From contig PFFW01000124.1 of the NCBI GenBank assembly GCA_002781745.1, positions 1 through 64,000 on the forward strand: 64,000 bases of DNA, in the 5' to 3' direction. Position numbers and translations under genes: made by a program. Source of the stretch: Rhodospirillales bacterium CG15_BIG_FIL_POST_REV_8_21_14_020_66_15. Its GTDB lineage: Bacteria; Pseudomonadota; Alphaproteobacteria; Rhodospirillales; Casp-alpha2. The notes under the pieces are model-generated. The model was given only the letters and a program-made list of their open reading frames with translations. It had not been told where the DNA came from and made no database searches. Shown here one piece after another: positions 1-64,000 of this stretch. Numbering within the stretch: the stretch's first letter is position 1; each line of letters opens with the position of its first letter.

Positions 1-336
1 GAGCAGGGCATCGACCTGATGAACCTGACGGCGCCGAAGAAATTGTTCGAGGGTTCGGTGCGCGCCGCCGCCGACAAGTTCCCCGCCAACGTCAACGTGG
101 CGGTGGCCCTGAGCCTGGCGGGCCTGGGCCCCGACGATACGCGCTACGAGGTCTGGGCCGATCCGACGATCACCCGCAACACCCACTGGATCACCGTGGA
201 ATCGGACATCGTGCGGGTCGAGATGAACATCGCAGGCGAGCCGACGGCGGAAAACCCGGCCACCGGCAAGATCGTGCCCCTTAGCATGATCGCCACCCTG
301 CGGGGGCTGGTTTGCCCGCTCAAGGTCGGGACCTGA
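1..336 (+). CDS. L-aspartate dehydrogenase, C-terminal part (5' truncated)
   Basis: The frame is open from base 1, so the gene begins before the window. The visible 111 residues match the C-terminal domain of the DUF108/NadX aspartate dehydrogenase family. A segment reading FPANVNVAVALSLAG is followed by ADPTITRNTH, and the end has the family's ENPATGK...SMIATLRGL pattern. The enzyme oxidises aspartate to iminoaspartate with NAD(P), feeding NAD synthesis or aspartate breakdown. The Rossmann domain lies upstream and cannot be checked. The gene leads a co-directional series of metabolic genes. Other oxidoreductases sharing this C-terminal fold are possible. Confidence 0.72.
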   Translation, partial: EQGIDLMNLTAPKKLFEGSVRAAADKFPANVNVAVALSLAGLGPDDTRYEVWADPTITRNTHWITVESDIVRVEMNIAGEPTAENPATGKIVPLSMIATLRGLVCPLKVGT

Positions 337-371
337 AGAAAGGCGGCCGCGCGCCGGGGGCAAGGGACAGC

Positions 372-830
372 ATGAACACCGACTTCCAGCCGCTTGACGA
401 CGCCTTCGCCCAGCGGGTGCGCGACAGCTTCGACAAACAGGGCATCATGGCCCATATCGGCGCCCGCCTGGGCGAGGTACGGCCGGGCTATTGCGAGATC
501 GAACTGCCCTATTCAAACGCCGTGTCGCAGCAGCACGGCTTTTTCCACGGCGGCGTCGTCGGCACCATCGCCGACAGCGCCGGCGGGTTCGCCGCCTATA
601 GCCTGATGGGGCCCGGGGACGGCGTGCTGACCGTGGAATACAAGCTGAACCTGATGGCGCCGGCCGACGGGGACGAACTGATCGCGCGCGGCTACGTGGT
701 CCGTCCGGGCAATACGCTAACCGTCAGCCGCGCCGAGGTCATGGTGGTCAAGGACGGTCATCCCGTGCCCTGCGCCGCCTTGCAGCAGACCCTGATGCGC
801 ATCCGCGGCCGCGCCGATGTGATCGGATAG
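372..830 (+). CDS. PaaI-family hotdog thioesterase
   Basis: This 152-residue protein has the single hotdog fold of PaaI/YbdF-type acyl-CoA thioesterases. The signature HGFFHGGVVGTIAD (about residues 55-68) holds the HGG turn and the conserved Asp68. The expected action is hydrolysis of short or aromatic acyl-CoA thioesters in the cytoplasm. The ATG at 372 was chosen because it starts the conserved fold after a GGGA-type ribosome site; the frame is open further upstream but that part looks non-coding. It lies among thiolase, hydratase and SDR genes, which suits a role clearing CoA esters, but the substrate is unknown. Confidence 0.82.
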   Translation: MNTDFQPLDDAFAQRVRDSFDKQGIMAHIGARLGEVRPGYCEIELPYSNAVSQQHGFFHGGVVGTIADSAGGFAAYSLMGPGDGVLTVEYKLNLMAPADGDELIARGYVVRPGNTLTVSRAEVMVVKDGHPVPCAALQQTLMRIRGRADVIG

Positions 831-841
831 GGAAGAGAGCG

Positions 842-1222
842 ATGAGCGATCCTGGTCCGCGGGCGATCAACCAGATCATGCTGCGCTGGTGCATCGACGG
901 CTGGAAGGGCAAGATCCCCCTCGGGCCCATGTTTTGGGGCGGCGGCGCGGTGTGGTTCGTCGGCTACGGGCTCGAGCGCGGCGTGGTCAACCTGTTCCGC
1001 GTGCCGCAGTCGCCCTATTTCGCGGGTGAACTCTACATCCTCGACGGCCTGCTGCGGCTGTGCGAGTGGATTTTGCTGGCGTCGTTCGTCTGGTGGTGCG
1101 TCGGCGTGTGGCGCGCCGTCGACCACGAACCGCCGGGCGTATGGCCGACCACGGCGCGCGGCATCGTCGCGCTTCTGGTTCTGGCCAACGCCGTCTCGGC
1201 GCTTGTCGGTCTGTCCCGATGA
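842..1222 (+). CDS. Small multi-pass membrane protein, unknown function
   Basis: I do not recognise the family of this 126-residue protein. It has about three hydrophobic segments, near residues 28-46, 68-92 and 104-122. The first two are rich in Trp, Gly and Tyr. An AGAGAGCG ribosome site precedes the ATG. Its stop overlaps the next start in an ATGA, so the two membrane proteins are almost certainly translationally coupled and may act together. No catalytic motif is visible. Confidence 0.6.
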   Translation: MSDPGPRAINQIMLRWCIDGWKGKIPLGPMFWGGGAVWFVGYGLERGVVNLFRVPQSPYFAGELYILDGLLRLCEWILLASFVWWCVGVWRAVDHEPPGVWPTTARGIVALLVLANAVSALVGLSR

Positions 1223-1653
1223 CCAACGACCGGACCCCCGTCTACATCGACCTGCACGGCGGCGGCCTGCCCGGGAATGAGCCTCCGGAACCGGTGCTCG
1301 GGAAATGCTGGAACGGACGCGAGCGGCTGTGGATCGTGTTCTGGGCCTACGGCGTGTTCGGCACCGGCGGGATCCTCGCAAGCTGCCTTGCCATGATCTT
1401 CATCGGCCTTCAGATCGGCCTGTTGGTTGCGCCGCAGGACACGGACGGCGGCTACTACGGCGGCATGGCCGGGATGGCGCTTGGCGCCGCCCTTGCGGTA
1501 CCCTATGTGATCTGGATGACGGTCAGTCTGTGGCGCTGCGCTCCCAACTGCGAAACCAAGATGTGGGGCCGCCTGGTGCGCGGCTGGCTGGTGGCGCAAT
1601 GGCTCGGGTTCGCCATGCTGATCTATAATTACGCCCCCTTGATCAAGTTGTAA
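1219..1653 (+). CDS. Membrane protein coupled to the preceding gene, unknown function
   Basis: This 144-residue protein has three likely membrane segments: near residue 37-60 (WIVFWAYGVFGTGG...), 78-100 and 118-138. Four cysteines are present, two of them close together in a WRCAPNC motif before the last segment. The ATG at 1219 overlaps the previous stop by four bases, which fixes the start. I recognise no family. The Cys pair could bind a metal or form a disulfide, but this is speculation. Confidence 0.58.
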   Translation: MTNDRTPVYIDLHGGGLPGNEPPEPVLGKCWNGRERLWIVFWAYGVFGTGGILASCLAMIFIGLQIGLLVAPQDTDGGYYGGMAGMALGAALAVPYVIWMTVSLWRCAPNCETKMWGRLVRGWLVAQWLGFAMLIYNYAPLIKL

Positions 1654-1670
1654 GAGCAGGAACGAAGGCC

Positions 1671-2858
1671 ATGACCGAAGATCCGATCGTCATCACAGGC
1701 GCCGCCCGCACGCCCATGGGCGGATTCCAGGGCGACCTTTCAGGCGCCCGCGCGCCGGACCTGGGGGCGGCCGCGATCAAGGCGGCGCTGGCCCGCGCCG
1801 GCGTGGCGCCCGATGCCGTGGACGAGGTCTACATGGGCATCGTGCTGCCCGCGGGCCTGGGCCAGGCCCCGGCGCGTCAGGCGTCGCTTGGCGCCGGGGT
1901 GCCCGAGGCCGTGCCCTGCACGACCCTCAACAAGATGTGCGGCTCGGGCATGAAGGCGGCGATGCTGGCCCACGACGGCATCCTCGCGGGCGCTGGGGCG
2001 GTCATGGTCGCCGGCGGCATGGAGAGCATGACCAACGCGCCCTACCTGCTGGACAAGGCGCGCGGCGGCTACCGGATGGGCCACGGCAGCGTCATGGACC
2101 ACATGTTCCTGGACGGGCTCGAGGACGCCTATGACAAGGGCCGCCTGATGGGCACCTTCGCCGAGGAGACGGCGACCCACTATCAGTTCACCCGCGAGGC
2201 CCAGGACGACTTCGCCATCGCGTCCCTGGACCGCGCCAAGAAGGCCGTCGAGGACGGTTCCTTCGCCGGCGAGGTGGTGCCCGTCGCCGTGAAGACCCGC
2301 AAGGGCGAGATCACGGTGGAGCGCGACGAGCAGCCCTTGAAGGCAGATCCCGAGAAGGTCCGCGCCCTGAAGCCCGCGTTCGCCAAGGACGGCACGGTGA
2401 CGCCCGCCAACTCGTCGTCCATTTCAGACGGGGCGGCGGCGCTGGTCCTGATGCGCCGGTCGGAGGCCGAGAAACGGGGCCTCAGGCCCCTTGCCGTGAT
2501 CCGCGGCCATGCGACCCATGCGCAGGAACCCCGCTGGTTCACCACGGCCCCCGTGGGCGCCATGAACAAACTGGCCGGCAAGGTGGGCTGGGACCTCAAG
2601 GACGTGGACCTGTTCGAGATCAACGAGGCCTTCGCCGTGGTCACCATGGCGGCTATGCGCGACCTCGACCTGCCCCACGACAAGGTCAACGTGCACGGCG
2701 GGGCCTGCGCGCTCGGCCATCCCATCGGCGCCTCGGGCGCGCGCATCGTGGTGACGCTGCTGGCGGCGCTCGAGAAATACGGCTTGACCAAGGGCGTCGC
2801 ATCCTTGTGCATCGGCGGTGGCGAGGCCACGGCCGTCGCCATCGAACGGGTCAGCTAG
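1671..2858 (+). CDS. Acetyl-CoA acetyltransferase (thiolase)
   Basis: At 395 residues this is a full-length biosynthetic-type thiolase. The acyl-accepting cysteine is Cys90 in LNKMCGSGM. The C-terminal catalytic pair is His350 in GGACALGHPIGASG and Cys380 in SLCIGGGE, and the NEAF motif is present. The family condenses two acetyl-CoA or cleaves acetoacetyl-CoA, in ketone-body, polyhydroxybutyrate or ketogenic amino acid metabolism. A GGAACGAAGGCC ribosome site precedes the ATG. The nearby LiuC-like hydratase makes leucine or short-chain acyl-CoA degradation plausible. Which direction it runs in cannot be read from sequence. Confidence 0.93.
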   Translation: MTEDPIVITGAARTPMGGFQGDLSGARAPDLGAAAIKAALARAGVAPDAVDEVYMGIVLPAGLGQAPARQASLGAGVPEAVPCTTLNKMCGSGMKAAMLAHDGILAGAGAVMVAGGMESMTNAPYLLDKARGGYRMGHGSVMDHMFLDGLEDAYDKGRLMGTFAEETATHYQFTREAQDDFAIASLDRAKKAVEDGSFAGEVVPVAVKTRKGEITVERDEQPLKADPEKVRALKPAFAKDGTVTPANSSSISDGAAALVLMRRSEAEKRGLRPLAVIRGHATHAQEPRWFTTAPVGAMNKLAGKVGWDLKDVDLFEINEAFAVVTMAAMRDLDLPHDKVNVHGGACALGHPIGASGARIVVTLLAALEKYGLTKGVASLCIGGGEATAVAIERVS

Positions 2859-2883
2859 GCGGAAGCGGGCAGGGAAGGGAGCC

Positions 2884-3570
2884 ATGCCGACAGTCTTCAT
2901 CACGGGCGCCAACCGGGGGATCGGCCTGGAACTGGCCCGCCAGTATGCCCATGACGGTTGGACCGTCATCGCGACATGCCGCAACACGCTGTCGCCGGGA
3001 CCCATCGCGACCATTTCCGGAGATATCCGGGTGTATGGCCTGGACGTCACGGACTTCCGCCAAGTCGACCGGCTTGCCGCGGAACTGGCCCAAACCCCGA
3101 TCGACCTTCTGATCAATAATGCCGGCGTCTACGGCGACCGCAATTACGGGCACGACGGCATCGACTATGCAGACTGGGAACAGTCGTTCCGCGTCAACAC
3201 CCTGGCGCCCCTGAAGATCGCCTCGACGTTCCTGCCCCATGTCGCCGCCGGCGAGGGCCGCATGATCGCCACCGTGTCGTCGGTGCTGGCCTCCATCGCG
3301 GAATCCTCGCCAAATTCGGCGTCCTACGCCTACCGCACGTCCAAGGCGGCGCTGAACATGGCCATGCATGTGTTCGCCGAGGAGGTTCGGCCGCAGGGCG
3401 TCACCGTGATCCTGTTGCATCCGGGCTGGGTGCGCACGGACATGGGCGGGGCCGGTGCCGCGATCGACGCGGAGACCAGTGCGGCCGGCATCCGTCGGGT
3501 GCTGAACGGCGCGGGGATGGCGGAAAGCGGGCGGTTTTTTGCCTATGACGGCCGGGAAATTCCCTGGTAG
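2884..3570 (+). CDS. Short-chain dehydrogenase/reductase
   Basis: This 228-residue classical SDR has the nucleotide-binding TGANRGIG at residues 7-14. It also has LINNAGVYG after the fourth strand, a catalytic Ser in TVSSV and the YxxxK pair in YAYRTSK. The expected reaction is NAD(P)-dependent oxidation or reduction of a carbonyl or alcohol group; the substrate is unknown. It resembles the C-factor/CsgA-like SDR branch, which has a shortened C-terminus. The ATG at 2884 follows AGGGAAGGGAGCC, a strong ribosome site. The gene lies 25 bases after the thiolase. Confidence 0.88.
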   Translation: MPTVFITGANRGIGLELARQYAHDGWTVIATCRNTLSPGPIATISGDIRVYGLDVTDFRQVDRLAAELAQTPIDLLINNAGVYGDRNYGHDGIDYADWEQSFRVNTLAPLKIASTFLPHVAAGEGRMIATVSSVLASIAESSPNSASYAYRTSKAALNMAMHVFAEEVRPQGVTVILLHPGWVRTDMGGAGAAIDAETSAAGIRRVLNGAGMAESGRFFAYDGREIPW

Positions 3571-3586
3571 GACGGAGAGCGACGGC

Positions 3587-4225
3587 ATGAACACCACGCA
3601 ACACAACGGTGACATCGAATTCTATTTCGATTTCTCCTCGCCCTACGGCTACCTGGCGGCGCAGAAGATCGACAAGATCGGTGAGCGCTACGGCCGCCGC
3701 GTCAACTGGCATCCCATCATGCTGGGCGTGATCTTCAAGGAAACGGGCAATCAGGCCAACGCCGACATCGGATTGAAGGGCGACTACATGCGCATGGACG
3801 TGCCGCGCGTGGCCCGGATGATGGGCGCGCCCTTCACCTGGCCGGAGCCGTTCCCCGTGGCGACCCTGGCGGCGGCGCGCGCCTACTACTGGCTGCAGGG
3901 CCACGATCCGGCCAAGGCCGTGCCCTTCGCCAAAGCGGTGTACAATCATTATTTCGGCAAGGGGGCGGATATTTCCGACGTGCAGGAGATCGTCCTGATC
4001 GCCGAGGAAATGGGTATCGACGGAGCGGCGCTCGCCGAGGCCGTGACCCGCGACGACGTCAAGCAGCGGGTCAAGGACAAGACGGCGGAAGCCTTGGACC
4101 TGGGCGTGTTCGGCTCGCCCTATTTTCTGATCGACGGCGAGCCGTTCTTCGGCTCGGACCGCCTGTGGCAGATCGAACGTTTCCTGGGCAAGGGCGCGGA
4201 CACGTCCGGCCCGGACGGCGACTGA
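3587..4225 (+). CDS. 2-hydroxychromene-2-carboxylate isomerase-like (DsbA/GST-kappa fold)
   Basis: This 212-residue protein begins with FYFDFSSPYGYLA, the diagnostic N-terminus of the HCCA isomerase/GST-kappa branch of the DsbA superfamily, where the serine replaces the redox cysteine pair. The C-terminal FGSPYFLIDGEPFFGSDRLWQ is also typical. Family members isomerise hydroxychromene carboxylates in naphthalene breakdown or use glutathione on other substrates. No other aromatic-degradation gene is nearby, so the physiological substrate is open. The ATG at 3587 follows GGACGGAGAG. Confidence 0.85.
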   Translation: MNTTQHNGDIEFYFDFSSPYGYLAAQKIDKIGERYGRRVNWHPIMLGVIFKETGNQANADIGLKGDYMRMDVPRVARMMGAPFTWPEPFPVATLAAARAYYWLQGHDPAKAVPFAKAVYNHYFGKGADISDVQEIVLIAEEMGIDGAALAEAVTRDDVKQRVKDKTAEALDLGVFGSPYFLIDGEPFFGSDRLWQIERFLGKGADTSGPDGD

Positions 4226-4245
4226 GGACGCAAAGGACGCAAGCC

Positions 4246-4650
4246 ATGAAACTGAGAAAAGGCGTGAAGGAACTGGTCGCGGAGGCCAACGCGGAGATTG
4301 AAACCGTGCCCGTGTCCGGCGCTGCGGGGCTGCTGGACGATCCGGACGTGCAGTTCGTCGATATCCGCGATGTCCGCGAACTGGAGCGCGAGGGCATGGT
4401 GCCCGGCGCGTTTCACGCGCCGCGCGGGATGCTGGAGTTCTGGGTCGATCCGGACAGCCCCTACCACAAGGACGTATTCGCCTCGGGCAAGAAGTTCGTG
4501 TTTTACTGTCAGTCGGCCTGGCGCTCGGCGCTCGCGACAAAGGCCCTGCAGGACATGGGACTTGAGCCCGTGGCGCACCTGGAAGGCGGGTTCCGCGCCT
4601 GGAAAGACGCGGGGCATCCGGTCGGCGAAAGGCCGCCACACAAGGCGTAG
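4246..4650 (+). CDS. Rhodanese-domain sulfurtransferase
   Basis: This is a 134-residue single-domain rhodanese. The active-site loop is CQSAWRS with the persulfide-forming Cys88, and the substrate-binding VDIRDVRELEREG lies near residue 38. Single-domain rhodaneses move sulfane sulfur between thiols or to cyanide. The ATG at 4246 starts the conserved domain, 20 bases after the HCCA-isomerase-like gene, suggesting one transcript. The loop has the usual six residues. Confidence 0.88.
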   Translation: MKLRKGVKELVAEANAEIETVPVSGAAGLLDDPDVQFVDIRDVRELEREGMVPGAFHAPRGMLEFWVDPDSPYHKDVFASGKKFVFYCQSAWRSALATKALQDMGLEPVAHLEGGFRAWKDAGHPVGERPPHKA

Positions 4651-4750
4651 TCGTTTGGCTAGGTTGTCGTCCGCCCCCCGGAAAAGTTAAGTTTCTCCTG
4701 GGTGGATGCTCGGGGTCGGCGGTATATTGGTTCCGAGCCTGGAGACGCGA

Positions 4751-5542
4751 ATGAACACGAGTGCACCGTTCATCACCGAGATCGCGGGAGGGATCGCGAC
4801 GGTCACGCTCCGTCGGCCGGAAATCCATAACGCCTTCGACGACGATCTGGTGATGCGTCTTACCCGCGAGTTGCAGGGGCTCGGCCGCGATACCGTGGTG
4901 CGGGTCGTGATCCTCGCCTCGACCGGCAAGAGCTTTTCCGCGGGTGCCGACGTCAACTGGATGAAGCGCATGGCGGAGTTCGGCCAGGAAGAGAACCTGG
5001 AGGACGCCAAGGCCCTGGCGGGACTGATGTTCACCCTGCACAACCTGCGCAAGCCTACCATCGCCGCCGTGCAGGGATCCGCCTTCGGTGGCGGCGTCGG
5101 CCTGGTCGCCGCCTGCGACATCGCGGTCGCCGCGCGGGAGGCCCAGTTCGCACTGACCGAGGTCAAGCTGGGCATTCTGCCCGCGGCGGTCGGGCCCTAT
5201 GTGATCTCCGCCATGGGCGCGCGCCAGGCGACCCGCTACATGCTGACGGGTGAACGGTTCGATGCCGCCCGCGCGGTCGAAATCGGCTTGGTTACCGAGG
5301 TTACGGACCAGGACAATGTCCTGCCGCGGGCCCGGGAATTCGCGGAAATGCTGCTGGACAACGGTCCGCGCGCCATGGCAGAGGTCAAAAACCTGGTACG
5401 CTACGTGGTCGGTCACGAACGGGACGAAGCCTTGATGGCGCAGACAGCGGGGCATATCGCCCGCGTCCGCGCATCCGACGAGGGGCGGGAGGGCCTTGCG
5501 GCCTTCCTGGAAAGAAGAAAACCGAATTGGGTAAGGAAGTAG
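4751..5542 (+). CDS. Enoyl-CoA hydratase/isomerase family, LiuC (methylglutaconyl-CoA hydratase)-like
   Basis: This 263-residue crotonase-fold protein has oxyanion-hole segments in FSAGADVNWMKRMAEF and AAVQGSAFGGGVGL, and LTEVKLGILPAAVGPYV around the catalytic glutamate. The ADVNWMK string is what I associate with the LiuC branch, which hydrates 3-methylglutaconyl-CoA in leucine breakdown. Other liu genes are absent here, so the specific name is tentative while the family is not. The ATG at 4751 follows a GGAG ribosome site. A possible -10 (TATATT, 4723-4728) lies just upstream in the 100-base gap. Confidence 0.85.
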   Translation: MNTSAPFITEIAGGIATVTLRRPEIHNAFDDDLVMRLTRELQGLGRDTVVRVVILASTGKSFSAGADVNWMKRMAEFGQEENLEDAKALAGLMFTLHNLRKPTIAAVQGSAFGGGVGLVAACDIAVAAREAQFALTEVKLGILPAAVGPYVISAMGARQATRYMLTGERFDAARAVEIGLVTEVTDQDNVLPRAREFAEMLLDNGPRAMAEVKNLVRYVVGHERDEALMAQTAGHIARVRASDEGREGLAAFLERRKPNWVRK

Positions 5543-5578
5543 CCGGCAGCGATTAGTGGAAAAGGGGAGTGGTTTGCG

Positions 5579-6112
5579 ATGGCTGAATACGATCTGTCAC
5601 AAATCAAGGTCCTGGTCGCCGAAGACTATGCGCCGATGCGCAAACTGCTCGGCCAGATCCTGTTCGAACTGAACGTCGCCGACTTCCAGATGGTCACGAG
5701 CGGCAAGGAAGCCATCGATTTTCTCGAGGAATACCATGCCGACCTGATCCTGGTCGACAACATCATGGAGCCCATCGACGGTACCGAGTTGACGCGCCTT
5801 GTCCGCGCCGGAAAAACCCCCGCCGACCGCAACATCCCCATCATCATGGTCTCGGGTGAGACGTCGAAGGACCTGATTATCAATGCCCGCGATGCCGGGG
5901 TGAACGAGTTCCTGGCCAAGCCGATCTCTACCCGCATGGTGTACCAGCGCTTCTTGAACATCATCGAGAATCCGCGCTCCTTCGTGCAGACCGACGAGTT
6001 CTACGGCCCCGACCGGCGGCGCCGGCAGATGCGTTTTCCGGGCCTCGACCGTCGCCGCCAGGGCTATGCCTACCCGGGGCCGGCGGCTTCGGCGGCCGGC
6101 GCGAGCACCTGA
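5579..6112 (+). CDS. Single-domain response regulator with basic tail
   Basis: A CheY-like receiver occupies about residues 8-130 of 177. The acidic pair is Glu15-Asp16, the phospho-acceptor is Asp60 in LILVDNIMEP, and the switch residues are Ser92 and Lys114 (the latter in FLAKPIS). No output domain follows. Instead there is a short basic extension with FYGPDRRRR and a second RRR cluster. Such proteins pass phosphate in relays or act by protein contacts. An Hpt protein 670 bases downstream (6783) is a plausible partner. The ATG follows GGGGAGTGG. Confidence 0.88.
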   Translation: MAEYDLSQIKVLVAEDYAPMRKLLGQILFELNVADFQMVTSGKEAIDFLEEYHADLILVDNIMEPIDGTELTRLVRAGKTPADRNIPIIMVSGETSKDLIINARDAGVNEFLAKPISTRMVYQRFLNIIENPRSFVQTDEFYGPDRRRRQMRFPGLDRRRQGYAYPGPAASAAGAST

Positions 6113-6221
6113 AACGGGACCGGGCCTGTGGGTAACCCGGCGGGGCCGGGGCCTTTCCCGCAGCCCATTTCCTGGTAAGGTGGCGGCATTCACCCGCCCA
6201 CGACCCGCCTGTAATTCGACC

Positions 6222-6659
6222 ATGCCCCTGCACCTGATCAAGCTTTGCGTCGGCGTCGAGAGCATCGAACACTTGGCGCAGATCCAGCGCGCGCGGCTGA
6301 AGGGGCGGCGCGAGGCGGGCGAGGATGCGCGCCTCTATCACGTCACCCGCATGTGGCCGAGGCGCCAGGCGGAGCTTCTCGACGGCGGATCGATCTACTG
6401 GGTGATCAAGCGGGTCCTGCGCTGTCGCCAGCGTCTTCTGGGTTTCGATGAGACCGTCAACGGCCGCGGCCAGCCCGCCTGCGGCTTGGTCCTGGATCCG
6501 GAAATCGTGCCCGTGCGCCCGCGGGCGTCGCGCGCCTTCCAGGGCTGGCGCTACCTGACCGAGGCGGACGCGCCGGCGGATATGGACGGAACCGCCGGAC
6601 AGCTCACGGACCTGCCGCCCGAACTGGCGGACGAGCTGCGCGGCCTGGGGTTGATTTAG
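6222..6659 (+). CDS. DUF1489 family protein
   Basis: This 145-residue protein matches the alphaproteobacterial DUF1489 family. It begins MPLHLIKLCVGVESIEHL, has YHVTRMWPRR and GSIYWVIKRV in the middle and ends with a Leu/Glu-rich segment. The function is unknown. The family has no recognised catalytic motif. The ATG at 6222 was chosen because the family conservation begins there; the frame upstream is arginine-rich and unlike protein. The setting between a receiver and an Hpt protein may be incidental. Confidence 0.8.
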   Translation: MPLHLIKLCVGVESIEHLAQIQRARLKGRREAGEDARLYHVTRMWPRRQAELLDGGSIYWVIKRVLRCRQRLLGFDETVNGRGQPACGLVLDPEIVPVRPRASRAFQGWRYLTEADAPADMDGTAGQLTDLPPELADELRGLGLI

Positions 6660-6741
6660 GACCTCCGTCTCAGGGGCGCGGCAACGCCATCCTTGCCCTT
6701 GACCGTCCGGGCCATGTAGGCTTCCGGGGCAGCTGGGAAAT

Positions 6742-6779
6742 TCCGCAGAAACCTGCGGACTAAGAGGTCCTTCGAGGAC
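6742..6779 (+). promoter_or_regulatory. Two tandem short hairpins in the leader of the Hpt gene
   Basis: TCCGCAG (6742-6748) pairs perfectly with CTGCGGA (6753-6759) around an AAAC loop. Eight bases later GTCCT (6767-6771) pairs with AGGAC (6775-6779) around TCG. The second stem contains the likely GAGG ribosome site of the Hpt gene, whose ATG is at 6783. A role in setting translation is possible, but such short stems also arise by chance. Confidence 0.3.
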
Positions 6780-6782
6780 GTG

Positions 6783-7277
6783 ATGGCGAAACCGCAGATC
6801 ATCAATCCGCCGAACAGGCTGAAGTCCAAGGTCTCCATGGGCGGCCCCGGCGCGGTGGATCCGGAGCGCATCGCCCGCGCCGAAGCGGCCGTCGAAAAGA
6901 TGACCGCGAACTATCTGGACTGGGTCGAGACCGACCTCAAGAAGCTGGAGACGGAACTGGCGGCCCTCAAGCCCGGAGCGGCCGACACGGCGGACCGGAC
7001 CCAGGCCATCTATCGCATTTCCCACGACATCAAGGGCCAGGGCGGCAGCTTCGGCTATCAGTTGATGACCGAGGTCGGCGCCCTCATGTGCCGCTATATC
7101 GAGAACATGGACGGCGACCCGACCCAGGAAGACATCAATCTGATGGCGCTGTGCTACAAGTCCATGCGCGCGGTGATCTCGGGCCGCCTGGCCGGTGACG
7201 GCGGCGAGGCCGGCCGCATGGTGCTGGACGGGCTCGGCAGGGTGGCCGAGAAGGTCAAGGCCGTCGACGGCCTTTGA
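6783..7277 (+). CDS. Hpt-domain phosphotransfer protein
   Basis: This 164-residue, mostly helical protein has the Hpt phosphorylation motif ISHDIKGQGGSFGY at about residues 80-93, where the His accepts phosphate from a receiver. No kinase or receiver domain is attached, so it should be a shuttle in a phosphorelay. The receiver encoded at 5579 is the closest candidate partner. The ATG at 6783 was preferred to the overlapping GTG at 6780 because it is a standard start with a GAGG site seven bases upstream. It converges on the PadR-like gene. Confidence 0.8.
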   Translation: MAKPQIINPPNRLKSKVSMGGPGAVDPERIARAEAAVEKMTANYLDWVETDLKKLETELAALKPGAADTADRTQAIYRISHDIKGQGGSFGYQLMTEVGALMCRYIENMDGDPTQEDINLMALCYKSMRAVISGRLAGDGGEAGRMVLDGLGRVAEKVKAVDGL

Positions 7278-7283
7278 GGGGTA

Positions 7284-7838
7284 TCAGGCGCCTTCGGACT
7301 CCAGCTTGTCGGCCATGTCCGTGAGCCAGCGGATGCGCTGTTCCAGGGCGTCGATGTCGTAATCCAACCACACTCCCAACAGGCCCGGGGCGGTCGCGTG
7401 GTGGTCGCGCAGGCTTTGCAGGCGGGCGACCTCGCCCTCGGCCGCCTCCAGCAACAGGTCGATCTGGTCCAACTGGTCGTCCTTGGCCAGCAGGTGCAGA
7501 AAACGGAACTTCAACGCCGTGATCAGCTTGTTCATGTCGTTAGACTGGGCGCGGATGCGCGCCGTCAGAAGCGTCGTCAACTCCTCGCGTCCGGCTTCGG
7601 AAATGGTCAGAAGGGCGTTGTCCTCGAGGCCCTTGCCTTCCGTCGCGGAGACCAGGCCCTCGTATTTCAAAAGCTCCAAGGACGTTCCCATGACGTCGAG
7701 CGACGGGCCCAGGATGTGGCTGGTGAAATGACGTATCTCCGCAGCCAGGTCGCTGTAGCGCAACGGACCCGACGCCAGCGTGCCGAGCGCGCACAGGCGC
7801 ACGGCTTCGCGGGGGGTAAGGGTGTTGTCGGCGTACAC
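7284..7838 (-). CDS. PadR-like winged-helix transcriptional regulator
   Basis: This 184-residue protein begins with a wing-helix segment (LTPREAVRLCALGTLASGPLR, then SLELLKYEGLVSATEGKG and LLTISEAGREELTTLL) typical of PadR-type regulators. A helical C-terminal half for dimerisation follows, rich in acidic and Leu residues. PadR proteins usually repress genes near their own; the neighbour here is the class-III aminotransferase 95 bases downstream on the same strand. The effector is unknown. The MarR family is a less likely alternative. Confidence 0.7.
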   Translation of the reverse strand: MYADNTLTPREAVRLCALGTLASGPLRYSDLAAEIRHFTSHILGPSLDVMGTSLELLKYEGLVSATEGKGLEDNALLTISEAGREELTTLLTARIRAQSNDMNKLITALKFRFLHLLAKDDQLDQIDLLLEAAEGEVARLQSLRDHHATAPGLLGVWLDYDIDALEQRIRWLTDMADKLESEGA

Positions 7839-7932
7839 GATGCGGCGCTTTCACCTGTTGCGGGCGGGGCGCAAGTCTATGGATTCGGCGGGGTTATGTC
7901 CAGCGGCCGGCGGGGTCGGAAGGCTGCTGGGT

Positions 7933-9324
7933 TCACCCGTTCTGCCGTTCCGCCCAGGCTTCCGTCTTTTTCAATGCGGTATCGAAACGGCTCAGGATTT
8001 CATTGACATCGCCCGCCGTGGCGATCAGCGGAGGACAGAACGCGATCGAATCGCCGACGGCCCGCAGCACCAGCCCCTCTTCGTAGCAGAACTCCTGGCA
8101 TTTGGCGCCGATCGCCGTTTCCTTCGGCCAAGGGGCCTTGGCGTCCTTGTCCCGCACCAGTTCGATGGCGCCGATCAGGCCGATGCCGCGGACCTCGCCG
8201 ACCAGCGGGCGGTCCTTGAATGCGCGCAGGCCCTGCTGCAGGACCGGCGACACGCTCTGCACGTGGCCGACCATGTCGCGTTCCGCATAGATCGCAAGGG
8301 TCTCCAGCGCCACCGCCGCCGCCACCGGATGCCCGGCGTAGGTGGAGCCGTGGCCGAACACGCCGAAGGCCTCGCTCTGCCTGACCAGGTCGCGGTAGAT
8401 TTCCTCGCTGATCATCAGGGCGGACATGGGGATGTAGCCCGACGTCAGCGCCTTGGCCATGGTCACCATGTCCGACTTCATGCCGAAGGTGGTGGAGCCC
8501 CACATGTTGCCCGTACGCCCGAAGCCGCAGATCACTTCGTCGGCGATCAGCATGACGTCGTGGCGTTTCAGGACGGCCTGAATCTTCTCGAAATAACCCT
8601 TGGGTGGTACGATCACGCCGCCGGCGCCCATCACCGGTTCGGCATAGAACGCGGCGACCGTTTCCGGCCCTTCGGCCAGGATCAGTTTCTCCAAATTGTC
8701 GGCGCAGCGCGTGGCGAAGGCCTGCTCGTCCTCGCCGTCCTCGGCGAAGCGGTAGTGGTGCGGGCAATCCGTGTGCAGTACGCGAGCGATGGGCAGGTCG
8801 AAATCTCCGTGCAGGTGGGGCAGGCCGGTCAGGCTGGCGCCCGCCACGGTGACGCCGTGATAGCCCTTCTGGCGCGCGATCAGCTTTTTCTTCTCGGGTT
8901 TTCCGCGGGCGTTGTTCACGTACCACACCAGCTTGATGGACAAGTCGATGGCTTCCGAGCCCGAATTGGCGAACAGAACCTTGGACATGGGCACCGGGGC
9001 CAGTTCGAGGATTTTTTCCGCCAGATCGATGGTCACGTCCGGCGTCTTGTGGGCGAAGCCGTGATAATTGGGCAGGCGCGACAGCTCGCGCGTCGCGGCG
9101 TCGATCAGGCGCCGTTCGCTGAAGCCGAGCGACACCGCCCACAGGCCCGCCAGGCCCTCGATGTATTCCTTGCCCGCGTCGTCGTAGATGTGAATGCCGT
9201 TGCCGCGACTGACGATCTGCGGCCCCACCTTTTCGTGTTTCGCCAGGTTGGTGTAGCCGTGCACGTGGTAGGCGATGTCGCGGCTGGCGGGGGAATTGCC
9301 GGGGGCGGGGCGGGGTGCGGTCAT
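7933..9324 (-). CDS. Class-III (omega) aminotransferase, PLP-dependent
   Basis: This 463-residue protein has the full class-III fold. It has VLFANSGSEAIDLSIKL for cofactor phosphate, YHGVTVAG, the IADEVICGFGRTG segment that holds the PLP-contacting Asp, and TMAKALTSGYIPMSA with the Schiff-base Lys. The GNMWGS motif and the AYHVHGYTNL start place it with omega-aminotransferases that use pyruvate and amines, taurine or beta-alanine. The donor cannot be fixed from sequence. The ATG at 9324 begins the conserved N-terminus. Upstream, divergently, lies the universal stress gene. Confidence 0.88.
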   Translation of the reverse strand: MTAPRPAPGNSPASRDIAYHVHGYTNLAKHEKVGPQIVSRGNGIHIYDDAGKEYIEGLAGLWAVSLGFSERRLIDAATRELSRLPNYHGFAHKTPDVTIDLAEKILELAPVPMSKVLFANSGSEAIDLSIKLVWYVNNARGKPEKKKLIARQKGYHGVTVAGASLTGLPHLHGDFDLPIARVLHTDCPHHYRFAEDGEDEQAFATRCADNLEKLILAEGPETVAAFYAEPVMGAGGVIVPPKGYFEKIQAVLKRHDVMLIADEVICGFGRTGNMWGSTTFGMKSDMVTMAKALTSGYIPMSALMISEEIYRDLVRQSEAFGVFGHGSTYAGHPVAAAVALETLAIYAERDMVGHVQSVSPVLQQGLRAFKDRPLVGEVRGIGLIGAIELVRDKDAKAPWPKETAIGAKCQEFCYEEGLVLRAVGDSIAFCPPLIATAGDVNEILSRFDTALKKTEAWAERQNG

Positions 9325-9449
9325 GGCGGATGGCTCTCGTTTCAAATGGCCGTTCTCGGCGGCGTCGGGGGCCCGGACGCGGGCGCCGGGCAGTTTGGTC
9401 CAGGGGCGGGGCAAAGGGCAATGGCGTTGACGAAATTCTTTTGCGGCGC

Positions 9450-9491
9450 TTGACGCAAGTCATGTTCGGGACACGGTCGCCACGCTTTGAT
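9450..9491 (+). promoter_or_regulatory. FNR/FixK-type box and -10 element of the universal stress gene
   Basis: TTGACGCAAGTCAT (9450-9463) matches the FNR/FixK consensus TTGAY-N4-RTCAA at nine of ten defined bases. A -10-like TTTGAT lies at 9486-9491, predicting transcription from about 9498. That puts the box centre at -41.5, the position used by class II FNR/CRP activators. The stress-protein ATG is at 9525. The agreement of motif and spacing supports oxygen- or nitric-oxide-responsive control, but no experiment backs it. Confidence 0.55.
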
Positions 9492-9524
9492 GGCGGCATG
9501 CCATTGCACGAAGGGAGGAGCGCT

Positions 9525-10358
9525 ATGCCCCTGAAAGATATCTTGGTTCATGTGGAGTTGAACGCGGAATCGGACCGCCGCTTGAAGGCGGCGATGTCGC
9601 TGGCGCAAGCCCATGGTGCCCATATGGTCGGGCTTTACGTCGTTCCGCGTCCCTACATTCCGGCTTATGCCGAGGTGCAGATCAGCGCCGACGTCATGGA
9701 GGCCCAGCGCGAGGCGGCGAAGGAAGGAGCCGAGCGCGCCGAAACAGCGTTCAAGGCCGCGGCCGGCGGTTCCGGCCTGTCCGTGGAATGGCGCGCCCAG
9801 GAAGGGGACATGGGCCGGGTTCTCGCCTTCCATAGCCGCTACGCCGACCTGACCGTGGTCAGCCAGCCCAATCCCGATCACAGCCTGTTTCCCGGCGACC
9901 GCGACCTCCCGGACCGCCTGATCCTGACGGCGGGACGGCCGGTGCTGGTGCTGCCCTTTGAATACTCGGGCGATTTGGCGGGCAAGCGCATCCTGGTCGC
10001 CTGGGACGAGAGTCCCCTGGCGTCCCGCGCCGTCCACGATGCCCTGCCGCTCTTGCAATCGGCGGATAAGGTCGTCGTCATGGTCGCCAATCCGGCCCAG
10101 GTTCCCGATGAGAAACGCGTCCCGGGGGCCGACATCGCCGCCCACTTGGCCCGCCACGGGGTGACGGTGGAGGCCGACCACGTGACCTCGGACGAGGTCG
10201 ATGTCGGCAACCTTCTCTTGTCCCGCGCCGCCGACATGTCGGCGGACATGATGGTGATGGGGGGCTACGGTCACGCGCGCTGGTCCGAACTGATCCTGGG
10301 CGGCGTCACCAACGCGGTGCTGTCGAACCAGACCGTGCCGGTGGTGTTGTCCCACTGA
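9525..10358 (+). CDS. Universal stress protein with two UspA domains
   Basis: This 277-residue protein carries two Usp folds in tandem. The first begins KDILVHVELN (residue 4), the second KRILVAWDES (about residue 155). The second ends with GGYGHARWSELILGGVT, close to the ATP-binding G-2X-G-9X-G(S/T) signature; the first lacks a clear copy. Tandem Usps are common in alphaproteobacteria under stress or low oxygen. The ATG follows AAGGGAGGAGCGCT, a strong ribosome site. An FNR-type box upstream suggests anaerobic induction. Confidence 0.9.
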   Translation: MPLKDILVHVELNAESDRRLKAAMSLAQAHGAHMVGLYVVPRPYIPAYAEVQISADVMEAQREAAKEGAERAETAFKAAAGGSGLSVEWRAQEGDMGRVLAFHSRYADLTVVSQPNPDHSLFPGDRDLPDRLILTAGRPVLVLPFEYSGDLAGKRILVAWDESPLASRAVHDALPLLQSADKVVVMVANPAQVPDEKRVPGADIAAHLARHGVTVEADHVTSDEVDVGNLLLSRAADMSADMMVMGGYGHARWSELILGGVTNAVLSNQTVPVVLSH

Positions 10359-10366
10359 GGCGGGAA

Positions 10367-10401
10367 ACCGGGCGGCTGCAGGCTATGCAGCCCCCGCCGC
10401 C
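10367..10401 (+). terminator. GC-rich hairpin after the universal stress gene (possible terminator)
   Basis: GGCTGCA (10374-10380) pairs perfectly with TGCAGCC (10386-10392) around GGCTA. The flanks CGGGC and GCCCG extend it after a bulge. It sits 16 bases after the stop and directly before the FkbM gene. No T-run follows, so it may be a Rho-dependent end or an mRNA-stabilising stem. Confidence 0.35.
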
Positions 10402-10418
10402 CGTGCTATGCGGGCCGG

Positions 10419-11267
10419 ATGAACGTTTCACGCCCCTCGCTCTGCGATTTGGTGCCGGTCAAGGCGGTGATCGACGTTGTCGACATCGGCGCCAATCCCA
10501 TCGACGAAGAGCCGCCTTACAAGGTGCTGTTGGACGGCGGCCGGGCGCAGGTCACCGGATTCGAGCCCAATCCCGAGGCGCTTGCCCGCCTGAACGCCAT
10601 GAAAGGCGGGAACGAGACCTACCTGGCGGACGCGGTCTACGACGGCAGCGAGCAGGAATTGCGGGTTTGCGTTTCGCCGGGCATGACCTCGCTTCTTGAA
10701 CCCAATCGGGCAACGCTGTCCCTGTTTCACGGATTCCCCGTGTGGGGCGAGGTCGAGGCCCGGCGTCCCGTTCGGACCCGGCGGCTGGACGACATCGCCG
10801 AGATCACCAACATGGACTACCTGAAGATCGACATCCAGGGCGCGGAGCTTCAGGTGTTCCGCCACGGTGTCGCGCGATTGAAGGACTGCCTCGTCGTCCA
10901 TACGGAAGTTGAATTCCTGCCCCTGTACGAGGGACAGCCCCTGTTCTCGGACGTCGAAATTTTCCTGCGTGAACAAGGGTTCATGCTGCATACCATGAGC
11001 AACGTGAACAGGCGGGCAGTGCAGCCGATGATGATCGGCGGCGATCCGCGCCGGGGGTTGAACCAGCTTGTCTGGGCCGATGCCGTGTTCGTGCGCGATC
11101 TGACCAGGCTGGACGCGCTGTCACCGCGGCAATTGAAGAAACTGGCGCTGATCCTGCACGACGTTTACGCGTCTTATGACCTGGCCCTGTATGTCCTAAT
11201 GGCGCATGACGCCCGGCAGAAATCCAGGTTGGCGCTGCAATATGCGGAAAGAGTCGCGCGGATGTAA
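10419..11267 (+). CDS. FkbM-family SAM methyltransferase
   Basis: This 282-residue protein has the FkbM methyltransferase layout. The glycine-rich AdoMet motif reads VVDIGANPID, followed by GFEPNPEAL, with MDYLKIDIQGAELQVFRHG at motif IV and HTEVEFLPLYEGQPLFSDV further on. FkbM proteins methylate hydroxyls of sugars or secondary metabolites, often in surface polysaccharides. No glycan cluster is adjacent, so the acceptor is unknown. The ATG at 10419 directly precedes the conserved part; its ribosome site is weak. Confidence 0.85.
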   Translation: MNVSRPSLCDLVPVKAVIDVVDIGANPIDEEPPYKVLLDGGRAQVTGFEPNPEALARLNAMKGGNETYLADAVYDGSEQELRVCVSPGMTSLLEPNRATLSLFHGFPVWGEVEARRPVRTRRLDDIAEITNMDYLKIDIQGAELQVFRHGVARLKDCLVVHTEVEFLPLYEGQPLFSDVEIFLREQGFMLHTMSNVNRRAVQPMMIGGDPRRGLNQLVWADAVFVRDLTRLDALSPRQLKKLALILHDVYASYDLALYVLMAHDARQKSRLALQYAERVARM

Positions 11268-11282
11268 GGTCGATGGCGGGGC

Positions 11283-12188
11283 TCAGCCTTCGCCCGCGAT
11301 GAAGGCCTGCATGGCGTCCGCCACGTCCTCGGCATAGAGATCAAGGAAGAAGTGGTCGGCGCCGTCGATCACCTTGAACCGGACCCGCTCGCCGTCGGCC
11401 TTGCCGGCCATCTTCTCGGGCAGGTCGGCGACGACCGCGTCGTTCGATCCGGCCATGACCAGGGCGGGAACCTTGACCTCGCCCAGGATCGACGGCGTGT
11501 CGAAACGCGGGTCGGCGCGGTAGTAGCTTTCGAAGCTGGCAGCCGACACCTTGGCCGACGGGCAGTAGAGGAGGCCCGGCTTGGCGAGAAGGGCCGCGCC
11601 CTTGCCCGCCTTGACCAGGGCCGCCGCGGTCCGGAAATCCGGGGCCAGGGGACGGCCGTGCGCCTTCTCGAAGCCCTTGGCCGCCTTCGCGGCGTCCCAG
11701 GTCGCCGGAGCCAGCAGGACCAGTTTCTCGATCAGCGCGTGACCTCGCTCGGCCGCGAAGCGCGCCGACTGATTGCCGCCCCGCGAATGGCCGAACAGTA
11801 TGACCGGTCCGGCGCTCTGGCCCTTCAGCCATTCCAGCCAGGCGCCGATCTCGTCCAGTGCGTCCGTATGCTTGTGGATATGCGGCGTCTTGCAGTCGTA
11901 CATGCCGTGGCGGTCGTCGACGCCGAGCGACAGGTTGACGGCCAGCGTATTGAGCCCGCGGTCGTTGAGCACGCTGCGCAGCGTCTTCAGAGTCTCCATG
12001 TCGTTATGCGCCAGGGTACCGTGCACCATCAGCACCACGCCGTCCTTCAGGGTCTTGCCCGGCGCCAGGTCCAGATGCGCGTTGAGGGTCAGCGATCTCG
12101 GCTTGATACGCACCTCCCCGGCGACGGCGGGCAGGGCCGCGGCCAGGCAGGCGACCAGACATAGGGCGGAAAGGCGGAACAGGCGCAT
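11283..12188 (-). CDS. Secreted alpha/beta hydrolase
   Basis: A Sec signal peptide (MRLFRLSALCLVACLAAA, cut near residue 23) precedes an alpha/beta hydrolase fold. The nucleophile elbow is GHSRGG with Ser135, the oxyanion region is MVHGTLAHND, and the acid and His are in GSNDAVV and GADHFF. It is 301 residues long. Carboxylester or thioester hydrolysis in the periplasm is expected; the substrate is unknown. The ATG at 12188 starts the signal peptide. A perfect TATAAT on the minus strand (12257-12252) may be its -10. Confidence 0.82.
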   Translation of the reverse strand: MRLFRLSALCLVACLAAALPAVAGEVRIKPRSLTLNAHLDLAPGKTLKDGVVLMVHGTLAHNDMETLKTLRSVLNDRGLNTLAVNLSLGVDDRHGMYDCKTPHIHKHTDALDEIGAWLEWLKGQSAGPVILFGHSRGGNQSARFAAERGHALIEKLVLLAPATWDAAKAAKGFEKAHGRPLAPDFRTAAALVKAGKGAALLAKPGLLYCPSAKVSAASFESYYRADPRFDTPSILGEVKVPALVMAGSNDAVVADLPEKMAGKADGERVRFKVIDGADHFFLDLYAEDVADAMQAFIAGEG

Positions 12189-12251
12189 GGCGGACGTCTC
12201 CCGGAATTGGCAGTTTCCGGAGACTACGCCGCAGGGCACACATATTCAAAG

Positions 12252-12257
12252 ATTATA
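12252..12257 (-). promoter_or_regulatory. Candidate -10 element for the secreted hydrolase
   Basis: The minus strand reads TATAAT at 12257-12252, inside an AT-rich patch (12240-12266) of the divergent gap. It would start transcription about 55 bases before the hydrolase ATG. No good -35 was found 17 bases upstream, so the call is weak. Confidence 0.28.
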
Positions 12258-12327
12258 TATCGTTTTCGAAGGCCACCTGGGCGTCGCGCGCGATCATGCC
12301 TATGATCGGCCGGACGGAAAGGTGACG

Positions 12328-13251
12328 ATGGACGACCGCGCATTCCAGGCAAACCTGGCTGAAATCCGGGACGACCGCGCGTCGGGCGCGGGGGCGCTTG
12401 CCCGACGCTGCCTGGCGATCCTGGCGGCGAGCGCCGAGGCGGCGCCTGCGCGGAATGCCGAGTATCTTGGGGCCGTGTTGCGGGATCGCGCGGCGGCGCT
12501 GGCGGCAGCCCGGCCGTCCATGGCGCCCGTGCCCAATTTGATCAGGCGGTGGCGGGCGGCCCTGCCGCCGGCTGCGTCCGACCTGGAGGGCCTGCGCACC
12601 GCCGCTGCGGAGACGGCCCGGCGGGTCTCGCGTGACAGCGAGGCGGCGACCGCGCAGGCCGCCCGCCTGGCGGCAGGTCACTTGTACAAATCTCTGGCGG
12701 GCCATTCCGCGCCGGTGATCCTGACCCTGTCGTGGAGCGCGGTGGTCGCGCAGGCGCTTGCCGCCCTGGCGGTCAGCGATGCCGAGGTCCGGGTCGCTGA
12801 ATCGCGGCCGCTCAACGAAGGCGCCAGGCTGGCCGAATTCCTGGCGGGAGAAGGGCTCGCCGTGACGCTGATCACCGACGCGCAGATGGCCCAGGCGGCC
12901 GCGCGGGCGGCGCTCGGCATCTGCGGCGCCGATACGCTGCTGGCCGATGGCACGGTGGTCAACAAGACGGGCACCGCGCCGATGGCCCTGGCCCTCAAGG
13001 ACGCCGGACGGCCGCTGATCGCCGCGTGCGAAAGCTTCAAGCTGACGCCCGCGAGCGTGCCGCTGACTTTCGAGGAAATGGACGGAGCCGAACTGGGCTA
13101 CGGCGAGGGGCGTCCCTTCGCCGTGCGAAACGTCTATTTCGAAGCCGTGCCGCCGCGCCTGATCGATGCCTGGGTGACGGAGAACGGCGTTGCCCGTGCG
13201 CCGGACGATCTTACGCGCCTGAATCCGTTGCCGGCGCCAGTGCCGGATTAG
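12328..13251 (+). CDS. eIF2B alpha/beta/delta-like (ribose-1,5-bisphosphate isomerase family) protein lacking the catalytic Cys
   Basis: This 307-residue protein has the helical N-terminus and Rossmann-like C-terminus of the eIF2B/MtnA/R15P-isomerase superfamily. The signature GADTLLADGTVVNKTGT (residues 200-216) keeps the catalytic-type Asp and the Asn-Lys pair. The other active-site motif, normally with a Cys after ILTH, reads ILTLSWS (131-137), so the catalytic Cys is missing. It may bind a phosphosugar or nucleotide without isomerising it, or use another chemistry. A GTG at 12322 is an alternative start. Confidence 0.72.
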   Translation: MDDRAFQANLAEIRDDRASGAGALARRCLAILAASAEAAPARNAEYLGAVLRDRAAALAAARPSMAPVPNLIRRWRAALPPAASDLEGLRTAAAETARRVSRDSEAATAQAARLAAGHLYKSLAGHSAPVILTLSWSAVVAQALAALAVSDAEVRVAESRPLNEGARLAEFLAGEGLAVTLITDAQMAQAAARAALGICGADTLLADGTVVNKTGTAPMALALKDAGRPLIAACESFKLTPASVPLTFEEMDGAELGYGEGRPFAVRNVYFEAVPPRLIDAWVTENGVARAPDDLTRLNPLPAPVPD

Positions 13252-13400
13252 GGCCGGGACAAATACATTCAATAAATGCAAAATGTTTATGCCGATCCCG
13301 CTCCGCCGTTGATCGATGTCATGGCGGGTAAAGGCCTGGGCGCCGACATTGTCAGGCCTCCACCCTCGTGAAGTCAGCCCCCGACGACGGAGCGCATTCC
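13252..13400. other. Leader of the YeeE gene with an AT-rich patch
   Basis: This gap holds an AT-rich patch at 13260-13292 containing CATTCAATAAATG, a short inverted repeat, in GC-rich surroundings. It may be the promoter/operator of the sulfur importer. The repeat does not match the BigR/SqrR operator that I recall (ATTC-N8-GAAT), so no regulator is proposed. Confidence 0.3.
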
Positions 13401-14474
13401 ATGACCAACTGGCTTGCCAGCGACCTGATGACCGATGACCAGAAACTCGCCCTGGGCGGGTTCGTGGTCGGCCTGTTGTTCGGGTTTTGCGCCCAGAAAA
13501 GCCGGTTCTGCCTGCGCTCCGCCTGCCTGGAGTTCTGGCGGGGGGCGTTGGGCGAGAAGTTCGCGGTCTGGCTGCTGGTGTTCGGCGCGGCGCTTGCGGC
13601 CGTACAGGGCCTCATGCTGGCGGGGCTGCTGCCGGTCCAGGGCATCCGACAGCTGGAGACCCCGGGCACGCTCTCCGGTGCCGTCATCGGCGGCCTGATG
13701 TTCGGTGTCGGCATGATCCTGGCGCGCGGTTGCGCCAGCCGCGTCCTGGTGCTGTCGGGTACCGGCAACGTGCGCGCCCTGGTGACGGGGCTGGTCGTCA
13801 CCGTGGCCGCGCAGTCGAGCCTGTCCGGCATCCTGTCGCCGCTTCGGGCCAAGCTGTCGGCATTCTGGGTCGTCGCCCCCTTTGACCGCAACTTGATGCT
13901 GCACGTGCCCGACGGCACGGGCCTAGTCCTCGGCCTCGCCTTCGTGGCGGCCGCCCTGTGGTTCGCCCGGAAGAAGGGGGTCGGCGTGCTGGCCGGCCTG
14001 ACGGGGGCGGGGGTCGGGCTTTGCGTGGCGCTCGGCTGGGCCTTCACCTCGGCCCTGTCTCGGGTCTCGTTCGACATCGTGCCTGTGGGCAGCGTCACCT
14101 TCACCGGCCCGTCGGCGGATACCCTGATGGTGCTGATCGCCAGGCCGGTGCTGGAACTGAGCTTCGGCGTCGGATTGGTGCCGGGGGTGTTCCTCGGCTC
14201 CATGGCCTCGGCCGTGCTGTTCCGCGAATTCGAGGTGCAGACGTTCAACGGCGAGACGGGCACCGTGCGCTATCTGGCCGGCGCCGTGATGATGGGCTTC
14301 GGCGGCATGCTGGCGGGCGGCTGCGCCGTGGGCGCGGGCATCACCGGCGGCGCCGTACTGTCGCTCACCGCCTGGGTCGCCCTGTTCTGCATGTGGGTCG
14401 GCGCGGGCGCGGCCGCCCTGGTAGCGGAGCCGGGCTCCGTGACCTCCCTCGGCCGGGCGCGGTCCAACGGGTGA
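13401..14474 (+). CDS. YeeE/YedE-family sulfur-compound (thiosulfate) importer
   Basis: This 357-residue polytopic membrane protein has the duplicated YeeE/YedE (DUF395) pattern. FGFCAQKSRFCLRSAC near residues 28-42 holds Cys30, Cys37 and Cys42. GMILARGCASRVLVLSGTGN follows, and the second half repeats GGMLAGGCAVGAGITGG. In characterised TsuA proteins conserved cysteines pass thiosulfate across the membrane. The ATG at 13401 was preferred over a GTG at 13368. It converges on the ABC permease gene with only four bases between. Substrate could be thiosulfate or another sulfane-sulfur anion. Confidence 0.83.
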   Translation: MTNWLASDLMTDDQKLALGGFVVGLLFGFCAQKSRFCLRSACLEFWRGALGEKFAVWLLVFGAALAAVQGLMLAGLLPVQGIRQLETPGTLSGAVIGGLMFGVGMILARGCASRVLVLSGTGNVRALVTGLVVTVAAQSSLSGILSPLRAKLSAFWVVAPFDRNLMLHVPDGTGLVLGLAFVAAALWFARKKGVGVLAGLTGAGVGLCVALGWAFTSALSRVSFDIVPVGSVTFTGPSADTLMVLIARPVLELSFGVGLVPGVFLGSMASAVLFREFEVQTFNGETGTVRYLAGAVMMGFGGMLAGGCAVGAGITGGAVLSLTAWVALFCMWVGAGAAALVAEPGSVTSLGRARSNG

Positions 14475-14478
14475 GTGG

Positions 14479-15411
14479 TCAGCGCCGCCCGCGTTCCTGC
14501 GAGCGGGGGTCGAGAGCGTCCTGCAGGCCGTCGCCGACGAAGTTGAAGGCGATCACCGTGACGAAGATGGCGAGTCCGGGATAGACGGCCAGGGCCGGCG
14601 CGTCCCAGATCAGTTCCTGGGCGTTGGTCAGAAGGTTGCCCCAACTGGGCAGCGGCGGCTGGATGCCGAGCCCGAGGAAGCTGAGCACCGATTCCAGAAG
14701 GATCACGTTGCCCACGGACAGGGTCGTCGCGACGATGACGGGCGACGCCAGGTTGGGCAGGATGTGCACGGTCATGATGCGCAACGCCGAGGCCCCCTGC
14801 GCGCGGGCGGCCAGCACGAAGGGGCGTTCACGAAGGCTGAGGGTCGTCGCCCGCACCAGGCGCGCCACGGTGGTCCAGCCGACCAGCGCCACGATGACGA
14901 CGATGCGATACAGGCTGACGCCCTCCGATTGCGCTGTCTCGGCGGAAAATCCCAGCTTCTGCAGGTCGAGCGCCGCCAGCACGATCAGCAGCGGCAGCAG
15001 GGGCAGGGCGATCACCCCGTCGGTGACGCGCATGAAGACGGCATCCAGGCGTCCGCCGAAATAACCGGACGCAAGGCCGACCGCCGTGCCCAGAACCGCC
15101 GCCGTCAGGGCCGCGGCGATGCCGACGAACATCGACACCCGCCCGCCGTAGAGAAGGCGCACCAGAACGTCGCGCCCGGCCTCGTCCGTGCCCAAGGGAT
15201 GGTTCGGCCCCGGCGGCTGTAGCCGGTTGAACAGGTCGGCCGCGTTGGCGTCGACGCCCAGCCAGCCCTCGACGGTGGGCGCCAGAAGGCTCGCCGCCGC
15301 CAGGACCGCCAGCACCCCGGTGCTGACCAGGGCCAGGCGGTGGCGCAGGAACCGCCGCGTCACCAGGGCGAGGGGTGTCGAGGGGGCGGGCAAGGGACCG
15401 GCGCCGGTCAT
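14479..15411 (-). CDS. ABC transporter permease, dipeptide/oligopeptide type (DppC-like)
   Basis: This 310-residue inner-membrane permease has the DppC/OppC layout. A first membrane span lies near residues 25-45, then the PLGTDEAGRDVLVRLLYGGRVS segment, and later the ATPase-coupling loop ARAQGASALRIMTVHILPNL. The start ATG at 15411 overlaps the stop of the DppB-like gene by four bases, so the two are coupled. It would pair with that protein to import peptides, nickel or a related solute. No ATPase gene is next to it. Confidence 0.9.
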   Translation of the reverse strand: MTGAGPLPAPSTPLALVTRRFLRHRLALVSTGVLAVLAAASLLAPTVEGWLGVDANAADLFNRLQPPGPNHPLGTDEAGRDVLVRLLYGGRVSMFVGIAAALTAAVLGTAVGLASGYFGGRLDAVFMRVTDGVIALPLLPLLIVLAALDLQKLGFSAETAQSEGVSLYRIVVIVALVGWTTVARLVRATTLSLRERPFVLAARAQGASALRIMTVHILPNLASPVIVATTLSVGNVILLESVLSFLGLGIQPPLPSWGNLLTNAQELIWDAPALAVYPGLAIFVTVIAFNFVGDGLQDALDPRSQERGRR

Positions 15412-16373
15412 TGGATCTTGCCCTCGAAACCGATGCGGGGGTCGAGCCAGGCATAGGCCAGGTCGGCCAGGATGTTGCCCGCCAGGGTCACCAGGGTGGC
15501 CAGCAGCAGGCACACCAGGGCGAGGTTGAAGTCGTTGCCCATGACGGCGTCGAAGGTCAGCTTGCCCATGCCTGGATAGGCGAAGATGGTTTCCGTGATC
15601 AAGGCGCCCGAGAACAGGGTGCCGAAATCGAGGGCGATGATGGTCGTCACCGGGATCAGGGCGTTGCGCAACGCGTGGCCCAGCACGACCCGCCGTTCGG
15701 TAAGGCCCTTGGCGCGCGCGGTGCGGATGTAGTCCTGGCGCAGGGTTTCCAGCATGCTGGCCCGCATGTAGCGGGTATGGCCGCCGACGCTGGCCAGCGT
15801 CAGGCTCGTCGCCGGCAGGACCAGGTAAATCAGCTTGTCGGTCCAGGCGTCCCTGCCCGGTGTGCCGAGGCCGCCCGCCGGCAGCCAGCCCAGGATCACG
15901 GCGAACAGGATGATCAGCAGCAGGCCGAGCCAGAAGGACGGCACCGATATGCCCGCGAAGGCGAACAGGTTGACCGCGTAGTCGCGCGCCGAATAGGGCT
16001 TCACCGCGGCCCAGATGCCGAGCGGCAGGCCGACGCAGAGCGCCAACGTCAGGCTGATGCCGAGCAGCGCCAGGGTGTTGCCGAGGGCCGGCCCCAGGAT
16101 GTCGAACACGGGCTTGGCAAACAGGCGCGAGAAGCCGAAATCACCCTGCAAGGCGGCGAGCAGCCAGTTGCCGTAGCGCTCCGCCAGCGGGCGGTCGAGG
16201 CCATGGATCTCGCGCAGCTTGGCGATGTCGGCCGACGTCAGGTCCGGATCGGCCGAGATCATCATATCCACCGGGTCGCCCGGCATCAGGCCGATCAGCG
16301 CGAAGACGACGAAGGACATGACCGCCAGGACGACGGCCGACTGGATCAGGCGTTCACCGAGGAAGCGCAGCAT
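15408..16373 (-). CDS. ABC transporter permease, dipeptide/oligopeptide type (DppB-like)
   Basis: This 321-residue protein starts MLRFLGERLIQSAVVLAVMSFVVF, the usual first span of DppB/OppB permeases. It has the family GDPVDMM motif after it and the coupling loop TARAKGLTERRVVLGHALRN. Six spans are expected. It is coupled by an ATGA overlap to the DppC-like gene. The binding-protein gene that should precede it starts 2.2 kb upstream, because the DUF559/REP cassette is inserted between. Confidence 0.9.
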   Translation of the reverse strand: MLRFLGERLIQSAVVLAVMSFVVFALIGLMPGDPVDMMISADPDLTSADIAKLREIHGLDRPLAERYGNWLLAALQGDFGFSRLFAKPVFDILGPALGNTLALLGISLTLALCVGLPLGIWAAVKPYSARDYAVNLFAFAGISVPSFWLGLLLIILFAVILGWLPAGGLGTPGRDAWTDKLIYLVLPATSLTLASVGGHTRYMRASMLETLRQDYIRTARAKGLTERRVVLGHALRNALIPVTTIIALDFGTLFSGALITETIFAYPGMGKLTFDAVMGNDFNLALVCLLLATLVTLAGNILADLAYAWLDPRIGFEGKIQ

Positions 16374-16419
16374 GCGGGGAGCCTAATCCGGCAGGTGCCG
16401 GAGACGCCAGAGAAAGTGG

Positions 16420-16467
16420 CCCCCCCCTCACCCCGGCCCTCTCCCCCGCTTGCGCGGGGGAGAGGGA
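16420..16467 (+). repeat. REP-like palindromic repeat, left copy
   Basis: A CCCCTCACCCCGGCCCTC arm runs into a self-complementary CCCTCTCCCCC-GCTTGCGC-GGGGGAGAGGG hairpin. It is an inverted copy of the repeat at 16530-16568. This CTCACCC...CTCTCCCC type is widespread between genes in Proteobacteria and folds into a stable stem. A run of eight C begins at 16420. Confidence 0.8.
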
Positions 16468-16529
16468 GGCCCCTCTCGAAGTCCGCGATCTCTCACCATT
16501 GCAGCGCGCGTTGAAATGCGAAAAACCGT

Positions 16530-16568
16530 CCCCTCTCCCCCTTGGGGGAGAGGGCAGGGTGAGGGGGC
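16530..16568 (-). repeat. REP-like palindromic repeat, right copy (inverted)
   Basis: CCCTCTCCCCC-TT-GGGGGAGAGGG followed by CAGGGTGAGGGGG is the inverted counterpart of the left copy. The two enclose about 60 bases with no gene. Its end, GAGGGGG (16561-16567), lies seven bases before the DUF559 ATG and can serve as that gene's ribosome site. Confidence 0.8.
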
Positions 16569-16573
16569 CTTCC

Positions 16574-16900
16574 ATGACGACATTGCCGCGCCGATTGCGA
16601 AAGTCCATGACGGATGCGGAACGCCGGCTGTGGCAGGCGCTCCGCAATCGGCAGCTGGCAGGCCATAAGTTCCGCCGCCAGCATCCCGTCTCGCCTTATG
16701 TCGCTGATTTCGCCTGTGTGGAGCGCGGATTGATCGTCGAGGTCGATGGCGGCCAGCATAGCGGACGGGAAGACGCAGATGCGGTGCGTACCCAGGCGAT
16801 GCGGGCCCAAGGGTTCCGCATCCTTCGGGGCTGGAACAATGAGGTGATGGAAAACCTGGAGGGTGTTTTGGCGGTCATCCTCCAGGCATTGGAGGAATAA
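16574..16900 (+). CDS. DUF559 endonuclease-domain protein
   Basis: This 108-residue protein has the DUF559 fold, related to Vsr and other PD-(D/E)XK nucleases. The putative metal site is Asp45 (VADFAC), Glu56 and Asp58 in LIVEVDGGQH, with Gln61. It starts MTTLPRRLRKSMTDAERRLW, typical of the family, and is complete. It lies on the opposite strand inside an ABC transporter operon, directly after an inverted pair of REP-like repeats, and looks like an inserted cassette. Its biological role is unknown. Confidence 0.87.
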   Translation: MTTLPRRLRKSMTDAERRLWQALRNRQLAGHKFRRQHPVSPYVADFACVERGLIVEVDGGQHSGREDADAVRTQAMRAQGFRILRGWNNEVMENLEGVLAVILQALEE

Positions 16901-16911
16901 ACCGTCCGTGC

Positions 16912-18591
16912 CTATTTGACGCCCCAGTTCTCGACCCACAGGCTGGTCGGGTACTGGTGCCCGGTGGGTGTCACGCCGGTCAGCCACCTGGGCATGATGT
17001 AGGCCTCGGCGCGGAAGTAGAGGGGGATGACGGGCAGCTCGGTGACGTAGATTTCCTGTAGCCGCTTCCACAGCTTCATGCGCGTCGGCTTGTCCAGTTC
17101 GACTTCGATACGTTCGATCAACTCGTCCATTTCGGCATTGCGGAAGCCCGGATAGTTCTGTCCGGCCCAGCCGTTGGCCTCCGTCGGGATATGGGCTGAA
17201 TGAAGAGTGCCGCGCGGCACCGCCTCGGGCGCCGACAGCCAGGCGTACATGGCGAGGCCCGTGAACCTGCGCTGCGTCACCGTCTGGCCGAAGAATACGC
17301 GGGCCGGCTCGTTCTTGATGCGCACGTCGACGCCGACGGCCTTCCACTGGCTCTGCAGGACTTGCTGGACCAGTTCACGAACCTTGGAGCCGGCCGTGGT
17401 CATGAATTCGAAGCGCAGGGGCTCTCCTGAGTCCTTGTGATGGCGCACGCCCTGAACCAGCTTTGTAAATCCAGCCTTTACAATAAGTTCCAGAGCTTTT
17501 TTCGGGTCATATGTGTATTTCGGGACGTCGTCGGCGAAGACCCAGTCAAGCGGGTTGACGGACGAGTGGGCGACCGGCTGGCGCCCGCCGAACAGCTGCT
17601 TGGAGATCGCCTCGCGGTCGATGGCGTGGATCAGGGCGTGGCGGATGTCGCGGTTCTTCAAGAGCGGGTTGTCCTGGTTGAGGTCGATGTGCTCATAGAT
17701 CAGGCCCGGTTTGTAAAGGATGCGGAACTTCTTCCCGTGGCGCTGCTCGAAGCGCAGCGCCTGATCCACGGTGAAACCCAGTTCGCCCGAGATCATGTCG
17801 ATGTTGCCGGACAGAAGATTGGCCTCGAGCGCCGCCGTGTTGGGGATGATCTTGACGACGATGCGCTTGAACGGCCCCGGCTTGCCCCACCAATGCGGGT
17901 TGCGTTCCAGCACCACGTAGCTGCCGCGCTGGGTCTCGGTGATCAGGTATGGCCCGAAATAAAGCGCCTCGTTGGTGGTCTGCGTGTCGAAGGCGGTCTT
18001 GTTCTTGTAGTTCACCGGATCGGCGTCGAAGTTCACGGCGTCGACGTGGGCGGGCACCAGGTCGAAGGAGTTGATGGCGTTGTAGTCGAAGGTCAGCTTG
18101 TCGAAATGGATGGTGAAGGTGCGGTCGTCCCTGGCCTCCACCTCGTAGGCGGAGCGGTAGAACTCGATCGGCAGGATGCCCGTCTTGCCGTGCCGGCCCA
18201 TGCGCCAGGTGAACAGCACGTCCTTCGTGGTGACCGGCGTGCCGTCTCCCCACTTGGCGTCGGGCCGGATGGTGTAGGTGACGGCGATGCCCTTCCTGCC
18301 GTTGGGGGCCGTTTCCGGCACCGCGAGGCCGTTCTCGATGGTCGGCAGCTTGGTGCACAGCATGCAGACCAGTTGCCAGTTCTGGTCGAATACGGTGAAC
18401 GGGCGGCGCGTGAATCCCAGGATGTAGGACTTCGCGACCATGCTGTCGATGTTCGGATGGAACGTCGACGGGTACTGGGTGACGCCGATGGTAAGCTGCT
18501 CGCGGTCGGCCGCCTGAACGGGGAGCGCGGCGCAAAACAGCAACAGGGCGGCGGCGAGGAGCGTTCTGGTAACGGGTCCGGCCGGTCGCAT
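16912..18591 (-). CDS. ABC transporter substrate-binding protein, family 5 (peptide-type)
   Basis: This 559-residue protein has a Sec signal peptide (MRPAGPVTRTLLAAALLLFC..., cut near VQA-AD). The solute-binding family 5 pattern follows: YTIRPDAKWGDGTPVTTKDV, then an ARLA-like middle lobe, and IRHALIHAIDREAISKQLFGG. Members bind oligopeptides, nickel, sugars or opines. It should serve the DppB/DppC-like permeases at 14479-16373, from which the DUF559 cassette separates it. The ligand is unknown and no ATPase is adjacent. Confidence 0.9.
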   Translation of the reverse strand: MRPAGPVTRTLLAAALLLFCAALPVQAADREQLTIGVTQYPSTFHPNIDSMVAKSYILGFTRRPFTVFDQNWQLVCMLCTKLPTIENGLAVPETAPNGRKGIAVTYTIRPDAKWGDGTPVTTKDVLFTWRMGRHGKTGILPIEFYRSAYEVEARDDRTFTIHFDKLTFDYNAINSFDLVPAHVDAVNFDADPVNYKNKTAFDTQTTNEALYFGPYLITETQRGSYVVLERNPHWWGKPGPFKRIVVKIIPNTAALEANLLSGNIDMISGELGFTVDQALRFEQRHGKKFRILYKPGLIYEHIDLNQDNPLLKNRDIRHALIHAIDREAISKQLFGGRQPVAHSSVNPLDWVFADDVPKYTYDPKKALELIVKAGFTKLVQGVRHHKDSGEPLRFEFMTTAGSKVRELVQQVLQSQWKAVGVDVRIKNEPARVFFGQTVTQRRFTGLAMYAWLSAPEAVPRGTLHSAHIPTEANGWAGQNYPGFRNAEMDELIERIEVELDKPTRMKLWKRLQEIYVTELPVIPLYFRAEAYIMPRWLTGVTPTGHQYPTSLWVENWGVK

Positions 18592-18616
18592 AGTCGATCC
18601 TTCGGGTCAGTGGGGG

Positions 18617-19282
18617 CTAGCTGTCGTAGCCGCGCCCGCCGTGGGCCAGGGACCATTTCTCCGGGTCGTCGAGGAACGCGCGAACCCCCGCGATGGCCTC
18701 CGCGTCGAAGTATCCGCCATCCTCGGCCACCTGCAACACGTCTTTCCAGGTTGCCAGATAGCGCAGCGTCACGCCCTCCTTTTCCAGGCTTTCCAGGGCG
18801 CCTCGGAACACGCCGTAGAAGAACACCACGAAGGCGTCGGTGACCTCGGCCCCCGCGTTGCGCAGCGCATTGACGAAATTCAGCTTGGACGCCCCGTCCG
18901 ACGCCAGATCCTCGACCAGCAGGACCTTCGATCCCTCGACCAGATTGCCCTCGATCTGGGCGTCGCGGCCGAAGCCCTTGGGCTGTTTGCGCACGTAGAG
19001 CATGGGCTTGGAGGCGGCCTCGGAGATCCAGGCGGCGTAGGGGATGCCGGCGGTCTCGCCGCCGGCGACCATATCGACGTCGTCCAGGCCGGCGTCGCGG
19101 CGCAGCATTTCGACCCCCAGTTCGATGATTCGGCGGCGAGCCTCCAGGAACGAGATCACCCACCGGCAGTCGATATAGACCGGGCTCGCCCAGCCCGAGG
19201 TGAACATGTAGGGCTCCCGCGGGCGGAAGTTCACGGCCTTGATGTCGAGCAGAAGTTTCGCGGTTTCCTGGGCGGGGGTCAT
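18617..19282 (-). CDS. pyrE: Orotate phosphoribosyltransferase
   Basis: This 221-residue enzyme joins orotate to PRPP in pyrimidine synthesis. The PRPP loop reads VLLVEDLASDGAS (residues 120-132), the form usual for the longer alphaproteobacterial OPRTs. FTSGWASPVYIDCR (27-40) and YVRKQPKGFGRDAQIEG (96-112) supply orotate and PRPP contacts, including the flexible catalytic loop. The ATG at 19282 begins the conserved part; a longer open frame runs upstream but has no protein-like conservation. It is transcribed away from the candidate sRNA. Confidence 0.88.
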   Translation of the reverse strand: MTPAQETAKLLLDIKAVNFRPREPYMFTSGWASPVYIDCRWVISFLEARRRIIELGVEMLRRDAGLDDVDMVAGGETAGIPYAAWISEAASKPMLYVRKQPKGFGRDAQIEGNLVEGSKVLLVEDLASDGASKLNFVNALRNAGAEVTDAFVVFFYGVFRGALESLEKEGVTLRYLATWKDVLQVAEDGGYFDAEAIAGVRAFLDDPEKWSLAHGGRGYDS

Positions 19283-19471
19283 GGGAGCCTCGTTCTGTGC
19301 GGGACCGCCGGGGGGAAGGGCGATCCGGGGCGTTCGGAAGGACTGCGGCGGCGTTGCGTTCCGTTTAACCGGTTCGCCGGGGGGCCGCAAGCGCGCGAAC
19401 CTGGGGAAAACCGGGGCCGCCTTTCGCAACGCCGTGGACGGCGGTGGTTTCCGCGTTACGTCGATTTCTTC

Positions 19472-19500
19472 TTGTCGCTGGATGGTGTGTGGTATACCAT
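19472..19500 (+). promoter_or_regulatory. Candidate promoter and GntR-type operator upstream of the sRNA
   Basis: TTGTCG (19472-19477) is 17 bases from TACCAT (19495-19500), a plausible sigma-70 promoter starting RNA near 19507. The -10 overlaps TGGTATACCA (19490-19499), a perfect ten-base palindrome. TATAC-centred palindromes of this sort are operators of FadR-type GntR regulators. The combination suggests a repressible promoter. Evidence is pattern only. Confidence 0.35.
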
Positions 19501-19504
19501 ATGC

Positions 19505-19660
19505 CAATTACTTGAACGTCGCCGTGTCCGACGCCCTCCCAGGAGACCTGTGCTGGCAGTTCCGGTCTCCTCCCCGCTTGGCACGGCGACCTGTGATCAC
19601 TATTCTCCCTCCCAATCCTGGGGGCTCGGTCGACCACCGGCCGGGCCCCCGTTTCTTTTC
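19505..19660 (+). ncRNA. Candidate small RNA with anti-Shine-Dalgarno motifs and intrinsic terminator
   Basis: GTCGCCGTG (19518-19526) pairs perfectly with CACGGCGAC (19582-19590), extended by a G-U and a C-G pair. Inside it GGAGACC (19542-19548) pairs with GGTCTCC (19564-19570). A terminator follows at 19620-19660. Three pyrimidine tracts, CCCTCCC (19534-19540), CTCCTCCCC (19567-19575) and CTCCCTCCC (about 19605-19613), could pair with ribosome-binding sites, as in known alphaproteobacterial anti-SD sRNAs. It would be about 150 nt. It could instead be an attenuating leader of the sulfotransferase gene. Confidence 0.48.
19620..19660 (+). terminator. Rho-independent terminator upstream of the TPR-sulfotransferase gene
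   Basis: GGGGGCTCGGTC (19620-19631) pairs with GGCCGGGCCCCC (19639-19650). That gives twelve pairs, two of them G-U, with a seven-base loop. GTTTCTTTTC follows. It points in the plus direction and lies 40 bases before the sulfotransferase GTG, so it must end a separate transcript or attenuate that gene. Confidence 0.7.
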
Positions 19661-19701
19661 ATCCGCGTCGGACGACCTCCGTCCGGGGAGGGGCCCCAAT
19701 C

Positions 19702-21672
19702 GTGAACCGCCAGGAACGGCGACGCCAGAAGAAGCTCGCGGTCGCGGCCGACCGGCCGACAGCGCAGACCCGCGCGCGCCTGGCGGCGGGCGTGCGGGCG
19801 TTCCGCGAGGGCCGCTATGCCGAGGCCGAGGAGGCCTTCGCCAAGGTTCTGGCCGAACGCCCGCGCGAGGCCGAGGCCCTCCACCTTCTGGGCCTGATCG
19901 AATACCGCACGGGAAGGCTCGGCCAGGCGGCGGACCATCTCGTCGCGGCCTCCATGGTCGACGGCGACGACCCGGCAATCCACGCCAACCTGGCGGCCGT
20001 CCTCAATCTGTGCGGCCGCGGCGCCGAGGCCGAGGCCGCGGCGCGCCATGTGCTGGAACTGCGGCCCGACAACGCGGAGGCCTACAACAATCTGGCCGTC
20101 GCCCTGGAGTTGCAGGACCGCCTCGACGAGGCCGAGGCCTGCGGCAAGCGAGCGGTCGAACTCGACCCCGCGCACCTGGAAGCGCATATCAACCTGGGAA
20201 ATCTCTATTTCCGCAAGGGCGCCTTGGCCGAAGCGGCCGACCTTTACCGCCGCGCCGCCGAGATCGACCCGGCCAATCCCATGGCGCCCGGCAATCTGGG
20301 CGTCGTCCTGCGCCGCCTGGGCGATTTGGCCGCGGCCGAGGACTCTTGCCGCCGCGCGATCGCGCTGAAGTCCGATTATCCCGAGGGCTACAACGCGCTC
20401 GGCAACGTGCTGATGGCGCGCGGCGACATCGTGGGCGCGCTCGACTCCTTCCGCGCGGCGCTGGTCCACCGCGAGGGCTATCTGGAGGCGCGCGCCAACC
20501 TGGCCGGCGCCTTGTTCAAGTCGGGCGACCTGGAAAAGGCCGAGGAGGCCTATCGCGACACCGTCACCCGCTTCGACCGCTTCGCCGGCGCCTGGTCGGG
20601 GCTGGGCACGGTGCTGCTGGCCAAGGGCGACACGGCGGGCGCGGAACAGGCGTTCCTCATGGCCGTCGAGGCACACCAGGGCCTGGGCGACGCCTGGGTC
20701 AACCTGGCCGCCGCCGGGGCGCTGACCGAGGAGCACGAGGGGCAGCTTGCCGAGCTTCTCGAAACCGCGCCGGAAAATGACCAGACCGCGCAACTGCTGT
20801 TCGCCCTGGGCGCCGCGAAGGACCGGCGCGGCGACCATGCCGGCGCGTTCGACGCCTTCGCCAAGGGCAACGTCCTGCGCCGCCGCCTTCTGGAGGGAGC
20901 CGGGCAGGGTTTCGACGCCGACCGCCTGGACACCTGGGTCGACGCCATCGTCGGCACCGTCGACGCGGCGATGCTTGAGAAATCCGAGGGCTGGGGCGAT
21001 CCGTCGCACGTGCCGGTGTTCGTCGTCGGCATGCCGCGATCGGGTACCACGCTGGTTGAGCAGATCATCTCCAGCCACCGCGAGGGCGCCGGGGCCGGCG
21101 AGCTGGACGCCCTGTCGCACCTGCTGCCGGACTATCCCGACGGCGTGGCCGACCTCGGCGCTGGGCGCGCGGCCGCCTTGGCCGGCAACTATCTGAACCG
21201 CCTGACCGCCGGGCGGGACGCCGCGCACATCGTCGACAAGACGCCCTTCAACATATTCCTTCTGGGCCTGGCGCAGATGCTGTTGCCGGGGGTCCGGATC
21301 GTCCATTGCCTGCGCGACGCCAAGGACACGGCGCTGTCCTGCTTCTTCACCAATTTCGCCCAGGGCCTGGCCTGGTCCACGGACTTAAGCGACATCGCCC
21401 GCATGCAGGCCGCCCAGGACCGCGTCATGGCCCATTGGCGCGGGGTTCTCGACCTGCCCATCCACGAGGTCCGCTACGAGGACCTGATCGCCGACCAGGA
21501 GGGACAGAGCCGTGCCCTGATCGATTTCCTAGGGCTGGATTGGGACCCGGACTGCCTGGATTTTCACAAATCCGGTCAAGCGGTGCTCACGGCCTCCAAC
21601 TGGCAGGTCCGCAAACCGCTGTACAAGAACGCCGTCGGGCGGGCCAAGGCCTACGCCGCCTTCATGGGCTGA
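19702..21672 (+). CDS. TPR-repeat protein with C-terminal sulfotransferase domain
   Basis: This 656-residue protein has about ten TPR repeats from residue 30 to 370 (for example LYRRAAEIDPANPMAPGNLG). A PAPS-dependent sulfotransferase domain follows from about residue 435. Its 5'-phosphosulfate loop is VVGMPRSGTTLVEQIISSH (GMPRSGTT at 443-450), and VRYEDLIADQEGQSRALIDFLGLDW is further on. Such fusions sulfate proteins or glycans, with the TPRs recruiting the substrate. The start is GTG at 19702 after GGGGAGGGG. No signal peptide is visible. Confidence 0.88.
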   Translation: MNRQERRRQKKLAVAADRPTAQTRARLAAGVRAFREGRYAEAEEAFAKVLAERPREAEALHLLGLIEYRTGRLGQAADHLVAASMVDGDDPAIHANLAAVLNLCGRGAEAEAAARHVLELRPDNAEAYNNLAVALELQDRLDEAEACGKRAVELDPAHLEAHINLGNLYFRKGALAEAADLYRRAAEIDPANPMAPGNLGVVLRRLGDLAAAEDSCRRAIALKSDYPEGYNALGNVLMARGDIVGALDSFRAALVHREGYLEARANLAGALFKSGDLEKAEEAYRDTVTRFDRFAGAWSGLGTVLLAKGDTAGAEQAFLMAVEAHQGLGDAWVNLAAAGALTEEHEGQLAELLETAPENDQTAQLLFALGAAKDRRGDHAGAFDAFAKGNVLRRRLLEGAGQGFDADRLDTWVDAIVGTVDAAMLEKSEGWGDPSHVPVFVVGMPRSGTTLVEQIISSHREGAGAGELDALSHLLPDYPDGVADLGAGRAAALAGNYLNRLTAGRDAAHIVDKTPFNIFLLGLAQMLLPGVRIVHCLRDAKDTALSCFFTNFAQGLAWSTDLSDIARMQAAQDRVMAHWRGVLDLPIHEVRYEDLIADQEGQSRALIDFLGLDWDPDCLDFHKSGQAVLTASNWQVRKPLYKNAVGRAKAYAAFMG

Positions 21673-21687
21673 GCGTCCGGCGCATCC

Positions 21688-22206
21688 TCAGAACAGCGGC
21701 GGATCGAACTGCGGCGTCTTCTTCGTCTCGCGCAGACGCTCGACCACGACGACAAGCTTGTCGACGTCGCCGTCGGGGACGGTCAGCGGCAGGATCAGGC
21801 GCTCATGTGTTCCCGACGCGTCATGGGCGTCGAAGTTGCGCTGCATCAGGATCGGCAGGCCCGATTCCGCGCATCGGTCGTAGGCTCCCTTGACCTCGCT
21901 GAAATCGTACTGGTGGCGGGCCTCGTAGAACGTCAGGCCGGTGTGGTCGGGCACCGGCAGCTTCCACCGGTACTGTACGATCATGGTGCCGACGAAACGG
22001 TAACGGTAGTCGACGAGTCCGGGACGCCGGAGCACGTCGAGGACGAGGCAGATGGGCGCGTCCCGGTAGACGTCCATCAGGTTGAAGGCGCCCCAACCGG
22101 GGGCGCGGCCGTCTTGGTGCCCGTCGCGCCAGTAGTCCCAGACCCGGCGTGTGCGGCGGCCCGTCAGCCGGCCGTTGATGTCGTCGATTGTCGAAGGCAT
22201 ATCCAT
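21688..22206 (-). CDS. PAS_5-type PAS-domain protein
   Basis: This 172-residue protein has the features of the alphaproteobacterial PAS_5 family: WDYWRDGHQDGRAPGWGAFNLMDV, then LVLDV, VDYRYRFVGTMIVQYR, DHTGLTFYE and a final ERLILPL strand. Stand-alone PAS_5 proteins probably sense a small ligand or signal, but their outputs are unknown. The ATG at 22206 was chosen over one at 22221 because GAGGG lies eight bases before it. It converges on the sulfotransferase gene. Confidence 0.7.
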   Translation of the reverse strand: MDMPSTIDDINGRLTGRRTRRVWDYWRDGHQDGRAPGWGAFNLMDVYRDAPICLVLDVLRRPGLVDYRYRFVGTMIVQYRWKLPVPDHTGLTFYEARHQYDFSEVKGAYDRCAESGLPILMQRNFDAHDASGTHERLILPLTVPDGDVDKLVVVVERLRETKKTPQFDPPLF

Positions 22207-22286
22207 GATCAACGCCCTCATAAGGGATCGGCGGGCCGCGGGTAAGCTGGACGTAAGTGCTAGGCGAATCCGCACGAATGGAGTCT

Positions 22287-22332
22287 GGCATGGCCCGCCA
22301 ATGATCCATTGCCGGTTGGGGGGGGGCATGCC
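22287..22332 (+). promoter_or_regulatory. Imperfect hairpin with a nine-G tract before the ELM1-like gene
   Basis: GGCATG (22287-22292) pairs with CATGCC (22327-22332). C-rich and G-rich inner arms extend the stem with two mismatches. The right arm contains nine consecutive G (22318-22326), ending 17 bases before the ATG at 22344. The tract may act in ribosome binding and is a slippage-prone homopolymer. Confidence 0.4.
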
Positions 22333-22343
22333 ATAAGCGGGCC

Positions 22344-23348
22344 ATGTCCGAAACGGTGCGCAGCAACGACCTCCCCCGTGTCTGGGTCCTGGCCGACGAC
22401 CGGCCCGGCAACCGCAGCCAGTGCCTGGGCGTGGCGCGGGTGCTGGGCCTGCCGTTCGAGTGCAAGGAGATCGCCTACGGCCCCCTGGTCCGCCTGCACA
22501 ACGCCTTTCTGGGCGCGTCTTTCGCGGCGATCACGGACGAGAGCCTCAGGGCCCTGACGCCGCCCTGGCCGGACCTTGTGATCGGCGCGGGACGGCGCTC
22601 TGCCTCGGTCGCGCGAAAGATCAAACGTCTGTCGGGCGGGCGCACCAGGCTCGTCCACATCATGCATCCGGGGGCGGGGGCGGCGGATTTCGACCTGATC
22701 GCCCAGCCCGCCCACGACGCGCGGCCTCCTGCCCCGAACATCCTGAGCATTCCCGCTGCGCCCCATGGGGTCACGACCGAGATTTTGGGCGAGGCGGCGG
22801 AGGAATGGAAGGATGCCTTCGCCCACTTGCCGCGGCCGCTGATCGCCCTGATGGTCGGCGGCAGCACGCGGCGGCGCGAGTTCGGGCCCGCCATGGCGGC
22901 CGAGGTTGCGTCGCTGGCGGCCGCAATGGCCAAGGCGCGGGGCGGATCGCTGTTGGTCTCGACCAGCCGCCGCGTCGAGGAGTCGGAGGACCCGGCGACC
23001 ATGCCGGCGCTCTTGGACGCTTTCGCCGACCTGCCCAATTACCTGTATCGCTGGGGCGATCCCGCGGGGAACCCCTACATGGGCTATCTGGCGCACGCGG
23101 ACACGGTGGTGGTGACCGGCGATTCCGTCTCCATGTCGACCGAGGCCTGCGCCCGGCCCGGCCCGGTCTACCTGTACGCGCCTGCGCCCCTGATCACGCC
23201 CAAGCACAAGCGGTTCCACGACTTCCTGTTCCAGGGGGGCTATGCCCGGCCGCTGACCTCCGAAACCGTGTGGGAGGACTGGACGCATCCGCCCCTGAAC
23301 CCGGCCGAGGACGTGGCGCGGGCGATCCGGGAGATGATGAGGCTTTAG
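22344..23348 (+). CDS. ELM1-family (DUF1022) putative glycosyltransferase-like protein
   Basis: This 334-residue protein matches the family annotated as 'mitochondrial fission ELM1'. It starts VWVLADDRPGNRSQCLGVARVLG, then has DLVIGAGRRSASVARKIK, ALMVGGSTRRREF and VTGDSVSMSTEA. The two-lobed, Rossmann-like pattern with a late GDSVSMSTEA segment resembles GT-B glycosyltransferases. The bacterial function is unknown. The plant ELM1 name refers to organelle division and should not be taken as a function here. It converges on the FAH gene. Confidence 0.83.
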   Translation: MSETVRSNDLPRVWVLADDRPGNRSQCLGVARVLGLPFECKEIAYGPLVRLHNAFLGASFAAITDESLRALTPPWPDLVIGAGRRSASVARKIKRLSGGRTRLVHIMHPGAGAADFDLIAQPAHDARPPAPNILSIPAAPHGVTTEILGEAAEEWKDAFAHLPRPLIALMVGGSTRRREFGPAMAAEVASLAAAMAKARGGSLLVSTSRRVEESEDPATMPALLDAFADLPNYLYRWGDPAGNPYMGYLAHADTVVVTGDSVSMSTEACARPGPVYLYAPAPLITPKHKRFHDFLFQGGYARPLTSETVWEDWTHPPLNPAEDVARAIREMMRL

Positions 23349-23352
23349 GCCG

Positions 23353-24201
23353 TTATTCCGGCCAGGCCTTGACCTCGGTCTTCTGCTCGCCCAAGCCTTC
23401 GATGCCGACGCGCATGACGTCGCCCGGCTTCAGGAACCGCGGCGGCTTCATGCCGAACCCGACGCCCGGCGGCGTGCCGGTCGCGATGATGTCGCCCGGC
23501 ATCAGCGTCATGTAGCGGCTGACCACGGAAACCAGGTTGAAGACGTTGAACACCATGGTCCTGGTGTTGCCGTCCTGCATCATCCGGCCCGAGACTTCGC
23601 ACCAGATGCGCAGGTTCTGCGGGTCCGGCACCTCGTCCGGCGTCACCAGCCAAGGCCCGAAGGGAGCGAAGGTATCGAAGCTCTTGCCCTTGACCCACTG
23701 GCCCGTGGTTTCAAGCTGGAAGGCCCGTTCGGACACGTCGTTCATGACGGCGTAGCCGGCGATATGGGCGGCGGCGTCCGCTTCCTCCACATATTGGGCA
23801 CGCTTGCCGATGACGACGGCCAGTTCGGCCTCCCAGTCACCCTTCTCGGAGCCCCTGGGCAGCACCACCGGGTCGGTCGGGCCGGACAGCGACGTGATCG
23901 CCTTGGTGAAGATGATGGGCTCCTCGGGCAGGGCCATCCCGGCCTCGGCCGCATGGTCGGCATAGTTGAGGCCGATGGCGACGATCTTGCCGACCCCGGC
24001 GACAGGGCATCCCAGGCGCGGCGACGTGCTGACGAGGGGAAATTCTTCCGGATCCATGCCGCTCAAACGGGCCAGGCGGTCGCTCATCAGCGTTTCCGGC
24101 GTGATGTCGGGAAGGCGGTCGGACAGGTCGCGGATGCGGCCGGCGGCGTCCAGCAGGCCAGGGCGTTCCTCGCCCTTGGGGCCGTAGCGCAACAGTTTCA
24201 T
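23353..24201 (-). CDS. Fumarylacetoacetate hydrolase family protein
   Basis: This 282-residue protein has the FAH catalytic domain: VAIGLNYADHAAEAG, PIIFTKAITSLSGP, and the metal ligands Glu and Glu in DWEAELAVVIG with Asp in VMNDVSER. GDIIATGTPPGVGFG closes the site. The family includes hydrolases and decarboxylases of beta-keto acids (fumarylpyruvate, oxaloacetate, ureidoglycolate-like). The length and the short N-terminus fit the bacterial FAHD1-like branch. The substrate is not determinable. The ATG at 24201 starts MKLLRYGPKG. Confidence 0.87.
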   Translation of the reverse strand: MKLLRYGPKGEERPGLLDAAGRIRDLSDRLPDITPETLMSDRLARLSGMDPEEFPLVSTSPRLGCPVAGVGKIVAIGLNYADHAAEAGMALPEEPIIFTKAITSLSGPTDPVVLPRGSEKGDWEAELAVVIGKRAQYVEEADAAAHIAGYAVMNDVSERAFQLETTGQWVKGKSFDTFAPFGPWLVTPDEVPDPQNLRIWCEVSGRMMQDGNTRTMVFNVFNLVSVVSRYMTLMPGDIIATGTPPGVGFGMKPPRFLKPGDVMRVGIEGLGEQKTEVKAWPE

Positions 24202-24696
24202 GGGTGGCACTCCCGGGTGGATTGTCTTTTGGTGGATGGCCGGCGGGCGGCCGTTGGGCGCATTAGGCTTTGCGGTGCCTACCAGGTCAAGTCCGTTACC
24301 TGAAAATTTATAAAATCCTTATAGAATATTGAAAATATTAAATTTTTCATTGATTCGAGATGCCGTGCGTAAACTTCCCTGAAATCGGAATTCCCGTCAT
24401 GACCGCATGCCGCTTCAGTTTTCGGCCGTTCGGCGCCGGTGGAGAACCGGAGGGGGAGTCGCTGGTCGATATCGCCGCCGGCCACGATCGGGTGTTCGGC
24501 ACGCGCCCGGCAAAGCGGCCGAGGGAATTACGGTGTCTGCCATTAAGGCTCCGATCGGACACGCCGCCCGCCTCCAGTGCCGTTCGCGGTAAACACAGTA
24601 GGCCCGAGGGCGAAACGGGGACAAGGGCGCAGATGGAAAGCGGTTCGAGGTCGGTCGCTGGCCGCGGCTGCCAGCTAAGGCTTTAAGGAAGCGACG
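24202..24696. other. 495-base intergenic region with an AT-rich island
   Basis: No convincing gene was found between the FAH and RND genes. An AT-rich island at about 24302-24353, with TATAAA-like strings on the minus strand, may carry the FAH promoter. The remainder has ordinary GC content. It contains short open frames on both strands with no recognisable family, good ribosome site or protein-like composition. No terminator for the RND operon was recognised. Confidence 0.45.
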
Positions 24697-27600
24697 CTAT
24701 TCCGCCGCCGCGCGGTCGGGCGCGGCGCCGCCGGTCGCGATCAGGATGGCGCGCGTCGGAAACAGGCGGTCCAGGTAGATGTAGATCACCGGCGTCAGGT
24801 AAAGGGTGATGATCTGCGACAGCAGCAGGCCGCCCACCACCGTGAGGCCGAGCGGGGCCCGCGCCTCGCCGCCCTGGCCGAAGCCGATGGCGATGGGCAG
24901 GCTGCCCATGAGGGCCGCCATGGTCGTCATCATGATGGGGCGAAAGCGGATCAGGCAGGCCTGGTAGATGGCCTCCTCGGGCTTCAGGTTCTCCTCGCGC
25001 TGGGCCGACAGCGCGAAGTCGATCATCATGATCGCGTTCTTCTTGACGATGCCGACCAGCATGATGATCCCGACGAAGCCGTAGAGCGTGAGCGGCATGT
25101 CGAACGCCATGAGCGCCAACAGGGCGCCGACGCCCGCCGCCGGCAGGCCCGACAGGATGGTGAGCGGGTGGATGAAGCTTTCGTAGAGGATGCCCAGCAC
25201 GATGTAGACGACGACGATGGCGAGAGCCAGCAGCATGCCCATGCCGGCCAGCGATTCCTGGAACACCTTGGCCGTGCCCTGGAAGCTGGTGGTCAGCGTC
25301 GCCGGGATCTGGATTTCCCGTTCCAGCGCGTGCACGCGGTCGATGGCCGTGCCCAGCGAAACTTCCGGCGCGAGGTTGAACGAGATGGTGACGGCGGGGA
25401 TCTGGCCCTGGTGGCTGATGGTCAGCGGCGATACGCCGCGGCTTAAGGAGGCGACGGCGGCGAGCGGCACCAGGCGGTCGCCGGGCGCGCGGATGTAGAG
25501 CTTCTTCAAGGCCTCCGGGTTCTTCTGGAACTCGGGCGCAACCTCGAGGATCACCGCGTACTGGTTGGCGGCGGTATAGATGGTTGAGACCTTGCGTCCG
25601 CCGTAGGCGCTCGCGAGCACGGCCTCTATTTCCTCGGCCTTGATGCCCATGATCCCGGCGCGGTCGCGGTCGATGTCGACGACCAGCGAGGGGCTGTGGA
25701 TCTTGAGGTCCGTGGTGACGTCCTGGAAGCCGGGCAGCTTCGCCAGTTCCAGGGCCATGATCTCGGCCCACTTGTAAAGGGATTCCAGGTCCAAATCCTG
25801 CAGGGTGTATTGGTACTGGGCGTTCGACAAGCGCCCGCCGACGCGGATCGCCGGCGGGTTGCGCACGAAGGACTTGATGCCCGCGACCTTGTTCAGCTTG
25901 CGCCGCAGCTTCTGCACCACGACGTTGATGTCGGCGTCGGGCCGCGCGTTGCGCGGTTTCAGACGCAGGAACAGAAGGCCCGAATTGCTGGTGATGCGGC
26001 TGCCGGCCGCGCCCACGCGCGACATGGAAGCGGCCACGTTGGGATCCTTGGCGACGATCTCATCGACCTCTTTCTGGTAGCGCGCCATGGCGTCGAACGA
26101 CACGTCCTGTCCGCCTTCCGTGTAGATGATCAGGCGGCCCGTGTCCTCGGCGGGCAGGAAGTCCTTCTGGATCACGGCGTAGAGGACCCAGGTCCCGGCG
26201 AGCGTGCCCAGGAACACGGCCAGGACAAATGGCTTGCGCTTCAGGCACCAGACCAGGGAGGCGTCATAGGCGTGCAGCAGGCCGTCGAAGGCGCGTTCGC
26301 TTGCCGCCATGAAGCGGCCTTGCGGTTTGTCCGCGCCATGCGCGGCGTCGGGGATCCAGCGGCTGCACATCATCGGCGTCAGCATCAGCGACACGATCCC
26401 CGAGACGATGATGGTGGCGCTGATGGTCAGGGCGAATTCGTGCAACAGGCGCCCGACCATGCCGCCCATGAACATGACGGGAATGAACACGGCAACCAGC
26501 GACAGGGTCATGGACAGGATGGTGAAGCCGATCTCCCGCGATCCCTTCAGCGCCGCCTGCATGGCCGACAGGCCCTTCTCCTTGTGGCGGACAATGTTCT
26601 CCAGCATGACGATGGCGTCGTCGACGACGAAGCCGACGGACAACGTCAGGGCAAGGAGGCTCAGGTTGTTGAGCGAGAACCCCATCACGTACATCACCGA
26701 GAAGGTACCGATCACCGAGATCGGCAGGGCGACGCTGGCGATCACCGTTGCCGCCAGGTTGCGCAGGAACAGGAAGATGACCAGCACGACCAGGGCCGAG
26801 GCCAGCATCAGCGTGAACTGCACGTCGTGGATGGATTCCTCGATCGACCGGGCACGGTCGTACATGACCTCCAGGTTCACGGACTCCGGCAGCTGCTGGC
26901 GGAACACGGGCAGGATGTCGTTGACCTGCCTGACGATCTGCACCGTGTTGGAGCCGGGCTGGCGGTAGATCGCCAGCATGATGCCCTGGCGGTTGCCGAA
27001 GTAGGTGGCGACGCGGGTGGCTTCGACGCTGTCGATGGCCGTGCCCACTTCCGAAAGGCGCACGGGCGCCCCGTTGCGGTAGGCGACGATCAGCCGGTTG
27101 TAGGCGGCGGCGTCGCTCATCTGGCCCGTGGTTTTCACGGCGATGGCGCGGTCGGGGCCGTGCAGGCTGCCCGTCGGCTGATAGCTGTTGCCGCCGCGGA
27201 TCGCCTGTTCGACCTCGCCGATGGCGATGCCGCGGGTGGCCAGCGCGTCCGGGTCGACCTGGGCGCGCACGGCGAACTTCTGCTGGCCCCAGATCTGCAC
27301 CTGGGCGACGCCGTTTATCGTCGACAGGCGTTGCGCCAGCATGGTCTCGGCGAACTCATTGACCATGGAGATCGGCAGGGTGTCGGACGACAGGCCGATG
27401 TAGAAGATGGCGAAGTCGGCGGGGTTGATCTTGCGGAACGACGGCGGGTCGGTCATGTCGTCGGGGAGGGCCCGCAGGGCCGTCGAAATGGCCGACTGCA
27501 CGTCCAACGCCGCCGCGTCGATGTCGCGGTCGAGTTCGAATTCCAGGGCGATGCGCGAGGTGCCGGAGGCGCTGATCGAGGTCATGTTGCGCACCCCGGC

Positions 27601-27825
27601 GATGCGCGAGAACTGGCCTTCCAGCGTCGTCGCCACGGCGGCGGCCATGGTTTCGGGGTTGGCACCGGGCAGGGAGGCGGTGACCTCGATGGTCGGATAG
27701 TCGACGTTGGGCAGTTCCGAAACCGGCAGTCCGCGATAGGCGAACACCCCGAACAGGACGAGCCCCAGCATGACGAGGGACGTCATGACCGGCCTGCGGA
27801 TGCACAACTCGGACAACGTCATCAT
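24697..27825 (-). CDS. RND multidrug efflux transporter, inner-membrane pump (HAE1/MdtB-type)
   Basis: This 1042-residue protein has the complete RND layout of twelve spans and two large periplasmic loops. SVGFVVDDAIVMLENIVRH near residue 405 carries the proton-relay Asp pair. IMLVGIVKKNAIMMIDFA holds the matching Lys, and RFRPIMMTTMAALMG the Arg. It exports drugs or lipophilic compounds by proton exchange with an adaptor and an outer-membrane channel. The start is the ATG-ATG at 27825, with GAGG eleven bases upstream; an open frame continues upstream but overlaps the adaptor gene. No TolC-like gene is nearby. Confidence 0.92.
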   Translation of the reverse strand: MMTLSELCIRRPVMTSLVMLGLVLFGVFAYRGLPVSELPNVDYPTIEVTASLPGANPETMAAAVATTLEGQFSRIAGVRNMTSISASGTSRIALEFELDRDIDAAALDVQSAISTALRALPDDMTDPPSFRKINPADFAIFYIGLSSDTLPISMVNEFAETMLAQRLSTINGVAQVQIWGQQKFAVRAQVDPDALATRGIAIGEVEQAIRGGNSYQPTGSLHGPDRAIAVKTTGQMSDAAAYNRLIVAYRNGAPVRLSEVGTAIDSVEATRVATYFGNRQGIMLAIYRQPGSNTVQIVRQVNDILPVFRQQLPESVNLEVMYDRARSIEESIHDVQFTLMLASALVVLVIFLFLRNLAATVIASVALPISVIGTFSVMYVMGFSLNNLSLLALTLSVGFVVDDAIVMLENIVRHKEKGLSAMQAALKGSREIGFTILSMTLSLVAVFIPVMFMGGMVGRLLHEFALTISATIIVSGIVSLMLTPMMCSRWIPDAAHGADKPQGRFMAASERAFDGLLHAYDASLVWCLKRKPFVLAVFLGTLAGTWVLYAVIQKDFLPAEDTGRLIIYTEGGQDVSFDAMARYQKEVDEIVAKDPNVAASMSRVGAAGSRITSNSGLLFLRLKPRNARPDADINVVVQKLRRKLNKVAGIKSFVRNPPAIRVGGRLSNAQYQYTLQDLDLESLYKWAEIMALELAKLPGFQDVTTDLKIHSPSLVVDIDRDRAGIMGIKAEEIEAVLASAYGGRKVSTIYTAANQYAVILEVAPEFQKNPEALKKLYIRAPGDRLVPLAAVASLSRGVSPLTISHQGQIPAVTISFNLAPEVSLGTAIDRVHALEREIQIPATLTTSFQGTAKVFQESLAGMGMLLALAIVVVYIVLGILYESFIHPLTILSGLPAAGVGALLALMAFDMPLTLYGFVGIIMLVGIVKKNAIMMIDFALSAQREENLKPEEAIYQACLIRFRPIMMTTMAALMGSLPIAIGFGQGGEARAPLGLTVVGGLLLSQIITLYLTPVIYIYLDRLFPTRAILIATGGAAPDRAAAE

Positions 27826-27886
27826 TCGATCCGCGGCCTCATCGGTCCGCTCCTTCCCTCGGTGCGGCGGGGCCTCATGGCCCCGG

Positions 27887-29089
27887 TCAGCCACCCGCCT
27901 TGCCCGAGCCGGCGCCGCCCTTGGCGCCGTCGCCCGATTTTTTGCCGTTCCCGCCACCGTTCTTGAAGGACACCTTCGCCCCCTTGAACAGGCGCATTTG
28001 GCCGTCGGTGACAACCACGTCGCCCGGATTCAGCGAGTCGCCGACCATGATGAAATCGTCGACCGACGGTCCCGGCGCCACCGCGCGCGGCTGCACCGTC
28101 ATGTCGGCCGGATTGACGACGAATACGTAGCTGCCCTTCTGGCCGGTCTGCACGGCCCGTTCGGGCACCACGCGGGCGTTCTCGATGGCGTCCATCTCGA
28201 TGACGACGCGCACGAACTGACCCGGCGTCAGGAACCCGTCGGCATTCCGGAACTCGGCCTTCAGGAGGATCGTCCCGGTCTGGGTGTCGACGGCGTTGTT
28301 GATGAAAACGACGCGGCCGCGGATGGGTGGGCCCTTGCTGTCGGGTACCGTGGCGACGACCGCCAAGGTGCCCTCCGCAAGGCGCCGCTTGATTTCGGCC
28401 AGGTGGATCTCGGGCACCGAGAAGACCGCCAGGATGGGATCGATCTCGTTGATGACCACGAGGGGGTGCGAATCGTCGGCCTTCACCAGATTGCCCGCCT
28501 GGATCAGCACACTGCCCGTGCGCCCATTTATGGGGGCGCGGACCGTGGCGAACTCCAGGTTCAGCTTGGCGATGTCGACCGCCGCCTGGCCGGCGCGGAT
28601 GGTCGCGCTCAGGCCGTTCACGGCGGCCCGCGCCTCCTCGAACTTCTGCTGTGACGAGAAGCCCTTGCCGCTGAGCGACTGGTAGCGTTGGAAATCGCCC
28701 TGGGCCTTTTCCAGGGCGGCGCGGTCGCGGGCCAGGTTGGCCTCGGCCTCGCGCAGGCGGGCCTGGAAGGGGCGCGGGTCGATGTGGAACAGGGGGTCGC
28801 CCTTGGCCACGGTCTGGCCCTCGGCAAAGGCCGTTTCCATGATCTGACCGTCGACGCGCGACCGCACCGAAACGGTGTTGAGGGCCTGGATCGTGCCGAT
28901 GGCGCGGATGGTCACCGGCACCGTGCGGGTCGTCACCTTGGCGACCAGCACAGGCGTGGGAGGCTTGCCGCCGCCTTTGACCACCGGTTTTTCATTAAAC
29001 GGACTGCCGGACCAGGCGTAATAGGCGCCTGCGCCCACCGCAACCAGGAGCACGCCAAGCGCCAAGCGCCGCGACGAGAGCGTATTCAT
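27887..29089 (-). CDS. RND efflux periplasmic adaptor (HlyD/AcrA-like membrane fusion protein)
   Basis: This 400-residue protein has an N-terminal span/signal (SSRRLALGVLLVAVGAGAYYAW), a lipoyl half-motif VRSRVDGQIMETAFAEGQTVAKGDPLFHIDPRPF (shown by its ends near residues 75-108), a coiled-coil hairpin with QRYQSLSGKGFSSQQKFEEA, and the second lipoyl part ATVRAPINGRTG. It links the pump encoded downstream to an outer-membrane channel. The C-terminus is an unusual Gly/Lys-rich tail (GGGNGKKSGDGAKGG). The gene lies 61 bases before the pump gene. Confidence 0.9.
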   Translation of the reverse strand: MNTLSSRRLALGVLLVAVGAGAYYAWSGSPFNEKPVVKGGGKPPTPVLVAKVTTRTVPVTIRAIGTIQALNTVSVRSRVDGQIMETAFAEGQTVAKGDPLFHIDPRPFQARLREAEANLARDRAALEKAQGDFQRYQSLSGKGFSSQQKFEEARAAVNGLSATIRAGQAAVDIAKLNLEFATVRAPINGRTGSVLIQAGNLVKADDSHPLVVINEIDPILAVFSVPEIHLAEIKRRLAEGTLAVVATVPDSKGPPIRGRVVFINNAVDTQTGTILLKAEFRNADGFLTPGQFVRVVIEMDAIENARVVPERAVQTGQKGSYVFVVNPADMTVQPRAVAPGPSVDDFIMVGDSLNPGDVVVTDGQMRLFKGAKVSFKNGGGNGKKSGDGAKGGAGSGKAGG

Positions 29090-29229
29090 TTAATTTCGGT
29101 GATCCCATCACATGATGTGAGCAATGGATTTGCGCGGATAATACGTCAACGCAAGACCTTGCGCGAGAAAATCATTCGACGCATGCGCAGCGGCTGCGCG
29201 CCCCTTGCGGGCCGGTGACCGCTTGGCGG

Positions 29230-29532
29230 CTATCTGCAGAAGAAGTCCAGGACGCGTTCCGTTTTCTTGCTGATCTTGAAGGAGTCGATGCACACGGGCC
29301 CGTTCATGATTTTCGACTTCGGATATTGAAGAACATAAGCGTCCACGCCGGTCGGCCCGGGAATGTCAAGTTCCTTCAGCGGCGCTCCGAGAATTCGGAT
29401 CAGCTGGTATTTTTGCATTCCGACCCAGCGGGTACGCTGCAGGCGTTCGTGATCCAAAACATGATCGGCGAGAAGCGAGACCGGCATCACCCAGAGGACC
29501 AGGACGGCCAGCGCTAAACCCGGCTTATTCAT
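29230..29532 (-). CDS. Small exported protein, possibly SmpA/BamE-like
   Basis: This 100-residue protein has a clear signal peptide (MNKPGLALAVLVLWVMPVSLLA). A compact domain follows, WVGMQKYQLIRILGAPLKEL...VDAYVLQY, which resembles the SmpA/BamE-type pattern of W-x-G...L-x-x-x-x-G-x-P. No lipobox Cys is present at the cleavage site, so it would be soluble in the periplasm. Two cysteines near the C-terminus could form a disulfide. The ATG at 29532 starts the signal peptide. The family assignment is tentative. Confidence 0.5.
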   Translation of the reverse strand: MNKPGLALAVLVLWVMPVSLLADHVLDHERLQRTRWVGMQKYQLIRILGAPLKELDIPGPTGVDAYVLQYPKSKIMNGPVCIDSFKISKKTERVLDFFCR

Positions 29533-29815
29533 TATCGTTCCTGCCTGCGCCCAGGCTTGTCGCATCTTTGCGGCCAATGCGTCGATATTGCCCGGCCTAG
29601 CCGGCGGTTGCATTGATGGAAATCACGCGGAAATGAGCCCCAGTTGGCGACGGCAGTTCGTCCATTTCGACTGTCTGAGTTCCGTCAGGCGGTTGGCGGC
29701 CTCGCGGATTACGGTCTGCGGTTCCGCTGTTCTTGGGCATCGCCCGGAAAATTGGCGTCGAAGAAATCAGATGTTTTTCAAGGACATGTGTCATGTCGGG
29801 GCGGCCTGATCGCGA
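29533..29815. other. Intergenic region between the exported protein and the pilus locus
   Basis: About 280 bases of ordinary composition with no recognised gene. A short open frame on the plus strand (29588-29809) has no family resemblance and no ribosome site. I see no terminator or repeat here. Confidence 0.4.
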
Positions 29816-29978
29816 CACATTAATGTCTATATGAAAATGATGAAATTATTTTAAATTATTGAGAGTATGAAATAATAAAAAATTCCATAAAATTTTATAT
29901 AAATGTATTCATAAAATATTGATTTTTTCGAAGCAAATAAAAATTTTGACTTATAACTTTAGTCATAAATAATTGGCC
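29816..29978 (+). promoter_or_regulatory. Very AT-rich promoter region of the Flp pilin gene
   Basis: By hand count only about 16% of bases from 29821 to 29976 are G or C, against clearly GC-rich surroundings. A possible promoter is TTGACT (29946-29951), 16 bases, AATAAT (29968-29973), giving a leader of about 45 bases. TGACT (29947-29951) and AGTCA (29961-29965) form an inverted repeat across the spacer, a possible operator. Such tracts often attract H-NS- or MucR-type silencers. Confidence 0.55.
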
Positions 29979-30025
29979 ATCGAGGTTCACAAAGGACCCC
30001 GAAACGTTTTTCAGGAGAAACAGCA

Positions 30026-30208
30026 ATGAAGACCAGCATCATCAAAAAACTGCAGAAGGACGAGTCCGGTGCCACGGCCATCGAATACGGCCTGATCGCC
30101 GCCCTGGTTTCGGTTGCCGCGATCGGCGCCCTGACCGCCATGGGCACGTCCCTCGACACCATGTTCACGACCGTCTCCGGCGAACTCGACAAGGCCGTCG
30201 GCGGCTGA
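30026..30208 (+). CDS. flp: Flp-family type IVb pilin
   Basis: This 60-residue prepilin has the Flp hallmark: a basic leader, then the processing site Gly15-Ala16 in ESGATAIEYGLIAALVSV, with the Glu20-Tyr21 pair and a hydrophobic helix. CpaA, encoded next, should remove the leader so the pilin can assemble into adhesive Tad pili. AGGAG lies ten bases before the ATG. It is followed not by a simple terminator but by a strongly structured segment, which may set the ratio of pilin to assembly-protein mRNA. Confidence 0.95.
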   Translation: MKTSIIKKLQKDESGATAIEYGLIAALVSVAAIGALTAMGTSLDTMFTTVSGELDKAVGG

Positions 30209-30255
30209 TCCCAGACAGGCCAGAGCAGTAACCAAGACTGCCCTACGATCTCCAT

Positions 30256-30351
30256 GTCCCTCCCCAGAACCCTTTGGCGGGTTCGTTCTTCGGGTCCTCA
30301 GCTCCCCAAGAAACCGGTGCTCCGGTTTCGAGGCCCGAAGGGGGAGGGGAC
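30256..30351 (+). ncRNA. Structured RNA segment between flp and cpaA (three-way junction)
   Basis: Nested pairings by eye: P1 GTCCCTCCCC (30256-30265) with GGGGAGGG-g-AC (30341-30351). P2 GAACCC (30267-30272) with GGGTTC (30279-30284). P3 CTTCGGG-t-CCT (30288-30298) with AGGCCCGAAG (30331-30340). P3b GAAACCGG (30310-30317) with CCGGTTTC (30322-30329) around TGCT. About 34 pairs fit in 96 bases without conflict, and P1 and P3 abut as if stacked. No T-run follows, so it is not a plain terminator. It could protect the pilin mRNA, be a processing site or be a cis-regulator. Confidence 0.5.
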
Positions 30352-30447
30352 GGAGCCCGGCCCCGAATTTCACCGATCAGCGCCGAATTCATTTTTTAGT
30401 CAATTTATCTGACGAAGTGAGAAGAGAGCAGAGCGAAACGTGACCCC
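30352..30447 (+). promoter_or_regulatory. Possible second promoter region of the tad operon
   Basis: An AT-rich stretch at 30386-30415 includes a six-T run (30392-30397) and TTTAGTCA (30395-30402). The same octamer occurs in the flp promoter at 29958-29965. GTCA (30399-30402) and TGAC (30410-30413) form a loose inverted repeat. A shared regulator of flp and the assembly operon is possible. Confidence 0.28.
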
Positions 30448-30478
30448 CGGCGGGTGACCGCACCCCAGTCACCCGCCG
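30448..30478 (+). promoter_or_regulatory. Strong hairpin in the cpaA leader
   Basis: CGGCGGGTGAC (30448-30458) pairs perfectly with GTCACCCGCCG (30468-30478), eleven pairs with a nine-base loop. It lies 22 bases before the cpaA ATG and is not followed by T, so it is not an intrinsic terminator. It may stabilise the 5' end of a processed operon mRNA. Confidence 0.55.
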
Positions 30479-30499
30479 ACCCGGCAAAGGCCCCTGACC

Positions 30500-31027
30500 A
30501 TGACGATCACGTCCGCAGTCCATGCATTCCCCCTGGCCCTGTTCACCGGCCTGCTCGGCCTGGCCGCGCTGACCGATCTTCAGGAATACCGCATCCCCAA
30601 TTCCGTGAATCTGGCCATCGCGGCGCTGTTTCCCGTCTACGCCATGCTGCCCGGAGCCGGCGTCGATATCGTGGGATCGGTCGTCCTGGCCACGGTCGTG
30701 CTGGCGGGCGGAACGGGGCTGTTCGCGCTCGGCGTGCTCGGCGGTGGCGACGTCAAGCTGATCACCGCCGTCAGTCTGTGGATCGGCCCGGCGGCGTTCC
30801 TTGATTTCCTTCTCGTCATGGCGGTGTGCGGCGGTGCCGTCGCCCTGATCCAGTCGTCGCAGTGGCGCCTGGGCGTCGCTCAGTTCCTCGCCGACCGCGG
30901 CGAGACCGGGTTCGCCCGCACCCTGATCGGCCGAGACGTGCCCTATGCCGTCGCCATCGCCGCCGCCGCCGTCGCCGTCATGCCCGTGCCGCCCATTCTG
31001 GGCGCGGCCGGGACCATCGCGGGTTAG
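30500..31027 (+). CDS. cpaA: Flp/Tad prepilin peptidase CpaA (A24 family)
   Basis: This 175-residue inner-membrane aspartyl protease cuts the leader of Flp pilin. Both catalytic aspartates are present: Asp26 in LTDLQEYRIPN and Asp84 in LGGGDVKL, the GxGD motif. About five to six spans follow the short A24B pattern without the N-methylation domain. An AAAGG site precedes the ATG. It opens the operon that continues with cpaB ten bases downstream. Confidence 0.93.
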   Translation: MTITSAVHAFPLALFTGLLGLAALTDLQEYRIPNSVNLAIAALFPVYAMLPGAGVDIVGSVVLATVVLAGGTGLFALGVLGGGDVKLITAVSLWIGPAAFLDFLLVMAVCGGAVALIQSSQWRLGVAQFLADRGETGFARTLIGRDVPYAVAIAAAAVAVMPVPPILGAAGTIAG

Positions 31028-31036
31028 GAGGTCCCC

Positions 31037-32035
31037 ATGCCCATCATGTCCATACGCGGAATTCTGCTGATCGTCGTCGCTCTGACGGCCGCCGCCGGAA
31101 CGGCGCTGTTCGCTCGCAACTGGCTGGCCCAGCAGCAGGCGGCGTTCAAGGCGCGCCCGGTCCAGGCCGTGCAGGCCACCGACACCGCCCGGGTCCTGGT
31201 CGCCAAGGAGACCATGGAGGCGGGCCGCTTCGTGCGCGCCGAGGATCTGCGCTGGGCCGCTTGGCCCAAGGCCGGCGTGAGCGAAGGCTACGTGGTCGAG
31301 GGAGTCGCGCCCAAGGGCGTGAAGCCTGTGCACGGCGACGACGAGGGCGGCAACGCGAAGAAACCCGGCAAGGCCGTGTTCGACGGCGCGGTGGTGCGCT
31401 CGCGCATCACGGCGGGCGAACCGGTGACGGCGCTCAAGCTGGTTCAGCCCGGCGAACGGGGCTTCCTTTCCGCCGTGCTGGAGCCCGGTAAACGAGCCGT
31501 TTCCGTGCCGGTCGATGCGACCACGGGCATCGCCGGGTTCATCTTTCCGGGCGACTGGGTCGACGTGATCTTCATCGGCCAGATGCGTTTCGAATCCCAG
31601 CGCGGCGGTGCCGACGGCAACAAGATGAAGAAGGTCGACTTCTCCGAAACACTGCTGTCCGAAGTCCGCGTCATCGCCATCGACCAGAAAGTGGAAAACG
31701 GCGACGGCCAGGCCAAGGTGGCGAAGACCGCGACGCTGCAGGTCACGCCCAAGCAGGCGGAAAAGATCGCGCTCGCCCTGAAGATGGGCGGGGTCAGTCT
31801 GAGTCTGCATTCGCTCGCCCGCCACGAGGAAACGGGCGGCGACCGCTTCACCGAGGTCGCGCGCGCCGTCGGCGCCATGGCGCCGGATACGGCCGGATCG
31901 CGCGACCTGACCGGAAGCTACACCCTGGAGTTCGACATCATGAGCATGCTTGGCGACAAGCGCTTCCGGCGCGGCCACGGAGGTGGCGGAGTCCACGTGC
32001 TTCGCGCCGACAAGGCCGAACAGGCAACCTTCTGA
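31037..32035 (+). CDS. cpaB: Flp pilus assembly protein CpaB (RcpC)
   Basis: This 332-residue protein has an N-terminal membrane anchor (RGILLIVVALTAAAGTALFA) and an SAF domain (VLVAKETMEAGRFVRAEDLRWAAWP). A CpaB-type core follows with RAVSVPVDATTGIAGFIFPGDWVDVIF. It sits in the periplasm and is thought to stabilise or gate the secretin in Tad pilus export. An AGGAGGT ribosome site precedes the ATG. It lies between cpaA and cpaC as in other alphaproteobacterial tad loci. Confidence 0.93.
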   Translation: MPIMSIRGILLIVVALTAAAGTALFARNWLAQQQAAFKARPVQAVQATDTARVLVAKETMEAGRFVRAEDLRWAAWPKAGVSEGYVVEGVAPKGVKPVHGDDEGGNAKKPGKAVFDGAVVRSRITAGEPVTALKLVQPGERGFLSAVLEPGKRAVSVPVDATTGIAGFIFPGDWVDVIFIGQMRFESQRGGADGNKMKKVDFSETLLSEVRVIAIDQKVENGDGQAKVAKTATLQVTPKQAEKIALALKMGGVSLSLHSLARHEETGGDRFTEVARAVGAMAPDTAGSRDLTGSYTLEFDIMSMLGDKRFRRGHGGGGVHVLRADKAEQATF

Positions 32036-32048
32036 AAGGTAGAACGCC

Positions 32049-33539
32049 ATGCATCCCCCGGCATTGGACATCTTCGACGAACGGCCCCGGCGCCGCGACA
32101 TCAAGCGGCGGAACCGCCTGATCCTGGCGGCGGGCGTGATGCTGGCGCTGGTCATGGCACTGTTGTTCGCGCCGTCGCTGGCCGCCGTGGCGCTGGCCCA
32201 GGGGCGCGGTGAGGGCAACGTCGAGGTCATCAGCCCCGCCGGTGCCAACATCCGGATGGAGGTCAACAAGGGCCGCCTGGTGCGCCTGACGCGGCCGGCG
32301 TCCACCGTGTTCATCGCCGACCCGCGCATCGCCGACGTTCAGGTCAAGTCTCCGTCCCTGGTCTACCTGTTCGCCAAGGCGCCCGGCGAGACGACGCTTT
32401 ACGCCGTCGACCAGGGCGAACGGGTGCTGGCCAACGTGGACATCACGGTCGACCACAACCTGTCGCGCCTGCGCGACGCCATCGCCAAGCTGGCGCCGGA
32501 TCACGACGTCAGGGTCGACAGCGTCGACGGCGCCCTGGTCGTCGACGGCGTCGTCGCCTCGGCGTCCAAGGCCGAAGACATCCGCCGCCTCGCCGCGTCC
32601 TTCGCCGGGACGCCGGAGAACGTCATCAACCGCCTGGGCGTGGACGCGCCGAACCAGGTGAACCTGCGCGTCCGCGTGGCCGAAGTGGCGCGCGACGTGG
32701 ACAAGCAGCTGGGCTTCAACTGGAGCGCCATCGGATCCATCGGCGCCTTCGCCTTCGGGATCGCCACGGCCAATCCGTTCGCGGCCAACGTCATAACGCA
32801 AACCCTGACCGTCGATCCGGGGCGTTTCTCCGCGGGCGGCGGCAGGTTCACCTTCGACGTCAACGGCGTTATCGACGCGCTTGAGGAAGAGGGGCTGGTG
32901 ACCGTGCTGGCCGAGCCCAATCTGACCGCCATGTCCGGTGAGACGGCCAGTTTCCTCGCCGGCGGGGAATTTCCCATCCTGGTGCCCGAGGGCGACAACC
33001 GCGTGGTCATCGAGTTCAAGGAGTTCGGCGTGTCGCTCGCCTTCACGCCGACGATCTCAGGCGACAGCCGCATCAACCTGCACGTCCGCCCCGAGGTCAG
33101 CCAGCTTTCCAATACCAACGCGGTGACCCTCAACAACTTCCAGGTACCGTCCCTGACCACGCGGCGGGCGGAGACCACGGTGGAACTCGGTTCGGGCCAG
33201 AGCTTCGCCATCGCGGGCCTGCTGCAGAACAACGTGACCCACAGCATTTCCGAATTCCCCGGCCTCGGCGACGTGCCGGTGCTGGGCACCCTGTTCAAGT
33301 CCGACCGCTTCCAGCGCGAGGAATCGGAACTGGTCATTATCGTCACCCCCTACATCGTCAAGCCGACGCCGACCCGCCGCCTGGCGGCGCCTACGGATGG
33401 CTACCAGGCGCCGCACGACATCGAACGCATCATTGGCGGCTCGACCGGTCGGCATGCCGATGCCCCGGCCAAGCCCAAGACGGTCACCAGGGACGGGCGG
33501 GCCCTGATCGGACCCGTCGGCTTCACCTTCGAGGATTGA
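32049..33539 (+). CDS. cpaC: Flp pilus secretin CpaC (RcpA)
   Basis: This 496-residue outer-membrane secretin subunit has an N-terminal span or signal near residues 22-50. The pilus-secretin N-domain (VRLTRPASTVFIADPRIADV), a BON-like segment and the secretin core (VLAEPNLTAMSGETASFLAGGEFPI ... VPVLGTLFKSDRFQREESELVIIVTPYIV) follow. It forms the ring through which the pilus leaves the cell. The AAAGGTAGAACGCC site precedes the ATG. The signal peptide is unusually far from the N-terminus, after an Arg/Lys-rich stretch. Confidence 0.94.
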   Translation: MHPPALDIFDERPRRRDIKRRNRLILAAGVMLALVMALLFAPSLAAVALAQGRGEGNVEVISPAGANIRMEVNKGRLVRLTRPASTVFIADPRIADVQVKSPSLVYLFAKAPGETTLYAVDQGERVLANVDITVDHNLSRLRDAIAKLAPDHDVRVDSVDGALVVDGVVASASKAEDIRRLAASFAGTPENVINRLGVDAPNQVNLRVRVAEVARDVDKQLGFNWSAIGSIGAFAFGIATANPFAANVITQTLTVDPGRFSAGGGRFTFDVNGVIDALEEEGLVTVLAEPNLTAMSGETASFLAGGEFPILVPEGDNRVVIEFKEFGVSLAFTPTISGDSRINLHVRPEVSQLSNTNAVTLNNFQVPSLTTRRAETTVELGSGQSFAIAGLLQNNVTHSISEFPGLGDVPVLGTLFKSDRFQREESELVIIVTPYIVKPTPTRRLAAPTDGYQAPHDIERIIGGSTGRHADAPAKPKTVTRDGRALIGPVGFTFED

Positions 33540-33575
33540 GAACCGTCAATCGCTTCACACCCCAGGAGCATTGCC

Positions 33576-34439
33576 ATGAAGACCCCGCACCGGATCTATT
33601 CGAAACCCAAAGCACCCAAGGCGAACCTCGCCTGTGCCGTCCAGATCAAGGACCGCAAGCCGACCGTGTGGGACCGCGGGATCGGCGGCGGCCGGAGCGG
33701 CCGCGGCCTGTCGCCAACCTGGTCGGCGGGCGCCTTCGCCGGCAGTTCCTGGGCGGGCCTGTTGTGCCTGCTTTTGCTGGGCGCCTGCGAACATATCCCC
33801 GATTTCAAAGCCTACGCGTCCTACGATCCGCCGGCCGCGCGCGAACCCCGGGTACAGCCCGTGGCGATCGCCCACAAGATCGCCTTCACCCAGGGCGCGA
33901 TAACCTTGGACGCCCAGGCGGGGCGCGACATCGACGCGTTCCTGGCGCGCCAGAAGGTGGATAGAACGGACGCCCTTGAGATCGCCATACCGGCGGGCGG
34001 CGGCGACATCGCCCGTGGTCGTGCCGACCGGGTCGCCGCCTACCTGAAGCTGAAGCGCCTGGCCGCCGGGCTGGTTACCGACGACGACCCGAAAACGCCG
34101 GAGGACGCGGTGCGCCTGGTTGTTCACCGCTATCAGGTCACTCTGCCGGGATGTCCCGATTGGACCGGTAAGGGCGGCATCACCCATTCCAACCAGCCGT
34201 CCACCAACTGGGGGTGCGCCACGGCGGTGAACCTGGGCCTGATGGTCGCCGATCCCGGCGACCTGGTGCGCGGGCGAGACGGCGGACCCGGCGACGGCGC
34301 CGCCCAGGTGCTGGGCATCCAGCGCTATCGTAAGGGCGAAACCAAGCCGTTGCTGGGGGCTTCGAGCAGAGAATCCCCGGAAGCGGGGATGGGCGCCCCC
34401 GGTCTGGGCGGCGGCGGAGGCGGAGGAGGCAGCAAATGA
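33576..34439 (+). CDS. cpaD: Flp pilus lipoprotein CpaD, with long N-terminal region
   Basis: This 287-residue protein carries the CpaD domain (ALEIAIPAGGGDIARGRADRV ... GCPDWTGKGGITHSNQPSTNWGCATAVNLGLMVADP). A lipobox LLGAC with Cys71 follows the hydrophobic stretch SWAGLLCLLLL. About 55 residues precede it, far longer than a normal lipoprotein n-region, though an AGGAGC site supports the ATG at 33576. The end is a run of Gly. It probably aids secretin placement in the outer membrane. The stop overlaps cpaE by four bases. Confidence 0.87.
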   Translation: MKTPHRIYSKPKAPKANLACAVQIKDRKPTVWDRGIGGGRSGRGLSPTWSAGAFAGSSWAGLLCLLLLGACEHIPDFKAYASYDPPAAREPRVQPVAIAHKIAFTQGAITLDAQAGRDIDAFLARQKVDRTDALEIAIPAGGGDIARGRADRVAAYLKLKRLAAGLVTDDDPKTPEDAVRLVVHRYQVTLPGCPDWTGKGGITHSNQPSTNWGCATAVNLGLMVADPGDLVRGRDGGPGDGAAQVLGIQRYRKGETKPLLGASSRESPEAGMGAPGLGGGGGGGGSK

Positions 34440-35680
34440 TCCCGAGCTTCGAACGCAAGGCGTCCCCGGCCGCCGCCAAGCCCTTCATGGCCTTCGTCGC
34501 CGACGACGTCACGCGCAGTCAGCTTGAACGGGCGGCCCAGGATGCCGGCTTCGAGGGCGAAGTCTACGTGGGCGGCACCGACGACGCCCTCGCCACCCTG
34601 GCCGAGGTCGTCCCTGCCCGGTACCTGGTCCTCGACCTGACGGACCGCGCCGACCTGATAGAGGCCGTCAACGCCTTCGCCGACGTGTGCAAGCCGCATA
34701 CGCGGGTCCTCGTCCTTGGCGTGGTCAACGACGTCGAGGTCTATCGCGCTCTGATCGAGTTGGGCGTTTCCGACTACCTGGTGAAGCCGGTGGCCGGCCC
34801 GCAGTTGACCGCGGCCCTGGTGCGCCTGGGAGAGGCCGCCGGGTCCGACAAGGTCGCCGCCGTCGCTACCCAACCGGGCCCGCGCGGCTCGGTCACCGGC
34901 GTCGTATCGGCGCGCGGCGGCGCCGGGGCCAGCACGGTCGCCGTTAATCTCGCCTGGGCGCTGTCCGCCGGGGGGCGCGGCAAATGCGCCCTGGTCGACC
35001 TCGACCTGCGCTTCGGAACCACGGCCATGATGCTGGACCTTGAGCCGGGCCGGGGCTTCAAGGAAGCGCTCGACAATCCCGGCCGCATCGACAGCCTGTT
35101 CATGGAACGCGCCATGGTACGCGCCACGGACAACCTGTCGCTGCTCGCCGGCGAGGAGGACGTGGCGTCGGAACCGGCGGTCGCCGAGGGCGCGCTCGAC
35201 GTCCTGTTCGACATGCTGACGGGGGCTTTCGACCACGTGGTGGTCGACGTGCCGCGCTGGCGCCTGGTCGACCACGCGGCGCGTTTCGACCGCCTGTTCC
35301 TGGTGACCGAGCCGACGCTCGCCGGCCTGCGCGACGCGCTGCGCCTGAAGGATGCGGTGCGCGCGCTGGCGGGATCGGAACTGCCGATCCTGATCGTCCT
35401 CAACAAGGGCGGAGCCGCGAAGAGGGGCGAGCTTGCCGTCGCCGATGCGGTCAACGGCGGCCTGCCCAAGCCCGCCTATGTCCTGCCCGACGAGGTCAAG
35501 GCGCAGGCCCAGGCGCAGGCCCAGGGCAAGCCCATGGTGCAGATCGCCCCACGGGCCAAGGCCTCCAAGGTGTTCTTCGAAATGGCCCGCGATCTCGCGG
35601 TCGACGGGACCGAGGAAGCGCCGGCCAAGTCCCTGTTCGGCCTGATCCTGGGCGGACCAAGTAGGGAGCGGGTGCCATGA
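34436..35680 (+). CDS. cpaE: Flp pilus assembly ATPase-like protein CpaE (TadZ)
   Basis: This 414-residue protein joins an atypical receiver-like N-domain (about residues 15-130) to a MinD/ParA-like domain. The deviant Walker A reads SARGGAGASTVAVNLAW from residue 158, with Ala in place of the usual Lys-Thr end, a hallmark of CpaE. TadZ/CpaE proteins position the pilus apparatus at the cell pole. A QAQAQAQ stretch occurs near residue 360. It overlaps both cpaD and cpaF by four bases. Confidence 0.9.
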   Translation: MIPSFERKASPAAAKPFMAFVADDVTRSQLERAAQDAGFEGEVYVGGTDDALATLAEVVPARYLVLDLTDRADLIEAVNAFADVCKPHTRVLVLGVVNDVEVYRALIELGVSDYLVKPVAGPQLTAALVRLGEAAGSDKVAAVATQPGPRGSVTGVVSARGGAGASTVAVNLAWALSAGGRGKCALVDLDLRFGTTAMMLDLEPGRGFKEALDNPGRIDSLFMERAMVRATDNLSLLAGEEDVASEPAVAEGALDVLFDMLTGAFDHVVVDVPRWRLVDHAARFDRLFLVTEPTLAGLRDALRLKDAVRALAGSELPILIVLNKGGAAKRGELAVADAVNGGLPKPAYVLPDEVKAQAQAQAQGKPMVQIAPRAKASKVFFEMARDLAVDGTEEAPAKSLFGLILGGPSRERVP

Positions 35681-37338
35681 GCTTCGGACGCCGCGATACC
35701 TCCAAGGTCGTCACTCTTTCGGCCCGCCGGCCGCCGCCCGTGAAAGCCGCCCCGGCGCCGCCCGCGGGACCGGACCTCGAAGGAGGCGACGCCTACCGCG
35801 CGGACGCGGTCGCGCGCGCGGCGGACCGGGCCTGGCCCAACGTGAAAAGCGGTGCCAAGGACCTGCTGAATCCCGACTATAGCCGGGGCGACCGCGCGGC
35901 TTGTATCAGGGTGATCCTGGATGCGGAACTGGCCATGTCCGGCGAGACGCTGTGCGAGGCCGAACACCGCGACGTCGTGACCCAGTTGCTCAACCGGCTG
36001 ATGGCCCTGCCGGCGGCGGCCCGGGACGGCGGCGGCAAGATCGCGGTCCGGGATCCCGCAGCGCTTGCCAAGGAGCGGGTGCAGCCGCTTTTGATGGAGC
36101 ACATGGACGCCTCCAAGGCGGCCGAGCTTCCGCGTGCCGAACTGGCGAGCCAGGTAACCGACCTGGTTGCCGAGATCCTGGCCGAAGAGAAACTGCACCT
36201 GAACCTGATCGAGCAGCGCGACCTGGTGACGATGCTGCTCAACGACATGCTGGGGCTGGGACCGCTCGAACCCTTGCTGGCCGACGAGAGGGTGACCGAC
36301 ATCATGGTTAACGGTCCCGACCAGGTATACGTGGAGCGCGGCGGGCGCCTGGAACTGGCCGAGGTGCGGTTCCGCGACAACGCCCATGTGCTGAACGTGG
36401 CGCAGCGCATCGTCTCGGCGATCGGCCGCCGGGTCGACGAGACATCGCCGCTCTGCGACGCGCGCCTGGCCGACGGCTCGCGCGTCAACGTCATCATCCC
36501 GCCCCTGGCGATCGACGGGCCGTCGATCTCGATCCGCAAATTCGCCAAGCAGAAGATCACCATGGAGAAGATGGAGCAGCAGAACAACCTGTCGCCGGCC
36601 ATGGCGACGGTGCTGCGCATCGCCGGGCGCTCGCGCCTGAACATCATCATCTCGGGCGGCACGGGTTCGGGCAAGACGACGTTGCTGAATGCGCTGTCCC
36701 GCATGATCGACCCGGGCGAGCGCATCGTGACCATCGAGGACGCCGCGGAACTGCAACTCCAGCAACCCCATGTGGTGCGCCTGGAAACCCGGCCCGCCAA
36801 CCTGGAGGGCGAGGGCGAGATCACCCAACGCGACCTGGTGAAGAACTGCCTGCGCATGCGTCCCGACCGCATCATCCTGGGCGAAATCCGCGCCGGCGAG
36901 GCGCTCGACATGCTGCAGGCCATGAACACGGGCCATGACGGATCGTTGTGCACCATCCACGCCAACCGGCCGCGCGAGGCCCTGACGCGCCTTGAGAACA
37001 TGGTCGCCATGGCCGGCGTGAAGCTGCCCAACGAGGCCGTGCGCGCGCAGATCGCGGGCGCCGTCAACATGATCGTGCAGATCGCCCGCATGCGCGACGG
37101 CGTGCGCCGCATCACCCACATCACCGAGGTCGTCGGCATGGAGGGCGAGGTCGTCACCACCCAGGACCTGTTCACCTTCGAATTCGAAGGCGAGAACGCC
37201 GACGGCAGGCTGTACGGCAGCTTCAAGAGTACGGGCCTGCGCCCGGCCTTCGCCGCCAACGCCAAGTACTTCGGCCTGGAGAAGGCGCTGCTGGACGCCA
37301 TGTCCCAGCCCGACCATTCGTCTCGCGGGGCAGGCTAG
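35677..37338 (+). CDS. cpaF: Flp pilus ATPase CpaF (TadA)
   Basis: This 553-residue cytoplasmic secretion ATPase powers pilus assembly and retraction. Walker A is SGGTGSGKTT with Lys333. Walker B lies in RPDRIILGEIRAGEALDML, with LCTIHANRPREALTRLENM after it. About 150 N-terminal residues are less conserved and rich in Ala and Pro, longer than in many CpaF proteins. It is coupled to cpaE by an ATGA overlap. Confidence 0.95.
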   Translation: MSFGRRDTSKVVTLSARRPPPVKAAPAPPAGPDLEGGDAYRADAVARAADRAWPNVKSGAKDLLNPDYSRGDRAACIRVILDAELAMSGETLCEAEHRDVVTQLLNRLMALPAAARDGGGKIAVRDPAALAKERVQPLLMEHMDASKAAELPRAELASQVTDLVAEILAEEKLHLNLIEQRDLVTMLLNDMLGLGPLEPLLADERVTDIMVNGPDQVYVERGGRLELAEVRFRDNAHVLNVAQRIVSAIGRRVDETSPLCDARLADGSRVNVIIPPLAIDGPSISIRKFAKQKITMEKMEQQNNLSPAMATVLRIAGRSRLNIIISGGTGSGKTTLLNALSRMIDPGERIVTIEDAAELQLQQPHVVRLETRPANLEGEGEITQRDLVKNCLRMRPDRIILGEIRAGEALDMLQAMNTGHDGSLCTIHANRPREALTRLENMVAMAGVKLPNEAVRAQIAGAVNMIVQIARMRDGVRRITHITEVVGMEGEVVTTQDLFTFEFEGENADGRLYGSFKSTGLRPAFAANAKYFGLEKALLDAMSQPDHSSRGAG

Positions 37339-37349
37339 GAACGGCGGCC

Positions 37350-38321
37350 GTGGAGATCATCCTGATATCAGCGGGCGTGTTCGTCACCATCCTGGCGGGG
37401 TGGATGGGATTCGGCGCCGGACGCGCCAAGCGGGCGCGTAACCTGGCGCGCCGCCTAAAGGCCGTGGGCCGCGCCCAGAAAAAGGCGGGTTCTGCGGGTC
37501 CGGCGGTAACCCTGCGCCGCGCCGATGCGGGCGGGGACGGGCTGGAGAAGACGTTCGGCCGCTTTCTGCCGAGCATCGCCGCCCTGCGCCGGCGCCTGGC
37601 GCGCACGGGGCGGCGCATCTCCGTGACGGGCTATGTCGCGGTCTCCGCGGGCTTGGCGTTTGCCGTGTTCGCGGCGATGTACTTCGTGCTTCACCTGCAT
37701 CCCGCGTTGGCGGCCCTGGCGGGGACCGCCGTCGGGCTGTTGCTGCCGCACCTTGCGGTTTCCGCGATGGCGAAAAGGCGACTGGCGAAGTTCAACAACC
37801 TGTTTCCCGACGCGATCGATCTCATGGTCCGGGGCCTGCGTTCGGGCCTGCCGGTGACGGAATGCCTCAAGGCCGTGGGCCGCGAGATGCCCGATCCCGT
37901 GGGCGTCGAGTTCCGCCGCGTGACCGACGAGGTGAAGTTCGGCGCCAAGGTCAACGAAGCCCTGTGGGCCACCGCCCACCGTCTGGACATGGCCGAATTC
38001 AAGTTCTTCGTGGTCAGCCTGTCCGTACAGCAGGAAACGGGCGGCAACCTGGCGGAAACGCTCGCCAACCTGTCGGACATTCTGCGCCGGCGCAAGCAGA
38101 TGCGCCTGAAGATCAAGGCCATGTCGTCCGAGGCCAAGGCCAGCGCCATGATCCTGGGATCCCTGCCGTTCATCATGTTCTGCATCATCTATCTGATGAA
38201 CCCGGACTACGAGTCCATGCTGTTCACCGACCCGCGCGGGCGCATCATGCTGGCCGTCGGACTGGGCGCCATGGGATCTGGAATTCTGGTCATGGCCCGC
38301 ATGGTGAGGTTCGAGATATGA
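37350..38321 (+). CDS. tadB: Flp pilus platform protein TadB (T2SS F family)
   Basis: This 323-residue inner-membrane protein starts at a GTG (37350). It has one N-terminal span and two or three near residues 90-130 and 275-323 around the GspF-like cytoplasmic domain. The domain contains FPDAIDLMVRGLRSGLPVTECLKAVGREM and LSVQQETGGNLAETLANLSDILR, both typical of TadB. It forms the assembly platform with TadC. Its stop overlaps the tadC start. Confidence 0.93.
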   Translation: MEIILISAGVFVTILAGWMGFGAGRAKRARNLARRLKAVGRAQKKAGSAGPAVTLRRADAGGDGLEKTFGRFLPSIAALRRRLARTGRRISVTGYVAVSAGLAFAVFAAMYFVLHLHPALAALAGTAVGLLLPHLAVSAMAKRRLAKFNNLFPDAIDLMVRGLRSGLPVTECLKAVGREMPDPVGVEFRRVTDEVKFGAKVNEALWATAHRLDMAEFKFFVVSLSVQQETGGNLAETLANLSDILRRRKQMRLKIKAMSSEAKASAMILGSLPFIMFCIIYLMNPDYESMLFTDPRGRIMLAVGLGAMGSGILVMARMVRFEI

Positions 38322-39298
38322 GCGCGCTGGACTTCATCCCCGGCTTGGGCGGCGCCGATCTCATCACCCTGATGGCTGGGGCGGCGGCGGGCTTCGCCGT
38401 CTACGCGGTGTGGAGCGCGCTTTTGGTCCGCGATCCCATGGCCCGGCGCATCAAGGGCGTCGGCCTGCACCGGGACGAACTGCGCCAGGCCATGCTGGCG
38501 ACCCAGGGCAACCGGGCGCGCCGGCGCGAGACCACGGTCGACTTCATGCGCCGGGTGGCCGAGCGCCTGAAACTCCTCAAAACCCGGCAGGCCGACGCCA
38601 TCACCTTGCGCCTGGCCCAGGCGGGCTACCGGTCCAAGGACGCCCTGATCGTCTATCTGTTCGCCAAGCTGGCGTTGCCGTTCGCGCTCGGCGGGATCGC
38701 GGTGGTCCTGGTCTATTTCTCGGGCCTCTGGGCGATGACGGCGATGATGAAGCTGTTCATCGCCATCGCCGCCGTGATCGCCGGCGCCTACGCGCCCGAG
38801 GTTTTCGTCGCCAATTCGCGCCAGAAGCGCCAGAAGGCTATGCAGATGGGCCTGCCGGACGCACTCGACCTCCTGGTCATCTGCACCGAGGCGGGCCTCG
38901 CCCTCGACGCGGCGCTGACCCGCGTGGCGCGGGAGACGGGCCCGGCCTGTCCGGAACTGGCCGAGGAACTGGGCATCTGTTCGGTCGAATTGGGATTTCT
39001 GCCGGATCGCCGGCAGGCGCTCGACAACCTGGCGCGGCGCACGGACCTGCCGTCCATCCGGGGGGTGGTCAATACGCTGCAGCAGACCGAGAAATACGGC
39101 ACGCCGCTGTCGCTCTCGCTGCGCGTCCTGTCCACGGAATTCCGCAACGACCGCATGATGAAGGCGGAAGAGAAGGCCGCGCGCCTGCCGGCGACCCTGA
39201 CCGTGCCGCTGATCATCTTCATCCTGCCGTCGCTGTTCGTTGTTCTTCTGGGACCCGCGGTGCTGAGCGCCATCGACGGCCTCAGCGGCCTGAAATGA
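38318..39298 (+). CDS. tadC: Flp pilus platform protein TadC (T2SS F family)
   Basis: This 326-residue partner of TadB has LPDALDLLVICTEAGLALDAALTRVARE and LGFLPDRRQALDNLARRTDLPSIRGVVNTLQQTEKYGTP (given by its ends), the TadC form of the F domain. Membrane spans lie near residues 10-30, 105-150 and 290-320. The ATG at 38318 overlaps the tadB stop, which fixes the start despite a longer upstream frame. It is the last plus-strand gene before a strong bidirectional terminator. Confidence 0.93.
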   Translation: MSALDFIPGLGGADLITLMAGAAAGFAVYAVWSALLVRDPMARRIKGVGLHRDELRQAMLATQGNRARRRETTVDFMRRVAERLKLLKTRQADAITLRLAQAGYRSKDALIVYLFAKLALPFALGGIAVVLVYFSGLWAMTAMMKLFIAIAAVIAGAYAPEVFVANSRQKRQKAMQMGLPDALDLLVICTEAGLALDAALTRVARETGPACPELAEELGICSVELGFLPDRRQALDNLARRTDLPSIRGVVNTLQQTEKYGTPLSLSLRVLSTEFRNDRMMKAEEKAARLPATLTVPLIIFILPSLFVVLLGPAVLSAIDGLSGLK

Positions 39299-39375
39299 GG
39301 GGGCAGCCGTGCGCGCCGGAGACTTGAGCGATGAATTGGGTGAGCCGCCTTCGCATAGGGGTCAGGCGGTACACC

Positions 39376-39410
39376 CGGCCGGGGGACGGAGGGGTGCCGT
39401 CCCCCGGCCG
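39376..39410 (+). terminator. Bidirectional terminator hairpin between tadC and tadD
   Basis: CGGCCGGGGGACG (39376-39388) pairs perfectly with CGTCCCCCGGCCG (39398-39410), thirteen pairs and a nine-base loop. It lies between convergent genes. Only short T- or A-runs flank it, but the stem strength and position suit a shared transcription end. Confidence 0.7.
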
Positions 39411-39420
39411 CATTAACCCG

Positions 39421-40257
39421 TCAGCCGTCGGGCTCCTGGCCCGTATGCACGGCGCGCGCCCGGGCCTTGTCGGAGAGCTTTCGCAACGCCTCGTACCGTT
39501 TGAGATTGCTCTGCACCTGGCGTTCGGTCAGGTCGAGGCGGCCGATCCTGGCCGCGCGATCCATGTCGCCGGACAGGCCGTAGACCAGCGCCAGATTCTG
39601 GCGCGCCCGCGGACCCGCCGCGGGGGACTTGGCGGCCTCGCCCAGGACGCGGATCGCGTCGTCGAACTTTCCGGACAGCGCCAGGGACAGGCCCAGGTTG
39701 TTCTTCAGGGACGGGCTGTCCGGCTGAAGCACGAGTCCCTGTCGGTAGAAATCCTGCGCCCCGGCATGGTCGCCCGTCAGATCGCGTGCGATGCCGAGGC
39801 CATTGAGGGCCCGATGGTCCTTGGGATCGGCCGCCCGCGCCGCCTTGAAGGCCGCTTGCGCGTCGTCCGGCCGGTCGAGAGCGATCAGCGCCCGCCCCAG
39901 CCCAAGTTGCACCGCCGCGTCACCGGGCGCCAGGGCGCTCAGGCGGGTATAGGCCTCGGCGGCCTCGGCCGCCATGCCGAGCACCAGGGCCGTCTCGCCG
40001 ATGCGCCGGTAGGGCTCGTCCCATTCCGGCCACTTGGTCCGGGCCCGCTGATAGAAGGCGAGGGCGGAGGCGGCGTCGCCGCCGGCGCGGGACGCGTCGC
40101 CCACGCGGACAAGCTGCCGCGCGCGGCTTTCCGCGTTTTCCTGCTTGATCTCCTCGGCCGTCGGCAACTCGCCTGTGGCGCAGGCGCCGGCCGCCAGGAC
40201 CACCGAGAGCGCGGCCGCCAGGACGGCGCCGCGCGTGCTGTCACGTCGTGCGTTCAT
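39421..40257 (-). CDS. TPR lipoprotein, TadD-like
   Basis: This 278-residue protein has a lipoprotein signal (RGAVLAAALSVVLAAGAC, lipid on Cys26). About five TPR repeats from residue 45 to 225 follow, such as YRQGLVLQPDSPSLKNNLGLSLALSG. TadD proteins of this design localise to the outer membrane and aid Tad pilus biogenesis. Here the gene is convergent to the tad operon rather than within it, so the link is by position and family. Pilotin-like roles for secretin assembly are possible. Confidence 0.78.
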   Translation of the reverse strand: MNARRDSTRGAVLAAALSVVLAAGACATGELPTAEEIKQENAESRARQLVRVGDASRAGGDAASALAFYQRARTKWPEWDEPYRRIGETALVLGMAAEAAEAYTRLSALAPGDAAVQLGLGRALIALDRPDDAQAAFKAARAADPKDHRALNGLGIARDLTGDHAGAQDFYRQGLVLQPDSPSLKNNLGLSLALSGKFDDAIRVLGEAAKSPAAGPRARQNLALVYGLSGDMDRAARIGRLDLTERQVQSNLKRYEALRKLSDKARARAVHTGQEPDG

Positions 40258-40318
40258 GGGGGGAGCCTACACCGCCGTCGCGTCCCCGGCCATAGGGCCC
40301 AGGGGCGGTCTGACTTGG

Positions 40319-40347
40319 TTGTTGCGAAAAGGAACAGAAACTATAAC
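40319..40347 (+). promoter_or_regulatory. Candidate promoter of the LdtR-like regulator
   Basis: TTGTTG (40319-40324) and TATAAC (40342-40347) are separated by 17 bases. This predicts a start near 40354, about 20 bases before the GTG at 40374. The region also holds the promoter of the divergent tadD-like gene. Confidence 0.45.
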
Positions 40348-40373
40348 AGTTGGTTGGTGAGAGGAGACCGGAC

Positions 40374-40826
40374 GTGAGCCGAACCTATTCCGAACTGACG
40401 CGCCTGATCGAACGCCTGCACCGGAGGTTCATCGATGTCATCCGGGCCGAGTTGAATCGTTTGGGGGTGCGCGACCTGAACGGGGTGCAGGCCCTTCTGC
40501 TGGCCAATATCGGGGACGAGGCCATGGCCATCCGCGATCTGGTCGAGCGGGGGTACTACCAGGGCTCCAACGTGTCCTACAATATCAAGAAGCTGACGGA
40601 CATGGGATACCTGACCCAGGAGCGCTCGCAGCATGACAAGCGCTCGGTCACGGTGCAGCTTACGGACAAGGCGCGCGCCGTCGTCAAGCAGGTCAAGGCG
40701 CTGGAGGAATACAATGCGAATGCCTTCAGCGAGTACATCGACGAGCCCAAGGTCGAAGACCTGTGCCAAGCGTTGCAGCGGCTCGAGCGGACCTGGGCCG
40801 ACTACATCCGTTACGGCGGCGAATAG
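40374..40826 (+). CDS. LdtR-like MarR-family transcriptional regulator
   Basis: This 150-residue protein closely follows the pattern I recall for LdtR of Rhizobiales: LTRLIERLHRRFIDVIRAELNRLG, then VQALLLANIGDEAMAIRDLVERGYYQGSNVSYNIKKLTDMGYL and RSQHDKRSVTVQLT. The winged helix spans about residues 45-105. LdtR controls an L,D-transpeptidase gene and osmotic tolerance in its known hosts; no such gene is adjacent here. The start is GTG after GAGGAG. Confidence 0.82.
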   Translation: MSRTYSELTRLIERLHRRFIDVIRAELNRLGVRDLNGVQALLLANIGDEAMAIRDLVERGYYQGSNVSYNIKKLTDMGYLTQERSQHDKRSVTVQLTDKARAVVKQVKALEEYNANAFSEYIDEPKVEDLCQALQRLERTWADYIRYGGE

Positions 40827-40847
40827 GGCGGAAGCCCCTCCGCTTCG

Positions 40848-41528
40848 TCAAGCCTGAGCCCACAGGGGCGCCAGGACCTCCGTCAATTTGTCGGGGTCGT
40901 CGCAGGCGCGCACCCGGAACGACGCGTCGGCCAGGGCCGCCGCCTTGGTCCGCGCGGCCTCGAAATCCTTATGGGCGGAGCGCATGTGAACGGCGCCCGC
41001 CAGCCCGGCCGCCTTGGCCGCCTGGACGTCGACCTCGCGGTCGCCGACGATCCACGAGCGTGCCGCGTCGATGGGCAGGATGTCCAGGGCGCGCAGGATC
41101 ATGCCCGGATTGGGCTTGCGGTCCGGATGGTTCGTGGCGCGCAGCAGGCCGCGGCCTTCGGGGTGGTGCGGGCAGGCGAGGATCGCGTTGACGAAGGCGT
41201 CGGCCTCGGCCAGCCGCTCCCATATCCAGTCGTGCAAGCGCGCGAATTCGGGCCAGTCGTAATGGCCGAGGGCGATCCCGCCCTGGTTGGTGACGACCAC
41301 CACGGGGACGGCCCGCGCGTTGGCGGCGCGGATGGCGGCCACGGTGCCGGGCACCATGCGTGCATCCTCGATGCGATGCAGGTAGGGATGTTCCTCGACC
41401 ATGACGCCGTCGCGGTCGAGGAACAGGGCGCCCCGCCGCACCGGCCCCGGTGTGCGGTTGACGACCTGACACCACACGTCGTCGTCGCCGGCGAACAAGA
41501 CCGGCGTGTCGTCGGAAGGGTTGGACAC
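40848..41528 (-). CDS. HAD-IIIA phosphatase, GmhB/HisB-like, with altered zinc ligands
   Basis: This 226-residue protein has HAD motif I FLDRDG (Asp38, Asp40), motif II VVTNQGGI and motif III RKPNPGM with IVGDREVD. In GmhB (heptose-1,7-bisphosphate 7-phosphatase) a zinc is held by Cys-x-His and Cys-x-Cys. Here CPHHPEG is kept (Cys119, His121), but the second pair is His134 and Asp136 at the exact expected spacing. Zinc may still bind. The first 30 residues are extra. The substrate may be heptose bisphosphate or another sugar phosphate. Confidence 0.75.
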   Translation of the reverse strand: MSNPSDDTPVLFAGDDDVWCQVVNRTPGPVRRGALFLDRDGVMVEEHPYLHRIEDARMVPGTVAAIRAANARAVPVVVVTNQGGIALGHYDWPEFARLHDWIWERLAEADAFVNAILACPHHPEGRGLLRATNHPDRKPNPGMILRALDILPIDAARSWIVGDREVDVQAAKAAGLAGAVHMRSAHKDFEAARTKAAALADASFRVRACDDPDKLTEVLAPLWAQA

Positions 41529-41547
41529 CGGGGTCGTCCCGCCCGGA

Positions 41548-42771
41548 CTAGGCGGTGAATGCCTGGATGCCCGTCTGCGCCCGGCCCAGGATCAGGGCGT
41601 GGATGTCGTGGGTCCCCTCGTATGTATTAACCGTTTCAAGGTTAAGAAGGTGGCGGATGATGTGGAATTCGTCGGCGATGCCGTTGCCGCCGTGCATGTC
41701 GCGGGCCATGCGCGCCACGTCGAGCGCCTTGCCGGTCGAGTTGCGCTTGACCATGGAGATGTTCTCGGGCGGGCAGGTGCCTTCGTCGAGCATACGGCCG
41801 ACGCGCAGACAGGCCTGCAGGCCGATGGTGATCTCGGTCATCATGTCGGCCAGCTTCTTCTGGATCAGCTGGTTGGCGGCCAGCGGACGGCCGAATTGCT
41901 TGCGGTCGAGCGTGTACTGCCGAGCTGCGTGCCAGCAGAATTCGGCCGCGCCCAGCGCTCCCCAGGAGATGCCGTAGCGCGCCTTGTTCAGGCAGCCGAA
42001 GGGGCCCGCGAGGCCCGAGGCATTGGGCAGGAGGTTCTCTTCGGGCACGAACACGTTGTCCATGACGACCTCGCCGGTCAGCGAGGTGCGCAGCGAGAAC
42101 TTGCCCTCGATCTTGGGCGCGGACAGACCCTTCATGCCCTTTTCCAGGAGGAAACCCCGGATCTTGCCGTCCAGCTTGGCCCATACCACGAATACGTCGG
42201 CGATGGGGCTGTTGGAAATCCACATCTTGTTGCCCGTGAGGACATAGCCGCCATCGGCCTTTGCGGCGCGCGTTTTCATGCCGCCGGGATCCGAGCCGTG
42301 GTCCGGCTCCGTCAGTCCGAACGCGCCGACCATCTCGCCCTTGGCCAGACGCGGCAGGTATTTGCTGCGTTGTTCCTCGGTGCCGTAGGCATAGATCGGA
42401 TACATGACCAGCGACGATTGCACGCTTAAGCTTGAACGGTAGCCGGAATCGACGCGCTCCACCTCGCGGGCGATCAGGCCGTAGCACACGTGGTTGACGC
42501 CCGCCCCGCCGTACTGTTCCGGGATGGTCGGGCCGAGGAAGCCCAACGCGCCCATTTCCTCGAAAATCTCGCGGTCGAAGGTCTCGTTGCGGAAGGATTC
42601 CAGGACCCGCGGCATGAGCTTGTCCTGGGCATAGGCACGGGCCGTCTCGGCGACCATGCGCTCGTCCTCGGTCAACTGATCGGCCAGGGCGAAGGGGTCT
42701 TCCCAGTTGAATTCTGGCTTCGCCTGCGGAGACTTCGGGGCAAGCTGCGTGGCGTCGGCTGCATCCGGCAT
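41548..42771 (-). CDS. gcdH: Glutaryl-CoA dehydrogenase
   Basis: This 407-residue flavoprotein of the acyl-CoA dehydrogenase family has the GcdH-specific start [19 protein letters not shown]. It also has [40 protein letters not shown] and the catalytic Glu in [21 protein letters not shown]. It oxidises and decarboxylates glutaryl-CoA to crotonyl-CoA in lysine and tryptophan breakdown. The ATG at 42771 follows AAGAAAGGAGCACCCG. Downstream hydratase and thiolase steps could be filled by genes in the first 5 kb, but no operon links them. Confidence 0.93.
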
Positions 42772-42881
42772 CGGGTGCTCCTTTCTTGACCGCTTATCGT
42801 TGGCGCCAAATGACGAAATGAGGGGGTAAGCTGGCACGGTTCGCCGGCATGGGCAAGGGCCGCGAGGGCCGAAAACCGGCG

Positions 42882-42900
42882 CGTTTCGCAGGCTGAAACG
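42882..42900 (-). terminator. Small hairpin, possible terminator of the 42920 gene
   Basis: CGTTTC (42882-42887) pairs with GAAACG (42895-42900) around seven bases. It lies 20 bases after the stop of the minus-strand gene, and a short TTTT follows in that direction. The stem is only six pairs, so the call is weak. Confidence 0.3.
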
Positions 42901-42919
42901 AAAGGCGGGAAGAGCGGCC

Positions 42920-43672
42920 TCAGCGGCTCCGTGCCGCCGCGACCCGGTAGGACGCCCAGCGGCGGCCCTCCGTGCGGTCGTCGGCGGCGTCGACGCGGAG
43001 CGTGATCTCGGGCCGGCCGTGCAGCCGGTCGTTGATAACGCGCAGCTGGGCGCTGACCCGCACGCCGTTGACGGGCCACCACTGGTAGCGGCAGTCCGAG
43101 CCGTTGCCGTAGCTGAGGCGCGTGCAGTCGGACGTCGTCGGCTTGCCCCACAGGTTGCCGAGGTGTTCGGTGATCTCGCGTTCCGTATGATGGCGGAAAT
43201 TTTGCGTGTAGCTGAGGCGGAAGGCGGCGGCGTCCTTGCGCGCCGATGGGAAATGGGCCGTGAACACGCCCTTGTCCGTGCGCAGCACGCCGATCACGCC
43301 GGCTTGGGCCGCCTTCAGGGACTCCGGAGTCGGCACAATGGCCAGGAAGCGTTCATAGGTCATTCCGATCTCGATCGGCCCCATGAAGAAGTTGGGCGGT
43401 TCCAGGCTTTGCTTCATGCGCGCGGCATATAGGCGAAGGGCCTTGGCGCCGATGTGTTCGGCCTCCTGCTTTTTCTTCTTTTCCATGTCGGGAAGAAGGC
43501 GGCCGATCCCGGTATCGGCGACCTCCGTGTCACCATGTTCCGGCGCCGGCCCGGCGAACTGGGCCAGCAGGCCGAATGCCAAGCCCAGCACGCCGAAAAC
43601 CAGGGCAAGGGCCCGGAACGGGCGGAACTTGCCTCGTCTTGCCGCCGTCATTGCATGCCCTGAGCGTGCCAT
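42920..43672 (-). CDS. Membrane-anchored periplasmic protein, unknown family
   Basis: I do not recognise this 250-residue protein. A single N-terminal anchor ([21 protein letters not shown], residues 19-39) is followed by an acidic/Lys-rich linker. The likely periplasmic domain contains [42 protein letters not shown] and [19 protein letters not shown]. Two Cys flank the [10 protein letters not shown] segment and could form a disulfide. The ATG at 43672 was chosen for the AGGAG eight bases upstream. Confidence 0.62.
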
Positions 43673-43884
43673 CGATCCAACTCCTGTCCATGTCCCGTCA
43701 AAAGCCGGTCGGAGATCGTTTCGTGACCGGACCTATGACTTTGGATATAGTGTATGGGATCGAAAAACCGCTTCCGAATTAATTATTTGCCGGTAGTTTT
43801 CGATAAAATTGTATGGAACTCCCGGGCACCGGCCACAGGCGAAGGGAGTTTGCCGGGCCGCCGAAAAGGGGTTATAGCGGGATC

Positions 43885-44409
43885 ATGGCCGTTTCGTTCC
43901 GACGTGTCGATGTGGGCCGCCTCCGGCTGCCCGTGAGCGTGCCCGCCCTGATGATGGCGGCGGGCGTGCTGGGCGCCTGCGCCGAAGCACAGCCCCATGT
44001 CCACAATCCCGCCGCCTATGACCGCGAACACGTCGATTTCGCCAAGCCCCCCAAGGCCATGAGCGGGGTCACCGTCTGCTATTCGAAGTACGGCGCCAAG
44101 CAGGCTGACGTCGTGCGCCTTGCGGCTGAGGCCTGCGGCCGATACGGCGCGGGAATCCGGTTCGCGGGAAATACCTACGGCGTTTGTCCCTTGGTTACGC
44201 CGGTGGGCGCGCAGTTCACCTGTATCGGCGCCAAGGGCGCGGTCACCGGGGCCGATGTGAACTATCCCCCGACGTCCGGGCCCGTCGGCACGGATACGCC
44301 GGGCCAGCCCGGCGCGCCGATGGCGGGATTCCAGGAAGGGGCCCGGCCCATGGGGGTGCTGTTCGGACGCAGCCAGCCGGTGCCCGCCGAACCCGACGGG
44401 ACACGATGA
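43885..44409 (+). CDS. Putative lipoprotein, unknown function
   Basis: This 174-residue protein has a hydrophobic N-terminus ending in GVLGAC, a good lipobox, so it should be a lipoprotein. The body holds VTVCYSKYGAKQADVVRLAAEACGRYG and YGVCPLVTPVGAQFTCIGAKG, with four Cys that suggest disulfides. The end is Pro/Gly-rich. I recognise no family. The ATG at 43885 directly precedes the signal. It points the same way as the hydrolase gene 46 bases downstream, which may be co-transcribed. Confidence 0.62.
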   Translation: MAVSFRRVDVGRLRLPVSVPALMMAAGVLGACAEAQPHVHNPAAYDREHVDFAKPPKAMSGVTVCYSKYGAKQADVVRLAAEACGRYGAGIRFAGNTYGVCPLVTPVGAQFTCIGAKGAVTGADVNYPPTSGPVGTDTPGQPGAPMAGFQEGARPMGVLFGRSQPVPAEPDGTR

Positions 44410-44455
44410 CCCGGCCGGTTCGGCCCGCCGATCTCGATGGTGGGGGTCCGGTCCG

Positions 44456-45283
44456 ATGCTGATGGTGGGCCAGGTCATCGCCGCCGCCGCCGCAGTCTAC
44501 GGGCTTCTTGTCGGTCTGCTGTTCTTCGGCCAGCGCAGCCTGATGTATCAACCCGGCGATGCCGCCGGAACACCCGCCGCCGCGGGTCTGATCCATGCGC
44601 GGGCCGTCCGCGTCCGCACGGAGGACGGCCTCGATCTTCTGTCCTGGTACCTGGCGCCGGGCGCCGGGCGGGCGGTCGTCCTTTATTTTCACGGCAACGC
44701 GGGAACGATCGCCGACCGCGCCTACAAGGCGAGGATCCTCGCGGAGCAGGGGCTTGGGGTCATGCTCGCGGAATACCGGGGTTACGGCGGAAACCCCGGA
44801 CGGCCGACGGAGGCAGGGCTCTATGCCGACGCGCGGGCCAATCTGGCCTGGCTCGCCGCGCAGGGACACGGACCGGAAGGCCTTGTGATCTATGGCGAAT
44901 CTCTGGGCACCGGCGTCGCGGTGCAGGCGGCGTTCGAATTGGCGCGCGCCGGCACGCCCGTCCGCGGCCTGGTGCTCGAATCGCCCTTTACATCCATGGC
45001 CGATGCCGCCGGGCACCATTATCCCTGGGTCCCGGCCGGGCGGCTGACCCGCGACCGCTACGACTCCAAGGCCAAGATCGCGGCCGTCAGGGCGCCCGTC
45101 CTGGTCGTCCACGGGGCCGAGGACCGGACCGTGCCGATGAGCCAGGGACGGGCGCTTTTCGACCTCGCGGCGGAGCCCAAGACGGGGGTTTGGCTGCCCG
45201 GCGCGGGCCACGCGGATGTCTTTGACCATGGCGCGGGTGAGGCCGTTCTGGGGTTTATCGGCGGTTTGGGCGGCGGCGCGTGA
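44456..45283 (+). CDS. Membrane-anchored alpha/beta hydrolase (BEM46/ABHD-like)
   Basis: This 275-residue protein has an N-terminal span (GQVIAAAAAVYGLLVGLLFF). The ABHD13/BEM46-type fold follows: RSLMYQP, LYFHGNAGTIADRAY, LAEYRGYGGNPGRP, and the nucleophile Ser149 in IYGESLGTGVAVQ. The acid is in HGAEDRTVPM and the His in GAGHADVF. It probably hydrolyses acyl or lipid esters on the membrane. The substrate is unknown. Confidence 0.85.
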   Translation: MLMVGQVIAAAAAVYGLLVGLLFFGQRSLMYQPGDAAGTPAAAGLIHARAVRVRTEDGLDLLSWYLAPGAGRAVVLYFHGNAGTIADRAYKARILAEQGLGVMLAEYRGYGGNPGRPTEAGLYADARANLAWLAAQGHGPEGLVIYGESLGTGVAVQAAFELARAGTPVRGLVLESPFTSMADAAGHHYPWVPAGRLTRDRYDSKAKIAAVRAPVLVVHGAEDRTVPMSQGRALFDLAAEPKTGVWLPGAGHADVFDHGAGEAVLGFIGGLGGGA

Positions 45284-45291
45284 GAGGCGGC

Positions 45292-45320
45292 CCGCGCCCC
45301 TAGAAAAGGCGCGGATTTCC
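45292..45320 (+). terminator. Terminator-like hairpin after the membrane hydrolase gene
   Basis: CCGCGCC (45292-45298) pairs perfectly with GGCGCGG (45308-45314) around a nine-base loop and is followed by ATTTCC. It lies nine bases after the stop. The short T-run makes it a modest terminator. Confidence 0.5.
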
Positions 45321-45333
45321 TGGGTTTCAGGGG

Positions 45334-45360
45334 TTGTCCTGGCGTTAAGACTCCTATAAT
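45334..45360 (+). promoter_or_regulatory. Candidate promoter with perfect -10 before the 142-residue protein
   Basis: TATAAT (45355-45360) is a perfect -10, uncommon in this GC-rich sequence. TTGTCC (45334-45339) is a possible -35 but only 15 bases away. Transcription from about 45367 would give a leader of about 100 bases before the ATG at 45468. Confidence 0.4.
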
Positions 45361-45467
45361 CTGCGTGGTGTAATGGTGTATCTGCGCCTCAATGGGGCAG
45401 TGCGCCCGGCCTTTGCGCGTGGCGCGAAGGTTGGGGGCGAACGAACGGACCGATAACGAACGGGATC

Positions 45468-45896
45468 ATGGCGAAGATTACTCCCACCGCCGCACCGGCC
45501 ATAGCCAACGTGTCGACCGCCCGCATGACGGGCACGTCGCCGGTGTCCGGCCACGGCCGGGTCGAGGAGTTGAGCGGCAGCAACGCGCTGTCCTTCGAGG
45601 CGGCCCAGTTCGGATTCCAGAACGCGCCGGACAACCAGTTGGACGACCGGCGCACCCTGTCCGACGACCGTCGGCGCAATCCCAACCTGGGGCGCGGCCG
45701 CTTCACGGCACCCAACGAAACCTTCGCCCAGATCATCCAGAGCGAGATCTCGGCGCCCAAGACGTCCGGCGACGAAGGACGGCCGAGGAACTTCGCGGGC
45801 CTGGTAAGCAAGGCGATCGCCACTTATGAACTAAACGCCCAGGTCATTCACGGCACGCTGCCCCGCAAGGGCACGACGCTCAGCATGCGGCTGTAG
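45468..45896 (+). CDS. Hypothetical protein, 142 residues
   Basis: I do not recognise this protein. It has no signal peptide or membrane span. The middle is rich in Asp and Arg (QLDDRRTLSDDRRRNPN). The C-terminal helix FAGLVSKAIATYELNAQVIHGTL is followed by PRKGTTLSMRL, which looks like a conserved end. It is bounded by a candidate promoter with a perfect TATAAT and a clear intrinsic terminator, so it appears to be a single-gene transcript. The ribosome site is weak. Confidence 0.6.
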   Translation: MAKITPTAAPAIANVSTARMTGTSPVSGHGRVEELSGSNALSFEAAQFGFQNAPDNQLDDRRTLSDDRRRNPNLGRGRFTAPNETFAQIIQSEISAPKTSGDEGRPRNFAGLVSKAIATYELNAQVIHGTLPRKGTTLSMRL

Positions 45897-45921
45897 GCTC
45901 GCACCCGCCGCCCGTTCGCCG

Positions 45922-45942
45922 CCGGCCTCGTGCCGGTTTTTT
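45922..45942 (+). terminator. Intrinsic terminator of the 142-residue protein gene
   Basis: CCGGC (45922-45926) pairs with GCCGG (45932-45936) around CTCGT. Six T (45937-45942) follow directly. It lies 25 bases after the stop codon. Confidence 0.65.
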
Positions 45943-46133
45943 CATGCCCGGCCCCGTCCATCCTCCGTTCCCCGGGGGCGGCGGCGCGGGGACATTTAGG
46001 GTGGACCGCCCACCGCCGCCCCGTGTTAATCTTTCCTTGGTCAATGGCGGGCGATACTCGGGGCGCCCGCGCGATTTCGCGGCGCGGAGAACGGACAACC
46101 GGACCGGGACGATACTGGAGACAAGGCAAGTTC

Positions 46134-46667
46134 ATGCGTGCCGATGTTAAAAGCGGCTTCGACGTGGCCTTCTGGTTCGCGGATACGGCGCTGGAGCAGA
46201 ACGAATACCTGCAGCCGCAGAAGCTGCAGCGCCTGCTGTTCCTGGCCCAGGGGTATTACGCCGTCCTGCAGAACGGCCGCAAGCTGATGCCGGCGGTGTT
46301 CGTCGCCGACGAGCTGGGGCCGCTAGAGCCCAATATCTATGCCGGATTCTCCCGCGGCCGCCCCAACATCGACGTCGAACTGTTCATCCCCCACGAGATC
46401 GACACCTATCTCGCCAGCCTGTGGCGCCGATTCGGCCACGCCTCCGTGGAGCGCCTGAACCAGGTCACCAAGGGAACCAGCGCTTACAAGCAGGCGCGGG
46501 CGAAGGGCGTCCGGACGGAAATCACCCTGGACGCCATGCGCCTGTCGTTCGTCAGAGCCGAGAACACGCCCGGTCTCCAGCAGGTCGTGAAGCCCAAGGT
46601 CTTCGTTACCCAGACCGGCAAGCCGGTCGAGGTGAAAGCCTGGAATCCCGGGTTCAAGAACTCCTAA
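46134..46667 (+). CDS. Panacea-domain (DUF4065, SocA-like) protein
   Basis: This 177-residue protein has the Panacea pattern: FDVAFWFADTALEQNEYLQPQKLQRLLFLAQGYYAVLQNG, with ELGPLEPNIYAGFSRGRPNI after it (given by segments). The family includes SocA, a proteolytic-adaptor antitoxin of Caulobacter, and many antitoxins paired with varied toxins. No toxin-like gene lies directly next to it, so it may act alone as an adaptor or regulator. The ATG at 46134 starts the conserved helix. Confidence 0.68.
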   Translation: MRADVKSGFDVAFWFADTALEQNEYLQPQKLQRLLFLAQGYYAVLQNGRKLMPAVFVADELGPLEPNIYAGFSRGRPNIDVELFIPHEIDTYLASLWRRFGHASVERLNQVTKGTSAYKQARAKGVRTEITLDAMRLSFVRAENTPGLQQVVKPKVFVTQTGKPVEVKAWNPGFKNS

Positions 46668-46874
46668 CCCGTAAAATTTCATGAGATTTCAGAATTTTCC
46701 GGGAGTTTCCCCGGCTTGCGCTTGCGCCATACGGTCACTCGGCTAATATCAGGGCCGAGCGGTCTTCCGGCTGCCCGGCGGCTGCGCCGGCGTATTGGGG
46801 ATTTCCGGGGGATTGGCAAAATCAACCGAGACGTGGCAACCAAGCGTCAAACGTATATGTCTGGGAGGACACAC

Positions 46875-48116
46875 ATGAACACCAAGCGACTCCTTACTGC
46901 CGTATCGGCAAGCCTTGCCGTTGCGGGCCTGGCCCTGGCCGGCCCGGCGCAGGCCAAGGTCGAGGGCGACACCATCATCCTCGGCTCGGCGATTTCGTTT
47001 ACCGGCAAGTATTCGACCAACGGCATCCACGCCAAGAACGGATACGACCTGGGCGTCAAGCGGATCAACGAAATGGGCGGCGTCAAGGTCGGCGGCAAGA
47101 GCTACAAGCTGAAAGTCCAGTATTACGACGACGAATCGACCCCGCTGCGCACGGCGCAGCTGCTGGAGCGTCTGGTCAACCAGGACGGCGTGAAGTACTT
47201 CCTGGGGCCGTACTCGTCGGCCACCACCAAGGCCGCGGCGCCGATCATGGAAAAATACAAGGTGCCCATGGTCGAGGCCGAGGGCGCTTCGCGTTCGCTG
47301 TTCAACAAGGGCTATAAGTACCTGTTCGCGGTGCTTTCGACCTCCGAGCAGTACCTGGCGAGCACCATCTCGCTGGCCGCCGAGGTCGCCGAAAAGAACG
47401 GCAAGAAGCCCTCGGACGTGAAGATCGCCATGGCCTTCGAGAACGACCCGTTCTCGCTCGACGTCCGTGCCGGCGTGCTTGAGGACGCCAAGAAGTTCAA
47501 CATGAAGGTCGTCATTGACGACAAGATGCCGCGCGACCTGAACGACATCTCCTCGACGCTGACCAAGGTCAAGGCCCTGAAGCCGGACGTGCTGCTGCTG
47601 TCCGGCCACTCCAAGGGTGCCGCGACCGCCGCGCGCCAGATCAAGGAAATGAAGATCGACACGCCGATGATCGCCGTCACCCACTGCGAAGCGGCCAAGA
47701 TCGTGGCCAAGTTCGGCGCTTCCACCAACGGCTACCTGTGCCCGACCCAGTGGGCGGAAACGCTGAGCTACAAGGGCAAGTACTTCGGTTCGGCCGCCGA
47801 CTACGACAAGACATTCAAGAAGACCTACGACGGCTACAAGAACGTGCCCTATCAGGCGGCCCAGGCCTCGGCCTCGGTTCTGGTCTGGAAGGAGGCCTTC
47901 GAAAAGGCCAATTCCTTTGACACGGACAAGGTGCGTGACGCCATCGCGTCGATCGAGTTCGAGACCTTCTACGGTCCGATCAAGTTCGCGCCGGAAGGCA
48001 ACAACCTCGGCAAGCCGATGGTTCTGCGCCAGATCCAGAAGGGCGCATTCAACGTGGTGGCGCCGTCCAAGTATGCGTCGCACCCGCTGGCTTGGCCGCG
48101 CAAGCCGGAAGAATAA
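46875..48116 (+). CDS. livK: Branched-chain amino acid ABC transporter, substrate-binding protein
   Basis: This 413-residue periplasmic protein has a signal peptide cut after AGPAQA (near residue 27). The Leu/Ile/Val-binding fold follows: IILGSAISFTGKYSTNGIHAKNGYDLGVKRINEMGG and FLGPYSSATTKAAAPIMEKYKVPMVEAEGAS (given by segments). Other amides or aromatic acids are possible ligands in this family. A GGGAGGA site precedes the ATG at 46875. It heads a full operon with two permeases and two ATPases. Hairpins after its stop may raise its level relative to them. Confidence 0.92.
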   Translation: MNTKRLLTAVSASLAVAGLALAGPAQAKVEGDTIILGSAISFTGKYSTNGIHAKNGYDLGVKRINEMGGVKVGGKSYKLKVQYYDDESTPLRTAQLLERLVNQDGVKYFLGPYSSATTKAAAPIMEKYKVPMVEAEGASRSLFNKGYKYLFAVLSTSEQYLASTISLAAEVAEKNGKKPSDVKIAMAFENDPFSLDVRAGVLEDAKKFNMKVVIDDKMPRDLNDISSTLTKVKALKPDVLLLSGHSKGAATAARQIKEMKIDTPMIAVTHCEAAKIVAKFGASTNGYLCPTQWAETLSYKGKYFGSAADYDKTFKKTYDGYKNVPYQAAQASASVLVWKEAFEKANSFDTDKVRDAIASIEFETFYGPIKFAPEGNNLGKPMVLRQIQKGAFNVVAPSKYASHPLAWPRKPEE

Positions 48117-48130
48117 GGCAGGCTATTAGC

Positions 48131-48190
48131 CTTGCGGGCAACCGCAAGCGATGAATGAACTCCGCCCTCGGCCCCCATGGCCGGGGGCGG
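48131..48190 (+). promoter_or_regulatory. Two intercistronic hairpins between livK and livH
   Basis: CTTGCGG (48131-48137) pairs with CCGCAAG (48142-48148) around the stable tetraloop GCAA. CCGCCCTCGGCC (48162-48173) pairs with GGCCGGGGGCGG (48179-48190), twelve pairs with one G-U. No T-run follows. Such stems after a binding-protein gene commonly slow 3' decay or attenuate the permease genes. Confidence 0.6.
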
Positions 48191-48272
48191 CCGGTTCTTG
48201 CATACGCCGACAAACAATCCGGTCTTCTTTGCCGGCCGAATGCCTCCACTTGACTAGGGATGGATCAGAAAC

Positions 48273-49175
48273 ATGTGGGACAACATTTCAATTCTGACCG
48301 CGGCGCCGGTCTTCAACATTCAACTGATCCTGGACGGACTGTTCATCGGCGCCACCTTCGCTCTGGCGGCCTATGGCCTGGCCCTGGTGTGGGGCGTCAT
48401 GAACGTGAAGAACCTGGCCCAGGGCGATTTCGTGATCACCGGGGGCTACATCGCCTGGTGGCTGGGCAAGCAGGGTATCCATCCGCTGTGGGGCATGCCG
48501 ATCTCGATCGTCGTGATGTTCGGCTTCGGCTGGCTGGTCTACATCACCATCATCCGCCGCGTCATCGACAAGGACCTGTTCACCTCGCTGCTGGCGACCT
48601 TCGGGCTGGCCATCGTAATGGCCCAGGCGCTGAACCTGATGTTCGGGCCCGAGGTGCAGACGGCGGAAAGCGACTACGCCGTTCGCAGTTACTTCAACAA
48701 CAGCGTCACCGTCGCCGACATCAAGCTGATCGCCTTCGCGTTGTGCGGCGTGCTGGCCGTCGTCGTGGTGCTGTTCATGAAGAACTCACGCATGGGGCAG
48801 GCGATCCGCGCCACGGCTCAGGATCCGCGCGCCGCCCGCGTCATGGGCATCGACACGGACAAGGTCTATGCCTTCACCTACGCATTGAACGCCGCGATCT
48901 GCGGCGCCGCCGGGGCGCTGATCTCGATGATCTGGGTGATCCAGCCGTTCTACGGTATCGGCCACGCCATCCGGGCGTTCGTGATCGTCACGGCGGCCGG
49001 CTTCGGCAACCTGCCGGGCGTGATCCTGGCCGGCCTCGGCCTCGGCGTCATGGAACAGTACGGCGGTTTCGTGCTCGGCGCCGAGTTCCAGCAGGCGACC
49101 GTGGTCGGCCTGCTGGTCGCGGTGCTGATCTGGCGCCAGATCGAAATGCGCCGCCACCGCCAGGTCGTGCAATAG
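48273..49175 (+). CDS. livH: Branched-chain amino acid ABC transporter permease LivH
   Basis: This 300-residue protein has the LivH pattern: LILDGLFIGATFALAAYGLALVWGVMNVKNLAQGDFV at the start (given by ends), the coupling helix RMGQAIRATAQDPRAARVMGI, and a C-terminal GFGNLPGVILAGLGLGVMEQYGGF. About eight spans are expected. It forms the membrane channel with LivM. It follows livK after 156 bases holding two hairpins. Confidence 0.93.
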   Translation: MWDNISILTAAPVFNIQLILDGLFIGATFALAAYGLALVWGVMNVKNLAQGDFVITGGYIAWWLGKQGIHPLWGMPISIVVMFGFGWLVYITIIRRVIDKDLFTSLLATFGLAIVMAQALNLMFGPEVQTAESDYAVRSYFNNSVTVADIKLIAFALCGVLAVVVVLFMKNSRMGQAIRATAQDPRAARVMGIDTDKVYAFTYALNAAICGAAGALISMIWVIQPFYGIGHAIRAFVIVTAAGFGNLPGVILAGLGLGVMEQYGGFVLGAEFQQATVVGLLVAVLIWRQIEMRRHRQVVQ

Positions 49176-49220
49176 GCACGGTCCCACGCGGGCCAACAAG
49201 AATAACGGGAGCAAAAAACC

Positions 49221-50252
49221 TTGGAATCATTCAGTCCGAAACTGCACCTGCCGATCCTGATCTTCGGCGTCGCGGCGCCTTTCGTGATCCCCGGCGTGAC
49301 CATCCAGATCGCCGTGTTGTGGGTCATGGTCCTGTTCGCCCTGACCTGGGATATCCTGGGCGGCCAGATGGGCTACAACTCGCTGGGCAACATCCTGTTC
49401 TTCGGATCGGGCATGTACATCTCGGCGGTCGTCCAGGTCAGCATGTTCGCCGACGTCGCCGAATATACGGCATCCTCCGGCGCCGTCGATTTCAAGTATA
49501 CCGACGCCCAGTATTTCTGGGGCCTGGGGCTCGGCGTCATCGCCGCGGGCATCGGCTCGGCGGTCCTGGCGGCGGCCATCGGCTGGACCATGTTCGGCCT
49601 GCGCGGGCCCTATTTCGCCATCGGCACCCTGGGCATCGCCCTCACGGCCGGCGAGCTGATGGGCACCTGGTCCTGGGTCGGAGCCGGCGGCGGCCTGGCC
49701 ATGCCCGTGTTTCCGGGCAGCGCCGACGGCAAGTCGATGATGTTCTATTTCCTGTGCTTCTTCGCGGCGATCGCCACCTACCTGTTCTGCAGCTGGCTCT
49801 ACTCGACCCGCTTCGGGCTCGCCATCAACGCCATTCGCGACGACGAGCAGAAGGCCGAGGCCATGGGCATCCACACGCTCCGCTACAAGACCATCGCGTG
49901 GTCCGCGGCGGCGTTCTTCCTCGGCATCTCGGGGGCCCTGTTCGGCAACATTACGGGCTTCGTCGAGCCCCTGGAGGTGGCCTTCCCGGTCGCCACCTTC
50001 GGCATCTTCATGGTCGCCATGTCGCTTCTCGGCGGCAAGGGCACCCTGTGGGGTCCGATCCTGGGCGCCATCCTGTTCCACTTCCTGAAGGAGTTCACCT
50101 GGACCTACTTCCTGGGCTGGCAGTGGGTCGCGCTCGGCGTGCTGATCATCGTCAACGTGGTGTTCTTCCAGCAGGGGATCATGGGCTGGCTCATGGACAA
50201 GTTCCCGGAACGTTTCGGCATCGTCGTCGACAAGAAGGAGGCGGCGGAATGA
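49221..50252 (+). CDS. livM: Branched-chain amino acid ABC transporter permease LivM
   Basis: This 343-residue permease has YNSLGNILFFGSGMYISA, a later GLRGPYFAIGTLGIALTAGELM, and the coupling loop RFGLAINAIRDDEQKAEAMGI. The last part, VSLLGGKGTLWGPILGA-like (MSLLGGKGTLWGPILGAILF), is typical of LivM. The start is a TTG at 49221 after GGGAGC; no nearer ATG suits the conserved start. Its stop overlaps livG. Confidence 0.92.
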   Translation: MESFSPKLHLPILIFGVAAPFVIPGVTIQIAVLWVMVLFALTWDILGGQMGYNSLGNILFFGSGMYISAVVQVSMFADVAEYTASSGAVDFKYTDAQYFWGLGLGVIAAGIGSAVLAAAIGWTMFGLRGPYFAIGTLGIALTAGELMGTWSWVGAGGGLAMPVFPGSADGKSMMFYFLCFFAAIATYLFCSWLYSTRFGLAINAIRDDEQKAEAMGIHTLRYKTIAWSAAAFFLGISGALFGNITGFVEPLEVAFPVATFGIFMVAMSLLGGKGTLWGPILGAILFHFLKEFTWTYFLGWQWVALGVLIIVNVVFFQQGIMGWLMDKFPERFGIVVDKKEAAE

Positions 50253-51001
50253 CCGACACGCCCGTTATCGAACTGAACGGCGTCTCCAAGTCCTTCGGGG
50301 GCGTGGTCGCCAACCACAGCATCTCTCTCAAGGTGCCGGGCGGGGGCATCACCGGCCTGATCGGGCCCAACGGCTCGGGCAAGACGACCCTGTTCAACTC
50401 CATCGTCGGCTATCACCCCATCGACGAAGGCTCGATCAGGTTCAAGGGCCAGGAGATATCGGATTACCGGGTGCCGCAGATCGCCCGCCTGGGCCTGCTG
50501 CGCACGTTCCAGCAGACGCGCATCTATTCGAACATGAACTGCATCGACAACATGCTGATCTCGATCCCCCACCGCAAGCTGGGGTTCCGGGACATGTTCA
50601 AGAACCGCGGCGACAAGGCGACCATGGAAGAGGTCGACCGTCTGCTCGATTTCGTCGGGCTATACGAGAAGCGCCGGCTCATTTCGGGCGACCTCAGCTT
50701 CGGGCAGCAGAAGCTGCTGGAGTTCGCCATGGCGCTCATGAACCGGCCCGAGGTCCTGCTCCTGGATGAGCCCACGGCGGGCATCAACCCGACCCTCATC
50801 AACGGGCTGATCGACCGGCTGCGCCGCGCCAACGAGGAACTTGGCATCACGCTGTTCGTCATCGAGCACAACATGCGCGTGATCATGAACATGGCGCAGT
50901 CGATCTACTGCCTGGCCCACGGCGAGCTTCTCGCCCACGGCACGCCGGACGAGATTCAGAACGACCAGCGCGTCATCGACGCCTATCTGGGAGCACATTG
51001 A
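50249..51001 (+). CDS. livG: Branched-chain amino acid ABC transporter ATPase LivG
   Basis: This 250-residue ATPase has Walker A GPNGSGKTT, the family insertion RTFQQTRIYSNMNCIDNML, the signature LSFGQQKLLEFAMAL (a variant of LSGGQ with Phe) and Walker B EVLLLDEPTAGINP. The H-loop lies in FVIEHNMR. The ATG at 50249 overlaps the livM stop, fixing the start. It hydrolyses ATP with LivF to drive uptake. Confidence 0.93.
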   Translation: MTDTPVIELNGVSKSFGGVVANHSISLKVPGGGITGLIGPNGSGKTTLFNSIVGYHPIDEGSIRFKGQEISDYRVPQIARLGLLRTFQQTRIYSNMNCIDNMLISIPHRKLGFRDMFKNRGDKATMEEVDRLLDFVGLYEKRRLISGDLSFGQQKLLEFAMALMNRPEVLLLDEPTAGINPTLINGLIDRLRRANEELGITLFVIEHNMRVIMNMAQSIYCLAHGELLAHGTPDEIQNDQRVIDAYLGAH

Positions 51002-51003
51002 CC

Positions 51004-51909
51004 ATGGCCGACGAAACCAAGGTTGAAGACGAATCCGCCGGGGCCGCCGCCAAGCGCCGCTCGACCGGCTATCACATGGGGACCGTGGACGCGGTCATCT
51101 CGGTAGAGGACGTCAACCGCCAGGCCAAGGCCATGGCCGTCGACGTGCCGCTGGAGAAGGTCGCGGCGCTGGCCGGCAACGCGCCCTTCGTGAACCTGAA
51201 GGACCTGCGCTGCGGCTACGGCAAGATGGAGATCATCCACGGCTTCAACCTGCAGGTCGGCAAGGGCCAGTCGCTCTGCCTGATCGGCCCCAACGGGGCG
51301 GGCAAATCGACGGTGCTGCACGCCATCTATGGCCTCAACACCATCATGAGTGGCCAGATCCTGGTGGGCGAGGGCGACACGGCCCAGGACGTGTCCCGGA
51401 TGACGGCAAACCAGAAGCTTCAGCGCGCCGGCATCGCCTATATCCTGCAGGACAAGTCCATCTTCCCCGACATGACGGTGGAGGAGAACCTGTGGATGGG
51501 CGGCTTCCTCATGGAGACGACGGCCCAGGCCAAGGAGGCGGCGGAAAAGGTGTTCGCCAAGTACGACCGCCTGGCCCAGCGCCGCAAGCACCTGGCCAAG
51601 GTGCTGTCGGGCGGCGAGCGGCGGCTGCTGGAAATTTCGCGCGCCCTCGTCATGGATCCGGACGTGCTGCTGGTGGACGAGCCCTCCATCGGCCTGGAGC
51701 CCCGCTTCATCGACATGGTGTTCGAGATCCTCGACGACCTGCAGCACACGGAAGGCAAGACCATCATCATGGTCGAACAGAACGCCAAGAAGGGCCTGGA
51801 ATTCGCCGACATCGGCTACGTGCTGGTGTCGGGCGAACTGGCCATCGCCGGCACCGGCGACGAACTGCTGGAGAACGAGGACGTGGGAAGATTGTTCCTC
51901 GGCGGCTGA
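51004..51909 (+). CDS. livF: Branched-chain amino acid ABC transporter ATPase LivF with N-terminal extension
   Basis: This 301-residue ATPase has Walker A GPNGAGKST, signature LSGGERRLLEISRAL, Walker B DVLLVDEPSIGLEP and the H-loop replaced by MVEQNAKK, as in other LivF proteins. The ATPase core starts near residue 60 (VNLKDLRCGYGKMEI). The first 60 residues form an extra, charged region absent from ordinary LivF (about 235 residues). The ATG at 51004 and a TTG at 50998 are both possible starts; GGGAG fits the ATG better. Confidence 0.9.
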   Translation: MADETKVEDESAGAAAKRRSTGYHMGTVDAVISVEDVNRQAKAMAVDVPLEKVAALAGNAPFVNLKDLRCGYGKMEIIHGFNLQVGKGQSLCLIGPNGAGKSTVLHAIYGLNTIMSGQILVGEGDTAQDVSRMTANQKLQRAGIAYILQDKSIFPDMTVEENLWMGGFLMETTAQAKEAAEKVFAKYDRLAQRRKHLAKVLSGGERRLLEISRALVMDPDVLLVDEPSIGLEPRFIDMVFEILDDLQHTEGKTIIMVEQNAKKGLEFADIGYVLVSGELAIAGTGDELLENEDVGRLFLGG

Positions 51910-51938
51910 CCCGTGCTGCCGTTTCGCTACTGGAATCG

Positions 51939-51966
51939 CGGGGGCGCCAAGGCGCCCCCGTTTCCT
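51939..51966 (+). terminator. Intrinsic terminator of the liv operon
   Basis: CGGGGGCGCC (51939-51948) and GGCGCCCCCG (51951-51960) are perfect complements around AA, followed by TTTCCTTA. It lies 30 bases after livF and is among the clearest terminators in the window. Confidence 0.82.
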
Positions 51967-52124
51967 TATGGGGGCCGGAGTTCGCCCCCCAAGGCGGCTG
52001 GACAGCATCACGAATAAGGTGAGAAATACCAGATAATATATTGAATTAAAAAGATATATTTTAACGATCCCTGCCAGCCGCTTGCGCGATGCTTCCTAAC
52101 TACACCCGCAGGCCACAGGCCGCG
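51967..52124. other. Intergenic region with AT-rich patch
   Basis: An AT-rich patch at about 52013-52066 (for example GATATATTTTAAC) separates the liv operon from the convergent dehydratase gene. The patch has no recognised motif. No gene is seen. Confidence 0.4.
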
Positions 52125-53837
52125 TCAGCGGCCCTCCGTGGCTTTCAAGAACCCGAAGTCGGCCCCGTCTTCGGCCTGCGTCACGGTATCCAGGTAGAGT
52201 TTCAGGTAGCCGCGGTCGGACCCGGCATGGGGTTCGGGCGGGCTCCAGGCCGCGCGCCGGGCATTCATTTCGGCATCGTCTACTAGTAGATCGAGCGTGC
52301 GCCTCGGCGTGTCCAGACGGATGCGGTCGCCGGTTTTCACGAGGGCGAGCGGCCCGCCGTCGGCGGCTTCGGGCGAGACGTGCAGGATGATCGTTCCGAA
52401 GGCGGTGCCCGACATCCGGCCGTCGGAAATGCGCACCATGTCCTTGACGCCCTGCTGGGCCAGCTTCTTCGGGATCGGAATGTATCCGGCCTCGGGCATG
52501 CCGGGCGCCCCCTTGGGCCCGATGTTGCGCAGCACCAGCACGTCGTCGGGGGCGACGTCGAGGTCCGGGCTGTCGATGCGCATCGCCAGGTCTTCCAGGT
52601 TGTCGAACACCACGGCGCGGCCCTCATGGACCAGAAGGCCCTGGTCGGCCGCCGACTGTTTCAGGACCGCACCGTTCGGGCACAGGTTGCCGCGCAGCAC
52701 GGCCATGCCGCCCTCGGGGTAGAGGGGGGTGCCACGCGGGCGCACCACGTCCTGGTCCCAGCCGGGCGGCATGGCGACCAGGTTCTCGCCCAGCGTCCTG
52801 CCCGAGACGGTCAGGCAGTCGAGGTCGAGCAGGTCCTCGATCTCGCGCAGGATGGTGGTCAGGCCGCCGGCCTTCCACAGATCCTCCATGTAATAGATTC
52901 CGTTGGGCTTCAGGTTGACCAGCGTCGGCACCTCGCGGCCCATCGTATCGAAGGCGTCCAGGTCGACGCTCAGGCCCAGGCGCCCGGCCACGGCCGCCAT
53001 GTGGACGATGCCGTTGGTCGAGCCGCCGATGGCGAGCAGCGTCTTCATGGCGTTGTTCACGGACGCCTGCGTAATGATCCTGTCGGGCGTCACCTTGTCC
53101 CTGGCGAGGGCGACGGCCCGCGTGCCCGTTTCCTCGGCGTGGCGCAGGCGGTCGGCGGCCCAGGCCGGGATCGCCGCGCCGCCCGGCAGCATCATGCCCA
53201 TGGCTTCGGTCATCAGCGCCATGGTCGACGCCGTGCCCATGACGCCGCAGGTCCCCGCCGTGGGCACCAGCTTGGCGGAGATGTCCTCGATTTCCGCTTC
53301 GCCGATCTCGCCGGCGCGGAATTTTCCCCACATGCGCCGGCAGTCGGTGCAGGCACCCAGGCGCTCGCCCTTGTGGCTGCCGGTGCCCATGGGCCCGGTG
53401 ACGCAGACGATGGCGGGCACGCCCGCCGAGGCAGCGCCCATGAGGAGGGCCGGCACGGTCTTGTCGCAGCCGCCGATCAGCACCACCGCATCCATGGGCT
53501 GGGCGCGGATCATTTCCTCGGTGTCGATCGACATCAGGTTGCGCAGGAACATGGAGGTCGGATGCGCGAAGCTCTCGTGGATCGAGATGGTCGGGAACTC
53601 GACCGGCAGGCCGCCCGCCAGCATGACACCGCGCTTCACGGCCTCGACCAGGTCCGGCACGGTCTTGTGGCAGGCGTTGTATCCCGAGAATGTATCGGCG
53701 ATGCCGATGATGGGCCGGCCCAGGGCGTCGTCCGTGTAGCCCATGGCCTTGATGAAGGCCTTGCGCAGGAACAGCGAGAAGGCGTCGTCGCCGTAACGTG
53801 TCAGGCCCTTTTTCATTCCCGTTTGATCGTCGGACAT
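52125..53837 (-). CDS. IlvD/Edd-family dehydratase, probably sugar-acid ([2Fe-2S]) type
   Basis: This 570-residue protein has the three cluster cysteines of the family: Cys56 (YNACHK), Cys124 (IGGCDK) and Cys197 (GTCGVMG). The spacing and length match L-arabinonate/D-xylonate dehydratases more than dihydroxy-acid dehydratase IlvD. Its start, LTRYGDDAFSLFLRKAFIKAMGY, also fits that branch. It removes water from an aldonic acid to give a 2-keto-3-deoxy acid. AAGGA precedes the ATG at 53837. No sugar transporter or aldolase is adjacent. Confidence 0.85.
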   Translation of the reverse strand: MSDDQTGMKKGLTRYGDDAFSLFLRKAFIKAMGYTDDALGRPIIGIADTFSGYNACHKTVPDLVEAVKRGVMLAGGLPVEFPTISIHESFAHPTSMFLRNLMSIDTEEMIRAQPMDAVVLIGGCDKTVPALLMGAASAGVPAIVCVTGPMGTGSHKGERLGACTDCRRMWGKFRAGEIGEAEIEDISAKLVPTAGTCGVMGTASTMALMTEAMGMMLPGGAAIPAWAADRLRHAEETGTRAVALARDKVTPDRIITQASVNNAMKTLLAIGGSTNGIVHMAAVAGRLGLSVDLDAFDTMGREVPTLVNLKPNGIYYMEDLWKAGGLTTILREIEDLLDLDCLTVSGRTLGENLVAMPPGWDQDVVRPRGTPLYPEGGMAVLRGNLCPNGAVLKQSAADQGLLVHEGRAVVFDNLEDLAMRIDSPDLDVAPDDVLVLRNIGPKGAPGMPEAGYIPIPKKLAQQGVKDMVRISDGRMSGTAFGTIILHVSPEAADGGPLALVKTGDRIRLDTPRRTLDLLVDDAEMNARRAAWSPPEPHAGSDRGYLKLYLDTVTQAEDGADFGFLKATEGR

Positions 53838-53872
53838 GCGGTGTTTCCTTGGGATTTCTTCTTGAGGCGGGG

Positions 53873-54292
53873 TCAGTTGTTATAGCACTGGTGCCAGAGC
53901 AGGCGCGACGCGTCCATATTGCGGAACGCGAAATAGGGGGCTTTTTCCGTTTCGGGCCGGACCACGGCGATGATGTCGATCCACAAGGTCGCGCCGGGCT
54001 GAATCTCGAACTCGAGGGAATCGAGCGGCCAGTCCTTCAAGGCCATGCCCGACGTCACGATGGCGGCCCGCTCAGCGGGCCCGGTGAGCGAGCATTTCAC
54101 GTCCAGGAACGACGTCCGGGCGGCGGGCAGGGTATGAAACCGGGCCTCGTCGCCGGGCCGGACCTCATGGGGATGGGAATCCTCCTCCAGCATCTCGGCA
54201 CGTGGCAGGGCACGCCATGGCGCCTCCGCCGCTTGGGCGGGGGTGAACGCGAACAATACCGCAAGGGCGATGGCGGCAGGTCTGAAGGGCAT
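53873..54292 (-). CDS. Periplasmic protein, unknown function
   Basis: This 139-residue protein has a signal peptide (MPFRPAAIALAVLFAFTPAQA) and a small domain. The domain contains EVRPGDEARFHTLPAARTSFLDVKCSLTG and WIDIIAVVRPETEKAPYFAFRN; the end is LLWHQCYNN. Two Cys may pair. I do not recognise the family. It reads in the same direction as the dehydratase gene 35 bases downstream, so a shared transcript is likely, but a functional link is not evident. Confidence 0.6.
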   Translation of the reverse strand: MPFRPAAIALAVLFAFTPAQAAEAPWRALPRAEMLEEDSHPHEVRPGDEARFHTLPAARTSFLDVKCSLTGPAERAAIVTSGMALKDWPLDSLEFEIQPGATLWIDIIAVVRPETEKAPYFAFRNMDASRLLWHQCYNN

Positions 54293-54420
54293 GGCGGTTC
54301 CTCACGTCGCCTCTACACGGAAAATTGCGCCGGGCCAACCTGTTAAACGTGTGTCGGCTCTGTTGCGCTGCACCAAGCGATGCTCTACGGTTTCAGGGCA
54401 ACTGGGGCCCAGAGACGACC

Positions 54421-55872
54421 TTGTCCGATCGATCGAAACCAGAAATCTTCGACGAGATGCACGCCGCCAACGGCGACATCAGACCAGCCTACAGGGAATA
54501 TTCGGCCTGGCTGACGGACCAGTCCCTGGACCGCCTGCGCCAGAAACACCAGCAGGCGGACCTACTGTTCCGCCGTCTCGGCATCACCTTCACCGTCTAC
54601 GGCGAGGACGAGGGGGGTGAGCGCATGATCCCCTTCGATGTCATCCCCCGTGTCCTCAGCCACGAGGAATGGGCGGTGCTGGAGCGCGGCGCCATCCAGC
54701 GGGTCGACGCGCTCAACGCCTTCCTGCACGACATCTACCATGATCAGGAAATCATCCGCGCCGGCCTCGTGCCCGCGGAACTGGTCATGACCAACGAGGC
54801 ATTCCAGCCGCAGATGCTGGGACTCGACCTGCCGCGCCGGGTCTATGCCCATGTGTCGGGGGTCGACGTGGTGCGGATCGACGACAAGACCTTCTTCGTC
54901 CTGGAGGACAACGTGCGCACGCCGTCGGGCGTGTCCTACATGCTGGAAAACCGGGAAACCATGATGCGCCTGTTCCCGGATCTGTTCGCGCGCTCCGTTG
55001 TCGCCCCCGTCGACCGCTATCCGGAATACCTGCTGCACTCGCTGCAGGCCGTGGCGCCGCTGGGCGTCGATGATCCCACGGTCGTCCTGATGACGCCCGG
55101 GCAGTACAACAGCGCCTATTTCGAGCACGCCTTCCTGGCCACGGAAATGGGCATCGAGCTGGTCGAGGGCCGCGACATGTTCGTGGATTCGGGCTCCGTC
55201 TTCATGCGCACGACCGAGGGGCCCAAGCGCGTCGACGTGATCTACCGCCGGATCGACGACGGGTTCATCGACCCCTTGGCCTTCAATCCGGAATCGGCCT
55301 TGGGCGTGCCGGGCATCCTGTCCGTTGTGCGCAGCGGCCGGGTGACCCTGTGCAACGCCATCGGCACCGGCGTCGCCGACGACAAGGCCATGTACGTCTA
55401 CGTGCCCGACATGATCCGCTTCTACCTGGGCGAGGAGCCGGTGCTGCAGAACGTGCCGACCTTCTCGTGCCGCAAGGCCGACGACCTGAAATACGTCCTC
55501 GACAACATCGCGGACCTCGTCGTCAAGGAAGTGCACGGGTCCGGCGGCTACGGCATGCTGGTGGGGCCCAAGGCGACCAAGGCCCAATGCGCGGACTTCA
55601 AGAAACGCCTGCAGGCCGAGCCGGACAACTACATCGCCCAGCCGACCCTGGCGCTCTCGACCTGTCCGACCCTGGTCGAGGAAGGCATCGCGCCGCGCCA
55701 CGTGGATCTGCGCCCCTTCGTGCTGTCGGGCGAGAAGACCCGCGTCATGCCGGGCGGCCTGACGCGCGTGGCGCTCAAGGCTGGCTCGCTGGTCGTCAAT
55801 TCCTCGCAGGGCGGCGGCACCAAGGACACCTGGGTCCTGGAAGCCCCGGCCGTGGTCGAGGACGAGGAATAG
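54421..55872 (+). CDS. Circularly permuted ATP-grasp protein (DUF404/DUF407)
   Basis: This protein of about 483 residues carries the circularly permuted ATP-grasp fold. It begins PEIFDEMHAANGDIRPAYREYSAWL, has IPFDVIPRVLSHEEWAVLERGAIQRVDALNAFLHDIY (given by ends), and later VKEVHGSGGYGMLVGP and RVMPGGLTRVALKAGSLVVNSSQGGGTKDTW. The family is thought to join amino acids or peptides with ATP. It is followed by alpha-E and transglutaminase-like genes, a conserved trio. A TTG at 54421 is taken as start; ATG 54457 would remove conserved residues and TTG 54325 adds unlikely sequence. Confidence 0.88.
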   Translation: MSDRSKPEIFDEMHAANGDIRPAYREYSAWLTDQSLDRLRQKHQQADLLFRRLGITFTVYGEDEGGERMIPFDVIPRVLSHEEWAVLERGAIQRVDALNAFLHDIYHDQEIIRAGLVPAELVMTNEAFQPQMLGLDLPRRVYAHVSGVDVVRIDDKTFFVLEDNVRTPSGVSYMLENRETMMRLFPDLFARSVVAPVDRYPEYLLHSLQAVAPLGVDDPTVVLMTPGQYNSAYFEHAFLATEMGIELVEGRDMFVDSGSVFMRTTEGPKRVDVIYRRIDDGFIDPLAFNPESALGVPGILSVVRSGRVTLCNAIGTGVADDKAMYVYVPDMIRFYLGEEPVLQNVPTFSCRKADDLKYVLDNIADLVVKEVHGSGGYGMLVGPKATKAQCADFKKRLQAEPDNYIAQPTLALSTCPTLVEEGIAPRHVDLRPFVLSGEKTRVMPGGLTRVALKAGSLVVNSSQGGGTKDTWVLEAPAVVEDEE

Positions 55873-55888
55873 GGGAGCGGAGCGGATC

Positions 55889-56833
55889 ATGCTGTCGAGC
55901 ACGGCCGACAACCTGTTCTGGATGGCGCGCTACATGGAGCGTTCGGAGAACACCGCGCGCCTACTGACGGGCCTTTACCACATGTCGCTCCTGCCGGCGC
56001 GGCGCGGCGCCCAGGCGGGGCTGTGGGAGGGGCTGTTCCAGTCCGAGGAGGAGCGCGAAGCCTATCTCGCCAAGTACGACGCCTTCAAGACCGACCCGGT
56101 GCTGACCTACATGGTGCTCGACCGCGACAATCCGTCGAGCATCCGGTCCTGCGTGTGGTCGGCGCGCGAGAACGTGCGCGCCACCCGCCACGTGCTGACC
56201 ACGGACATGTGGGAGACCATCAACTCCACCTGGCTCGACATCGCCCAGGTCACCTATGCCGACATGCAGGACATGGGCCACCACGAGTTCCTGGAATGGA
56301 TCAAGGTGCGCTCGCACCTGTTCCGCGGGGTCGCCCACGGCACCATGCGGCGTGGCGAGGCCTTCGAGTTCTGGCGCATGGGGGTGTTCATCGAGCGGGC
56401 GGAAAACACCATCCGCCTGCTTGCCGCCCGCGCCCATACCTTCAAGCCGTCGGGCCCGGCCTCGCGCCCCGACACGGCGACCCTCGACTATTACCAATGG
56501 GGCACGCTGCTGCGCTCGGTCAACGCCTACAAGGCCTACCGGGAGATCTACAAAAGCCAGATAGACCCGCGCCGGGTGGTGGAGCTTCTGATCCTCAACC
56601 CGGAAATACCGCGCTCGGTCATCGCCTGTGTCGAAGAGACCTGCGAGGTCCTGGAAGGCCTGCGTCCGCGTTCGCGCAGTTACGAGCAGGGCAGCGATCT
56701 TCTCAACCGCCTGCAGGCGGCACGCATCGACCGCATCTACCGCACGGGCATGGCGCGGTTCCTGGAAGACTATCGCGCCGGCCTGCACGATCTCAGCCTG
56801 CAGATCCAGCGCGACTTCCTGATGATCCAGTGA
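55889..56833 (+). CDS. Alpha-E domain protein (DUF403)
   Basis: This 314-residue, all-helical protein begins MLSSTADNLFWMARYMERSENTARLL, the standard start of the alpha-E family, and includes GTMRRGEAFEFWRMGVFIERAENTIRLL. The family has conserved Glu and Arg and always occurs with a circularly permuted ATP-grasp enzyme. It may present or modify the substrate of that enzyme. The gene follows after 16 bases including GGGGAGCGG. Confidence 0.9.
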   Translation: MLSSTADNLFWMARYMERSENTARLLTGLYHMSLLPARRGAQAGLWEGLFQSEEEREAYLAKYDAFKTDPVLTYMVLDRDNPSSIRSCVWSARENVRATRHVLTTDMWETINSTWLDIAQVTYADMQDMGHHEFLEWIKVRSHLFRGVAHGTMRRGEAFEFWRMGVFIERAENTIRLLAARAHTFKPSGPASRPDTATLDYYQWGTLLRSVNAYKAYREIYKSQIDPRRVVELLILNPEIPRSVIACVEETCEVLEGLRPRSRSYEQGSDLLNRLQAARIDRIYRTGMARFLEDYRAGLHDLSLQIQRDFLMIQ

Positions 56834-56841
56834 GCGAGCCC

Positions 56842-57645
56842 ATGCATCTTACCGTCAACCACGTCACCCATTTCAAGTTCGCGGAACCGGCCACCCATTC
56901 GATCCAGTACATCCGGATGACGCCACGCGCGGACCTGTGCCAGCGGGTGCGCATTTGGGACGTCGCGGCGACCGGCCGCCTGACGCCCTGGACCGACGGC
57001 TTCGACAACCACGCCCACGTGGCGACGTTCGACGGCGAGCACGACGAGGTGCGCGTCACCGTCATCGGCGAGATCACGACGTCGAACACCAACGGCGTGC
57101 TGCCCATGGACGACGGCCTGCCACCCTATATCTTCCTGACGCCGACCGACTATACGGAGGCCGACGACGAGGTCCGCAAATTCGCCGCACCGGTCGCCAA
57201 GATCCTGGCGGCCAGGGGGGCGCTCGACGCCGGGCACGCCCTGATGGCTGCCGTGGCCGAGGCCGTCGCCTACCAGCCCGGCCATACGACGGTGGAGACC
57301 AAGGCGGCCGAGGCGCTGGCCGCCGGCAAGGGCGTGTGCCAGGACCAGGCGCACCTGTTCATTGCCGCCGCGCGGCACCTGGGCTTGCCGGCGCGTTACG
57401 TGTCGGGATACCTGGCGGCCGGGTCGGGCAACGAAAGCCATCTGGCGAGCCACGCTTGGGCAGAGACCCTGATCGACGGATTGGGCTGGGTCAGCTTCGA
57501 TCCCGCCAACGATCAATGTGCCACGGAGGCCTATATTCGCCTCGCGCTCGGCCTCGACTACGGCACGGCCTGTCCCATCCGGGGGCTGCGCGACGGCGGC
57601 GGGGTCGAGGAAATGGATGTCAACCTGCGCATCGAAGAGCAGTAG
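56842..57645 (+). CDS. Transglutaminase-like cysteine protease-fold protein
   Basis: This 267-residue protein has the bacterial transglutaminase-like N-terminal beta domain (MHLTVNHVTHFKF...) and a papain-like core. The active Cys is in AGKGVCQDQAHLFIAAARHLGLPARYVSGYL, the His in SHAWAETLIDGLGWVSFDPAND with the following Asp (given by segments). It may cleave or transfer peptide bonds on the product of the neighbouring ATP-grasp ligase. The ATG at 56842 is taken; a GTG at 56830 overlaps the previous stop and is an alternative. Confidence 0.9.
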   Translation: MHLTVNHVTHFKFAEPATHSIQYIRMTPRADLCQRVRIWDVAATGRLTPWTDGFDNHAHVATFDGEHDEVRVTVIGEITTSNTNGVLPMDDGLPPYIFLTPTDYTEADDEVRKFAAPVAKILAARGALDAGHALMAAVAEAVAYQPGHTTVETKAAEALAAGKGVCQDQAHLFIAAARHLGLPARYVSGYLAAGSGNESHLASHAWAETLIDGLGWVSFDPANDQCATEAYIRLALGLDYGTACPIRGLRDGGGVEEMDVNLRIEEQ

Positions 57646-57670
57646 GCCCGCTCCGCCCAACCCCGCCCGG

Positions 57671-59401
57671 TCAGAAGTGGGCGAAATTCAGGACCAGCAC
57701 GAAGGCGAGCGCCGCGACCACCCAGAACACCATGGAACTGAGGTGCAGGGTCTTGGCCATGAAGCCCTCGGGGCCGTGATGGCGGCGGATTTCCCGGATG
57801 CAGCCGTCGAGCATTCTCAGCGTCGCCATTCGCACCGCGCCGTCGACGGCGGCGATGACGCCGCCGGTGCCGCGGATGAGGGCGGGGAACAGCTTGCGGT
57901 AGACGACCTCGGCGTCGATGTTCACCGACGGCAGTTCGGGCGGGTAGATACCCGACAGTTTCAGCCAGCAGAAGGCGAGGGCGGAGAAGAACAGAAGCTG
58001 GCTCTGCGTCAGCACGTGAGCCCAGGTGTAGGGTGCGTATTCCACCGGGAACGGCAGCATGGAATAAAGCACCCAGGGATACGAGCCGTTGAAGATGCAG
58101 ATCGCCGCGCTGAGCCCCATGGCGATCAGCATGTTGAGCGGCGCTTCCTTGCAGCGAATTCCGGAATCGTGAGCGAAGAACGCGAAGAACGGGATCTTGA
58201 TCCCCGCGTGATGGAACACGCCCGCCGATGCGAACAAAAGCGCCAGCCAGACCCAGCTGTAGCCGTGTTCGAGCGCCGCGACCATGACCATGGATTTCGA
58301 CACGAATCCGGAGAACAGGGGAAACGCCGAGATCGACGCCGCGCCGACGATGCAAAATCCGGTCGTCCAGGGCATGGACTTGTAGAGCCCGCCCAGTTCG
58401 GAGCCGTTGATCTTGTTGGTGCGGTACAGCACCGCGCCCATGGACATGAACAACAGGCCCTTGAACACCACGTCGTTGAAGGCGTGGCTGACGGCGCCGT
58501 TGACCGCGAGCGCCGTGCCGATGCCGATGCCGCAGACCATGAAGCCGACCTGGTTGATCAGGCTGTACGCCAGCACGCGGCGGAGGTCGTTCTCGATCAC
58601 CGCGAAGAAGATCGGGAACATCGCCATGGTGGCGCCGATGTAGACCAGGATTTCCGTGCCCGCGTAGCTGCGCGCCAGAGCGTAAACGGCGACCTTGGTG
58701 GTGAAGGCCGACAGGAACACCGTGCCCGTCGGCGTCGCCTCGGGGTAGGCGTCGGTCAGCCAGTTGTGCAGCATGGGGAAGCAGCACTTGATCCCGAAGG
58801 CGATGAAGATCAGCCAGCTTCCCAGGCCCTTGGCCGTGGCCGGATCGTGCAGGCCGATTTGGCCGAAGTCGGTGTTGCCGACGGCGTCGATCCAGATCAG
58901 CGCGCCCGCAAGCAGGATAACGCCCGAAAGCACCTGGATGATCAGGTAACGCATCGCCGCCCGGCGCGCCCGCTCCGTGCGCCGTGCCAGAATCAGGAAC
59001 GCCGAGGTGACGGCCAGCAGTTCCCAGAAGACGAACAGCGTGATCAGGTCGCCGGCGAACACGGCGCCAAGGGCGCTGCCGGCATACAGCAGGCCGCTGA
59101 CGTGCTGGGTGGTGTCGCGCAGGTGCAGGGAGAAGACGATCCCAAGGAAGGCGGCGAGGTGGAACAGGTAACCGAACAGGAGGCTCAGCTTGTCGAGGCG
59201 CAGGATGTCGAACCGATAGTCGAACAGCATCCCGATCATGACGAAGCCGTCGGGCATGGAATAGAGGTTGTAGGCGCCGACCAGGGGCACCGCGAGCATG
59301 ATCACGGAGCGGATATGGCCACGCGTCGCCGTCGCCAGGATGGCCCCGGCGAGGAAGATGACGAAGGGAGCCGTCGCGCCCATGGTCAGAAAGCTGCCCA
59401 T
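57671..59401 (-). CDS. MrpD/NuoL-type proton-conducting subunit (third copy in operon)
   Basis: This 576-residue, multi-span protein belongs to the Nuo-L/M/N-MrpD antiporter family. It keeps both key proton-channel residues, Glu127 (VFWELLAV) and Lys205 (FGIKCCFPMLHNWL). It is longer than the other two D-like subunits by a C-terminal extension with an extra terminal span (SMVFWVVAALAFVLVL), which recalls the lateral arm of NuoL but is shorter. It is the last gene of the operon, after a small membrane protein. It may couple ion flow to another subunit. Confidence 0.87.
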   Translation of the reverse strand: MGSFLTMGATAPFVIFLAGAILATATRGHIRSVIMLAVPLVGAYNLYSMPDGFVMIGMLFDYRFDILRLDKLSLLFGYLFHLAAFLGIVFSLHLRDTTQHVSGLLYAGSALGAVFAGDLITLFVFWELLAVTSAFLILARRTERARRAAMRYLIIQVLSGVILLAGALIWIDAVGNTDFGQIGLHDPATAKGLGSWLIFIAFGIKCCFPMLHNWLTDAYPEATPTGTVFLSAFTTKVAVYALARSYAGTEILVYIGATMAMFPIFFAVIENDLRRVLAYSLINQVGFMVCGIGIGTALAVNGAVSHAFNDVVFKGLLFMSMGAVLYRTNKINGSELGGLYKSMPWTTGFCIVGAASISAFPLFSGFVSKSMVMVAALEHGYSWVWLALLFASAGVFHHAGIKIPFFAFFAHDSGIRCKEAPLNMLIAMGLSAAICIFNGSYPWVLYSMLPFPVEYAPYTWAHVLTQSQLLFFSALAFCWLKLSGIYPPELPSVNIDAEVVYRKLFPALIRGTGGVIAAVDGAVRMATLRMLDGCIREIRRHHGPEGFMAKTLHLSSMVFWVVAALAFVLVLNFAHF

Positions 59402-59405
59402 CGGA

Positions 59406-59675
59406 TCAGTCCGCGTCCTTTTCGTAATAGTCCTCGTCGCGCATCAGGACCTTGCGCATCTCCTTGGCCGCCAGGACCAGCAGCACGCAGGCGACGAAGC
59501 CGTAGATGCAGTAGAAGAAGACCGTCGATTCCCACGGGTGGTCGACGTGACGGTGAATGACGAAGTCCAGCAGGGCCGATGTCCCGCACAGGGCGTACAG
59601 CGCCCAGATCACGCGTTTGACGTTGCGAGGATTGTCGAAGACGTGGGTTTGGTCTTTGTCGGCCATGACATTCAT
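59406..59675 (-). CDS. Small two-span membrane protein in the Mrp-like operon
   Basis: This 89-residue protein has two likely spans (RVIWALYALCGTSALLDFVI and VFFYCIYGFVACVLLVLA) and a charged C-terminus KEMRKVLMRDEDYYEKDAD. It is wedged between two MrpD-like genes, four and three bases from them, so it is surely an operon member and probably a subunit. I recall no characterised homologue. ATG codons at residues 1 and 4 are both possible starts. Confidence 0.7.
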   Translation of the reverse strand: MNVMADKDQTHVFDNPRNVKRVIWALYALCGTSALLDFVIHRHVDHPWESTVFFYCIYGFVACVLLVLAAKEMRKVLMRDEDYYEKDAD

Positions 59676-59678
59676 CCT

Positions 59679-61241
59679 TTAGGGAGCGACCAATTGCGAC
59701 GCCAGTTGGAACAGGGCGTCGGGATAGAAGAACAGCACGACGCAGCCCGCGGTCGTGACGCAGATCGCGGCCAGGGAAAACAGCGGCGCTTCCTCGATCC
59801 CGCTGATCCCGAACGATACCGTCGAGGGGACATGATGCGCGTCGTCGTGCCCGTTTCCATGTCCATCGTCGCCATGAGCGTTTGCGGGCTCCGGGCCGGG
59901 GTTGGAATAGAAGCCGCGAATGGCGATCGGCAGCAGGTAGGCGACGTTCAGCAGGGACGACAGCATGAAGGCGGCGACGACGATGTATTCATGGGTGCTC
60001 GCCGCGCCGAGCGCCAGATACCACTTGCTCCACATCCCGGCGAACGGCGGCAGGCCGATGATCGACAGGCTGCCGAGCATGAAGCAGATGAAGGTCACCG
60101 GCATCTTGCGGCCAAGGCCCCTCATCTGGCTGATCTCGGTCTTGTGGCTGGCGACAAGGATGGCGCCGGCGCAGAAGAACAGGGTGATCTTGCCGAAGGC
60201 GTGGGTCGCGATATGCATGGCGCCGCCGACCGCCGCGTCCGGATGGGCCAGGAAGGCGCCGACCACGATGTAGGAAAGCTGCGATACGGTCGAATAGGCG
60301 AGCCGGCGCTTCAGGTTGTCCTGGCGCATTGCGACCAGGGAGGCGGCGATCATGGTGAAGGCCGCCACGTAAAGCATGACGTCGGCGCTGGGCGTTGCGG
60401 CCATCAGGTCGAGGCCGAAGACGTAGACCGCGACCTTGAGGACGGAGAACACGCCCGCCTTGACCACGGCCACGGCATGCAGCAGCGCCGAGACCGGAGT
60501 CGGCGCGACCATCGCCGCGGGCAACCAGCGGTGGAACGGCATCAGCGCGGCCTTGCCGATGCCGAAGGCGTACAGCGCCAGCAGGATGCCCGCCAGCGGG
60601 TCCTGAAGCTGGTCGGGCTTGAAGATGCCGCCTTTGACGAAGTCGAGATTTCCGGTAAGCGTGAAGGTCCAGATCATGCCCATCAGCAGGAACACGATCG
60701 ACGTCGTCAACAGGATGCTCAGATAGACGCGCGCCCCGCGCTTGGCCTCGTCGGTTCCGTGGTGGGCGACCAGCGGATAGGTCGACACCGACAGGACTTC
60801 GTAGAACACGAACAGCGTCAGCATGTTGCCCGACATCGCGACGCCCATGGCCGACGCGATGGCGATCGCGAAGAAAAAGTAGAACCGGGTCTGGTTTTCC
60901 TCGTGATGGCCGCGCATGTAGCCGATGGCGTACAGCGTCGTGACGATCCACAGGAAGCTCGCGATTCCGGCGAAGATCATGCCGAGCGGTTCGAGCGTCA
61001 GGCGGATCGACAGTCCCGGCACCATGTCCATGAGAACCAGGTCGGGCCTGCCGCCCGCGGCAACGACGGGGTAGAGCCGGTAGACGACGTAGAACAGGCA
61101 AGAGGCCGTCAGCAGGCTGGCGGCGTCGCGCAGGTTTTCCCAGCGCCCCAGCGCCAGGATCGCGAACGCGCCGACGACCGGCACGATCACGGTCAACTGC
61201 ATCAGCTCGGCCGGCTGCAGTCCGGCAAGAAGGCCGCTCAT
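59679..61241 (-). CDS. MrpD-type antiporter subunit (second copy)
   Basis: This 520-residue protein has the fourteen-span MrpD pattern with Glu148 (FVFYEVLS) and Lys230 (FGIGKAALMPFHRWLPAAM), followed by APTPVSALLHAVAVVKAGVF. A His-rich loop (HGDDGHGNGHDDAHH) near residue 455 could bind metal. The ATG at 61241 overlaps the preceding gene's stop by four bases, fixing the start; the frame is open far upstream but there overlaps that gene. It probably moves H+ or Na+. Confidence 0.9.
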   Translation of the reverse strand: MSGLLAGLQPAELMQLTVIVPVVGAFAILALGRWENLRDAASLLTASCLFYVVYRLYPVVAAGGRPDLVLMDMVPGLSIRLTLEPLGMIFAGIASFLWIVTTLYAIGYMRGHHEENQTRFYFFFAIAIASAMGVAMSGNMLTLFVFYEVLSVSTYPLVAHHGTDEAKRGARVYLSILLTTSIVFLLMGMIWTFTLTGNLDFVKGGIFKPDQLQDPLAGILLALYAFGIGKAALMPFHRWLPAAMVAPTPVSALLHAVAVVKAGVFSVLKVAVYVFGLDLMAATPSADVMLYVAAFTMIAASLVAMRQDNLKRRLAYSTVSQLSYIVVGAFLAHPDAAVGGAMHIATHAFGKITLFFCAGAILVASHKTEISQMRGLGRKMPVTFICFMLGSLSIIGLPPFAGMWSKWYLALGAASTHEYIVVAAFMLSSLLNVAYLLPIAIRGFYSNPGPEPANAHGDDGHGNGHDDAHHVPSTVSFGISGIEEAPLFSLAAICVTTAGCVVLFFYPDALFQLASQLVAP

Positions 61242-62776
61242 GGTTTGCCTCCCTGGGCCGCGCCCATGAGGGCGTTGGCGGCCTCGCCGGCGAGGCGCAG
61301 GGTGGTGTCGCCGTCGATGCCGAACCACACGGCGGCGGCGGCCAGGACGATCATCGGCACCAGCATGGAGACGGGCGCCTCGGTGCGCAGGGCGGCGCCC
61401 TCGGGCGGCGCCTGCAGGTAGGCGACCTCGACCACCCGCCAGACGTAGGCGATGGCCAGGAGCGACGACAGCAGCACCCCGGCGGCGACGTACCACCAGC
61501 CGAGTTCGATGGCCGCCTGGACGAGCTGCCATTTCGAGATGAAACCGACCGTGACCGGAGTGCCGATGAGCGACAGTCCGGCGACCAGAAACACCGCCGT
61601 GGTCACCGGCATGCGCTTGCCGATGCCGGCCAAGTCGTCGAGCCTGACCGAGCCGACGACGTAGAACATGGCGCCCACGGCCATGAAGGCGGCCCCTTTC
61701 ATGACGGCGTGGTTGAACAGGTGGACGATGCTCCCGGTTACGCCCGCCGCCGTGGCCAGGCCGATACCCAGCACCATGTAGCCGACCTGCGACACGCTGG
61801 AATAGGCCAGCATGCGCTTCACGTCCTTCTGGAAGATGGCGACGAAGGCACCCGCGAACATGCCGATGACCGCGAGGATGACCAGCATCAGGCTGATGTG
61901 CGTGACGTTGAACAGGTCGGTTCCGCCGAACACGGTCAAGACTAGGCGGAGCAGCGCGTAGATGGCGACCTTGGTCGCCGTCGAGGCCAGGAACACGGTG
62001 ACCGCCGACGGCGCGAAGGCATAGGCGTTGGGTAGCCACGTGTGCAGTGGGAACATGGCAAGCTTGAGGCCCAGTCCGACGACGACGAAGGCGAAGGCCG
62101 CCAGCACCGTGCGCGTGTGGTCGACGGCGGGCAGCAGGGTCGCCAGGTCGGCCATGTTGAGCGAGCCGGTCATCATGTACATCATGCCGACGCCGATGAT
62201 GTAGAAGGTCGCGCCCAGGGTGCCCATGACCAGGTAGCGGTAGGACGCCGTGAGGGCGCGCCGGCTGCCGCCCAGGCTGATCAGCACGTAGCTGGACAGC
62301 GACGAGATTTCCAGGAACACGAACAGATTGAAGGCGTCCGCCGTGGTCGTGATGCCGATGAGTCCGGTCAGGCACAGCATGTACATCAGGTAGAACAGGT
62401 AGATGCGCGGTTCCGACACCTCCTTTTCCACGCTCGCCTTGGCATAGGGCAGGGTGATGGCGCCGATGGCGGTGATGATTACCAGGACCAGCGCGTTGGC
62501 CGCGTCGATGCGATATTCGATGCCCCAGGGCGGCGGCCAATTGCCGATCTCGTAGATGATGAGTCCGCCGGCAAGCACCTTGCCCAGCAGCACCAGGGCG
62601 ATGAAGAAAACGAGCCAGGTGACGATGGTGGCCCACAGCCAGCTAAGCTTGGCGTGGCGCAGAAGAACGCAGATCGGCGCGCACAGAAGCGGTACCACGA
62701 CCTGCAGGACGGGCAGGTGCGGTTCGATCACGGCGGCGAAGGGCAGCGTGAGGAAATAGGCGTAGATGGCGGTCAC
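61238..62776 (-). CDS. mnhD: MrpD-type antiporter subunit (first copy)
   Basis: This 512-residue protein lies directly after the MnhC-like gene, as MrpD does in ordinary mrp operons. It has Glu156 (LFVFLEISSL) and Lys238 (GLGLKLAMFPLHTWLPNAY), then APSAVTVFLASTATKVAIY, with about fourteen spans. Overlaps of four bases on both sides imply tight coupling. It should be the canonical D subunit, exchanging Na+ or K+ for H+. Confidence 0.92.
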   Translation of the reverse strand: MTAIYAYFLTLPFAAVIEPHLPVLQVVVPLLCAPICVLLRHAKLSWLWATIVTWLVFFIALVLLGKVLAGGLIIYEIGNWPPPWGIEYRIDAANALVLVIITAIGAITLPYAKASVEKEVSEPRIYLFYLMYMLCLTGLIGITTTADAFNLFVFLEISSLSSYVLISLGGSRRALTASYRYLVMGTLGATFYIIGVGMMYMMTGSLNMADLATLLPAVDHTRTVLAAFAFVVVGLGLKLAMFPLHTWLPNAYAFAPSAVTVFLASTATKVAIYALLRLVLTVFGGTDLFNVTHISLMLVILAVIGMFAGAFVAIFQKDVKRMLAYSSVSQVGYMVLGIGLATAAGVTGSIVHLFNHAVMKGAAFMAVGAMFYVVGSVRLDDLAGIGKRMPVTTAVFLVAGLSLIGTPVTVGFISKWQLVQAAIELGWWYVAAGVLLSSLLAIAYVWRVVEVAYLQAPPEGAALRTEAPVSMLVPMIVLAAAAVWFGIDGDTTLRLAGEAANALMGAAQGGKP

Positions 62777-63204
62777 CTATCTTCCTCCTCTTCCACGGCC
62801 TGAATCTCGTCGTCCTCGATCGTGTCGTAGGCGTTGCGGATTCGCACCACCAGCGCCAGGCCGAGGGCCGTCGTCGCCACGCCGACGACGATCGCCGTCA
62901 GGATCAGGACGTGGGGCAGGGGGTTGGAGTAGACCTTGATGCCTTCGGCCAGGATCGGCGCGGTGCCGCCGGTGATCTTGGCCATCAGGATGTAGAACAG
63001 GAACACGGAGACCTGGAACACGTTCAGGCCGACGATCTTCTTGACCAGGTTGTCGTGGGCGATGACGACGTAGAAGCCGGTCATCATCAGGGCGATGACC
63101 ATCCAGTAGCCGAACAGGCCGGGCGATCCGGGGCCCACCATGAAGGCCTCGAAGGCGAGCCACAGATCGTGCAGCGGCTTGAAGGCGTCGACGATTCCTT
63201 GCAT
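62773..63204 (-). CDS. mnhC: Mrp antiporter subunit C (NuoK-like)
   Basis: This 143-residue protein has three spans in the MrpC/NuoK arrangement: WMVIALMMTGFYVVIAHDNLVKKIVGLNVFQVSVFLFYILMAKI (by ends), then NPLPHVLILTAIVVGVATTALGLALVV. The PLPHVLILTAIVVG motif is the hallmark of MrpC. About 20 residues at the start and an acidic tail (EDDEIQAVEEEED) are extra. It overlaps the D gene by four bases. Confidence 0.92.
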   Translation of the reverse strand: MQGIVDAFKPLHDLWLAFEAFMVGPGSPGLFGYWMVIALMMTGFYVVIAHDNLVKKIVGLNVFQVSVFLFYILMAKITGGTAPILAEGIKVYSNPLPHVLILTAIVVGVATTALGLALVVRIRNAYDTIEDDEIQAVEEEEDR

Positions 63205-63208
63205 GGCC

Positions 63209-63634
63209 TCAGTCTCCGCCCGGCTGGCCGGCGAACACGTTGAAGATCGTGATCATGGCCGCCGCCACGGTGGTGCCGACCCCCAGTTCGACGATCAGGA
63301 TGCCGTAGTGCTGGCCGTGCACGGGATCGTGGGCGAGCACGTTGTAGTCGAGATAGTTGCCGCCCAGGATCAGCCCGGCAACGCCGGTCAGGCCATATGT
63401 CAGCACACCGGCGACCAGCATCAGCCGCGTCGCCCAGGGCGGCAGGACCTTCTTCACCGTGTCGACGCCGAACAGAATGGCATAGAGGATGAAGCCCGAG
63501 CCGAAGATCACGCCGGCCTGAAACCCGCCGCCGGGTCCGAAATCGCCGTGGAATTGAACGTAGAGGGCGAACAGCAGGATCGGCGGGATCAGGAACTTGG
63601 AGACGACGCGGAGAACGACCTTGCGGTGCATCAT
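63209..63634 (-). CDS. mnhB: Mrp antiporter subunit B (MnhB domain)
   Basis: This 141-residue protein has the MnhB pattern: LRVVSKFLIPPILLFALYVQFHGDFGPGGGFQAGVIFGSGFIL (by ends), with the FGPGGGFQAGV signature, and four spans. It overlaps the preceding gene by four bases and precedes the C subunit by four bases. Confidence 0.92.
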   Translation of the reverse strand: MMHRKVVLRVVSKFLIPPILLFALYVQFHGDFGPGGGFQAGVIFGSGFILYAILFGVDTVKKVLPPWATRLMLVAGVLTYGLTGVAGLILGGNYLDYNVLAHDPVHGQHYGILIVELGVGTTVAAAMITIFNVFAGQPGGD

Positions 63635-64000
63635 GATGCGCTCTCCTTCCCGCCGCCGGTTTCGTCGGCCTCCTCGTCCTCACGCCGGCGGCGCGCGCGG
63701 CCGAGAATGGCGAGCACGCCCGTGGCGGCGGTGAAGATCACGAAGGTCTCGCCCAACGTGTCATAGCCTCGATAGCTGGCCAGGACGCTGGTGACGATGT
63801 TGGGCAGGCCCACCTCCTCGCCCGATTTCTCGATGTAGCGCGGCACCACGTGGTGGTGGATTGGGGCGATCCTGTCGCCGTAGCGCGGCATGTCGAAGGT
63901 GCCGTAGATCAGCACCGCGCCGGCCGCCGCGACGATCAGGAAGGCGGCCGTGCTTTTGGTTCGGCCGCCGCCCAGTTTCTCCTTGCGCGTGGTCAGCGCC
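63631..64000 (-). CDS. MbhE/MrpA C-terminal-like subunit (runs off the window)
   Basis: The frame is open to the window edge. The visible part has one span (TAAFLIVAAAGAVLIYG), then PIHHHVVPRYIEKSGEEVGLPNIVTSVLASYRGYDTLGETFVIFTA (by ends). N-x-V-T-x-V-L-A-x-Y-R-G-x-D-T-L-G-E is the hallmark of the MrpA C-terminal/MbhE region. Here it could be a separate small subunit, as in membrane-bound hydrogenase-type complexes, or the tail of a large MrpA; the start is beyond the edge. Confidence 0.82.
   Translation of the reverse strand, partial: ALTTRKEKLGGGRTKSTAAFLIVAAAGAVLIYGTFDMPRYGDRIAPIHHHVVPRYIEKSGEEVGLPNIVTSVLASYRGYDTLGETFVIFTAATGVLAILGRARRRREDEEADETGGGKESAS

Follow-up and report, generated by a model that had tools for sequence, protein, structure and literature searches.

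Genes and Features of the Locus

The window considered here is the whole stretch of DNA that was analyzed, 64,000 nucleotides in length, and the region of interest, 19505-19660, lies in it between two divergently oriented genes. The upstream neighbor (18617-19282, reverse strand) matches Pfam family PF00156 with an E value of 1e-4 but, at 22.1 bits, does not reach the cut-off of 26.3 set for the family, and is presumably pyrE, encoding orotate phosphoribosyltransferase. Downstream, on the forward strand, a gene with a GTG start (19702-21672) encodes a protein of 656 residues matching Sulfotransfer_3 (4.2e-36) together with TPR families of Pfam, hereafter called the TPR-sulfotransferase; its Shine-Dalgarno stretch GGGGAGGGG (19685-19693, forward strand) ends 8 nt before the GTG. 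We compared this arrangement among eight genomes of the genus, G000 to G007, of which G000 is the genome of the window. The start of the pyrE-like gene lies upstream in the same divergent orientation in 7/7 of the genus genomes checked, the contig of G001 ending there, and the sulfotransferase gene is matched in all eight with 71-100% identity. The latter is distributed more widely than the genus, since 39 of 48 genomes of the family have a match at E ≤ 1e-60.

A first-pass annotation of the letters alone had seen here a perfect nine-pair stem enclosing a shorter one, a terminator and three tracts resembling the anti-Shine-Dalgarno sequence, which it read as a trans-acting small RNA (sRNA) of about 150 nt or, failing that, as a 6S-like RNA or a leader attenuating the sulfotransferase gene. 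Most of this description stands. The arms of the nine-pair stem on the forward strand, GTCGCCGTG (19518-19526) and CACGGCGAC (19582-19590), are indeed perfect reverse complements in the window, and a terminator stem followed by the T-run TTTCTTTT is present as described. The inner stem also exists, with eight pairs in the minimum free energy (MFE) structure instead of the seven counted by eye, and the terminator stem at 19619-19651 has 14 pairs as predicted by the tool instead of 12. All three CU-rich tracts are found, namely CCCTCCC as tract 1 (19534-19540), CTCCTCCCC as tract 2 (19567-19575) and CTCCCTCCC as tract 3 (19605-19613); tract 2, however, is not in a loop, most of it being part of the inner stem, on its 3' side.

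A Conserved, Probable Promoter Upstream of the Sulfotransferase Gene

A promoter scan of positions 19200-19800 reports a single sigma70-type site, hereafter P2 (19578-19606, forward strand), which combines TTGGCA (19578-19583) and TATTCT (19601-19606) with 17 nt between them; shuffled sequences give a mean of 0.0 sites. TTGGCA is found upstream of the sulfotransferase gene in 8/8 genomes with exactly the same 17-nt spacing, while the -10 box reads TATTCT in seven genomes and TAGTCT in G004, which keeps the P2 layout and has a panE gene between P2 and the second candidate promoter discussed below. The block running from GCTTGGCA to CTCCCTCCC shows 90% identity, as compared with 72% for the spacer that it contains. 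P2 thus has the -35 and -10 boxes of a sigma70-type promoter at a spacing within the range of 16-18 nt, and has them also in the relatives.

Tract 3 (19605-19613, forward strand) covers the end of this -10 box and the C-rich discriminator that follows, the start of transcription, which at a sigma70-type promoter lies about 7 nt after the -10 box, being placed by inference at A19614. The same layout, expressed as CTTGNNN-N16-18-TANNNTCCSYCC, has 35 matches in the eight genomes, seven of which are the target locus, against five for a control motif read backward. This motif was drafted with knowledge of the target and of the regions upstream of 30 tRNA genes in the genome of the window, a few of which have a C-rich stretch after the -10 box whereas most do not. 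Nor are the 28 other matches independent, since a small number of loci, recurring in several genomes, account for most of them. Thirty of the 35 matches were fetched, five of them being the target, so that 25 other loci were examined: 12 precede a gene for tRNA-Thr, tRNA-Arg or tRNA-Cys by no more than 90 nt, eight precede an open reading frame of more than 300 residues by no more than 40 nt, and five have no clear downstream gene. The P2 layout is thus in use at genes of the genus, with 20/25 of these loci placed just upstream of a tRNA gene or long reading frame. From their sequence, we take the long reading frames to be MnmA-like (four), ThrS-like (three) and LysR-like (one). In the four MnmA-like cases (among motif loci L137-L165), the ATG stands one base after the C-rich stretch, a position that suggests leaderless starts and, by analogy, A19614 as the probable first base of the P2 transcript.

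Given this promoter layout and its recurrence at tRNA and other genes, we read tract 3 as the discriminator of P2 and not as the seed of an RNA; on sequence grounds, promoter DNA appears to be the better explanation for it than an anti-Shine-Dalgarno seed. P2 resembles the housekeeping promoters of the tRNA genes of the genus in having CTTG, the spacing, TANNNT and CCSYCC in the same order with a gene downstream. It differs from them in two respects: a terminator-like hairpin would stand at the beginning of its transcript, and there is a further candidate promoter about 85 bp upstream.

An Upstream Candidate Promoter Overlapped by a Palindrome

This second candidate, P1 (19472-19500, forward strand), has the sequence TTGTCG-N17-TACCAT, would start transcription near 19507 and does not reach the threshold at which the promoter scan reports a site. 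The form TTGNNN-N17-TACCAT is found in 6/6 orthologues of the same layout, whereas the spacing is 18 in G004. The distance from P1 to P2 is 86-87 nt in all six, a near-constancy that may reflect selection on the intervening segment.

Overlapping the -10 box of P1 is the near-palindrome TGGTATACCATATGCCA (19490-19506, not assigned to a strand), a candidate operator of the GntR/FadR type. This 17-bp element, in the form TGGTATACCATATNCCA, occurs once per genome and always at the target locus in 7/8 genomes, the contig of G001 beginning inside the region. According to PMC4494728, regulators of the FadR subfamily bind boxes of the form TKGT/ACMA, in most sites with 3 nt between GT and AC. The sequence TGGTATACCA has such a palindrome, sharing the TGGT..ACCA boxes of the operators described there and lying over a candidate promoter; it departs from them in its arrangement TGGTATA-CCA-TATRCCA and in the distance from GT to AC, which is 2 nt instead of the usual 3. 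Related sites elsewhere adjoin genes of the GntR family, of the FCD type (L010, L011 and L012) or the UTRA type (L034), which is an association only. Its form and its position suggest that the palindrome is likely a GntR-type operator.

The Segment between the Promoters and the History of panE

The segment between P1 and P2 (19507-19575, forward strand) carries the 5' arm of the nine-pair stem as well as tracts 1 and 2, and may be the scar of a panE deletion. It shows 54-62% pairwise identity outside the block of tract 1 and has no conserved fold. The block itself (19531-19542, forward strand), which reads CGCCCTCCCAGG in the window and TGTCCTCCCAGG in most relatives, has 92% pairwise identity over six sequences within this otherwise variable segment. 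Such conservation of tract 1 (TCCTCCCAGG), measured in the aligned sequences, exceeds what would be expected of a neutral scar and counts against reading the segment as one.

The possibility of a scar arises from G004, in which the order is pyrE, P1 with its operator, panE, P2, the hairpin and the sulfotransferase gene, panE being identified by the Pfam families ApbA and ApbA_C. G004 is the first branch within the genus, before the other seven genomes (support 91/92). A panE gene adjoins the sulfotransferase gene in G004, in the single genome of genus g12 and in 5/10 genomes of genus g14, while the other seven genomes of the genus under study lack a close match to the panE of G004 and contain, elsewhere, only matches of up to about 50% identity. 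This distribution points to a loss of panE in the seven, although the nearest other genus in the tree, g7, does not have panE beside the sulfotransferase gene, and G004 may instead have gained it. We consider that panE was probably lost, in which case part of the supposed sRNA body, situated where G004 has panE, may derive from its deletion.

Direct comparison of the segment with the 3' end of the panE of G004 gives a mixed picture. The alignment score of G007 is reached by 0/500 shuffled sequences and that of G003 by 12/500, but for the other four orthologues between 21 and 95 of 500 shuffles score as high, and the alignments of the window and of G006 fall in another register. The part of the segment proximal to P1 has no similarity to panE in 6/6 orthologues, and in the alignments of G007 and G003 tract 1 lies over panE codons. 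The 69 nt between the operator and P2 may thus be a remnant of panE. If the loss is real, the locus illustrates how two promoters can be brought together by the loss of a single gene.

The Hairpin behind P2 and the Fold of the Region

The terminator-like hairpin (19619-19651) and its T-run (19652-19659), both on the forward strand, begin 5 nt after the inferred start of the P2 transcript. A hairpin with a T-rich tail lies between P2 and the gene in 8/8 genomes, seven of these hairpins being found also in separate folding, and it is the sole element of RNA structure that recurs in all eight. With 14 pairs and TTTCTTTT, the element of the window has the makeup of an intrinsic terminator. We aligned the region in two ways. 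The first alignment, A1, contains 6/8 genomes, leaving out G001, which is cut by a contig end, and G004, which has a different layout; the counts of terminator pairs that it gives are too low because the terminator of G003 and G007 is shifted by a few columns. The second, A2, corrects this shift and has six rows for seven genomes, G002 and G005 sharing one row and G006 being left out. On A2, 94.7% of the cells of the terminator helix are paired and two pairs are changed on both sides, a value equaled by 89/500 shuffles.

The 156-nt stretch as a whole folds with an MFE of -70.1 kcal/mol, compared with a mean of -49.5 (sd 4.0) for shuffled sequences (z -5.11), and 0/200 shuffles fold as stably; since the fold was picked by eye out of 64 kb, this z-score alone does not prove function. 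When the stretch is divided in two, the 5' part has a z-score of -3.61 and the terminator part of -3.57. In six orthologues, the terminator part gives z-scores from -2.2 to -3.6 (-1.95 in G004). The 5' part, taken up to tract 3, gives -3.6 in the window and 0.3, -0.75, -0.6, -0.9 and -3.9 in the others; it is unusually stable in 2/6 orthologues (-3.6 in the window and -3.9), and the folds of those two differ.

The pairs of the 5' part behave likewise on A1. The nine-pair helix (5' arm 19518-19526, 3' arm 19582-19590) has 59.3% of its cells paired over the six orthologues, with three of nine pairs present in the window only and one pair changed on both sides; the inner helix reaches 70.8%, with two pairs changed on both sides among the same six close relatives. 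For the whole structure, the share of paired cells is reached by 13/500 shuffles and the covariation score by 8/500. RNAalifold proposes a different 5' hairpin for A1, in which 6/34 pairs are changed on both sides and the covariation term is only -0.13. Tract 2 is not kept in the genus orthologues compared, and tract 1 is predicted to be at least partly paired in several of them. The first-pass annotation had itself named a lack of stem conservation in relatives as evidence against its sRNA; folding of the relatives now shows that the 5' stem is not conserved as a stable fold (2/6 orthologues, in unlike forms), which by the annotation's own standard speaks against the sRNA. Comparison within the genus shows that P2, the operator and the hairpin are kept and that a stable 5' fold is not.

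Distribution beyond the Locus

A DNA search of 61 genomes returned clear matches in the eight genus genomes only, all others staying below 40 bits, and the window's own genome contains no further copy above 40 bits. A 79% match in contig C9 (L032) was considered as a copy and set aside, since on inspection by eye it seems to code for protein. Exact matches to a core pattern in which 22 bases are fixed were sought in 84,980 genomes, the window's own genome being left out; the scan gave five records, all of this genus, with G002 and G006 not listed. The covariance model built from the six orthologues was then run over 199 genomes of the order, 21 of which gave matches at E ≤ 0.1. Strong matches (at least 52.7 bits) were obtained in six genomes, all of the genus; the 16 weaker matches, one of them in G000 itself, have at most 27.7 bits. 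Six of the latter that we read (L130-L135) are mostly terminator-like hairpins without the promoter blocks. With its strong matches confined to the genus, a wider RNA family was rejected. The limitation of the matches to one genus and one locus gives the region the look of a single-locus, genus-level feature. Of note, L131 and L135, from genus g69 of another family, have TTTCCTCCCAAACCTTGGGCC directly before a strong terminator, a configuration resembling the junction of tract 3 and terminator in the window.

We also read by eye the region upstream of the sulfotransferase gene at 22 loci in seven other genera and found no comparable hairpin with a T-run; this reading comes from a listing of 30 loci, eight of which have no start motif, and the sequence read for L060 and L063 is internal to the gene. 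A small leader peptide was rejected too, its frame being broken between relatives, as judged by eye only.

Interpretation and Alternative Readings

The region 19505-19660 is a real and conserved regulatory region, of an ordinary kind, and the comparisons above make it probable that it serves the TPR-sulfotransferase gene as promoter and 5' leader. In this reading, P2 would be a housekeeping-type promoter that starts near A19614 and most likely drives the gene; its transcript would open almost directly with the hairpin 19619-19651 and the T-run, and continue into the sulfotransferase gene. P1 would add regulated transcription under the control of TGGTATACCATATGCCA, probably exerted by a regulator of the GntR/FadR type. 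Probably, P1 once headed a panE-sulfotransferase pair and has been close to P2 since panE was lost. Most of the RNA made from P1 would end at the T-run, leaving about 150 nt of truncated leader or by-product, and a short terminated RNA from the locus is possible. Placed at the 5' end of the P2 mRNA, the hairpin with its T-run could be attenuating or stabilizing.

For a gene that is expressed, it is unusual that the leader should have a strong terminator-like hairpin 5 nt after the start. The gap between T-run and GTG is 42 nt in the window, too short for another promoter, from which it would follow that any mRNA of the gene includes the hairpin; a longer gap, with possible room for another promoter, is found in G003 and G007. 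In leader attenuators with intrinsic terminators, a hairpin and T-run stand between promoter and gene, as they do here, and the present locus differs in that we found no leader peptide, ligand-binding fold or antiterminator. The element could be thought of as an attenuator at which transcripts from P1, P2 or both mostly halt, some signal permitting read-through into the gene. Apart from the hairpin with its T-rich tail, which separates P2 from the gene in 8/8 genomes, this idea could draw on the complementarity of the CCCTCCC in tract 3 to a GGGAGGG in the Shine-Dalgarno sequence, which holds in 5/7 of the genomes bearing CCCTCCC. GGGAGGG occurs at the Shine-Dalgarno sequence of the sulfotransferase in 5/8 genus genomes, yet any C-rich tract would be expected to show such complementarity, which is lacking in G003, G007 and G004. 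In addition, an unsystematic look identified no antiterminator pairing, and the P2 transcript has no room for an antiterminator upstream of the hairpin. We therefore regard attenuation as rather unlikely. Of the leader that the first-pass annotation had proposed as a third option, the leader itself is borne out by the hairpin between P2 and the gene in 8/8 genomes, and attenuation is retained as a candidate.

The original reading, a trans-acting sRNA of about 150 nt of the ar14/cuckoo kind that runs from P1 to 19659 and whose CU tracts would block the binding of ribosomes, can claim the conservation of P1 and terminator at nearly fixed spacing, that of tract 1 at 92%, the stable fold in the window, the weak pairing signal on A1 and the fact that the top-scoring Rfam match of the stretch, far below threshold, is ar14. 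On the other side, the 5' fold is unstable in 4/6 orthologues and differs in the other two, tract 2 is not conserved, tract 1 is partly paired in several orthologues and tract 3 is accounted for by P2. G004 has P2, the hairpin and the gene, and panE lies where the other parts would be expected. The core is confined to the target locus in one genus (5/5 exact-pattern matches) and covariance-model matches of at least 52 bits occur in genus genomes only (6 of 199 searched). The Rfam search proposed by the first-pass annotation, run at gathering thresholds, has no match in the whole 64-kb window; at a permissive threshold, the best match of the stretch (searched as 19300-19800) is ar14 with 16 bits and an E value of 1, far under the cut-off of 58.8 bits. 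We regard this reading as improbable. Nothing tested supports action in trans for the product of P1, and a trans-acting sRNA is unlikely.

A variant of the sRNA reading takes the panE loss into account, by supposing that the deletion placed a promoter under operator control next to a promoter-terminator pair so that an sRNA was born from the scar, with tract 1 (UCCUCCCAGG) as anti-Shine-Dalgarno seed under GntR-type control. We consider this very improbable; if true, the loss of panE would have given rise, within one genus, to a terminated RNA of about 150 nt that did not exist before. As for a 6S-like RNA, size and overall hairpin shape are the features in its favor. The stretch has no match to 6S (RF00013) at E values up to 10, and all eight genus genomes have one match elsewhere (E ≤ 0.001), over the cut-off in 5/8; these results refute the candidate, which was rejected. 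The 6S matches of the genus include L171-L174 and, in the window's genome, that on contig C85 at 3813-3985, with 52 bits.

The preferred reading as promoter and leader carries a caution for similar regions. C-rich discriminators of promoters in G+C-rich α-proteobacteria can mimic anti-Shine-Dalgarno tracts, and a promoter with a terminator-like hairpin close behind it can resemble an sRNA; comparison within the genus tells the two apart.

Comparison with the ar14 Family

According to PMC10746234, members of the ar14/cuckoo family (RF02344; NfeR1 in Sinorhizobium) form three hairpins, each with an unpaired CCUCCUCCC. A member would also be expected to repress mRNAs in trans by way of its anti-Shine-Dalgarno motifs. 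The stretch 19505-19660 has in common with the RNAs described there the CU-rich tracts of anti-Shine-Dalgarno type, a terminator of the intrinsic type and an α-proteobacterial host. It differs from that description in having one unconserved hairpin plus a terminator instead of three hairpins, and its tracts, unlike the repeated CCUCCUCCC, are not identical to each other, tract 2 being mostly paired as well as not conserved. Membership in ar14 was rejected, since the eight genus genomes have no match over the cut-off, the matches listed at E ≤ 1 do not include the locus and the MFE structure consists of one compound hairpin and the terminator.

The ar14 searches pointed to other places in these genomes. 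The best ar14 match of the window's genome is on contig C176 at 9751-9852 (L175, 1501-1602), with 35.1 bits and an E value of 1.1e-4, below the cut-off. This candidate has three predicted hairpins, with CUCCUCCUCCC in the loop of one and a terminator behind, and a DNA search of the genus matched its terminator part only, in 3/7 of the other genomes. On the predicted structure, it would be a better-looking candidate for an anti-Shine-Dalgarno sRNA than the stretch in the window. Another sub-threshold ar14 match, of 26.3 bits, is found in G004 (L177, contig C419, 2315-2435); here CCTCCCTCCC is predicted to lie in a loop, and a T-run follows.
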